A stretch of 44,184 nucleotides of DNA from positions 1 to 44,184 of the forward strand of contig DXGK01000031.1 in assembly GCA_019113965.1 (NCBI GenBank), given 5' to 3'. The position numbers were made by a program, and so were the translations under genes. This DNA comes from Candidatus Limosilactobacillus merdipullorum. GTDB lineage: Bacteria; Bacillota; Bacilli; Lactobacillales; Lactobacillaceae. Of this stretch, positions 1 to 44,184 are shown one piece after another. The notes below the pieces were generated by a model. That model saw only the letters and a program-made list of their open reading frames with translations, was not told where the DNA came from and ran no database searches. Numbering within the stretch: the stretch's first letter is position 1; every line of letters begins with the position of its first letter.

Positions 1-1781
1 CTACTGGTGATAATCAAGTGGTCACCCGCTTCCAGAACCGTGCTGCCGTGTGGCGTGATCCACTTACCGTCCCGGAAAATTCTTGAAACAGTAATCTTAT
101 TGATCATCGGTAACGCTTGCATTTCCATCCCTGCGTAACGACGATTTCTGAGTACAATTTCAAAAATCGTGTGTTGGTTATCGGTAATCATCTTCATGAC
201 GGTTGGCGACTCGATCAGCGACCGGAGCATACTCGACAACGCCGTGTACGGGTGGAACAATTCCACCCCGGACCTAGTTAGCTGGTCTAACTGAGCATAC
301 TCACCGCTGTTCTTTCGCCGCATAGCGATAACCCGGTTGACCCCATGTTTTTTCGCCGCCAACGCCAAGCCAAAGTTCTGCTGGTCATCAAGGAACGAAA
401 CGACGAGAATGTCACAATCAAAGTAGCCATTTTCTTCTAGCGATTGCTCGTTAAGCGGATCAATCAGTTTCAGGTCGACAACTTCTGAATTGTACGCCTC
501 AAAGTTGTCCTTTTTGTTCGTCACCATCTTGACCTGGTAAAGGCTGTTAGTCAGCTGCTGGGCAATTGGTACCGTCAGCACATTAGTCCCTAAAATAACC
601 ACCCGCTGCTTAATCAAGTCCTCTGGTGCCGGTTTATACAGCTTGTTAAAGCCGATTGGTCCGCAAACACAGGCAATCAAAGCGGCCAAGATGAAAGCAT
701 CAGACTGCATGCTGGTAATGGACTTTAAATTACGCGCTACTTCCAGGGTTGGCAGGACGAGCGTGATGGTGGTAGCACAAAGGAAGGCACCAGCCAACCC
801 GTTGCGCCGTCCATAATGCTTGGTAAAGACAAAGGCCGGAACTGCTTTGGCAACAAAGAAACCCACTACCAATGCCGGAATCAGGGCCAGCGCCCGTGGA
901 TTGGCAAACAGCTCCCGGAGGTTTAACTTGGCCCCCGTCGTAATAAAGAAGATCGGAATAAAGAAACCATAACCGATCGAAGTCAGCTTATCCTCGGTCG
1001 CATCAGACGGGTGCAAAAGCTTCATTACCATCCCCGCTAAGAAAGCACCCAGGATGTTTTCCGCACCGACCGTCACGGCAATCGTCACCAGGGTAAAGAT
1101 CAGGAAAAAGGCCAAGCGGACGTCCAACTGCGTAGTTGACTTTGTAATGTCATTAAACCATTGGTAGGGCTGCTGGAACCGCCGCAAGAGGATGATGGCC
1201 GCCAAAAACAGGAGGACAATCAGCCAGAGGCGCCCGGCGTTGCCGCCATTAAGCGAAGCATAAACGGTCAAAGAAATCATCGGGATGACCTCCCCGAAAA
1301 CAGCCGTCAGCAAGAGTGTTTGCCCCACCGGTCGGCTGAGAATTTCCTTTTCCTTCAGCGTGGCGATCACAACTCCCAGCGCCACTGATGAAAAGATAAT
1401 CAGCGACAGCAAGACCCCGTTAAAGAGACCGGTGAATTTCAGCACCAAGCCGACTGCCAACGACATCACCAGGACGCTGGCAAAGGCCATCATTGAGATG
1501 GCAACCGGCGAATTACCATCGCGTTTTTGTCCGGGTTGCTTCTTAAAGAGGTCAAAATTGATTTCCATCCCGGAAAGGAAAATCAGGAGAATCACCCCCA
1601 GGTTGGAGAGAAAAGTCAGATCGTAGTTCATCACGATCAGGTTAAAGCCACTCTGCCCAATCACAATGCCGATCAGGATTTCAGCGACCGCCGTTGGCAA
1701 TGTTGAAACCTCGAAACGAGCCATAATCAAGGGAACCACTAAAGCGGCTAGCATCACAATGAAAATTGAAAGCTGTTCCAT
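1..1781 (-). CDS. CPA2-family cation/H+ antiporter (Kef/NhaS-like) with C-terminal TrkA-N/TrkA-C domains, 3' end truncated by window
   Basis: Manual minus-strand translation from ATG at 1781 (MEQLSIFIVMLAALVVPLIMARFEVSTLPTAVAEILIGIVIGQSGF...) stays open to position 1; many TM segments followed by a Rossmann-like segment (VVILGTNVLTVPIAQQL). Absent from the ORF track because there is no stop inside the window. Confidence 0.88.
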   Translation of the reverse strand, partial: MEQLSIFIVMLAALVVPLIMARFEVSTLPTAVAEILIGIVIGQSGFNLIVMNYDLTFLSNLGVILLIFLSGMEINFDLFKKQPGQKRDGNSPVAISMMAFASVLVMSLAVGLVLKFTGLFNGVLLSLIIFSSVALGVVIATLKEKEILSRPVGQTLLLTAVFGEVIPMISLTVYASLNGGNAGRLWLIVLLFLAAIILLRRFQQPYQWFNDITKSTTQLDVRLAFFLIFTLVTIAVTVGAENILGAFLAGMVMKLLHPSDATEDKLTSIGYGFFIPIFFITTGAKLNLRELFANPRALALIPALVVGFFVAKAVPAFVFTKHYGRRNGLAGAFLCATTITLVLPTLEVARNLKSITSMQSDAFILAALIACVCGPIGFNKLYKPAPEDLIKQRVVILGTNVLTVPIAQQLTNSLYQVKMVTNKKDNFEAYNSEVVDLKLIDPLNEQSLEENGYFDCDILVVSFLDDQQNFGLALAAKKHGVNRVIAMRRKNSGEYAQLDQLTRSGVELFHPYTALSSMLRSLIESPTVMKMITDNQHTIFEIVLRNRRYAGMEMQALPMINKITVSRIFRDGKWITPHGSTVLEAGDHLIITS

Positions 1782-1802
1782 TCTTAATCATTCCTAAAAA
1801 AG

Positions 1803-1840
1803 TGTGTAATTTCGTACCTAATGTGTAATTTCGTACCTAA
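1803..1840. repeat. Perfect 19-bp tandem duplication (TGTGTAATTTCGTACCTAA x2) in the divergent intergenic region
   Basis: Copy 1 at 1803-1821 and copy 2 at 1822-1840 are identical. Confidence 0.9.
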
Positions 1841-1897
1841 AAGGGTAAAATATAGTTGTCAAACGTTTGTCATAATCATGAGGAGGCAAATAATAAA

Positions 1898-3310
1898 ATG
1901 TCAATGAAATTATCATCCTGCACCAGTATTTTAGTCGGTAAACAGGCATCTGTCGATGGGACAATTATGATCGGCCGTAACGAAGACTCAAAGGCCGCTT
2001 GGCCGAAGCGGGTTGTTATTCACCCACACGGTGACCTGGATACTCGTTTTGAGTCCAAGGACACCGGTCTCAAGCTGACCCTGCCAAAGGGCAGTTTCAA
2101 ATACAGCGCCACTCCAGAATGGACAAACAAGTATGGATTATTTGAAGAAGATGGGATTAACGAGTACAACGTTGCCATGAGTGCCACTGAAAGTGCTTAC
2201 TGTAACGACCGCGTCCTGGGTTGTGACCCGCTCGTCAAGGGCGGTTTAAACGAAGAAGCGATGGTGACGGTTGTTTTGCCATTTGTCAAAACTGCCCGTG
2301 AAGGGGTCCAACGTCTTGGTGACCTCATCGCTGAACACGGGACTGGTGAAACCAACGGCATTCTCTTCGCCGATGACAATGAAGCCTGGTATTTCGAATC
2401 CGGTGCCGGTCACTACTGGGTCGCTCAGCGGATCCCGGACGATTCTTACGCGGTCGTGGCCAACCAGCTGGCCATCCAGGAAGTGGACTTCGACGACCCG
2501 GATAACTTCATGTTCCATCCGCAATTGAAGCAATTCGTTGAAGAAAACCACTTGAATCCGCACCCGGAAACCTTCAACTTCCGCCAGATCTTCGGGACTG
2601 CTACCCGGTCCGATGCCATCTATAGCACCCCGCGGGTTTGGTCAGGCCACCAGCAATTCAGTCCGGTGGCCGCTAAGGATGAATTCCCTGAGTCACAGGA
2701 CTTGCCTTTCATCATGAAGCCAGAAAAGAAAATTTCGATTTTCGATGCTCAGCACTACCTTGCCTCTCACTTCCAGGGAACCCCTTACGACCCAATTGGC
2801 ACTGGCAATGACCATGATAAGCATCTTTACCGGCCAATCAGCCTCGCCAAGACCCAGGAGTCGCATATTATGCAGATGAACCGCCCAGGAGCTGACATTC
2901 AATGGATCGCCATGGGAGTGGCTGCTGAAAGTGTCTACGTCCCGTTCTTTGCGGGAATCAACGACGTTCCGGCCCCGTACAAGCGCGGCAAGCTGCCAGC
3001 ACAGCTGAACTCCGCTTACTGGATTTTCAAGCATGCCGGCATTCTGGCAGATGCCAACCTGCATGACTTGCTACCGCAGGTTGAAGACGTTCAGCACCAG
3101 CTAAACCAGGAGAGCGTGCGGATGATTAAGGAAACTGATCAAGAATTGCAAAAGATCACTGATAAGGATGAACGGAACAAGTACCTGACCATCCAGAGTG
3201 AAAACATCGCAACGGACGCATTAGATGCATACCGTCACCTATCCCTGCGCCTCATTACCCAGCTGACGGACCAGTGTCAGTTGAACTTCCACACCGATGA
3301 AAACCTGTAA
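1898..3310 (+). CDS. pepD: C69-family dipeptidase (PepD-like)
   Basis: ORF 1856-3310; preferred ATG at 1898 preceded by AGGAGG (1881-1886). Sequence MSMKLSSCTSILVGKQASVDGTIMIGRNEDSK has the Ntn-hydrolase C69 N-terminal pattern (nucleophile Cys, then GRNEDS). Confidence 0.88.
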   Translation: MSMKLSSCTSILVGKQASVDGTIMIGRNEDSKAAWPKRVVIHPHGDLDTRFESKDTGLKLTLPKGSFKYSATPEWTNKYGLFEEDGINEYNVAMSATESAYCNDRVLGCDPLVKGGLNEEAMVTVVLPFVKTAREGVQRLGDLIAEHGTGETNGILFADDNEAWYFESGAGHYWVAQRIPDDSYAVVANQLAIQEVDFDDPDNFMFHPQLKQFVEENHLNPHPETFNFRQIFGTATRSDAIYSTPRVWSGHQQFSPVAAKDEFPESQDLPFIMKPEKKISIFDAQHYLASHFQGTPYDPIGTGNDHDKHLYRPISLAKTQESHIMQMNRPGADIQWIAMGVAAESVYVPFFAGINDVPAPYKRGKLPAQLNSAYWIFKHAGILADANLHDLLPQVEDVQHQLNQESVRMIKETDQELQKITDKDERNKYLTIQSENIATDALDAYRHLSLRLITQLTDQCQLNFHTDENL

Positions 3311-3333
3311 TCAAGTAACTATCGACAAAACTT

Positions 3334-3366
3334 ACACCCGGCCGTCAATGGCCGGGTGTTTTTTTA
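3334..3366. terminator. Intrinsic terminator between convergent genes
   Basis: ACACCCGGCC-gtcaat-GGCCGGGTGT followed by a T run. Confidence 0.88.
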
Positions 3367-4275
3367 TGGGATCTCTGTTCGCTGCTTCTTTGCATTATTA
3401 CCGACTTTCTTGGCAGGCTGTGGTGAGCTATCCAGCAGTTCTTCATTAATAGCCTGAACAACCTGTTTATTTTGCGGCAGCGAGGAGTGTTGCGCATCCT
3501 TCCCCGTTAACGTCAGCATCGTAAAACTCTTCACCTGTTTTTGGAAGATGTACTTCCCTGCTTCGACACTTTGTTCCGGGACCAGCCCATCACTGTCATA
3601 GGTTTCCGTCCCCATCAGTGAATAAACAACTAAGTTAGCGGGTAGGCGTTTGCGGTACTTCAAAAAGTCGCTGAACATCTGCGTCCGGTTGTTAACATTG
3701 CGTTCGGAGAAGTTATACGGCGACCCCAACGTCATCAGCTTTTTCATCGTAATTTCATCAGAATACTGATAATAGTAGTGTTCCAGCCAGTAAGTCCAGA
3801 TTAAGCCACCATTGGAGTGGCCAAAAGCCTTGAAGTTGTTGAAACTGTATTCATCGCTTAACTGTTCAAAGGCGGCATTAAGCATCTTAGCCTGCTTTTT
3901 AATATTACTGTAACCATCGTGGTTGTTCTCAAAGGCAATCACGATGATCGGATCGTTGTCGTTTTTGGCAATTGAACCGCTGTAACCAATCCGCCCGCTG
4001 TTGTAAACCTTCATCTTCATATAACTATGGCGACGTGGTGCACTATTATTAAGCTTTTTCACCAGTCGGTCAAAACGGTTCTGACCCGCAGATGACCCAG
4101 GCACCATAATCAACGGCGAGCGAACCGAGTTGTGCCGGCGGGCCAGCTGCCGATTTGCATCCCGCATCCAGAAAAAAGTGGGAATGGCCATGAGTACTGT
4201 GATGACCACCATTAGGAAAATCACCCTCAATAACTTCCGCCTGCCAGCTGGGGATATTTGATATAGTCGCTTCAT
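3364..4275 (-). CDS. Alpha/beta hydrolase, DUF915-like, N-terminal membrane anchor
   Basis: N-terminal TM segment; MVPGSSAGQNRFDRLVKKLN and GHSNGGLIWTYWLEHYY (GHSxGG nucleophile elbow). Confidence 0.75.
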   Translation of the reverse strand: MKRLYQISPAGRRKLLRVIFLMVVITVLMAIPTFFWMRDANRQLARRHNSVRSPLIMVPGSSAGQNRFDRLVKKLNNSAPRRHSYMKMKVYNSGRIGYSGSIAKNDNDPIIVIAFENNHDGYSNIKKQAKMLNAAFEQLSDEYSFNNFKAFGHSNGGLIWTYWLEHYYYQYSDEITMKKLMTLGSPYNFSERNVNNRTQMFSDFLKYRKRLPANLVVYSLMGTETYDSDGLVPEQSVEAGKYIFQKQVKSFTMLTLTGKDAQHSSLPQNKQVVQAINEELLDSSPQPAKKVGNNAKKQRTEIP

Positions 4276-4279
4276 TTAC

Positions 4280-5584
4280 TCATCCCTCCTGCTGGTCAAT
4301 TTGCTGAATGCGTTTTTCGACCGCGACCGCCAGCCGAACAAACGGTAGGTACAATTCCACGTCAACCACCAGCAACAGCAGCGAAAAAATGAGCGCTGCC
4401 CAATTGCCACCGGTCCCCATAAAACTCATCAATAAGCCTGGTGTTCCGGTAAGGATTGGAAAGGCAATCGGCGGAACCAATTTGATTGAGATGGCCAGCA
4501 TCGCCAAAAAGAGGTTAATCACCGGAATGATGAGCATTGGCAGGAGATACAGCGGATTGAGGATAATCGGAACCCCAAACATGGCCACCTGGTCGACGTT
4601 GAAGAATAGTGGTGTTAATGACCAGCCCACCAGGCGGTGAGTAGCCCTGTTGTGATCAACAACCAGCAAGGCAATCACCAGTGCCAAAATGATGCCATCA
4701 CCGCCAAACCGGCAGTAAACGTTATAAAGCGCCGATGACAGGTACGGATAAGGAACATGCCAATGGTTACCATGGGAAAGAACATGGGCGAGGTTCGCCG
4801 CCATTTGGGTCGACTCGTTTTGCCAGTTAAGACCAAAAAAGCCGTGGAGACCGATCCAGCCAAGAAAAGTTGACAGCAACGACAGCAGCAACTTCATCGC
4901 TAACCCAGTAGTGCCCTGCAGTTGGCTCTGCAAGTTCGTGTTGACGCTGCTGAACAGGCTATAGGCAGAAGCAATGTTGAGCAAGACATCGACTACTAGT
5001 CCCAACAGCAACGAAATCATCATCGGTTTCATAATTAGGTATGAGCGATGGCGGACGGCAATCACGTGGTCAACCGTGGCTTCCCTTGAGGGCTGGCGAC
5101 TGAACCAATGGAAAAGTTGGCCCACTAGGAAACCAACGAGGAGGTTGATGATTAAAAACTTGTAGCCAAAAAGGCGCCAATCAAAACTGCCGATAATACT
5201 TTGCTGGTCAAAACGATAAGCAATCAGCCCAATCGTTATCAAACCCGTCAAACCCGCCGCCTGGTCATCGCGATGATAATGCAGCGCCGTGTATTTGGCT
5301 GCCCCGTAACAGGCGAGGATCCCCACTAGTCCCATCGTTACCGCAATGACTGCTGCCAGGCAATCCTGCAGCAGCGAAATGGCTGTTGGACTGCACCAGT
5401 GGTCCAGCACCAACAGATTGAATAAAAAGCCATCGGTATTAATGAGGGCCGCGGTCAACACCCTAGCCAGCGAACCGATTAATGCCAGCGGGAACAGCAA
5501 AACCAGCGTCCGGTAAACTACCCGGATAAAGACGTTGTGGCGGTATTTAACGGTTAGTTTGACAATCCAATCAATCATATCCAT
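4280..5584 (-). CDS. Orphan PTS EIIC-like (lactose/cellobiose-type) membrane permease
   Basis: About 10 hydrophobic segments; VYRTLVLLFPLALIGSLARVL and LTPLFFNVDQVAMFGVPIILNPLYLLPMLIIPVIN resemble the CelB-type EIIC motif (FN.NE...FG.PI..NP...P). Confidence 0.7.
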   Translation of the reverse strand: MDMIDWIVKLTVKYRHNVFIRVVYRTLVLLFPLALIGSLARVLTAALINTDGFLFNLLVLDHWCSPTAISLLQDCLAAVIAVTMGLVGILACYGAAKYTALHYHRDDQAAGLTGLITIGLIAYRFDQQSIIGSFDWRLFGYKFLIINLLVGFLVGQLFHWFSRQPSREATVDHVIAVRHRSYLIMKPMMISLLLGLVVDVLLNIASAYSLFSSVNTNLQSQLQGTTGLAMKLLLSLLSTFLGWIGLHGFFGLNWQNESTQMAANLAHVLSHGNHWHVPYPYLSSALYNVYCRFGGDGIILALVIALLVVDHNRATHRLVGWSLTPLFFNVDQVAMFGVPIILNPLYLLPMLIIPVINLFLAMLAISIKLVPPIAFPILTGTPGLLMSFMGTGGNWAALIFSLLLLVVDVELYLPFVRLAVAVEKRIQQIDQQEG

Positions 5585-6425
5585 TCTCCCCTAAGTCATG
5601 CTGGAAGCGGCGGTATTCATCAGCATAGCCGTATAGCCGGTTATAATGGTCCAATAGTTTTTGATCATGGGTGTAGACCAGTCCCGTTTTCAGCTGTTTT
5701 TCGTAGAGTTCAAGGTACGGGACGTGGGCTTGTTCGGCCGCCACCAGCTCTAAGTCGCGCTGGTATGGGACATGGCGAAAATGAATGTCACTGATGCCCA
5801 TTGAATCGACAGTCAAAATCAAGTACCGTGCCCGCATGTCATCCTGAATTCGCTGCCAGCCATTAAACGGTTCACCCACCGAACCAGGATTAAACACTAA
5901 CCGTTCATCGGTCGCATAGCGCATTAATTCATGGTGGACGTGCGCATAAATAACAACATCTTCATTACCAGGGAAAGCATGATCAAAGTTCGCTGAATCG
6001 TTGGTGGGAAATAGGTGCTGTCCCATATTCAAGTCCGGCAGGTTATGCGCCAGGGAGAAACGATACTTGCCAGCAGTCATCGTCCGGTGGAGCGGCCACT
6101 TAGCCATCTTGTTAAAGACAGTGCTCGGGAGCTGAGTCGATAGCCACTGGGCTAAGCGAGCAAAGTAAACGTGCGACGGTTTATCCAAATCCATCTGCCC
6201 CGCTGCACCGCGAACTGCCAGGTCGTCCCAGTTTCCCCGGACAATGTACTCGGGTGCGATTTTTTGCATTAGTTGCCAAACGTTCGCTGCTCCGGGGCCC
6301 GGCAGGAAGAGGTCGCCCATAAACCAGTAATGATCAACGTGTTGCTTCAAACTGTCCTGATACATCGCTGCCAGGGCCGTATAGCTACCGTGCACGTCAG
6401 CAAAAACGGCGATTCTTTCGCTCAT
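5571..6425 (-). CDS. Calcineurin-like metallophosphoesterase
   Basis: MSERIAVFADVHGSYTAL, HYWFMGDLFLPGP, VRGNWDD, YAHVHHELM, NPGSVGEPFNG motifs. Confidence 0.88.
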   Translation of the reverse strand: MSERIAVFADVHGSYTALAAMYQDSLKQHVDHYWFMGDLFLPGPGAANVWQLMQKIAPEYIVRGNWDDLAVRGAAGQMDLDKPSHVYFARLAQWLSTQLPSTVFNKMAKWPLHRTMTAGKYRFSLAHNLPDLNMGQHLFPTNDSANFDHAFPGNEDVVIYAHVHHELMRYATDERLVFNPGSVGEPFNGWQRIQDDMRARYLILTVDSMGISDIHFRHVPYQRDLELVAAEQAHVPYLELYEKQLKTGLVYTHDQKLLDHYNRLYGYADEYRRFQHDLGENGYD

Positions 6426-6452
6426 CCAATCTCTCCTTCCTCACCGAACGGG

Positions 6453-7319
6453 TTATTCTTGCCACCACAACTTTACCAGAGCCTGGGTACCGTCATCCCC
6501 CAGGCCCTTGTCATCAACTAGCGTTTGGTAGAGTTGCTTGGCCTGCTTAGTCGCCGGCAAATCCAACCCCATCTTATCGGCTTCCTGGAGGGCAATTCGC
6601 AGGTCCTTTAAAAAGTGTTTAGCGAAAAATCCTGGGGTATAGTCGCCCTTTAAAATGCGCGGACCATAGTTGGTCAAGCTCCAGTTAGCGGCGGCACCAC
6701 CGCCAACGGTTGCCAGTGTCTCCTGCAGGTCCAGTCCCGCTTTTTTGGCGTAAACGATCATTTCAGTCAGGCCGGTCATCGTCCCGGCAATCATAATCTG
6801 GTTGGCCATTTTAGCGTGCTGACCGCTTCCGGCCGGGCCAAAGTAGTGAACTTCCTTGCCAAACTGTCGGAAGAGGTCGCGGTGGTCTTCAAAAACCTGC
6901 CGGTCCCCGCCAACCATCACCGTCAGCGTTCCTTGACGGGCGCCAACATCTCCACCGGACACCGGCGCATCAAGCATCAAGGCGCCCTTCTTAGCCGCCG
7001 TAGCCGTTAACTGCCGTGCCAATGACGGTTGGCTGGTGGTCAGGTCAATTAGCAACTGACCAGCATGAACAACGCTCATCACCCCGTTGTCGCCATAGTA
7101 CACCTCCCGGACATCCTTGGGAAAGCCAACCATTGACATAATAATGTCATTATGGCTGGTCAATTCCGCCGGGTTGGCTGCCCACTGTGCCCCCTTGTCC
7201 AAGACGGTTGCTGCGTGCGCCTTGGTCCGGTTAAAAACTGTGACCTGGTTGCCGGCCTTCAGCAAGTTACTGATAATCCCGGTTCCCATAACGCCTGTCC
7301 CGATAAAACCAATCTTCAT
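6453..7319 (-). CDS. NAD(P)-dependent oxidoreductase, 3-hydroxyisobutyrate dehydrogenase family
   Basis: MKIGFIGTGVMGTGIISNLLKAG Rossmann motif; DAPVSGGDVGARQGTLTVMVGG; start at 7319 preceded by AAAGGAGTGG. Confidence 0.88.
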   Translation of the reverse strand: MKIGFIGTGVMGTGIISNLLKAGNQVTVFNRTKAHAATVLDKGAQWAANPAELTSHNDIIMSMVGFPKDVREVYYGDNGVMSVVHAGQLLIDLTTSQPSLARQLTATAAKKGALMLDAPVSGGDVGARQGTLTVMVGGDRQVFEDHRDLFRQFGKEVHYFGPAGSGQHAKMANQIMIAGTMTGLTEMIVYAKKAGLDLQETLATVGGGAAANWSLTNYGPRILKGDYTPGFFAKHFLKDLRIALQEADKMGLDLPATKQAKQLYQTLVDDKGLGDDGTQALVKLWWQE

Positions 7320-7347
7320 TATGACCACTCCTTTACAAACTGACTTA

Positions 7348-7356
7348 ATCATATCA
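7348..7356 (-). promoter_or_regulatory. Candidate extended -10 promoter (TGATATGAT) for the 7319-to-3364 gene cluster
   Basis: The minus strand reads TGATATGATTAAG upstream of the start codon; no strong -35. Confidence 0.45.
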
Positions 7357-7390
7357 CCAACGTGAAACGAACGGGAAGCACCACTCGCAA

Positions 7391-7425
7391 AAATAAAAAC
7401 CTTGGAGGTTTAATCCTCCAAGGTT
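7391..7425 (-). terminator. Intrinsic terminator of the YjeM-like permease gene
   Basis: AACCTTGGAGG-tttaat-CCTCCAAGGTT; U-rich tract on the minus-strand 3' side. Confidence 0.85.
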
Positions 7426-7439
7426 ATTGAGACAATTAA

Positions 7440-8939
7440 TTACTTGTTGTTCTGGTGTCTGTGATGACTAACATCGACATCGTAGAAGATCCAGGCCACT
7501 CCACCAAAGAAGACAGGACCAAAGATCGTCCAGAAGGCGGTCTGGTAGTCGTGTTCCAGGATTGGTTGCAGGCAGGTAAAGAGAATCCCCAGTGCCAGTA
7601 CTAACCAAACGACAATCACAATCAAGTTAGTCCAGAAGCGGTTCTTGTAAATTTCAAACGGCCGCTCAATATCCTGGCGCTTCTTAAAGGCCGGGAAGGC
7701 ACCCACCAGGAACAAGTATGGCGCCGAGGTCGTCACGTTGGCCATGTTGGTTAAAATCTGGTAGAACTTCTGCGCAGCGTTTCCCCCGAAAGCAACCAGG
7801 AAGATGATGACGCAGACCACGATGGCTTGCAGCTGCATGGCGTTGGCCGGAATACCGTGCTCGTTCAGCTTGGTCAGCCGTTCAGGCCATAATTCAGGGT
7901 TGGAACCCATAATGAACGACTTGATTGGTGAATAGATAACCACGAAGAACGAACCGCAGTAAGCCAGGAACATGCTCAACCCGGTAAAGCGGGTCAAAAT
8001 GTTACCAATCAGCAGCGCGGTGCTGTGACTGGTGCCCAGGGCATTCCCCATCTGGATACCCAGGTTATTCATCAGGATGTATGAAATATTCCCCAGGTTA
8101 ACCTCGTGACCACCAAGGACGCTGTGCCAGTTAGTACTAATCCCCCACATGAGGATCATCAAACTGTACAAAACGGTGATTAAAACCATCGAAATCACAC
8201 AACCCATCGGAAAAGTCTTTTCTGGCTTATCCAACGAGTCGATGACCCCACTCATCGATTCCAAACCACCATAAGCGAAAATCGCGTAAACGACGAATGA
8301 AATAATGGCAATTGGTGACTGGAACGACGGGTTTGGTGAGGTAATGAAGCTGCTGGCGTGAATCGGTTCAGCGATGGCACCCTTGTTACCAATCCAAACC
8401 ACGATACTCAAGACGATGAAGAGACCGGAAAGGATCATCACGAAAGTCCCACCAACGTTGGCAACTTCGGCGATCTTGTCCATCCCGTGGCTGGCGAAGA
8501 TCGTCACCAGGAGAATCCAGGCAATCCCTAATAGACCGATTACTTCAGTCGAACTGAGCCCCATGACACCCCAACTCTGGGTCTTATCGGCCCCGAACAG
8601 TAAGGATGACAACGGGATCCACACCTTGGAAGCCGTAGATACCATCCAGACAATCCAGGCGGATAACCAGATAAAGGTCCCAATAAAGGCAATCTTTTCA
8701 CCAACGGATTCCTTCAGCCAGGAATAAATCCCACCCTTAGCATCCTTAAAGGCGGCGCCGTATTCGGCAAACATCAGCGAAGATGGCAGGAAGAACAGCA
8801 GTGCTGCCACAACGTACCAAATGATACTGCCGTAGCCCATTTGGTCATAGGCCACGGTCGTGTTTGCGAAACCGAAGGTCGAGGTGAAAATCATCAAGAT
8901 CAGACTAACTAGTGTGATCTTTTTTGTTTTCTCAGACAT
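7440..8939 (-). CDS. yjeM: APC-superfamily amino acid permease (YjeM-like, glutamate/GABA antiporter family)
   Basis: MSEKTKKITLVSLILMIFTSTFGFANTTVAYDQMGYGSIIWYVVAALLFFLPSSLMFAEYG; the ORF is open to 8966 but the ATG at 8939 is preceded by GAGGGGGA. Confidence 0.72.
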   Translation of the reverse strand: MSEKTKKITLVSLILMIFTSTFGFANTTVAYDQMGYGSIIWYVVAALLFFLPSSLMFAEYGAAFKDAKGGIYSWLKESVGEKIAFIGTFIWLSAWIVWMVSTASKVWIPLSSLLFGADKTQSWGVMGLSSTEVIGLLGIAWILLVTIFASHGMDKIAEVANVGGTFVMILSGLFIVLSIVVWIGNKGAIAEPIHASSFITSPNPSFQSPIAIISFVVYAIFAYGGLESMSGVIDSLDKPEKTFPMGCVISMVLITVLYSLMILMWGISTNWHSVLGGHEVNLGNISYILMNNLGIQMGNALGTSHSTALLIGNILTRFTGLSMFLAYCGSFFVVIYSPIKSFIMGSNPELWPERLTKLNEHGIPANAMQLQAIVVCVIIFLVAFGGNAAQKFYQILTNMANVTTSAPYLFLVGAFPAFKKRQDIERPFEIYKNRFWTNLIVIVVWLVLALGILFTCLQPILEHDYQTAFWTIFGPVFFGGVAWIFYDVDVSHHRHQNNK

Positions 8940-9075
8940 AGACAAGTCCCCCTCAAAAATACACAATAAACAAATAAATTATTGCTCAACTTTAGTATAC
9001 AATGTTTTCTAGACCAATAAAACGACAAAAGCGTATTTTTATGCCAATATCGGACAAACAGTTGTAAATAAAACC

Positions 9076-9106
9076 AAAAACACCGCCACGACTGATCGTA
9101 GCGGTG
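9076..9106 (-). terminator. Intrinsic terminator of lepA
   Basis: Minus strand CACCGCTACGA-TCAG-TCGTGGCGGTG-TTTTTGGTTTT. Confidence 0.82.
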
Positions 9107-9167
9107 CAATTTTATGCACGACGGTATACATTATACAAATCAAACGTTATGGCAATCAATATTACCA

Positions 9168-11003
9168 CTATTTACCTTCTTCATCGGTCTTCAGAACGGC
9201 CATAAAGGCAGCTTGCGGGATATCGACCTTGCCGACGGCCTTCATTCGCTTCTTCCCCCGCTTCTGCTTTTCTAGTAGCTTAGCCCGCCGGTCAGGGTCC
9301 CCCGTGTGAATGCGGGCGGTCACGTCCTTGCGGTAGGCCTTGATGTTGGTCCGGGCAATGATCTTGGAACCAATGGCGGCCTGGATCGGAATTTCAAAGT
9401 TCTGCCGCGGGATAATCTTCTTCAGCTTGCTGGCAATGTCGCGTCCCCGTTCGGCGGCGTTATCGCGGTGAGTAATAAAGCTCAATGCGTCGACCTTGTC
9501 CCCATTGAGCAGGATGTCGATCTTGACCAGGTCACTGACCCGGTAATCATCAATCTCGTAGTCAAGCGAAGCATAGCCACGCGTACTGCTCTTCAGCTTA
9601 TCGAAGAAGTCGTAGATGATTTCAGCCAAGGGGATGTGGTAGATGACGTTCACCCGGGTATCACTCAGGTATTCCATCGTATCGAACTGGCCGCGCTTAC
9701 GCTGGCAAAGTTCCATTACCGGACCAACATAGTCATTTGGTACCATGATTGATGCCCGCACGTACGGCTCTTTAATGTCCTTAATTGCCGACGGATCGGG
9801 CATCTCGGCCGGGTTCTCCACCTCGACCATTGACCCATCATGGAGGTCAACGTGGTAAGTAACCGACGGCGCCGTAATGATCAGGTCGAGGTCAAACTCG
9901 CGTTCCAGCCGTTCCTGAATGACGTCCATGTGCAAGAGACCCAGGAAACCGCAACGGAACCCAAAGCCCAGCGCCTGCGAAGATTCCGGCTCAAATGTCA
10001 GTGCCGCATCGTTGAGCTTGAGCTTTTCTAGCGCTTCCCGCAGGTCGTTAAACTTGGCATTATCCGATGGGTACAAGCCGGCGTAGACCATTGGCTGCAT
10101 TTGCCGGTATCCCTCCATCGGCTTGGCCGTCGGGTTATCAGCATCGGTGATCGTATCCCCAACCCGGGTATCCTTAATATCCTTAATGGCGGCGGTAATG
10201 TAGCCAACATCCCCGGCCATCAGGAAGTCACGAGCCAGCGGCTTCGGTGAGTTAATTCCGACTTCGGCCACTTCGTAAACCGCACCGCTGTTCATCAGCT
10301 TGATCCGGTCGCCCTTCTTCACCGTTCCTTCGGCAATCCGCACTGACAGGACAACTCCCCGGTAGTCATCGTATTTGGAGTCGAAGATCAACGCCTTGAG
10401 CGGTGCCTGGAGGTCACCGGTCGGCGCCGGAATATCCTGAACAATCTTTTCGAGAACCTGGTCGACCCCGAGCCCGGTCTTGGCACTGACATCGACGGCA
10501 TCACTGCAGTCCAGGCCAATTTCATCTTCGATCTGTTGACGGGTTCCCTCAGGGTCGGCAGACGGGAGGTCGATCTTGTTGATCACCGGTAGGATTTCCA
10601 AATCGTTGTCGATTGCCAAATAGACGTTGGCCAGCGTCTGGGCTTCCACCCCCTGCGTCGCATCAACGACCAGGATGGCCCCTTCACAGGCCGCCAGCGA
10701 CCGCGAAACTTCGTAGGAGAAGTCGACGTGGCCTGGTGTATCGATCAGGTGGAAGATATAGTCTTCCCCGTCCTTGGCATGGTAGGTCAGTGCCACCGCG
10801 TTCAGCTTGATGGTAATCCCGCGTTCCCGTTCTAGCGGCATATCATCGAGGACCTGGTCCTTCATTTCCCGCTTACTGATGGTATCGGTCATTTCCAAAA
10901 TCCGGTCGGCCAAAGTCGACTTCCCGTGGTCGATATGGGCCACAATTGAAAAGTTACGAATATGCTTTTGGCGTTCTTTCATTTCGGCTAAATCCATCGT
11001 CAA
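9168..11003 (-). CDS. lepA: Elongation factor 4 (LepA) GTPase
   Basis: [60 protein letters not shown]; 611 aa. Confidence 0.97.
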
Positions 11004-11035
11004 AACTCACTTTCTTCCGTATAGTTAACCAATTA

Positions 11036-11065
11036 AGTATACCAAGGATCGCGTCACTGGTGCAA
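11036..11065 (-). promoter_or_regulatory. lepA promoter
   Basis: Minus strand TTGCAC-18 bp-TATACT with an extended TGG before the -10. Confidence 0.7.
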
Positions 11066-11093
11066 TATTATCGGCCGACATAGGGGTTAGAGA

Positions 11094-11126
11094 CAAAAAG
11101 TCTCCCGTCTAAATGTGACGGAAGAC
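11094..11126 (-). terminator. Intrinsic terminator of adhE
   Basis: Minus strand GTCTTCCGTC-acattta-GACGGGAGAC-TTTTT. Confidence 0.85.
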
Positions 11127-11146
11127 CTTAATTAGTTAACTTAGAG

Positions 11147-13750
11147 TTACTTGGTTTCGACACCCTTGCCGGTGTATTCGTCGATCATGATCTGCTTAAG
11201 GTCGGAGATTAACGGTTCCTGCGGGTTAGCAGTTGTACACTGGTCTTCGTATGCCAGAACGGCCAAGTGGTCAACCACCTTATCGAAGTGCTTCTTGTCG
11301 ACGCCACAGGCCTTCAGGCTCAAAGTGACGTCAACGGAATGTGCTAAGTCGCGAATCTTGTCGCAAAGCTTCTGGATCAGTTCGTCGTTGTCCTTGCCGG
11401 TCAAGCCAATCGTCTTGGCAATCGTTGCGTAGTCGTCAGCCGCCCGGAAAGTTTCGTACTTCGGCCAGGTGGCGAACTTCTTCGGTTCGGAAGCGTTGAA
11501 CTTGATGACGTGCGGCATGGTGATGGCAATTGCAATCCCGTGGGTCAAATCAAACTCGCCACCGAGCTTGTGGGCAATGGAATGGTTGATCCCCAGGAAG
11601 GCGTTGGCGAAGGCCATACCGGCTAAGGTCGAGGCATTGTGCATTTCAGCCCGTGCATGTTCATCACCGTTGTAGGAGTCGGTCAGGTTGTCAAAGACCA
11701 GCTTGATGGCCTGCAGTGACAGCGGACGGGTGTAATCGGACGCCATGTTTGAAACGTAGGATTCGATGGCGTGACAGAGAACGTCCAGACCAGAAGCGGC
11801 AATGTTGCCCTTCGGCACGGTGTCAACGAATTGCGGGTCGACGATCGCCACGTCCGGCGTTAAGGCGTAGTCAGTCAACGGGTACTTGACGTGGGTCTTG
11901 GAATCCGTAATCACGGCAAATGGCGTGACTTCGGACCCGGTTCCGGAAGTGGTTGGGATGGCAACCATCTGGGCCTTCTTCGGCTTGTCAAAGCGGTAAG
12001 CCCGCTTCCGGATGTTCAAGAACTTCTGCTTGGCCCCAAAGAAGGAAGCATTTTCGTTTTCGTAGAACATCCACATTCCCTTGGCAGCGTCCAGTGGCGA
12101 ACCACCACCAAGAGCGATAATCGTATCTGGCTGGAAGGCCTTCATCATCGCAACACCCTTGTTAACGGTGTCCGTTGACGGGTCAGCTTCCACGTCGGAG
12201 AAGACCAGGTACTGAACATTGTTTTGCCGCAACTTTAACTGGTCGGTAACCACGTCAACATAGCCGTGGGCCTGGATAGATGGGCCGGTCACGATGAAGA
12301 CCCGGTTAATGTTTGGCATGTCCTTGAGGTAGCGTACGGAGTCACGTTCAAAGTATACCCGTGGAAGTTTGATCCATTGCATATTATTACGCCTCTTTGC
12401 AATCGTCTTGATGTTCAGCAGGTCATAGTCGGTGACGTTGTGGGAGATGGAGTTGGCACCCCACGAACCAGTCCCCAGCGTCAGTGACGGGGTCATCCGG
12501 TTGTAAAGGTTCCCGATCCCGGACAAGCCAGCCGGCGAGTTGACGATCACCCGGGAAGCACGCATTTCAACGCCGAACTTTTCGGCCAGCTTCATATCGG
12601 TCGTCTGGATGGCGGCGGTGTGACCTAACCCACCGTAATCCAGTAGGGCGTCACACTTAGCAAGGGCGTCTTCCTGGCTGTCGGCCTTGAAGATCGACAG
12701 CACTGGTGACAGCTTTTCACCAGATAGCAGTTCCTTGCGACCAATCTCGTTAATCTCTACCGCCAGTACCTGGGTGTCCTTTGGCACCTTAATCTTGGCC
12801 AGCTTGGCGATCTTTTCAGCAGACATCCCGGCGATCGGTCCGTTGATACTCCCAGTCTCGGGGTTGAACATCGTCGTCCGCAGCTTGTAGACCTCCTTGG
12901 CCGGTACGAAGTAAACCCGGTTGGCGGTCATCAAATTCTTGAAGTCATTGTAGATTTCTTTGTCGACCACCGCCGAGTTTTCGGTTGCACAGATCATCCC
13001 GTTATCGAAGGTCTTGGACAGGACGATGTCATTAACCGCGCGTTTTAGGTTAGCGGTCTTTTCAACGTAAACAGGGCCGTTACCCGGGCCAACACCCAGA
13101 GCTGGCTTCCCGGTGGAGTATGCGGCCTTCACCATCCCCGGGCCACCAGTGGCCAGAGTGCAGGCAACGCCAGGGTTATTAATTAGCGCCGTACTGGTTT
13201 CCCGACTTGGCTTATCGATCCACTGGATCGCGCCCTCTGGAGCACCTGCAGCAATGGCAGCTTCAGCCACGATTTGTGCCGCATGACGTGAACACTTCAG
13301 GGCTTGCGGGTGGAAACTGAAGATAATTGGGTTCCGTGTCTTCATGGCGATGATCGCCTTGAAGAGCACCGTCGACGTCGGGTTAGTTACCGGCGTTATC
13401 CCGGCGAGGACCCCCAACGGTTCGGCAACCTTGATCAACTCGTCGGCCTTGTCGTCTTCGATTACCCCAACGGTCTTGTCCTTGCGGATGTTGTGCCAAA
13501 TTTCTTCGGTGGCGAACATGTTCTTAATGGCCTTGTCTTCAACAACACCCCGACCGGTTTCCTTAACGGCCTCGATGGCCAGTTCCATGTGCTTGTCCTG
13601 GCCGGCCTCAACCATCTGGTGAGTGATCCGGTCAACCGTTTCCTGGTCAAAATCGTGCATTGTCTTCAAAGCATCCTGAGCCTTAGCAACCAGTGCATCC
13701 ACCATTTGCTCAGCTTCAGTCGATTTGCTTGCTTTTGCGTTTTCTGCCAT
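11147..13750 (-). CDS. adhE: Bifunctional acetaldehyde-CoA/alcohol dehydrogenase AdhE
   Basis: 867 aa; N-terminal aldehyde dehydrogenase domain (FDNGMICATENSAVVD) and C-terminal Fe-ADH domain (GGGSPLDAAKGMW, NHSIAHKLGGEFDLTHG). Confidence 0.96.
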   Translation of the reverse strand: MAENAKASKSTEAEQMVDALVAKAQDALKTMHDFDQETVDRITHQMVEAGQDKHMELAIEAVKETGRGVVEDKAIKNMFATEEIWHNIRKDKTVGVIEDDKADELIKVAEPLGVLAGITPVTNPTSTVLFKAIIAMKTRNPIIFSFHPQALKCSRHAAQIVAEAAIAAGAPEGAIQWIDKPSRETSTALINNPGVACTLATGGPGMVKAAYSTGKPALGVGPGNGPVYVEKTANLKRAVNDIVLSKTFDNGMICATENSAVVDKEIYNDFKNLMTANRVYFVPAKEVYKLRTTMFNPETGSINGPIAGMSAEKIAKLAKIKVPKDTQVLAVEINEIGRKELLSGEKLSPVLSIFKADSQEDALAKCDALLDYGGLGHTAAIQTTDMKLAEKFGVEMRASRVIVNSPAGLSGIGNLYNRMTPSLTLGTGSWGANSISHNVTDYDLLNIKTIAKRRNNMQWIKLPRVYFERDSVRYLKDMPNINRVFIVTGPSIQAHGYVDVVTDQLKLRQNNVQYLVFSDVEADPSTDTVNKGVAMMKAFQPDTIIALGGGSPLDAAKGMWMFYENENASFFGAKQKFLNIRKRAYRFDKPKKAQMVAIPTTSGTGSEVTPFAVITDSKTHVKYPLTDYALTPDVAIVDPQFVDTVPKGNIAASGLDVLCHAIESYVSNMASDYTRPLSLQAIKLVFDNLTDSYNGDEHARAEMHNASTLAGMAFANAFLGINHSIAHKLGGEFDLTHGIAIAITMPHVIKFNASEPKKFATWPKYETFRAADDYATIAKTIGLTGKDNDELIQKLCDKIRDLAHSVDVTLSLKACGVDKKHFDKVVDHLAVLAYEDQCTTANPQEPLISDLKQIMIDEYTGKGVETK

Positions 13751-13805
13751 TGCTGACGTCCTCCTTAATGCTTTGCTAACTTTCGCTTATTAAGATAACC
13801 CAGTC

Positions 13806-13823
13806 TTGTGAAAAAGTCAACAA
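13806..13823. promoter_or_regulatory. Rex-like operator overlapping the adhE -35 element
   Basis: TTGTGAA-AAAG-TCAACAA versus Rex consensus TTGTGAA-N4-TTCACAA; on the minus strand it overlaps TTGACT-17 bp-TATCTT. Confidence 0.55.
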
Positions 13824-13902
13824 GTTATAAGTACTAATTTAACGCCATTTTCGTCAAAAAAACAACCAGTTTGTGAAGTATAGATCATAGGTTAGACCAA
13901 AA

Positions 13903-13929
13903 AAGCCACGGTGATAGTCACCGTGGCTT
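13903..13929 (-). terminator. Intrinsic terminator of the heat-shock operon (after dnaJ)
   Basis: AAGCCACGGTGA-tag-TCACCGTGGCTT; U tract on the minus-strand 3' side. Confidence 0.88.
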
Positions 13930-13950
13930 GTGTATTTTGATTGGTCTAGT

Positions 13951-15087
13951 CTACTTATCGTCAAAGGCATCGCGCAATTTCTCAAAGAAACCGGGCTTGA
14001 CACCGTCGGCAGCCTTTTCGCCACCCGCGGCAGCAAATGCCATCAAGGCTTCACGTTGCCGCTTGTTGAGGTGGGTTGGTGTCTTAACGTGGACACGGAC
14101 GTGTTCATCACCGTTACCGCTACCGTTGACGTGCGGCACACCCTTGTTGCGCAGGCGGAAGTTCGTTCCGGACTGCGTGCCTGCAGGAATCTTCAGGTCA
14201 ACGTCACCATGGACGGTCTTAACCTTGACCTTATCGCCAAGTGCAGCCTGGGCAAAACTAATATCCTGGTCAACGTAGATTTCCGAACCATCACGCTGGA
14301 AGTCCTTGCTTGGGGAAACCTGGAAGACAATGTACAGGTCTCCGTATGGGCCACCGTTAACCCCGGCCTCACCCTGGCCGGCGAGACGCATTTGTTCACC
14401 ATCGTCAACCCCAGCCGGAATCTTGACCTTGATTTCATGACGCTGTTGAACGCGACCGGAACCGTGGCAAGTGTTGCACTTGTCCTTGATTTCCTTCCCG
14501 GTACCGCCACAAACAGGGCAGGTCGATTGCTGCTGCATCCGGCCAAACGGTGTGTTACGCATCGTGACGATAAAGCCGCTGCCGCCGCAACGAGAACAAG
14601 TCGTCGGGCTCGTGCCTGGCCGAGCGCCGGTGCCGTGGCAGGTCTTACACTCTTCCTGACGGTTGTAGCGGATCTTCGTTTGTTTCCCGAAGACAGCCTC
14701 CATAAAGGTCAGACTCATGGTGTACTGCAGGTCACTCCCCTGGCGTGGCTGGTTCGGGTTGGCACGCCGCGCACCGCCACCGGTAAACATGTTAAAGATA
14801 TCATCAAAGCCGCCAAAGCCACCAAACTGGGCACCGGCTGCGCCAGCACCGCCACCAGCTTGGCCATTAACCCCGGCCGCACCGAATTGGTCGTACTGTG
14901 CCCGCTTTTCCTTGTTGCCAAGAACTTCGTAAGCTTCGTTGATTTCCTTAAACTTCTGTTCTGCACCCGGTTCGTGGTTAACATCAGGGTGGTATTTCGC
15001 TGCTAGGCGACGAAAGGCCCGCTTAATGTCCTTTTCAGACGCTTTGCGGTCAACTCCTAAGGTTTTGTAGTAATCTTTTTCAGCCAT
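13951..15087 (-). CDS. dnaJ: Chaperone DnaJ
   Basis: J domain with HPD (KYHPDVNHEP), Gly-rich region, four CxxCxGxG-type zinc repeats. Confidence 0.97.
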   Translation of the reverse strand: MAEKDYYKTLGVDRKASEKDIKRAFRRLAAKYHPDVNHEPGAEQKFKEINEAYEVLGNKEKRAQYDQFGAAGVNGQAGGGAGAAGAQFGGFGGFDDIFNMFTGGGARRANPNQPRQGSDLQYTMSLTFMEAVFGKQTKIRYNRQEECKTCHGTGARPGTSPTTCSRCGGSGFIVTMRNTPFGRMQQQSTCPVCGGTGKEIKDKCNTCHGSGRVQQRHEIKVKIPAGVDDGEQMRLAGQGEAGVNGGPYGDLYIVFQVSPSKDFQRDGSEIYVDQDISFAQAALGDKVKVKTVHGDVDLKIPAGTQSGTNFRLRNKGVPHVNGSGNGDEHVRVHVKTPTHLNKRQREALMAFAAAGGEKAADGVKPGFFEKLRDAFDDK

Positions 15088-15150
15088 CTGAAACCCCCAC
15101 TGTTGAAAGATTCAATTTGTCTTTCTAGTTATAACATAACTTGGCGTAAA

Positions 15151-15185
15151 AAGGAAAAACCAAAGCCCGTCGAAGGTCTTTGGTT
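15151..15185 (-). terminator. Hairpin/terminator between dnaK and dnaJ
   Basis: AACCAAAG...CTTTGGTT flanked by a U-rich minus-strand 3' side (TTTTTCC). Confidence 0.6.
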
Positions 15186-15205
15186 CTCCTCCTCTAATGA
15201 AACGA

Positions 15206-17098
15206 CTACTTCTTGTCGTCGTCCGGATCTACTTCTTCAAAGTCGCCATTGACGGTCTTGCCATCGTCACCGTTGTGACCCTGGTTGTTACCGTTGTTGT
15301 TATTGTTATTTGGCTGACCATTGTTACCAGCGTTGTTTTGAGCATTTTGCTGCTGAGCTTGCTGGTATAACTTGACGGTCAGGTCTTGGACAACCTTGTT
15401 CAGTTCGTCCTTCTTAGACTTCATTTCGTCGTAGTTTTCTGCGTCACGGGCCTTTTTAAGGGCGTCCCGAGCATCCTGAGCCTTCTTGATTTCATCGTCA
15501 GAAACCTTGCCCTTGAGTTCCTTCAAGGTCTTGTCAGTTTGGAAGATCAGCTGGTCTGACTCGTTGTTCAGGTCAACCCGTTCCTTCTTCTTCTTGTCGG
15601 CTTCGGCGTGCTCTTCGGCATCCTTCTTCATCCGTTCGATTTCTTCATCGGACAGGCCAGAGTTGGACTTGATGGTGATGTTCTGCTTCTTGTGGGTTCC
15701 CTGGTCCTCGGCAGAAACGTTAACAATCCCGTTCTTGTCGATATCGAAGGTCACCTTGATCTGCGGAATACCACGTGGTGCAGGCGGAATGTCCGTCAGT
15801 TGGAAGTTCCCCAGGGTCTTGTTGTCGGCAGCCATTGGCCGTTCACCTTGAAGAACGTGAATGTCTACGGCAGATTGGTTATCAGCAGCCGTCGAGAAGA
15901 CCTGGCTCTTTGAAGTTGGAATCGTGGTGTTCCGGTCAATCAGCTTGGTCATCACACCACCCATGGTTTCAATCCCCAGAGACAATGGCGTAACGTCAAG
16001 CAGAACAACGTCCTTAACGTCACCAGTCAGCACACCACCCTGAATAGCAGCACCAAGGGCAACGGCTTCGTCAGGGTTAATTGAGTGGTCTGGTTCCTTG
16101 CCAGTCAGTTCCTTAACCATTTCTTGAACCGCTGGGATCCGGGTAGAACCACCGTTCAGAATTACCTTGTCAATGTCGCTGAAGCTCAGGTCAGCATCGC
16201 TTAGGGCGTTCATCACTGGCTGCTTGGTCTTTTCAACCAGGTCGTTAGTCAGTTGGTTGAACTTTGCCCGGGTCAGCGTGGTGTTCAGGTGAACTGGGCC
16301 CTGGGTTGCCGGGTCCTGCGCAATGAATGGCAGGCTGATATCGGCTTGTTGAGAACTGGACAATTCCTTCTTGGCCTTTTCGGCAGCATCCTTCAAACGT
16401 TGCAGGGCCATCTTGTCCTTGCTTAAGTCGATGTTGTGTTCCTGCTTGAAGTTGTCCATCAACCAGTTCATGATCTTCTGGTCGAAGTCATCCCCACCAA
16501 GGTGAGTGTCCCCATTAGTTGACAGTACTTGGAAGACACCGTCACCAAGTTCCAGGATGGAAACATCGAAGGTCCCACCACCAAGGTCGTAAACCAGGAT
16601 CTTTTCATCGGTATCATCCTTGTCCAGGCCGTATGCCAGTGAGGAAGCCGTTGGTTCGTTAATGATCCGCTTGACATCCAAGCCGGCAATCTTCCCGGCA
16701 TCCTTAGTGGCCTGACGTTGGGCGTCATTGAAGTAAGCTGGCACGGTGATAACGGCCTTGTCAACCGTGTCACCAATGTAGTCCTCTGCGTACTTCTTCA
16801 GGTACTGAAGAATCATCGCAGAAATTTCCTGCGGCGTGTACTTCTTACCCTCAACTTCGACGGTGTACCCGGCTTCGCCCATGTGACTCTTGATTGAGGT
16901 AATCGTGTTCGGGTTGGTAATTGCCTGACGCTTAGCCACATCACCAACCTGGGTTTCGCCATTCTTGAATGAAACAACTGATGGGGTTGTCCGTCCGCCA
17001 TCTGGGTTAGTAATAATCTTTGGTTCATTACCTTCCATGACGGCAACGGCGGAGTTCGTCGTCCCCAAGTCAATACCAATAATCTTGTTGCTTGCCAT
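15206..17098 (-). CDS. dnaK: Chaperone DnaK (Hsp70)
   Basis: [41 protein letters not shown]; 630 aa with an Asn-rich C-terminal tail. Confidence 0.98.
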
Positions 17099-17133
17099 AT
17101 TAATCCCTCTTTTTTAATTGTTAATTAGCTTAG

Positions 17134-17733
17134 TTATTGTGCAACGACAACCATCGCTGGCCGCAGAACACGGTCCTTTAGCTTGTAGCCGGCTTGGTAC
17201 ACCTGAACGACGGTGTCGGGCTTTTGATCTCCAGTCACAGCCGTCGTCGAAACGGCTTGGTGAACGGTCGGATCAAACGGCTTCCCGTCGGCTTCAATCT
17301 CGGTTACCCCGTGCTCCTTGAGGGCCTTGACCAGGTGGTCGTGAACCATCTGGATACCATCATGCAGCTGCTTTCCCTGGTCATCTTCGACCTTGATGGC
17401 AAGGGCACGCTTCAGGTTGTCCAGCACCGGCAGGATTTCCTTGATCAAGTCCTGACCTTCGTACTTGAGCAGGTCTGCCCGCTCTTTCTTAAAGTGGTTG
17501 GTCATGTTTTGAATCTCTGCCTCGGCACGCAGGTATAAGTCGTCCTTCTTGGCCAGTTGGTCCTTTAGGTCGGCTACCTGCTTTTCCAGCTTTGCCGTGT
17601 CAGACTTTTTGACGTCTGCATCGGCCTGCTTGGCTTTTTCAGCTGGCTTTGGCGATGGCTTCTTTTGGCCTTCAGCTGGCTGGTCAGTTGCTTTTTGCTT
17701 ACTTGCCTTGTCAGCCTTTGTTTCTTCAGCCAT
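17134..17733 (-). CDS. grpE: Nucleotide exchange factor GrpE
   Basis: Coiled-coil then DLIKEILPVLDNLKRALAI ... VVQVYQAGYKLKDRVLRPAMVVVAQ. Confidence 0.95.
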   Translation of the reverse strand: MAEETKADKASKQKATDQPAEGQKKPSPKPAEKAKQADADVKKSDTAKLEKQVADLKDQLAKKDDLYLRAEAEIQNMTNHFKKERADLLKYEGQDLIKEILPVLDNLKRALAIKVEDDQGKQLHDGIQMVHDHLVKALKEHGVTEIEADGKPFDPTVHQAVSTTAVTGDQKPDTVVQVYQAGYKLKDRVLRPAMVVVAQ

Positions 17734-17748
17734 TCTCTTTCCTCCTTG

Positions 17749-18798
17749 TTATTGGTTATAGAAATGATGGTAGTAGTCCAACAGCCGCTGGGCCAGTTCC
17801 CGGCGGAAGGCATCCACGATCCCGATCGTCCGGGAATATGGCATCCGCGTTGGGCCGAGAACGGCGATGATTCCCTTACCATACTGGTCAACGTCGTAAG
17901 TAGCGGTAATCAAGCTGTAGTTCTTCATCAAATCACTGTCGGCAATTTCGTTACCAATTTTGACACTAATCCCGTTTTCCGGGGAATCGGCATCAATTAG
18001 GTGCGATAAACGGTCGTTGGTGTCAAGCAATCCGTAAAGGGCCTTGATGGCCTGCGGGTCCTCGTTGACTGAATAACCGAGAAGGTTCATCCGGCCACCA
18101 ACAAAGAAATGTTCCTGCTTGGCGTGCTTCAAAATATCGTCGAAGAGGTCCAAGAAACCGTCGGCACTTTCGAGGTGCTGGGCAACCTTTGCTGGAATGT
18201 CGGTATTTAATCGTTGGACAACTTCTGGCAAAGTCAAACCAGTCAGCTGGTCGTTAATCAACCGCACCACCGTCTCAAGGCTTTCACCACTCATTGACCG
18301 CGGAATATTAAAGGTTTGACTTTCCACGTCCCCCGAGTCGGTAACGAGGATCGCCATGACCTTTTGATTTCCCAGCGGAACTAACCGGAAGCCGCTTAAG
18401 CGAACTTCTTCTTGTTCGGGCTTGAGGGTGAAGGTGGTGAAAGTTGTCAGTTGCGATAATATATCAGCAGAATGTGAAATCAATTCGTCAATCTTGCCGA
18501 ACCCCATTCCCAGTGAATGCTGGATAACCAACAGGTCATTGTCCGTGACGGCATCCGGATTTAGCAGGTGGTCAACGTAAAAACGATACCCCTTCTCAGA
18601 AGGAAAACGTCCTGAAGAGGAATGTTCCTTTTCAATCAGTCCCGCCTTCTCTAAGACGGCCATCTCGTTTCTCACGGTAGCTGAGCTCACACGTTGCGGC
18701 AGCTTAGCAGCCAGCGTTTTAGAGCCAACCGGTTGACCCGTTGCCGTGTATTGCCTTACAATTTGTTGCAAAATGTCTTTTTGGCGCTGGGTGAGCAT
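17749..18798 (-). CDS. hrcA: Heat-inducible transcription repressor HrcA
   Basis: MLTQRQKDILQQIVRQYTATGQPVGSKTLAAKLPQRVSSATVRNEMAVLEKAGLIEKEHSSSGRFPSEKGYRFYVD. Confidence 0.96.
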   Translation of the reverse strand: MLTQRQKDILQQIVRQYTATGQPVGSKTLAAKLPQRVSSATVRNEMAVLEKAGLIEKEHSSSGRFPSEKGYRFYVDHLLNPDAVTDNDLLVIQHSLGMGFGKIDELISHSADILSQLTTFTTFTLKPEQEEVRLSGFRLVPLGNQKVMAILVTDSGDVESQTFNIPRSMSGESLETVVRLINDQLTGLTLPEVVQRLNTDIPAKVAQHLESADGFLDLFDDILKHAKQEHFFVGGRMNLLGYSVNEDPQAIKALYGLLDTNDRLSHLIDADSPENGISVKIGNEIADSDLMKNYSLITATYDVDQYGKGIIAVLGPTRMPYSRTIGIVDAFRRELAQRLLDYYHHFYNQ

Positions 18799-18815
18799 GA
18801 ATCACCACTTCCTTT

Positions 18816-18842
18816 TTAGCACTCACCCTTGTTAAGTGCTAA
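18816..18842. promoter_or_regulatory. CIRCE element (HrcA operator)
   Basis: TTAGCACTC-N9-AAGTGCTAA; one mismatch to TTAGCACTC-N9-GAGTGCTAA; sits between the hrcA promoter and start codon. Confidence 0.93.
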
Positions 18843-18853
18843 ATACATTTTCT

Positions 18854-18882
18854 AATATAACAACCAGTTACTGAAAAGTCAA
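18854..18882 (-). promoter_or_regulatory. hrcA operon promoter
   Basis: Minus strand TTGACT-17 bp-TATATT immediately upstream of CIRCE. Confidence 0.8.
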
Positions 18883-18916
18883 GAAACGTCAAAGTATATT
18901 TTTGAAAGGATTTATC

Positions 18917-19288
18917 ATGTCGTCAACAGAGCATCGTTACATCCAGCCAACCGGACCCAAGGACGCAATGGAATTAATCCAAAAGCTGTTTAACAAGTAC
19001 CGCAACGCAACCCTCACCGCCGAGTTACTATCCTACCACCAGAACCTAACTCGGCGCTTGCAAACCGACATTAAGCATGCTGCCGACCAGGAAAATAACC
19101 AACAGTTAGCCCAGCAACTGGCCTCAATGACCGCATTGATGCAAAGCTGGACTGCCATCCGCTTGGCTGGTCGCCCCTTCCCGGGAAAAATGCACCACTT
19201 CAAGCTGGATGTTAACACCAGTCCCCACTACAAAATGAAAAATCACAAAATCGGCCAGGCCGGCGGACACCGGTCGTCACGACACTAA
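18917..19288 (+). CDS. Uncharacterised small protein (123 aa), divergent from hrcA
   Basis: Open frame with preferred start MSSTEHRYIQ at 18917 after GAAAGGA; followed by a terminator; basic/His-rich C terminus. Confidence 0.75.
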   Translation: MSSTEHRYIQPTGPKDAMELIQKLFNKYRNATLTAELLSYHQNLTRRLQTDIKHAADQENNQQLAQQLASMTALMQSWTAIRLAGRPFPGKMHHFKLDVNTSPHYKMKNHKIGQAGGHRSSRH

Positions 19289-19321
19289 AAAACAGCGGTG
19301 ACCAAATCCCCGCTGTTTTTT
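19289..19321. terminator. Bidirectional intrinsic terminator
   Basis: AAAAACAGCGG...CCGCTGTTTTTT between convergent ORFs. Confidence 0.85.
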
Positions 19322-19324
19322 CTG

Positions 19325-20194
19325 TTAGTGGTCTAACCGACGGGCTAGTTCCCAAAACGCCAGTGCCGAAGCCGCCGCCACGTTTAGTGAATCCACACCG
19401 GCAGCCATTGGAATCTTAATCGTATAGTCGCTCTGTTCAATCGTCTTCGCCCGCAATCCCGGACCTTCCGAACCAAGGATAATGGCTAACTTATCGACCC
19501 GGTCTAATTGGGGGTCACCAATGTTGATCGTATTATGCCGGAGCGCCATCGCCGCCGTTTGGTAACCAAACTGGTGCAACAGGTTAATTCCCTGTCTTTG
19601 CCAGAGCTGGCCATCAACGTAAGTCCATGGTACCTGAAACACCGTCCCCATGGCAGCCCGCGATGAACGACGGTAAAGCGGGTCGGCAGAATCGGTGGTG
19701 ATCAGCACTCCGTCAATTCCCAAAGCGGCCGCCGACCGGAAAATCGCCCCCACGTTGGCCGGGTTAACCACTCTTTCCAACACGGCAATCCGCGGGTGTT
19801 CAACAGTGATTCCAGCCAAAAAGTCGGCCAAGTCTGGCCGCTGGACCCGGTTCATGACTACGAGAGCCCCGCGCAGTAAGTTATAGCCGGCAAAGTGGCG
19901 GATGAGGTCACTGGTGACCACGTAAATTGGCGTCTGCCCGAGCCCGCCGGTGTGGTTGACCGTCATTTCATGGTCCAGGTCAGCTAAGTCCCGCTGGAGT
20001 GCTTTTTCTTCTACCAGAAGGGAGACCGGCCGATAGCCAGCACGTAAAGCCCGCTCAATCACCTTCGGGCTTTCAGCAACAAAAAGACCCGGTCGCTGAT
20101 CTTTGTGTGCATGAAACAGCTGCGCCTCGGTCAGTCGCACGTAGGGAGCTAGTGCTGGATCAGCCAGGTCGGTCACCTTAGTCAAATTGTACAT
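19325..20194 (-). CDS. TrmH/SpoU-family RNA 2'-O-methyltransferase
   Basis: IAVLERVVNPANVGAIFRSAAALGIDGVLI, AIILGSEGPGL, KIPMAAGVDSLNVAAASALAFWEL; the ORF is open to 20200. Confidence 0.93.
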   Translation of the reverse strand: MYNLTKVTDLADPALAPYVRLTEAQLFHAHKDQRPGLFVAESPKVIERALRAGYRPVSLLVEEKALQRDLADLDHEMTVNHTGGLGQTPIYVVTSDLIRHFAGYNLLRGALVVMNRVQRPDLADFLAGITVEHPRIAVLERVVNPANVGAIFRSAAALGIDGVLITTDSADPLYRRSSRAAMGTVFQVPWTYVDGQLWQRQGINLLHQFGYQTAAMALRHNTINIGDPQLDRVDKLAIILGSEGPGLRAKTIEQSDYTIKIPMAAGVDSLNVAAASALAFWELARRLDH

Positions 20195-20288
20195 TGTCAA
20201 TCAACCCCGTCTCTGCAATGCTGTCGTCGTTACCACCTTGAAGCTCATTTGCTTGAACAAGGCAACAGGCGGCCACTCCTGCCTTCTC

Positions 20289-21251
20289 CTAGTCGTCCAA
20301 CGGTTCCCGATGTGGGTGTTTCCGTAAATAATCGACCGTCTGCTGACGGTCCACTTCCATCTGGGCAACCAACTCATCCACCCCTGCAAACTTGTGGGTG
20401 TCACGGAGCCGCCGGTACCATTCGACAACCACTTCTTCACCGTAAACCATGGAATGAAAATTAAACAGGTTAATCTCCAAGGTTTTGGCTGCCCCATAGC
20501 CAAAGGTTTCGTTATGGCCAATGTTGGCCATTCCGCCAAACCACTGCTGACCGATCTTCACCCGGGTCACATAAACCCCTTCTGGTGGTAAGACCGTTAC
20601 TGCTGGCGTGTCGATGTTGAGGGTGGGAAAGCCGATTTGGCGGCCCCGCGCAAAGCCGTGAACCACTAGCCCGGTCGTCTGGTAACAATAGCCAAGGCCC
20701 TTATTGGACGCTTCAATGTCACCAGCCAGGATTTGACTGCGGATACTGCTGGTGCCGACCTTGTCGTCATCGGTTGTTAACGTCGGGACCGCCACCACCT
20801 GAAAGCGTTCCCGAGCTAAGTACGGCAGGTTGGCCATGGCGGCATCCGGCCCGCTGCCAAAGGTATGGTCTTCACCCGCAACGACAATTTGTGGATGAAA
20901 GGCCATCAAGTAGTGGTTAACAAACTCCTGTGGTGTCTGGGCCCCGTAGGCAGAAGTGAAATCAATTACGTAGGTGATGGTGGCGCCGAGCTTGGCAAAG
21001 AGGTGCAGCTTTTGTCCCAGGGTAGTCAGGTAGCGCGCCCCACCATCAATCCTCCGGTAGACAACTGCCGGTGAGTGATTATAAGTCAATACCGCCAAGG
21101 GAAGGCCCTGTTGGTCGGCCAGCTGCTTGGCGGTCCGAATTACCCGCTGGTGGCCACGGTGAACCCCATCAAAAAAGCCCATCGCCAAAACCACCGGACC
21201 TGCTGGAATGACCTCTTTGTCCAGTGGGTGATGAATCCGAATTACTTTCAC
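20289..21251 (-). CDS. ribF: Bifunctional riboflavin kinase/FAD synthetase
   Basis: VVLAMGFFDGVHRGHQRVI; GFARGRQIGFPTLNID...LPPEGVYVTRV. Confidence 0.95.
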   Translation of the reverse strand: MKVIRIHHPLDKEVIPAGPVVLAMGFFDGVHRGHQRVIRTAKQLADQQGLPLAVLTYNHSPAVVYRRIDGGARYLTTLGQKLHLFAKLGATITYVIDFTSAYGAQTPQEFVNHYLMAFHPQIVVAGEDHTFGSGPDAAMANLPYLARERFQVVAVPTLTTDDDKVGTSSIRSQILAGDIEASNKGLGYCYQTTGLVVHGFARGRQIGFPTLNIDTPAVTVLPPEGVYVTRVKIGQQWFGGMANIGHNETFGYGAAKTLEINLFNFHSMVYGEEVVVEWYRRLRDTHKFAGVDELVAQMEVDRQQTVDYLRKHPHREPLDD

Positions 21252-22174
21252 GACGCATCCTCCTCACTGACCGAAATCATCTTCAGCGGTTTGTAGTGCT
21301 CATCGTCAGCCCGGTAGTAAAGAGCCTTCAGCCGACCACCGAAAAAGAGCGCAATTCGCTCGGCATCAGTTGGCAGTTCTTTGGTAGTCAACCAGCCACC
21401 GTTTTTGACGGCTTGCCATTGTTCCTTGCTTAATTTGACTTGTGGCCAGTCCTCAAAGACCGTCTCGATCGGCAGGAGGTACTCACCAATCAGCTGATTG
21501 GCCACCAGGTCGTCGATATCATGCAAGCTGACGGTCTGGTCGATGGTAAAGCCACCACTGGCTACCCTGGTCAGCGAACTCATCACTCCGGGATAGCCGA
21601 TTAGTTTCGCCAGGTCGACCGCCAGTGTCCGGACATAGGTCCCTTTACTGCATTTGACCTTGAAACGGATCCGCTGCTGGTGCTGGTCATCCTCGTAGTT
21701 CGTTGACACCAGGTCGAACTGGTAGATGGTGACCTGCCGCTTTGGCCGGTCAACCTCCTGGTGGGCCCGGGCATACTCGTAGAGGTGCTTGCCATTGACC
21801 CGCACCGCAGAATACATTGGCGGTACCTGCGTGATCTGGCCAGTTAGCTTCTTCATTGCTGCCTTGATCTGTTCATCACTGATTGCCGCGTCGACGTCTT
21901 GGTGGGCAATCACCTTGCCGTCGAGGTCTTCCGACTCGGTTGCCGTCCCCACCAGCAATTCGCCGACGTAGGTTTTGGGCTGTTCGTGGAGGAAGTTAAC
22001 CACCTTGGTCGCCTTGCCAACACAGATCGGCAAAACGCCGTCGACCCCCGGATCGAGGGTGCCGGCATGGCCAATCCGCTTTTCGTGAAGGACGTGGCGC
22101 AGCCGGCTCACGCAGGCAAAACTGGTCATTCCACGGTCCTTGTATAACGCAATAATTCCGTCCATCTGTTTCAT
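21248..22174 (-). CDS. truB: tRNA pseudouridine(55) synthase
   Basis: MDGIIALYKDRGMTSFACVSRLRHVLHEKRIGHAGTLDPGVDGVLPICVGKATK. Confidence 0.96.
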   Translation of the reverse strand: MKQMDGIIALYKDRGMTSFACVSRLRHVLHEKRIGHAGTLDPGVDGVLPICVGKATKVVNFLHEQPKTYVGELLVGTATESEDLDGKVIAHQDVDAAISDEQIKAAMKKLTGQITQVPPMYSAVRVNGKHLYEYARAHQEVDRPKRQVTIYQFDLVSTNYEDDQHQQRIRFKVKCSKGTYVRTLAVDLAKLIGYPGVMSSLTRVASGGFTIDQTVSLHDIDDLVANQLIGEYLLPIETVFEDWPQVKLSKEQWQAVKNGGWLTTKELPTDAERIALFFGGRLKALYYRADDEHYKPLKMISVSEEDAS

Positions 22175-22204
22175 CCCTTCGTTAAATCACCACCATTATA
22201 CATC

Positions 22205-22249
22205 AAACGGCTCCTGACAATCGGAATCACCGACTGTGGGGAGCCGTTT
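22205..22249 (-). terminator. Long hairpin between rbfA and truB (terminator or attenuator)
   Basis: AAACGGCTCC...GGAGCCGTTT outer stem with inner TCGG/CCGA pairing; weak U tract. Confidence 0.55.
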
Positions 22250-22269
22250 ACTCTGATAACCACTAGTTG

Positions 22270-22635
22270 CTAGAACTCATGGTCTTTTTGGTGTAATTCG
22301 TTCAATAATTGGTCAATCCGGTTGCCATAAGCAATCGATGGGTCGCGCTTAAATGAAATTTCAGGTGTTTTGAAAATGTTTAACCGTGCCCCCAAAAGGC
22401 TCCGAATCAATCCTGTCGCCTTGTCCAATCCGGCTTGAGCTTTTTCACCGTCAGAAGCCTTATCTGACAAGATGCTGTAGTAAATCGTGGCCTGTTGCAG
22501 GTCGCCAGTAACGTCAACATCGGTAATTGTGACGCCCTGAACCCGCGGGTCGCGAACACGCTTCAGTAAAATGTCATCGACTTCACGCTTGATTTCTTGT
22601 GCCAGCCGGTCAACCCGGTAACGTTTGTTTGGCAT
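22270..22635 (-). CDS. rbfA: 30S ribosome-binding factor A
   Basis: RVDRLAQEIKREVDDILLKRVRDPRVQGVTITDVDVTGDLQQATIYYSI. Confidence 0.95.
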   Translation of the reverse strand: MPNKRYRVDRLAQEIKREVDDILLKRVRDPRVQGVTITDVDVTGDLQQATIYYSILSDKASDGEKAQAGLDKATGLIRSLLGARLNIFKTPEISFKRDPSIAYGNRIDQLLNELHQKDHEF

Positions 22636-22650
22636 GGCGTCCTCCTTTGC

Positions 22651-25056
22651 TTACTTCTGTGGAACTGCCTTCATCTTGTAGGCTTCGATCACGTCGCCTT
22701 CCTTGATGTCGTTGTAGTTGGCAATCGTCATCCCACATTCGTAGCCCTGCTTGACTTCCTTGACGTCGTCCTTGAACCGCTTCAAGGAACCGAGTTCCCC
22801 TTCGTAGATGACCACGCCGTCTCGGATCAGACGGACCTTGGAATCACGGGTAATCCGACCGCTGGTAACCATCCCACCGGCAATCGTGCCGACCTTGGAT
22901 GCCCGGTAAAGCTGGCGAACTTCAACCTGGCCCAGGACTTCTTCCTTGTAAACCGGTTCAAGCATCCCCTTCATGGCATCCTCAACTTCTTCGATTGCGT
23001 TGTAGATAACCCGGTGTAGCCGAATATCGATGTTATTAGCATCGGCTTCGGACTGGGCAATGGGTGTCGGTCGAACGTTGAAACCGATGATAACGGCGTT
23101 AGAAGCCTCGGCCAAGGTGACGTCAGATTCAGAAATGGCACCAACGGCCTGGTGGATAATGTCCACCCGCACACCGTCGACCTTGATCTTCTGCAGCGAC
23201 TGTGACAGGGCTTCAACAGAACCCTGCACGTCGGCCTTGATGATAATTGGCAGAGTCTTCATTTCACCCTTCTTCATCGTGGCAAACAGGTTGTCCAGGG
23301 TCACGTGAGAAGTCCGCTGACGTTCTTCTTCCAGTGCCCGCTTAGCACGCTCTTCACCGGCAGCACGAGCAGTCTTTTCATCCTTAAAGACAACGAAGCG
23401 GTCCCCGGCTTCTGGCACGTCGTTGAGCCCGGTGACTTCGACTGGCGTCGATGGCGTTGCCGCATCGATGGCCTTGCCGTTTTCGTTGTTCATCGTCCGG
23501 ACACGGCCAAAGGTGTTACCGACAACGATTGGGTCACCAACGTGCATTGTCCCTTGCTGAATCAGCAGCGTTGCCACAGGACCCTTCCCCTGGTCAAGCC
23601 GGGCTTCAACAACTGAACCGGCAGCCCGTTGGTCCGGGTTAGCCTTCAGTTCCATCATTTCGGCTTGCAGGAGGATCATGTCCAGCAGTTCGTCGATGTT
23701 CTTACCGAACTTCGCGGAGATCTGAACGTAAATGGTGTCACCACCCCAGTCTTCTGGGATCAGACCGTACTTGGTCAGTTGCTGGGTGACGTTATCCGGG
23801 TTAGCACCTGGCTTATCAATCTTGTTAACGGCAACAATAATTGGGGTCTTGGCAGCCTTGGCGTGGTTGATTGCTTCAACCGTTTGCGGCATTACCCCGT
23901 CGTCGGCCGCAACAACCAGGACAGTGATGTCGGTGATGTTGGCACCACGCGCCCGCATTTCGGTAAAGGCGGCGTGTCCAGGAGTGTCCAGGAAGGTAAT
24001 CATCTTCCCGTCGTACTTAACCTGGTAGGCACCGATCGCCTGGGTAATCCCGCCGGCTTCGTGAGCCGTCACGTGGGAGTGGCGAATCTTATCCAGCAGG
24101 GTCGTCTTACCGTGGTCAACGTGACCCATGACGGTTACTACTGGTGGACGCGGAACCTGGTGTTCGGTATTTTCTTCGCTTTCCTTGAAGAACTGGTCGA
24201 TATCGGCAACGTCGACCTGAACCTTTTCCTTAGCTTCGATCCCGTAGTCGGCAGCCAGGATTTCGATCGTATCCTTGTCCAGTGCCTGGTTCTGGTTAAC
24301 CATCACACCGAGCATGAACAGCTTCTTCACAATTTCAGCGGTTGACCGGTGCAGCATCTTTGACAGGTCCTGGACGTTCATCCCGTCAGTGTATTCCAAT
24401 ACCTTCGGCAGCGGCCGGTCTTTCCGGGCCGTTGGCTGCTTGTGCTCAACCTGACGGAGCCGCTGGTTGTTATGACGGTTCTTCCGCCGTTCACGGCGGT
24501 TTTTACGCCGGTTGCGCTTGCTGTTGCCATTGTTCAGGCTGCCGCCAAACCGGCCGTCGCCATTGTTTTGGCCGTGTTGTTGGTTGTTGTTATTTGAACC
24601 ACCATTTTGCTGGTTCTTTTGGCGTTCCTGGCGCCGTTCACGACGACGTTTAGCCCGGCTTTCGTGCTTCTTGTTGCCCTGCTGGTCGTTGTGTTGGTTT
24701 TGACCATGGTTGTTGTTTTGGTGGTTATCGTTCTTCTGTTGACGGTTATGGTTGACAGCACCACGATTATCCTGGTGCTTTGGCTTCTTGCCATTATGCT
24801 GGTTGCCATGATTGGTCTGACCGGTTTGGTGCTTGGCTTTTACTGGTTGGGCCTGCTTTTGGTTGCCCTGGTGCTGAGCACCATTGTTGCCCGCCTTCTT
24901 TTGCTGGGCAATCTGGCGTAATTGAGCCGCCTGGTCAGGGGTCACTGACGACATGTGGCTCTTAATCTTTAAACCCTGTTCGTTGGCCAGCTTGACCAGT
25001 GCCTTGCTCGGCATTGATAGTTCCTTTGCTAGTTGATAAATTCGTTCTTTGGCCAT
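22651..25056 (-). CDS. infB: Translation initiation factor IF-2
   Basis: [46 protein letters not shown]; 801 aa. Confidence 0.97.
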
Positions 25057-25078
25057 ACGTCCACGCTCCTTATCTCGG

Positions 25079-25393
25079 TTAATTATTTGTTAGTAATGAA
25101 GTCATTTTTTTCGCAAATCCCGGTTGAGTCACCGCAATTAATTTTCGTTTGGCACCAATCGCCTGGCTGAGTTGGTCGGCATCGTAGGCAGTCACAAGGG
25201 CAATGTGGTAATAATGACACTTATCAGCCACTTTCTTCTCCGTCGCACTTCCGCCATCACTGGCAAAAAAGACCAATTGTGCTTCCCCGTTACGGATTGC
25301 CTGGATGACCGTCGACTCACCACTCACCAACTGACCGGCGCGTCTTGCGAGACCCAACAGCGAGAGGACTTGCTCCTGATTATTTCTGCTCAT
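25079..25393 (-). CDS. ylxQ: L7Ae-family ribosomal protein YlxQ-like
   Basis: [55 protein letters not shown]; located between ylxR and infB; the start overlaps the end of ylxR. Confidence 0.9.
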
Positions 25394-25691
25394 CCTTAAA
25401 GAGTTCCCGACGAGCTTGCTGGTGGTCGGCATACTTGATTAATTCATCGTAGAAGTCATCGTCAAGTTTGACGTTGAACACCTTATCGATGGTATGCTCA
25501 GCCTTCGCCTTTTTGGCAACTTCAACATCAACGGCCACGTAAGCGCCGCGTCCGGGCTTCTTACCCGTTGGGTCTAAGCTAACTTCATTTTCCTTGTTGC
25601 GAACAATCCGGATCAGTTCACGCTTGGGACGCATCTGGCCCGTCACAACATCCTTACGCATCGGTATTTTTTTCTTTTTCATTTGTTTCAC
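25380..25691 (-). CDS. ylxR: YlxR-family RNA-binding protein (RnpM)
   Basis: KDVVTGQMRPKRELIRIVRNKENEVSLDPTGKKPGRGAYVAVD; canonical position after nusA. Confidence 0.93.
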   Translation of the reverse strand: MKQMKKKKIPMRKDVVTGQMRPKRELIRIVRNKENEVSLDPTGKKPGRGAYVAVDVEVAKKAKAEHTIDKVFNVKLDDDFYDELIKYADHQQARRELFKDEQK

Positions 25692-25719
25692 CCCGCTGCA
25701 AATCAGATTTTGTTACTTA

Positions 25720-26904
25720 CTATTCGTCTAAACCTTCGTCACCATCTGGTTCAACGTCGTCATCAGTGGCCGACGTCATTTCGCTGGCCGGCTTGATATC
25801 GATCTTGTAGCCGGTCAGATTTGCGGCCAGCCGGGCGTTTTGCCCGTGCTTACCAATTGCAAGTGATAACTGGTCATCAGGAACGACCACCGTGCAAGCG
25901 CGACGTGGACGTTCTTCCTCAGTTGTTTCCTCGCCATCTTCACCTTCTACTGCCGGTTCAGTGGCTGGTTCGTCATCGAAAATGACGTCTTCCACGTCTG
26001 CCGGGTTGAGAGCATTGGCAATAAAATTGGCCGGGTTCTCATCGTATTCGACGATATCGATGTTTTCACCACCAAGTTGGTTCACAATCGCCTGAACACG
26101 TGAACCACGTGGTCCAACACAGGTACCAACCGCGTCAACGTTCGGGTCGGTAGAGTAGACTGCGACCTTGGCCCGGTCGCCCGGTTCGCGGACGATCTTC
26201 TTGATTTCAACTGGGCCATCTGCGAATTCAGGTACTTCCTTTTCAAACAGCCGCCGCAGCAGGTCTGGCGCCGTCCGTGAAACGAAGACTTGAGGTCCCC
26301 GCATCCGTTCGCCTTCCTTCACGTCCTTAACGCGGGTGATGTACACCTGCAAGTGGTCATGAACGTGGTACTGTTCGTTAGGCATCCGGTCGTGCTTGTT
26401 CATCGCCGCTTCGGTCCCATCCGGCAGTTCAACGTAAACGTAACGACTGTCTTCCCGGGACACGATGGCATCCACGATGTCGTTTTCCAGCTTGTGGTAA
26501 CGGTCAGCCACCACCTGGCGTTCGGCGTTCTTTAATTGTTGGAGAACAACGCCCTTCCCCGCTTGGGCCGCAATTCGGCCGAAGTTTGCCGGCGTTACTT
26601 CCTGGTCGATCTCGTCGCCCAGTTCGTAGCCGTGGCTGATCTTGTAAGCATCCTTCAGGCTGATTTCCTCTTGGGGGTTGGTAACCTCATCAACCACAAT
26701 CTTCCGGGCATAAACCTTGAAGGCACCGGTGTCAGGATCAATTGACACCTTCACGTTGGCCTTGTTCTGCTTGTAGTTGTTCTTGTAAGCAGTTGCCAGC
26801 GCATCAGTCAGGACACTGATAATGGTCTCCTTTTTAACACCCTTTTCCTTTTCGAGAACGTTCATCGCCTGGAGAAGTTCTTGATTCTGCTTTTTTGTGC
26901 TCAT
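25720..26904 (-). CDS. nusA: Transcription termination/antitermination protein NusA
   Basis: [35 protein letters not shown]1 and KH motifs ([67 protein letters not shown]). Confidence 0.97.
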
Positions 26905-26918
26905 TGACAGATACTCCT

Positions 26919-27401
26919 TTAAAACTTGATGGCTAAACGTGCCTGTGCAACCTGCTTGCGCGGCAGGTCAATGGTCTTTTTCCTGGTCTTATCCATGTAT
27001 TCAATGGTCAAAACCTCGTCGTCAACCTTTTTGAGGGTTCCCTCGTAAACCTTTTGGCCGTGCTGCCCTTTGAGCGGCGAGTACAAGGAAATATGAACGT
27101 ACTGGTTAATTGCCCGTTCATAGTCACGCGGCTTTTTCAGCGGCCGTTCTGCACCTGGCGACGAAACTTCCAGGAAGTACTGTTGTGGGATGGGATCCTC
27201 AGGTAATGAATCCAGCTTCTCACTCAGTGCGTCGCTCACGTTGGCACAATCTTCAAGGGTAATTCCGCCATCCTTGTCAATGTAGACGCGAAGATACCAG
27301 CTGCCGCCTTCCTTCACAAACTCCACATCGTACAACTCAAAATGATGCTCATCTAAGATCGGGTTAACCAGCTCAGTCACCGTTTCAACTACTGTTGCCA
27401 C
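26919..27401 (-). CDS. rimP: Ribosome maturation factor RimP (GTG start)
   Basis: Start chosen at GTG 27401 ([52 protein letters not shown]) after GGAGGTGACAAT; the ORF track extends to 27458 but that part overlaps the leader terminator. Confidence 0.92.
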
Positions 27402-27431
27402 ATTGTCACCTCCATGTCGCAATTGATTGCA

Positions 27432-27460
27432 AGAAAAAGAGCGAGCATTGCTGCTCACTC
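27432..27460 (-). terminator. Intrinsic terminator/attenuator in the rimP-nusA-infB leader
   Basis: Minus strand GAGTGAGC-agcaat-GCTCGCTC-TTTTTCTT, located downstream of the promoter at 27485-27513. Confidence 0.75.
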
Positions 27461-27484
27461 CACAATGAGTTATTAGACATTAGT

Positions 27485-27513
27485 ATTATACCATCACCAT
27501 ATTTGCTGTGCAA
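27485..27513 (-). promoter_or_regulatory. Promoter of rimP-nusA-ylxR-ylxQ-infB
   Basis: Minus strand TTGCAC-17 bp-TATAAT with extended -10 (TGGTATAAT). Confidence 0.8.
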
Positions 27514-27527
27514 CCGCCACAACCAAG

Positions 27528-30500
27528 CTAAAAGTCGAACAGCGACAACTGGTTCTGGTCCGGCAGTCCATCGAGCACGTGCTGGGTGGTCATGAAGTCG
27601 ATTAACGACTGGGAGACGTGGGCCCGCTTGGCCAGGTCTTCCTTGGAAAGGAATTCCTGTTCTTCGCGTGCAGCAACGATTTGCTTGGCGGCGTTAACCC
27701 CCAGCCCCGGGATCGCCGAGAACGGCGCAATCAGGGAGTTACCGTCAATCAACCACTTGGTTGCATCAGACCGCTTGAGGTCCACCATTTTGAAGTTGTA
27801 GCCACGTTCCAGCATTTCGTTGGCCAGGTCAAGGACGGTTTCCAAGTTCTTGTCTTTGGCAGTTGCGTCGTGGTTGCGTTCCTTCTCCACGATTTCGTTG
27901 ATCTTCCCCTTAACCGCGTTCTTCCCCTGGGACATGGCAACAACGTCAAAGTCGCTCGCCCGGACTGAGAAGAAGGCGCAGTAGTAAATCAGCGGACAGT
28001 AAACCTTAAAGTAAGCAATTCGCAAGGCCATCAGAACGTAAGCAGCGGCGTGGGCCCGTGGGAACATGTACTTGATCTTACTGCAGGAGTCCATGTACCA
28101 CTGTGGGACCTTCACCTTCTTCATTTCTGGCAGGTACTTTTCCGGGATTCCCCGCCCGTGACGAACGGATTCCATCACCTGGAAGGCACTTTCCGACTTT
28201 AAGCCGTAGTTGATCAAGTCGGTCATGATGTTATCACGACAACCGATGACGTTGGCAATCGTGGCCACGTGATTGTTAATCAGGTCTTCGGCGTTGTTGT
28301 TCCACACGTCGGTCCCGTGGGACAGTCCAGAAATCTGCAGGAGTTGGGAGTAGTTTTGCGGGTGCGTTTCCTCCAGCATTCCCCGGACGAAACGGGTCCC
28401 AAATTCTGGCAAGCCGAGAGTCCCGGTCTGCGAATTGATCTGTTCCGGTGTCACTCCGAGCGCTTCCGGACTGGAGAAGAGGCTCATTACCCCGGGATCG
28501 TCCATCGGGATCGTCTTCGGGTCGATCCCCGACAAATCTTGCAGCTCACGGATCATCGTCGGGTCATCATGACCCAGGATGTCCATCTTCAGCAGATTAT
28601 CGTGAATCGAGTGGAAGTCAAAGTGGGTTGTTTCCCAGTCGGCACTCTGGTCGTCTGCCGGGTACTGGACCGGGGTAAAGTCGTAAATTTCCTTGTCGTC
28701 GGGAACGATGATAATCCCCGCCGGGTGCTGACCGGTCGTCCGCTTGACCCCCGTTGCGCCCTTGGCCAGGCGGTCTTCTTCGGCCTTGCGGAATTCACGG
28801 TCGTTTTCCCGCTCGTAGGCCTTAACGTAGCCGTAAGCCGTCTTATCGGCAATCGTCCCAATCGTTCCGGCCCGGTAAACGTTCTTCGATCCGAAGAGTA
28901 CCTTCATGTAGTTATGGGCAATCGGTTGGTAGTCACCGGAAAAGTTCAGGTCGATGTCTGGCACCTTATTTCCTTCAAATCCCAGGAAGGTTTGGAAAGG
29001 AATGTTTTGGCCATCCTTGACCATCAGTGTCCCGCACTTCGGGCAGTCCTTGTCAGGCAAGTCATAGCCGGAACTGTACTCACCCTTGGTGAAGAACTGG
29101 CTGTACTGACATTTTGGACAGCGGTAATGCGGTGGCAGCGGGTTGACCTCGGTCACTCCTGACAGGGTGGCCACTACACTGGAACCAACGGACCCCCGTG
29201 ACCCCACCAGGTAACCGTCCTTGTTGGACTTGGCCACCAGTCGCTGAGCAATCAGGTAGTGGACGGCAAAACCGTTCTTGATGATCGCATCTAGTTCCAG
29301 CTTAATTCGGTCGGCAACGATCTTCGGTAGCGGGTCACCGTACCAAGCCTTGGCCGTCTTGTAGGTCCGTTCGGTGATTTCGTCGTTGGCACCCTTCATG
29401 TGTGGCGGGTAGGTACCCGGTGCCACCGGTGCAATTTCATCGATGGAATCCGCAATTTGCTGGGTATTGTCAACGACGATCTTTTGGGCGACATCTTCCC
29501 CTAAAAACGAGAACTCATCGAGCATCTCGTCGGTCGTCCGGAAGTGGACGTCTGGCCGCTTGGTATGGTTCAGCGGGTTCGCCCCACCCTGTGAGGCAAT
29601 CAGCACCTGCCGGTAATCAGCATCTTCGGGATTCAAGTAGTGGACATCACCGGTAGCGACAACCGGCTTGCCCAGGTCATCCCCCAGTTTAACCATGTTG
29701 CCGATAATCTCTTCCAGCTTGGCCTGGTCGCTGATCAATCCCTCTTCGATTAACGGTGCATAGTTGGGCTTGGGCTGAACTTCCAGGTAGTCGTAGTACT
29801 TGGCCTTCTGCTTGGCAGCGTCGTAACCCTTTTGCATCATCGCCGTAAAGACTTCGCCCCGGTGACAAGCGGAACCGACAAGCAACCCGTCGCGGTACTT
29901 ATCCAGCTGCCGCCGCGGAATCCGCGGAACGCGGGAGAAGTACTTCACGTTAGACAGTGAGATCAACTTGTAGAGGTTCTTCAATCCCGCCTGGGTCTGG
30001 GCCATCAGAATGGCGTGGGACGGACGAGTGTGCCGGTAGGCGTCGTTATCGGCCATGTGGTCGTTCAACTGGCTGGCCTTAGTCACACCCCACTGTTTCT
30101 CGGCATCCTTCAAGAAGAGGTGCAACAGGTGGCCAGTCGCCTCGGCGTCGTAGTTGGCCCGGTGGTGGTGCTCCAGCGAAACGCCAAACTTCTTGCTCAA
30201 AGTGTTCAACCGGTAGGACCGCAAGTTCGGGTACAGAACCCGGGCCAACGGTAAGGTGTCGATCACCGGTACATCGATTTCCGGTTCACCGTGACGGCGG
30301 TAACCGGTGTTCATGAAGCCCAAGTCAAAGGAAACGTTATGGCCGGCGATTAGCGAACCCTTACAGAAGTCACGGAAGAGGTCAAAGACTTCCTTTTCAC
30401 TTTTTGAACCGCGAACCATGTCGTCGGTAATGCTGGTCAGGTCAATCGTCTGCTTGGACAGCGGGAAACCAGGATCGATAAACTCATCGAAGTGGTCAAG

Positions 30501-31859
30501 CACTTCCCCGTGGTGCATCTTGGTGGCCGACAATTCGATCACCTTGTCATAGATGGCGGATAAACCTGTCGTTTCCACGTCAAAGATGACATAGTCGGCA
30601 TCCAGGAGTTCCGCGTCGTTGGGGTTGTAGACGATCGGCATCCCCTCATCGACCAGGTTGGCTTCCACGCCGTAGAGCATCTTAAAGTCATCAAAGCCCT
30701 TGGCTGCCTGCGCTGCTTCGGGGAAGGCCTGCACGTCGGTATGGTCAGTAACTGCCAGGGCCTTCATCCCCCACTGGTGAGCCTGGTTGACGTAGTCAGT
30801 AATGCTATTAGTGGCGTCCATCTGGCTCATCTTGGAATGCAGGTGCAATTCAACTCGTTTCTTGCCTTCTGGCGCCTTATCTTCCCGTGAACGGTGTCTC
30901 ACCTGGTTAATATCAAAGGCCATCATCGTCAGGTCGTGCATATAGGTATCTTCCTGGATCGGGCCCCGAGCCTTAATCCAGTCCCCTTCTGCCAACTTGG
31001 CAAACAAGGCCTTGTCGGTGTCATTATTGGAGAATTTTTTAATGGCAAACGACGAGGTGTAATCGGTCACTTCCAAGACCAGGATTTGCCGGCCGCTCTT
31101 GATGTCGGTAACTTCCTTGCTGAAAACGTAGCCTTCGACAACTACGTTACGCTCCTCATCGGTAATGTCGCCCATCCGGGTGACCGGAATCTTGGGGTTA
31201 ATCTGCTTGCCCAAGACCACCGGACCGCTTGGCGCTGCATTAGCCTTCTTGGTAGGCCGCTTCGCCAATTCGGCCATCGCCTTTTTAACCAGGTCCTGGT
31301 CCTTAGCCGCTTGCTTCTTGCGTACTTCGGCCACCCGCTGGCGGGACGCCTCCTCGTTGACTTTGACGGTCAGCTTAAAAGAGGGAAAACCAACCTCGGT
31401 GTAGGCCTGGCCGAGCTGCTGAACCAGCTGGTCGGCAAAGAAGTTGGCCGCCTGCTGACTGCTAACGGTTAACGTCACCCGGTGTCCATCCACGCTGGGA
31501 ACACTTTGGGCAATCATCTCCGTCCCCAGTGGTGAACCGCCAACAACTGCATCAGCAATGACCGGCCAATAATCAACCAGTAGCGACTGGTCAATGTCAT
31601 CAGTGGGGGTAGCAATCGTCAAGCTAACTTCCTTGACGATCCCATCAAAAGCGTTGGTCAGCGCGTCACGCAGCCGCCGGTAAACATCAACCGGTAGGAT
31701 CTTGGGAAAAGTCAGCTGAAATTCCCAGCAGGCTGACTGCTGGTGGACAATGACGGCCTTGACTTTCCCGTCTGCCAGTGTCGGTTCGTTAGCGTCGGCT
31801 AGCTGGACTTGCTCCAGTAATTTTTCAAACAATTCGTGTCGACTTAATTCCACGTTCAT
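27528..31859 (-). CDS. polC: DNA polymerase III alpha subunit, Gram-positive PolC type
   Basis: PHP domain ([22 protein letters not shown]), inserted exonuclease ([23 protein letters not shown]), polymerase region; start [11 protein letters not shown] at 31859. Confidence 0.97.
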
Positions 31860-31879
31860 ACTCCTTTTAAGTAAACACT

Positions 31880-31925
31880 TGCTAAAAGAAAGAAGCTGTG
31901 GCAACTAGGTTTACCGCAGCCTCTT
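31880..31925 (-). terminator. Imperfect hairpin with U-rich tail between proS and polC
   Basis: Minus strand GAGGCTGCGG-taaacctagttg-CCACAGCTTC-TTTCTTTT. Confidence 0.5.
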
Positions 31926-31939
31926 CTCAGTCAAAAGAA

Positions 31940-33676
31940 TTAGTCCTTTTGTTGCTGGTCATCCGCAGCCTGTTTTAGGAGGATGTGGACGTTATTGACA
32001 ACTTCTTCTTGTTTAACTTCAATGGTTTCACCAGTCCGGCGAAGCTTAATTTCGACGATCCCGTCCTTGGCCTTCTTACCAACGGTAATTCGGATTGGCA
32101 GACCAATCAGGTCGGAGTCGGCAAACTTCACCCCGGCCCGTTCCTTCCGGTCGTCAACCAGAACTTCGTAGCCATCCTTTTCCAAGGCAGCGGTAATTTC
32201 GTTAGCCATCTTCATCTGTTCGTCGTTCTTAACGTTAATCGGAATGACGTGAACGTCAAATGGGGCAACGGCGGCTGGCCAGATCAGACCGCGGTCATCG
32301 TTATTCTGTTCGGCAATTGCGGACAGCAACCGCGAAACACCGATCCCGTAGCAGCCCATCACGATATCGGTTGGCTTCCCCTGCTGGTTAAGGACCTGGG
32401 CCTTAAAGATGTTTGAGTACAGCGTCCCCAGCTTGAAGATGTGACCAACTTCGATCCCGTTAGTAAACTTCAGTGGCAGGCCGTCTGGACCAATTTCGCC
32501 TTCCTTGACGTTGCGCACATCGGCAAACTGGTCGACGGTGAAATCACGGTCAAAGTTGACATTGATGTAGTGGTTGCCGTCTTCGTTGGCGCCACAGGCC
32601 ATGTTAACCATGCCCTTGATGTGTTGGTCAGCGATAATCTCCATCTTATCGTTGACCCCGACCGGCCCCAGTGAACCAGCATGAGCCGGCAGTACGGCGG
32701 CAATTTCGTCATCCGTTGCCAGGCGAACGGAGTCGGCATCCAGGATGTTGTTCAACTTGACTTCGTTGACTTCGTCGTTACCACGCATCAGGACCATCAC
32801 CTGCTTGGTTTCTTTGCCGGTCTTAACGGTGTAAACCATGGCCTTGAGAATCTGGCTTGGCTCCATTCCCAAGCTTTCAGCCGCTTCGTCAACACTGTAG
32901 GCTCCCGGGGTCCCCTTCTTGGTTAACTCGCCTGGCTTACCAATTTGTTGTTTTTCAACAAACTTGCTAGTGGCCTTTTCCAAGTTGGCGGCGTAACCAC
33001 CGTCGGTATAAACAATCGTGTCCTCCCCGATTGCTGCTGGGGCTGAGAATTCTTGCGAACCCTTGCCACCGATTGTCCCGGAATCAGCCAGGATCACCTT
33101 ATAATCGAGGCCAATCTCGTCAAAAATTGCCCGGAAGGCCTTGGCCATGTGGTCGTATTCTACATCCAATCCCTCGCGATCGGCAGTAAAGGAATAACCA
33201 TCGTACATGATGAATTCCTTGCTCCGCAGCAGTCCAAACCGCGGACGCTCTTCATCCCGGAACTTATCCTGGATTTGATACAACAGCAATGGCAGCTTCT
33301 TGTAAGACTTAAGGCTGTCACGAACGATGGTAGTGAAGGTTTCTTCGTGTGTTGGTCCCAATAAGAACAGCCGCTTGCGCCGGTCATCGAGCTTGAACAG
33401 GTTGTCTCCGTATGCTTCATAGCGACCAGACTTTTCCCACATATCCGCCGGCAACAGCATTGGCGCGGTCATTTCGACCCCGTCATACTTATCCATTTGC
33501 TTGCGGATCAAGTTATTGATCTTGGCGATGATCCGCTGTGCCATCGGCAGGTAAGCCCAGATACCGGCAGAAACCTGGTAGATATAGCCGCCGCGGACCA
33601 GCAGTTTATGGCTGGTGGCTTCGGCATCGCTTGGCGCCTCTTTTAGCGTCGGAATTAACATGCGTGATTGTTTCAT
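31940..33676 (-). CDS. proS: Prolyl-tRNA synthetase (bacterial type)
   Basis: MKQSRMLIPTLKEAPSDAEATSHKLLVRGGYIYQVSAGIWAYLPMAQRIIAKI; QDKFRDEERPRFGLLRSKEFIMYDGYSF. Confidence 0.97.
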   Translation of the reverse strand: MKQSRMLIPTLKEAPSDAEATSHKLLVRGGYIYQVSAGIWAYLPMAQRIIAKINNLIRKQMDKYDGVEMTAPMLLPADMWEKSGRYEAYGDNLFKLDDRRKRLFLLGPTHEETFTTIVRDSLKSYKKLPLLLYQIQDKFRDEERPRFGLLRSKEFIMYDGYSFTADREGLDVEYDHMAKAFRAIFDEIGLDYKVILADSGTIGGKGSQEFSAPAAIGEDTIVYTDGGYAANLEKATSKFVEKQQIGKPGELTKKGTPGAYSVDEAAESLGMEPSQILKAMVYTVKTGKETKQVMVLMRGNDEVNEVKLNNILDADSVRLATDDEIAAVLPAHAGSLGPVGVNDKMEIIADQHIKGMVNMACGANEDGNHYINVNFDRDFTVDQFADVRNVKEGEIGPDGLPLKFTNGIEVGHIFKLGTLYSNIFKAQVLNQQGKPTDIVMGCYGIGVSRLLSAIAEQNNDDRGLIWPAAVAPFDVHVIPINVKNDEQMKMANEITAALEKDGYEVLVDDRKERAGVKFADSDLIGLPIRITVGKKAKDGIVEIKLRRTGETIEVKQEEVVNNVHILLKQAADDQQQKD

Positions 33677-33705
33677 TATCTTTTTTACTCCTCAAATAGT
33701 TTTCC

Positions 33706-34983
33706 TTAGTGGACAAAGTAGCGCTGGATATCGTTATAGGTTACCAGAATCATCAGCAACAGTAGGAGGCTGAAGCCAATCAAGGTAACAACCACTTCCA
33801 CTTTCTCCGGGATTGGCCGGCGGATAATTGCTTCAATAATATTCAAGAGCAACTTGCCACCGTCCAGCGCCGGGATCGGCAGGAGGTTGACGATCCCCAA
33901 GTTGATCGACAGGGCAGCCAGGAAGGCCAAGACCCCGTTAATCCCATAGTGCGTCGCCTGAGATGTACCGGCATACATTGCCACCGGCCCACCAAAGTCA
34001 TTGACGTTAAAGCCGTGAGTTATCATGTGGCCAAGCACGCTAAAGATCAGTGTTCCGGATTGGGCAAAGGCGTTCCAACCGTACTTGACCCGGGCAACTG
34101 GCGACTTAGAGATTTCTTCTTCAATGCCGATCCGACCAACCTTTTGCTTGTTGACGACGGTCGTCTTGGTTTTGATCCTCGTGGATCGTTGGTGTCCATT
34201 GTGAGCATAGGTGACCGTCACCGTTTTCCCCGGTTGGGTACTAATTTGCTGCGATAGTGCCTGCCAGGAAGCAACGCGGTGGTTGTTCACCTTAACTACC
34301 CGGTCACCGGTAACCAGGCCTGCCCGGGCAGCGGGACCGTGCGCCTGGACATTACCCAGGCGGTTGCTCCCAGTAGGAATCCCCGGCAAGGTAAAGCCAA
34401 GGATCACAAAAACCACCAGGGATAAAATGAAGTTGTTAAACGGTCCGGCAAAGTTTGTCAGCATCCGGTTCCCCAGTGATGCCGATTGGAACAGGACGTC
34501 ACGCGGGGCAATCCGCACGCTCGTCCCGTCTGGCTCCACGATCACGGCATCGTGGTTGACGGGGTAACGCTTCACTGCCGATTCATCACCATTGATGTAG
34601 CCGGCGATAAACAACTTATCGGTGAGGTCGTGGTCGACCACCTGCAGTGGAATCCCCTGCAACAGGCGCCGCCCCTTACTGACATCAATGGTGTCGACTT
34701 CCTGGTCATTATTGAGCGAAATGCTAATGGTCGAACCGGGGCGCAAATGTTCCTCATCGTCGTCATCGTCCCCCGCAAAGCGGACATAGCCGCCAAGCGG
34801 CAGGATCCGGATAGTAAAGGTGGTACCATTCTTTCCCCGACGCCACCAAACTTTGGGCCCCATGCCAATGGAAAATTCACGAACCAGGATTCCCGCCCGC
34901 ACAGCGAAAAAGTAATGACCAAATTCATGAACCAGGACAATCAACCCGAAAACCAGGATGAACGTAATAATTGTGATTAGCAA
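33706..34983 (-). CDS. rseP: Site-2 protease family zinc metalloprotease RseP/RasP with PDZ domain
   Basis: VLVHEFGHYFFAVRAGILVREFSIGMGPKVW (HExxH); PDZ segment; NLLPIPALDGGKLL. Confidence 0.95.
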   Translation of the reverse strand: MLITIITFILVFGLIVLVHEFGHYFFAVRAGILVREFSIGMGPKVWWRRGKNGTTFTIRILPLGGYVRFAGDDDDDEEHLRPGSTISISLNNDQEVDTIDVSKGRRLLQGIPLQVVDHDLTDKLFIAGYINGDESAVKRYPVNHDAVIVEPDGTSVRIAPRDVLFQSASLGNRMLTNFAGPFNNFILSLVVFVILGFTLPGIPTGSNRLGNVQAHGPAARAGLVTGDRVVKVNNHRVASWQALSQQISTQPGKTVTVTYAHNGHQRSTRIKTKTTVVNKQKVGRIGIEEEISKSPVARVKYGWNAFAQSGTLIFSVLGHMITHGFNVNDFGGPVAMYAGTSQATHYGINGVLAFLAALSINLGIVNLLPIPALDGGKLLLNIIEAIIRRPIPEKVEVVVTLIGFSLLLLLMILVTYNDIQRYFVH

Positions 34984-35006
34984 ATAATCGCCTCACTCGG
35001 TATAGG

Positions 35007-35795
35007 TTAAATAATTGCCAGCAACTGCATCAGTGGCATCACTAACAACATGCTATCGAAACGGTCAAGAATGCCACCATGCCCCGGCAAGATCTTCCCA
35101 GAGTCCTTGACACCGTAGTAACGCTTGAGGGCAGATTCAATCAGGTCGCCAAACTGGCCCATAATTGATAAGAATAAGGTGGCGAGGATCATCAACCCGT
35201 AGTTATGGTAGCCCACCGGGAAGAAGTGGAGGTAAATGGCCAGGATGATGACGGCCGATACCGTCCCACCGATTGAACCTTCCCAGGTCTTGTTCGGGCT
35301 AACCTTCGGTGCCAACTTATGCTTACCAATCTGGCGGCCGATCAGGTAGGCACCACTGTCGGTAATCCAGACAACCAGCATCCCATACAGCAAAGTGGTA
35401 AAACCAATTCCCCGGGCGGCAATAAAGGCATTGAAGCCAAAGCCAATGTAAAGCATCCCTAAGGTTAACACACCAGCATCGTCAAAGCTAAAGCGCTGCT
35501 TGGCAAAGACAGTGTATAGCAGCAACAGGATCACCAGGATGTAGAAGGCCTCCCAGCGGTTAATGCCTCTCGGCAGCCAGTTCAACCAATTTGCCGGCGC
35601 AATTACCAGGCAGACGCCCAGAAAACTAATCAGTGCCGGGAATGAAGTGACAAACATCTTTTTCATCGTCGTGATTTCGCCCATCGCCACAACCCCTAAA
35701 GCAAGGGCGGCGATCGTTAATGGCCAGCTGCCAACTAAGATCAGCGGGATAAAAATGGCCAGGGCCACGACGGCAGTAATTACACGCGTTCTCAA
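35007..35795 (-). CDS. cdsA: Phosphatidate cytidylyltransferase
   Basis: Multi-TM protein with C-terminal LAPKVSPNKTWEGSIGGT ... DSGKILPGHGGILDRFDSM signature. Confidence 0.96.
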   Translation of the reverse strand: MRTRVITAVVALAIFIPLILVGSWPLTIAALALGVVAMGEITTMKKMFVTSFPALISFLGVCLVIAPANWLNWLPRGINRWEAFYILVILLLLYTVFAKQRFSFDDAGVLTLGMLYIGFGFNAFIAARGIGFTTLLYGMLVVWITDSGAYLIGRQIGKHKLAPKVSPNKTWEGSIGGTVSAVIILAIYLHFFPVGYHNYGLMILATLFLSIMGQFGDLIESALKRYYGVKDSGKILPGHGGILDRFDSMLLVMPLMQLLAII

Positions 35796-35810
35796 TGTTA
35801 TTCTCCAATC

Positions 35811-36572
35811 TTATTTATTAACCAGTCCGCCAAAACGACGGTGACGGTGCTGGAAGACGCTAATGGCCGCTTTGAGACTCTCACCATCAAAGTCCGGCCA
35901 GGATTGATCAACAAAGACCAGCTCACTGTAGGCAATCTGCCAAAGTAAGAAGTTGCTGATCCGTTCCTCACCACTGGTCCGAATCATGAGGTCTGGATCT
36001 GCCAATTTGCCAAGCGGTGCGGTCATCAGATGCGCGCTGATTGCCTGTTCGTCGATGCTTTCAGGAGCCAGTTTACCATCTTGGATGTCCTGTCCCAGCG
36101 CCTTAACGGCTCCGACCAGCTCATCTCTTCCCCCGTAATTGAGGGCAAAGTTCAGCACCATCCCATCGCAATCCTTGGTGTCGGCGATGGCTTGGTTAAC
36201 CGCCTTTTGGGTTCCAGCCGGCAATTCATCAATATGCCCCATCACCATCACCCGGACATTGTGAGCCACCAGGTCGGGAACGAAGGTGTTAAAAAAACGA
36301 ATTGGCAACTTCATCAAGTAGCTAACCTCTGACGTTGGCCGTTTCCAATTCTCAGTGGAAAAGGCGTACAAGGTTAGTACCTTGACCCCTAAGTCACTGG
36401 CGGCAATGGCAACCTTCTTCACGGACTCCATTCCCGCCTTGTGGCCGGCAACCCGCGGCAAATGCTGGCGCGTTGCCCAGCGACCATTACCATCCATAAT
36501 GATGGCCACGTGCTCCGGAATCTTGTCCATATCTAATTCGGTGGTTTGGTGGTCTTCTCCATCCACTCCCAT
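35811..36572 (-). CDS. uppS: Isoprenyl (undecaprenyl diphosphate) transferase
   Basis: HVAIIMDGNGRWATRQHLPRVAGHKAGMESVKKV; ATG at 36572 with SD GAGGAGG 9 nt upstream (ORF track start at 36578 is a TTG). Confidence 0.96.
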   Translation of the reverse strand: MGVDGEDHQTTELDMDKIPEHVAIIMDGNGRWATRQHLPRVAGHKAGMESVKKVAIAASDLGVKVLTLYAFSTENWKRPTSEVSYLMKLPIRFFNTFVPDLVAHNVRVMVMGHIDELPAGTQKAVNQAIADTKDCDGMVLNFALNYGGRDELVGAVKALGQDIQDGKLAPESIDEQAISAHLMTAPLGKLADPDLMIRTSGEERISNFLLWQIAYSELVFVDQSWPDFDGESLKAAISVFQHRHRRFGGLVNK

Positions 36573-36768
36573 TGGCAAAAGCCTCCTCGGTGAGGCTGGG
36601 AATGAACTCAGCCTCTTTACTTTTTTAAGATATTTATGTAACGGCGCGGTAGCTGGCTGAATTCCGAACGTTGATAAATCGACGCTCGGAACACCTAGCC
36701 ATCCTCGCGGAGGTGGGAAGACGAAGTCGCAAGCGACTTCTTTCCCACTCTCAAAATATACGCAAAAC
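36573..36768 (-). ncRNA. Candidate structured 5' leader RNA of uppS (three or more hairpins, SD-sequestering alternative fold)
   Basis: Hairpins at 36710-36752, 36654-36701 and 36592-36615, plus an alternative SD-pairing hairpin at 36581-36596; downstream of a promoter at 36771-36798. Confidence 0.6.
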
Positions 36769-36770
36769 TT

Positions 36771-36798
36771 ATTCTAACAGAAAAAAAAGCAAGTGCAA
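36771..36798 (-). promoter_or_regulatory. Candidate promoter of the uppS leader/operon
   Basis: Minus strand TTGCAC-16 bp-TAGAAT. Confidence 0.6.
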
Positions 36799-36822
36799 AA
36801 CCGCCACAGCCATTACACTTGC
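36781..36822 (-). terminator. Intrinsic terminator after frr
   Basis: Minus strand GCAAGTG...CACTTGC followed by TTTTTTTT. Confidence 0.88.
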
Positions 36823-36843
36823 CTTCATTATTAACTGCACAAC

Positions 36844-37407
36844 CTATTCGGTCATCAGTTCCTTTTCCTTTGCCGCGGAGATATTTTCGAGGTTCTTGAT
36901 CCCCGCGTCGGTTTCCTTTTGAACCTGGTCCTCAAGATCGTGGAACTGGTCATCGTTAAAGTCGCCGTTCTTGTGACCATCCTTGAGTTGGTCCATGGCA
37001 TCACGACGAACGTTCCGAACGGCCACTTTGGCCTTTTCGGTTTCCGCCTTCACGTTCTTGACAAGTTCCTTCCGCCGGTCTTCCGTTAATTGTGGAATCA
37101 AAATCCGGATAGCAGAACCTTCGTTTTGCGGGTTAAGCCCCAGGTTAGCCTCGTAAATTGCCCGCTCGATTTCTTCCAAAATGCTCTTGTCGTATGGCGT
37201 AACCAGCAGCTGACGGGCTTCAGGAATGGTAATGGAAGCCACTTGGTTCAGTGGCGTTGGTGCGCCATAGTAATCAACCTTCACCGGGTTCAGCAGGCTG
37301 GCGTTTGCCCGGCCGGCTCGAATTTCGGATAGCCGGCGTGACAATGCTTCACCGGTCTTTTTCATCTTATCTTTAGCTTCAGCTAAAATTTCTTTTGAAC
37401 TAGCCAT
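36844..37407 (-). CDS. frr: Ribosome recycling factor
   Basis: MKKTGEALSRRLSEIRAGRANASLLNPVKVDYYGAPTPLNQVASI. Confidence 0.97.
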   Translation of the reverse strand: MASSKEILAEAKDKMKKTGEALSRRLSEIRAGRANASLLNPVKVDYYGAPTPLNQVASITIPEARQLLVTPYDKSILEEIERAIYEANLGLNPQNEGSAIRILIPQLTEDRRKELVKNVKAETEKAKVAVRNVRRDAMDQLKDGHKNGDFNDDQFHDLEDQVQKETDAGIKNLENISAAKEKELMTE

Positions 37408-37409
37408 AA

Positions 37410-38132
37410 TTAATCTCCTTCAATTGTCGTCCCGATGTTCTCACCTGAAACAGCCTTCAAGATGTTGCCAGGCTTGTTAAAGTTGAAGACTACCAACGGG
37501 ATGTGATTGTCCATCGACAAGGAACTAGCCGTCGAATCCATGACATGGAGGTGCTTTTCCAGAATGTCCATGTGGGTCAAGTGGTCAAACTTAACCGCTG
37601 AAGCATCTTTGTTCGGATCAGCAGAGTAGACACCGTCAACGCCGTTCTTACCCATCAGGATGGCATCAGCGTTAATTTCTGCCGCTCGCAAAGCAGCCGT
37701 CGTATCGGTCGAGAAGTATGGGCTCCCGGTGCCACCGGCAAAGATCACCACCCGGCCCTTTTCAAGATGACGGATGGCCCGCCGCCGAATGTACGGTTCA
37801 GCAATTTGGCGCATTTCGATCGAAGTCTGAACCCGGGTTGGTACCCCTGCTGATTCCAGGGCGTCTTGCAGCGACAGGGCATTCATGATCGTTCCCAGCA
37901 TGCCAATGTAGTCGGCCTGAGCCCGTTCCATCCCCAGCTGTTCGCCAGTTACCCCGCGCCACATGTTACCACCGCCGACGACGATGGCCACCTGGACGCC
38001 AGATTCATAAACCTGCTTCAATTCCCGGGCAACAACCTTGATTTCCGGTGGGTTGATGCCAAACTTTTGATCGCCAGCCAGTGCTTCACCGCTGAGTTTT
38101 AGCACAATCCGGTGGTACTTCACATCAGACAT
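37410..38132 (-). CDS. pyrH: UMP kinase
   Basis: [61 protein letters not shown]. Confidence 0.97.
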
Positions 38133-38165
38133 AAGTGTTCCTCCTCTTGTTCCTGATCCAGCAAA

Positions 38166-38190
38166 GGGCGCACCGAAACTGGTACGCCCC
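38166..38190 (-). terminator. GC-rich hairpin between tsf and pyrH (weak or no U tract)
   Basis: Minus strand GGGCGTACC-agtttc-GGTGCGCCC-TTTG. Confidence 0.45.
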
Positions 38191-38199
38191 CGAATTTAA

Positions 38200-39078
38200 C
38201 TACTTCAGCTGATCTTGCACTTCTTGGGCAATGTCAGACTGCTTCTTTTCAATTCCTTCGCCGACTTCGTAGCGAACAAATGACTTCAACTTACCGTTGT
38301 TAGCAGCAACGTATTCACCAACAGTCTTGTCGGAGTCCATGACAAAGTCTTGGTCTGCCAGGCAGATTTCGGACAGGAACTTGTTGAGCCGGCCTTCAAC
38401 GATCCGGTCAACAATCTTTTCAGGTTTGCCTTCGTTCAGCGTCTCCTGCTTGAAGACTTCCTTTTCGTGAGCCAGACGGTCAGCTGGAACATCATGCTTG
38501 GTCATGAATTCAGGGTTGATGGCAGCAACGTGCATGGCCACGTTCTTGGCAGTCTTGTTGTCGGCACCTTCCAGGACAACCAGTGAAGCGATCCGGCCAC
38601 CCTGGTGCAGGTAAGGACCGAAGTGATCATTGTCATCCTTCTTCACGATTTCGAAACGACGGATGCTAATCTTTTCACCAGTTTGTTGAGTAGTGGTTGC
38701 TAATGCCTGCTTAACAGAGGTGCCATCGTCAAATGACAGTTCTTCAGCAGCGGCAACGTCTGCCGGTTGCTTTTCAACCAGCAACTTGGCCAGCTTGCTT
38801 AATAACTGCTTGAACGGGTCGGAAGCGGCAACGAAGTCGGTTTCGGAGTTCAGTTCAACGATCACTGCGTTGTTGCCTTCGATTTCGATCGCAGTCAGAC
38901 CTTCAGCGGCAACCTTGCCACTCTTCTTGGCAGCCTTGGCCATCCCCTTTTCACGGAGCAGGTCCATTGCCTTGTCCATGTCGCCGTCGCTCTCAACAAG
39001 CGCCTTCTTAGCGGCCATGATCCCAACACCCGATTTGTCACGCAGTTGCATTACCAATTTGGCACTAATCTTTGCCAT
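38200..39078 (-). CDS. tsf: Elongation factor Ts
   Basis: MAKISAKLVMQLRDKSGVGIMAAKKALVESDGDMDKAMDLLREKG. Confidence 0.97.
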   Translation of the reverse strand: MAKISAKLVMQLRDKSGVGIMAAKKALVESDGDMDKAMDLLREKGMAKAAKKSGKVAAEGLTAIEIEGNNAVIVELNSETDFVAASDPFKQLLSKLAKLLVEKQPADVAAAEELSFDDGTSVKQALATTTQQTGEKISIRRFEIVKKDDNDHFGPYLHQGGRIASLVVLEGADNKTAKNVAMHVAAINPEFMTKHDVPADRLAHEKEVFKQETLNEGKPEKIVDRIVEGRLNKFLSEICLADQDFVMDSDKTVGEYVAANNGKLKSFVRYEVGEGIEKKQSDIAQEVQDQLK

Positions 39079-39121
39079 TATCAATCACTCCTCGATAGTT
39101 TTATCTTAATGAAATTAACAG

Positions 39122-39175
39122 TTGAAAAAAGGCTGCTTTGCTCTCAGGCCATAACGGTCGTCCTGCAAAACAGCC
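39122..39175 (-). terminator. Intrinsic terminator/attenuator between rpsB and tsf
   Basis: Minus strand GGCTGTTTTG-CAGG...CCTG...CAAAGCAGCC-TTTTTT. Confidence 0.75.
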
Positions 39176-39195
39176 CAAGCGTTAACTATTTATTC

Positions 39196-39987
39196 TTAGT
39201 CCTTGCCTTCAGCGTGCTTCTTTAGATCCTTAAGGGAGTCTTCGGAAACGGCTTGGTCGGCATCGTTTTCAGTTGCGTCTTCCTTAGCAGCCTTTTGTTC
39301 ATCCTGACCCTGCTTACCTTCAATAACGGCGTCAGCCATCTTGGAAGTGATCAGACGAACGGCACGGATAGCATCATCGTTTGATGGAATGATGACATCG
39401 ATGTCGTCTGGGTCGGTGTTAGTGTCAACCATAGCAACGATCGGAATGTTAAGCTTCTTTGCTTCGTTAACGGCGATTTGTTCCTTGTGTGGGTCCACAA
39501 TGTAGATCACGTCAGGAATCCGTGGCATGTCTTCAATCCCGCCCAGGAAGTGTTCCAGCTTTTCGCGTTGCTTAGTCAGAACAGCAACTTCCTTCTTTGG
39601 AAGGACGTCAAAAGTACCATCAGTGGTCATCTTCTTCAGTTCCTTCAGACGAGCGATCCGTGACTGGATGGTCTTCCAGTTAGTCAGGGTCCCACCAAGC
39701 CAACGGTGGTTGACGTAGTAGACACCCGCACGGGTAGCTTCTTCTTCAATGGAATCCTGAGCCTGCTTCTTAGTACCAACGAACAGGATAACGCCGTCGT
39801 TTGCGGCAACGTCCTTCATGTAGTTGTAAGCAGTCCCGATCATCTTAACCGTCTTTTGCAGGTCAATGATGTAGATGCCGTTCCGTTCAGTAAAGATGTA
39901 CGGCTTCATCTTTGGGTTCCAGCGACGGGTCTGGTGACCGAAGTGTACCCCGGCCTCCAGTAATTGTTTCATAGTTACAACAGCCAT
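39196..39987 (-). CDS. rpsB: 30S ribosomal protein S2
   Basis: [47 protein letters not shown]. Confidence 0.98.
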
Positions 39988-40092
39988 AATATACCTCCAA
40001 GTAGTTTTTCCTCCCTACCGGTCAGTTGAAACAGGCACCAATTGGCACTTCCTGTTCCATCGCGGTGGGTGTGTTTTGTGCATTAAGCACCA
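39988..40092 (-). ncRNA. Structured 5' leader of rpsB (candidate autoregulatory leader)
   Basis: About 105-nt leader with strong stem GGAACAGG...CCTGTTTC (40028-40058) and GTGC-TTAAT-GCAC. Confidence 0.45.
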
Positions 40093-40098
40093 ACTAAT

Positions 40099-40127
40099 AG
40101 TATACAAAATCTCCGCGGGCTTCTCAA
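40099..40127 (-). promoter_or_regulatory. rpsB promoter
   Basis: Minus strand TTGAGA-17 bp-TATACT. Confidence 0.72.
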
Positions 40128-40444
40128 GCTCTTTTTTCTGCCTGCCGCATTTTTAACAAGCGGTGACGCAATTTTACCAGTTGGACTCCGTGGGCAGCCA
40201 GGAAGGCCACCTTCTTGGATCGCGACTGGTGCTTAAAGTGGTACTCGGCGCTCAGTGCATCGTGCTTGCTATCAAACTGCTGGTAATAGGCCAGTTGCAA
40301 GGGGTGGCGGCTCTTTACCCGGGTGTACTTGGCCCCCTCATATGCCTGGTGGGTCCGGAACCGCCTCTGGACATCATTGGTAAAGCCACCGTAAAGCGAG
40401 TCGTCAGCACAGTATAAGACGTAGAAATAGTAATGCTTAGCCAT
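40124..40444 (-). CDS. GIY-YIG nuclease superfamily protein (YazA-like)
   Basis: [38 protein letters not shown]. Confidence 0.93.
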
Positions 40445-41189
40445 TGAGCATCGCCTTCACCGCTGGTGAGTACTCGGCACCCTGGTGGACAATCAATGGT
40501 GATGCCACCTTGAGGCCGCCTGCCTTGCCGTCCTTAATCGCTTCGATCACTACCATGTTGGCCTCCCGCCCCTCACGCGGATAAATAAACTGAATACGCT
40601 TCGGCACTAACCGGGCAGCGGTCAGCTTGTCGAGGATTTCCACTAACCGCCCCGGACGGTGAACCAGGTAGCCGTGTCCGTTCATCTTCAAGAGTCCACT
40701 CATCCGGTCCACGACGGTCGCCAAGTTGGTCTTGATTTCGTGGCGGGCGATGGCCAGGTACTGGTTGGGGTTCTTTTCACTGTTCGGCAGGTCAGCAAAG
40801 TACGGCGGGTTGCAAACCACCACGTCGGCGCTGTCTTTAGGAACTGACTGGTACACGTTGGCCAGGTCGTCAACCACCACGCTGTAGCGGTCGGTCAATC
40901 CATTAAGGTCAATGCTGCGGGTCGCCATGTCGGCCAGGCGCGGTTGAATTTCGACTTCGGTGATGTGGCCACCTAATTTCTGGTGTAAAAAGAGCCCCAC
41001 CGCCCCGTTGCCGGCGCACAGGTCGACAGTTTTTAGCTTGTGGCGGTGGTTCTCACGGACAAAATGAGCTAAAATGACGGCATCGAGCGAAAAGGCAAAG
41101 ACTTCCTGGCTCTGAATGATTTTGATGTTGGCAGCCGGCAGTTCATCGATTCGCTCGCCAGACTTTAATAGGTTTGATTGACTTGTCAT
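40437..41189 (-). CDS. tRNA1(Val) (adenine(37)-N6)-methyltransferase-like (YabB/TrmN6 family)
   Basis: [17 protein letters not shown] motif and [10 protein letters not shown] (NPPY); ATG at 41189. Confidence 0.92.
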
Positions 41190-41203
41190 AGGTCCCTCCG
41201 GGG

Positions 41204-41219
41204 TTGAAACTTGTTTCAA
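41204..41219. promoter_or_regulatory. Inverted repeat TTGAAAC-TT-GTTTCAA overlapping the predicted plsC -35
   Basis: 7-bp arms; first arm doubles as -35 TTGAAA, 17 bp before CATACT (41227-41232). Confidence 0.5.
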
Positions 41220-41259
41220 GATTCGTCATACTAATTGAAAAACGCTAGGGGAAGAGAGA

Positions 41260-41895
41260 ATGTATCGCTTTTTAATCCACTTAGTAAATCCTATCTTAAC
41301 GCTAATTAATGGCCGGGCCCAAATCGTTCACAAGGACCGCCTGCCGAAAGGCAATTACATCTTAGTGGCGCCGCACCGGACCTGGATGGACCCGGTCCTC
41401 TTGGCCATTGCTGCTTATCCCAAGGAATTTAGCTTCATGGCCAAGGAAGAACTGTTCGGTAATAAATTCACTAACTGGTTCCTCCGCAAACTGCACGCCT
41501 TCCCGGTTAACCGGAAGCACCCGGGCATGTCGGCAATTAAGAAGCCGATCAACCTGCTGAAAAAAAGTGACCTGTCGACGATCATTTTTCCCAGTGGTTC
41601 TCGTTACTCTTCAAAACTCAAGGGTGGTGCCCTACTGATCGCCAAGTTGGCCAACGTGCCGCTGGTCCCGGCAGTCTACCAGGGGCCATTAAGTTTGGGC
41701 GCCCTGTGGACCCGCAAGAAGCGGCGCATTGCCTTTGGTGAGCCAATCACGATTGAACGCCACAAGAGGCTCGACGACGACTACCAGCACCAGCTGGAAG
41801 AACAGCTGCAACAGGCCTTCGATGACCTCGACCACGAACTGGACCCGTCGTTCAAGTACGTGATACCGCCAAAACCCAAGGATGACGATTTTTAG
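41260..41895 (+). CDS. plsC: 1-acyl-sn-glycerol-3-phosphate acyltransferase
   Basis: LVAPHRTWMDPVLLAIAA (HxxxxD) and FPSGSRYSSKLKGGALLIAK. Confidence 0.9.
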   Translation: MYRFLIHLVNPILTLINGRAQIVHKDRLPKGNYILVAPHRTWMDPVLLAIAAYPKEFSFMAKEELFGNKFTNWFLRKLHAFPVNRKHPGMSAIKKPINLLKKSDLSTIIFPSGSRYSSKLKGGALLIAKLANVPLVPAVYQGPLSLGALWTRKKRRIAFGEPITIERHKRLDDDYQHQLEEQLQQAFDDLDHELDPSFKYVIPPKPKDDDF

Positions 41896-41908
41896 TGAAA
41901 GACAGAAA

Positions 41909-41942
41909 GAAGGGAGTCGCTGCGCGACTCCCTTTATTTTTA
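41909..41942. terminator. Intrinsic terminator between plsC and yneF
   Basis: AGGGAGTCGC-tgc-GCGACTCCCT-TTATTTTT. Confidence 0.88.
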
Positions 41943-41943
41943 C

Positions 41944-42171
41944 TTATTTGTTAGCTTTCTTTGCTTGGGTCTTCATCATCTGCATCATCTGGTGCAGCTT
42001 ACGGTTGGATGGCTTCTGCCCCATTTGCATCATCATCGTCCGCAGCATGTCTTCAGTAATCGGCGGGTTGTTACGCAGGTAGTTTTCCATGTAACGACGT
42101 GCGCCGAAGAAACCGATCACGATGCCGACAAGCAGCGCGATGATGATGAAAAGAATTGTTAAACCGGACAC
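41944..42171 (-). CDS. yneF: YneF family membrane protein
   Basis: [63 protein letters not shown]. Confidence 0.92.
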
Positions 42172-42251
42172 TATCTTTTTCCTCCTTGAAATTACGATTC
42201 ACTCAACTATCTTACACAATCTGAGCGGTCTTGAAAAGGATAATTATTAAC

Positions 42252-42503
42252 TTAGTCCTTTCTGAGACCACTTTCACGTTGGATTTTCCGCAATTTCTCT
42301 GGGGTAACGTCATGCCCCTCCTTGTCCACAAACTTGGTGTGTTCAAGGTTGTTCTTGAAGGCAGCCCGGAAGTTTGCCAGGTACTGCTGGCGAAGCTTCT
42401 CCCGTTCCTTCTTTTCTTCAGCCGTCAGGCCCTCGTCCTTATTCTTTTTAGCCAATTCATTGATTCGTTTCAGTAGCTTGTCTTGTTCATTTTCGCTTGC
42501 CAT
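42252..42503 (-). CDS. DUF896 family protein (YnzC-like)
   Basis: LLKRINELAKKNKDEGLTAEEKKEREKLRQQYLANFRAAFKNNLEHTKFVDKEGHDVTPEKL. Confidence 0.93.
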   Translation of the reverse strand: MASENEQDKLLKRINELAKKNKDEGLTAEEKKEREKLRQQYLANFRAAFKNNLEHTKFVDKEGHDVTPEKLRKIQRESGLRKD

Positions 42504-42581
42504 AATCGCACCTCATCCCTCTGATCATTGCCTTAAGTGTACAAAAGGCGGCCCTAATATTCAAGAAGGCGACTTTTTATT

Positions 42582-42595
42582 CGAACATACGTTTG
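42582..42595. promoter_or_regulatory. LexA/SOS box (CGAACATACGTTTG)
   Basis: Exact match to the Bacillus-type SOS box CGAACRNRYGTTYG; overlaps candidate -35 TTGAAG (42593-42598) with -10 TAAAAT (42615-42620). Confidence 0.92.
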
Positions 42596-42651
42596 AAGAT
42601 GCCCTAATTTATGATAAAATACTATTAAATAATCTGTAAACGGGGTGCATT

Positions 42652-43278
42652 ATGGCAAAGTCAGGACAAAATAAGCAAATGGCCGTGCTGAGCTTTATCT
42701 ACCAGCAAGTCAAGGATCACGGTTATCCGCCGACGGTCCGGGAGATCTGTGCGGCAGTTGGTCTGTCCTCGACCTCGACCGTCCACGGGCATATCAACCG
42801 TCTGATCGGCAAGGGGCTCTTACAACGGGACCCGTCCAAGCCGCGAGCACTGGAAATCACCCCGGTCGGTCAGGAGGTTCTCGGGGTCAAGCCACATAGC
42901 GACAAGATGCCTTTACTGGGAACCGTTGCCGCCGGGCAACCGATTCTGGCCGACCAAAACATCACCGACTACTACCCCGTTCCGCCAACGATGAACGACC
43001 ACGACGACCTGTTCATGCTGGAGATCCACGGCAACAGTATGGTCAACATGGGGATCTTAAACGGTGACAAGGTCATTGTCCGTCGTCAGGAAACCGCCGA
43101 AAATGGCGAGGTGGTGATCGCGATGACCGAAGACAACGAAGCCACCTGCAAGCGGTTCTACAAGGAAAACGGCCACTACCGCCTGCAACCGGAAAACGAC
43201 GACATGGCCCCGATCATCCTCGACCGCGTCAGCATCCTTGGCAAAGTGGTTGGGCTGATGCGCGATACGATCGATTAA
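42652..43278 (+). CDS. lexA: SOS repressor LexA
   Basis: [58 protein letters not shown]; peptidase S24 region [23 protein letters not shown]. Confidence 0.97.
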
Positions 43279-43458
43279 ATGAAAAACCGGGAGAAATTCG
43301 AAGTCTGGTTTGCCTTAGCACTTGGTCTAGGCATCCTCCTCACCTTCCTTTACCTATTTTTAATTAAAAAAGATTATTTCGGTGGGTTTCTGCTGATGGT
43401 GGCCATTTTTGTTCTGAATTGGCTCATCAAGCAAATCTACTTCTCAATGAAACATTAA
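43279..43458 (+). CDS. Unannotated 59-aa small membrane protein directly downstream of lexA
   Basis: ATG abuts the lexA stop (TAAATG). Manual translation MKNREKFEVWFALALGLGILLTFLYLFLIKKDYFGGFLLMVAIFVLNWLIKQIYFSMKH*; two hydrophobic segments; below the 60-aa cutoff apparent in the ORF track. Confidence 0.7.
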   Translation: MKNREKFEVWFALALGLGILLTFLYLFLIKKDYFGGFLLMVAIFVLNWLIKQIYFSMKH

Positions 43459-43486
43459 TTTTTAAAAAACTAGTTAATTAGCCACA

Positions 43487-43532
43487 ATAAACCACCAATA
43501 GCATCCGTCCAAATGCTTATTGGTGGTTTTTC
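43487..43532. terminator. Bidirectional intrinsic terminator
   Basis: AAACCACCAATAGCA...TGCTTATTGGTGGTTTTTC. Confidence 0.87.
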
Positions 43533-43556
43533 TATAAATTCATAATCATTCATGCA

Positions 43557-44184
43557 CTAAAAACTTTTCCGGCTAAAGATCCAGTAAGCCAGGCTTAGGA
43601 AAATAATTGTATAACAAACCGTCCCTGTTAGTAGCTGAGCATTACTCAACATCGAAGTGACGTGATATGTCGCGTAATTATAATATTGCGTGGTTAAGTT
43701 CAGCATGTTGAAAGGATTCCAACGCACAATCCGACTCGGCCCCACGTGAGCTAACAATAAGTCCGAGGATAGCCCTGTCCCCATGAAAATAATCAGGGCG
43801 TTAATGGTAATTACTGCAGTATTGGAATTGATCAGGCACGAGAATAAGCAGATCAGGCTGATAATCAGTGTTGACGTAATAAGGTCGACCCCCGTCGTCG
43901 CAAACATGTTGACCACTAATGGCTGGTGATATTTGTAAATAGCTGTCCAGTCAACCGGTGCGTTGATCAGAGGCACAATGTTGAGTAGTACCGTTAAAAT
44001 CATCGCCGCGATGTGCAAAACGAGGTTGTAAAGCAATAGGGTGATGAATTTACCAAAGAAGACAGCCGAGCGACTGCTCGATCGGTACATCAGTGAAATA
44101 ATCGTCCCATGCTGGAATTCCATGGAAAACATGGTCGAACCCACAATCACTAAAAGCAGCATAATGATGGCACTCGAATCATAA
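43557..44184 (-). CDS. ABC-2 type transporter permease-like membrane protein, 5' end truncated by window
   Basis: Frame stays open upstream of the listed ATG to the window edge (YDSSAIIMLLLVIVGSTMFSMEFQHGTIISLMYRSSSRSAVFFGKFITLLLYN...); multiple TM helices and EFQHGTI motif. Confidence 0.75.
   Translation of the reverse strand, partial: YDSSAIIMLLLVIVGSTMFSMEFQHGTIISLMYRSSSRSAVFFGKFITLLLYNLVLHIAAMILTVLLNIVPLINAPVDWTAIYKYHQPLVVNMFATTGVDLITSTLIISLICLFSCLINSNTAVITINALIIFMGTGLSSDLLLAHVGPSRIVRWNPFNMLNLTTQYYNYATYHVTSMLSNAQLLTGTVCYTIIFLSLAYWIFSRKSF

Follow-up and report, generated by a model that had tools for sequence, protein, structure and literature searches.

A dispersed palindromic repeat of Limosilactobacillus that stands in the place of short hairpins, with one copy in the leader of uppS

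The structured leader upstream of uppS in Candidatus Limosilactobacillus merdipullorum is very probably one copy of a non-coding palindromic repeat of about 160 bp, composed of the hairpins H1 and H2, a spacer and the hairpin H4, which spreads by replacing short hairpins. It lies in a stretch of 44,184 nucleotides that was analysed as a whole (the window). The interest of the finding lies in the pattern of replacement: at all 13 comparable pairs of filled and unfilled sites, the unfilled genome carries an ordinary hairpin of 24–34 nt exactly at the position of the element. This removes a false riboswitch-like lead, in whose stead 13 sites in three hosts now give well-documented cases in which a mobile palindromic element was exchanged for a terminator hairpin.

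The uppS leader and its parts

The features of the interval between frr and uppS, and of uppS itself, are these:

36592-36752, minus strand: the element, a complete copy of 161 nt in the uppS 5' untranslated region (BLAST copies in its own genome and in the genus; covariance model)
36710-36752, minus strand: hairpin H1 (GAGAGTGGGAAAGAAGTCGCTTGCGACTTCGTCTTCCCACCTC), the first hairpin of the preliminary description (pairing and both-sided changes in 34 aligned copies)
36645-36709, minus strand: long hairpin H2, the second hairpin of that description (covariation; core retained in streptococci and other Lactobacillales)
36616-36644, minus strand: A/T-rich spacer (sequence, alignment, terminator scan)
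36592-36615, minus strand: hairpin H4, GAGGCTG-N10-CAGCCTC, the third hairpin of that description (terminator scan and pair counts)
36781-36822, minus strand: intrinsic terminator of frr, hairpin plus T8, intact and outside the element (sequence; partly conserved in the nearest relative, G049)
36771-36798, minus strand: putative uppS promoter, TTGCAC-16-TAGAAT, outside the element (sequence and promoter scan)
36582-36588, minus strand: uppS Shine-Dalgarno (SD) sequence, GAGGAGG, outside the element, 9 nt before the ATG at 36572-36570 (sequence)
35811-36572, minus strand: uppS coding sequence with ATG start (open reading frame list and UppS relatives, the best named being L. caecicola)

The promoter, the three hairpins and the SD are thus all present on the minus strand of the frr–uppS interval, as had been described. 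The boxes TTGCAC (36798-36793) and TAGAAT (36776-36771) stand 16 nt apart, the -35 overlapping the frr terminator, and the promoter scan called an identical -10 with an overlapping -35. In H2 a conserved core, CGCGAGG...CTACCGCG, is joined to a tip that varies freely. H4, read on the plus strand, opposite to uppS, is followed by TTTACTTTTT and scores in the terminator scan as a predicted intrinsic terminator, a G+C-rich hairpin followed by a T run, this T run being the spacer read on that strand. The hairpins are real and the structure of the leader is strongly non-random: its 263 nt fold at -98.8 kcal/mol, against -73.7 ± 5.1 kcal/mol for dinucleotide shuffles (z = -4.9; 0 of 200 shuffles as stable), and the structure therefore goes beyond chance.

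From these strings the preliminary description had proposed a two-state switch specific to the translation of uppS, with H4 exposing the SD and an alternative pairing, GCCTC:GAGGC, hiding it. The strings exist, and the predicted probability that the SD is unpaired is intermediate (0.30–0.63, according to the stretch folded). However, we give the switch almost no credence. The competition is weak: computed on the 46-nt 3' end of the leader, the pairing that hides the SD yields -11.8 kcal/mol against -17.7 kcal/mol for H4, a difference of 6 kcal/mol, and a third pairing that had gone unmentioned (UUCAUUCCCA with UGGGAGUGGA, across the uppS start codon) competes as well. Moreover, every copy of the element ends in AGCCTC, which can pair with the GAGG of nearly any SD, so that pairing with the SD is expected by chance, and the element is dispersed beside unrelated genes. 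Rfam (15), at gathering and at relaxed thresholds, returned no credible family in the window; a rhinovirus CRE match at the relaxed threshold is weak (E 0.17) and was dismissed as noise.

The comparison of relatives also speaks against the switch. We read the frr–uppS spacer in about two dozen congeners, and the leader is conserved before uppS in none of them. In G049, the nearest relative (97% Frr identity), the element is absent between frr and uppS; the -10 is retained as TAAAAT and GGGAGGC stands at the SD position. In G028, G029 and G038 frr is followed by a diverged copy in the opposite orientation, and G023 and G033 carry half elements only, in which an H1-like hairpin serves as the frr terminator. 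No relative among the spacers read has the element in the uppS orientation, and a conserved cis-regulatory leader of uppS was rejected. In the G036 record (L151, L266; a single contig, listed as 100% complete) genes abut without intergenic DNA, the frr stop being followed directly by uppS and an HU-like gene directly by der; it looks like a concatenation of coding sequences, which would explain why it gave no element matches.

Dispersal of the repeat and the hairpins at its sites

A dispersed intergenic repeat had been the third alternative of the preliminary description, after a new regulatory RNA and a diverged known leader, and it is the one that holds. The description had also named many unrelated genomic copies as evidence against a switch; such copies are what we found, in the own genome and in congeners. 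BLAST with the leader detected six further copies, full or partial and with unrelated genes as neighbours, in the own genome, a draft of 1.3 Mb that is 86% complete, and matches in 37 of 54 congeneric genomes. Across 55 aligned full copies the borders of the element are sharp, at 36592-36752 of the window. A covariance model built from 34 copies, to which the uppS-leader copy scores 175 bits (E 1.1e-35), gave 7 full or partial matches in the own genome, 28 in G043, 26 in G035, 28 in G038 and 86 in G029, and only 3, all weak, in the nearest relative.

Nearly all copies checked lie at the ends of genes. In G043 and G029, 43 of 44 copies adjoin the 3' end of at least one gene, mostly at 30 nt or less from the stop codon; 15 stand between convergent genes, 27 between tandem genes, 1 between two 5' ends and 1 beside a single called neighbour, the neighbouring reading frames having been called by a simple rule, so that individual entries of this count may be wrong. 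The 6 nt next to the copies are 66% A on the left side and 58% T on the right, values that fall to about 30% further out.

The unfilled sites show what stands there when the element is absent. The 13 comparisons comprise the rpsA–der interval, the frr site (G038 against G037), eight loci of G035, and three loci of the own genome against G049; in the close comparisons the outer flanks are unchanged. At rpsA–der the element is present in G035, G038 and G039 and a simple hairpin in G002, G005, G008, G037, G040 and G053, with the sequence CTTTTAAGGGG[GAAGTGACATGATTGTTACTTC]CTCTTTAATC in G002, G005 and G037; in close pairs the flanks are identical up to the point of exchange. At frr, a variant copy in G038 corresponds to a simple terminator hairpin in G037, with the same A and T runs on either side. 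When the flanks of nine G035 copies were joined and compared with sister genomes, the spanning matches exceeded the joined flanks by about one hairpin, and alignment of eight of these loci placed a hairpin specific to each locus precisely where the element is. The three copies of the own genome stand at short terminator hairpins of G049. At most sites the old hairpin is common to several sister species, so the element is the derived state there.

The uppS site may belong with these. In G049 it carries a short hairpin, GCCGG-TAGGATG-CCGGC (z -3.6 against shuffles), which is not a terminator; that this was the hairpin replaced is suggestive only, because the flanks are about 76% identical to those of G049, the one relative in which this hairpin is seen; the site is not among the 13. 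If it is included, all 14 replaced segments are more stably folded than their shuffled versions (z -3.2 to -8.2). The position of the uppS copy is atypical: it lies in a 5' untranslated region, about 90 nt downstream of the frr stop and with an intact terminator in between, and would represent an unusual landing site.

As a separate observation, the simple terminators of frr and rpsA–der (L148, L150, L268, L274, L275, L278, L279) resemble a single H1 or H4, and terminator hairpins may be swapping more generally in this genus.

These sites bear on a rival account of the repeat, that of an ordinary MITE inserted by a transposase, with later deletion of the redundant old terminator. Its size, its dispersal and its want of coding capacity would suit a MITE, as would its imperfect terminal inverted repeats, GAGAGTGGGA and GAGGCTGGGA. 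We nevertheless think it unlikely: (i) the whole old hairpin is gone at 13 of 13 sites and the neighbouring bases are intact; (ii) the alignments of filled and empty sites display no target-site duplication; and (iii) Y1 transposases are missing from several copy-rich genomes. PF01797 is absent from G000, G024, G026, G028, G044 and G047, several of which are incomplete drafts; the distribution of Y1_Tnp does not match that of the element, mobilisation of the IS200/RAYT kind was rejected, and a resident Y1 transposase is not required.

Structure, subfamilies and distribution of the element

The element shows strong covariation. H1 abuts H2 and is followed, after the A/T-rich spacer, by H4, and the pairs of H1 are formed in 97.7–99.6% of the cells of the 34-copy alignment. 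Over that alignment 94.9% of cells pair, against 89.1% in shuffles, and both-sided changes number 114 against 36; when partners are slid by 1–3 columns the pairing falls below 50%, a control biased in favour of the structure, since this was defined from one of the 34 copies. The covariation that the earlier reading called for is found among the dispersed copies and not among uppS leaders, and the compensatory changes mostly separate subfamilies.

G.T pairs in H2 fall mainly on the plus strand of the element (82, against 16 A.C), which might be taken as a sign of selection on an RNA. This reading was rejected: three positions account for 68 of the 82, and the rare variants, 14 G.T against 16 A.C, indicate that there is no strand-specific selection on single copies. 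We read this as a structure maintained by the propagating lineage and not at each site. The same data weigh on a family of structured regulatory RNAs encoded by the host and selected site by site for a host function, which the strong covariation and the conservation of the core across Lactobacillales would favour. The rare H2 variants lack a strand bias, however, the neighbouring genes are unrelated, related species have anything from a few copies to 86, and close relatives differ in the occupancy of orthologous sites, all of which makes this explanation very improbable.

A narrower possibility is that the insertion at uppS occurred by chance and was later co-opted as a useful 5' leader, through mRNA stability or translation. 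The predicted 5' untranslated region of uppS consists almost entirely of the element, which is well preserved; on this strand no U run follows H4, which makes read-through possible. On the other side, the even split of the rare H2 variants suggests drift of single copies, and we judge co-option improbable. Any effect of this copy on uppS expression would be a side effect, a by-product of the insertion.

Two further observations concern variation in sequence. A second subfamily in G035, G038 and L. reuteri-type genomes (L294, L296-L304, L310, L311), of the type GGGAGCGAGACAG...GGGGGCTCG, keeps the hairpin plan and differs in H2 and at the right end. In addition, some copies have a module, GACGCGAAGCTAGCCTATTGGG with variants, inserted within an H2 arm or standing in place of one (L002 1501-1685, L039, L126, L181, L307), so the family is modular.

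The element is scattered through Limosilactobacillus, with diverged forms in streptococci and other Lactobacillales. A sample of the family gave matches in only 3 genomes outside the genus, and at the level of the order most matches came from one genus outside the family. Among named genomes the model matched L. caecicola, S. ratti, S. orisasini and S. equinus and, once each and more weakly, S. mitis and S. oralis; two Granulicatella, one Lactiplantibacillus, one Lentilactobacillus, one Lactobacillus and one Neobacillus genomes gave no match. In the streptococcal copies, and in most of the others read, H1 ends in CCCCCGC or a close variant; these copies also share the core CGCRAGG...TACYGCG, while the tip of their H2 varies. 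Copies also occur on plasmids, in one L. reuteri record (NZ_CP139476.1, 98,428 bp) and two Streptococcus records; three other query copies had no match among plasmid records, and the phage collection gave no BLAST match. Among viral contigs there was one match to the core pattern (L379 216-238, IMGVR_UViG_2671180327_000002), so a copy may lie near or within a prophage. In another Lactobacillales genome a lysine riboswitch (72.9 bits, L359 1268-1411) is separated from an element-like match by about 90 bases; it was the sole Rfam match in a related locus and is unrelated to the element.

A model of spread and the known repeats

The replacement of hairpins suggests a route for the spread of the element. 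It would replace a short hairpin already present at the site, usually the intrinsic terminator of a gene; the old stem-loop would be lost, the adjacent A run and T run would remain, and the end hairpins of the element would probably take over termination, the elements being predicted to terminate transcription. Such a replacement would occur in one step, with the hairpin itself as the target. Two candidate mechanisms are template switching at a hairpin that stalls replication, through the short A/T runs common to terminators, and cleavage of the hairpin followed by repair from a copy of the element. More broadly, and only tentatively, we propose a selfish DNA/RNA element of the whole Lactobacillales that homes to hairpins, replaces stem-loops in one step, needs the folded core CGCRAGG...CTACYGCG, rewrites terminators genome-wide and occasionally enters leaders, the one before uppS being an example.

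With filled and empty sites aligned, one-step replacement can be tested directly. In addition, the family merits a model in an RNA database: other scans will be misled by its copies, which resemble strong regulatory leaders.

In the literature we found no Limosilactobacillus repeat of this kind, and the element was set beside four kinds of repeat from other bacteria. REPINs, of the REP-RAYT type, likewise have paired hairpins, are intergenic and are non-autonomous; the difference lies in the Y1 transposase, of which the copy-rich G024, G026, G028, G044 and G047, and also G000, have no gene. BOX elements, known from S. pneumoniae, S. mitis and S. suis, have terminal inverted repeats and target duplications (PMC3049150). 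They too are modular, fold stably, are dispersed and intergenic, and are sometimes co-transcribed, whereas the present element, by comparison of descriptions, shows hairpin replacement where they show target duplications. The SPRITE of S. pneumoniae resembles it in being terminator-like, in its enrichment at gene 3' ends and in its AAAA/TTTT ends, and differs in having one 18-bp duplex and a long U-rich tract in place of three hairpins (PMC3049150). For SPRITE no empty site was found (PMC3049150), whereas pairs of filled and empty sites are available here.

The closest likeness is with the enterococci. Efa-1 of E. faecalis is an intergenic repeat of 163 bp in 65 copies, with paired adjacent stem-loops (PMC2267715), and EFAR elements have been named in enterococci and called MITE, with De Gregorio et al. 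2009 cited (PMC3733652). The present element shares with these (i) its size, 161 bp, its location between genes in the copies checked and its tens of copies (28 in G043, 86 in G029); and (ii) adjacent independent stem-loops, H1 and H2 abutting here with covariation in both. De Gregorio and colleagues are said to have found the integration targets of EFAR to be unrelated stem-loop sequences of 24–37 bp, beside which stand the 24–34 nt hairpins at our 13 of 13 sites. The differences are the host, Limosilactobacillus here, the extra terminator hairpin H4, and the copy in the uppS leader. Since these descriptors fit EFAR/Efa-1, we place the element within a known kind of repeat, and on these descriptors, as distinct from sequence, it likely belongs to EFAR.
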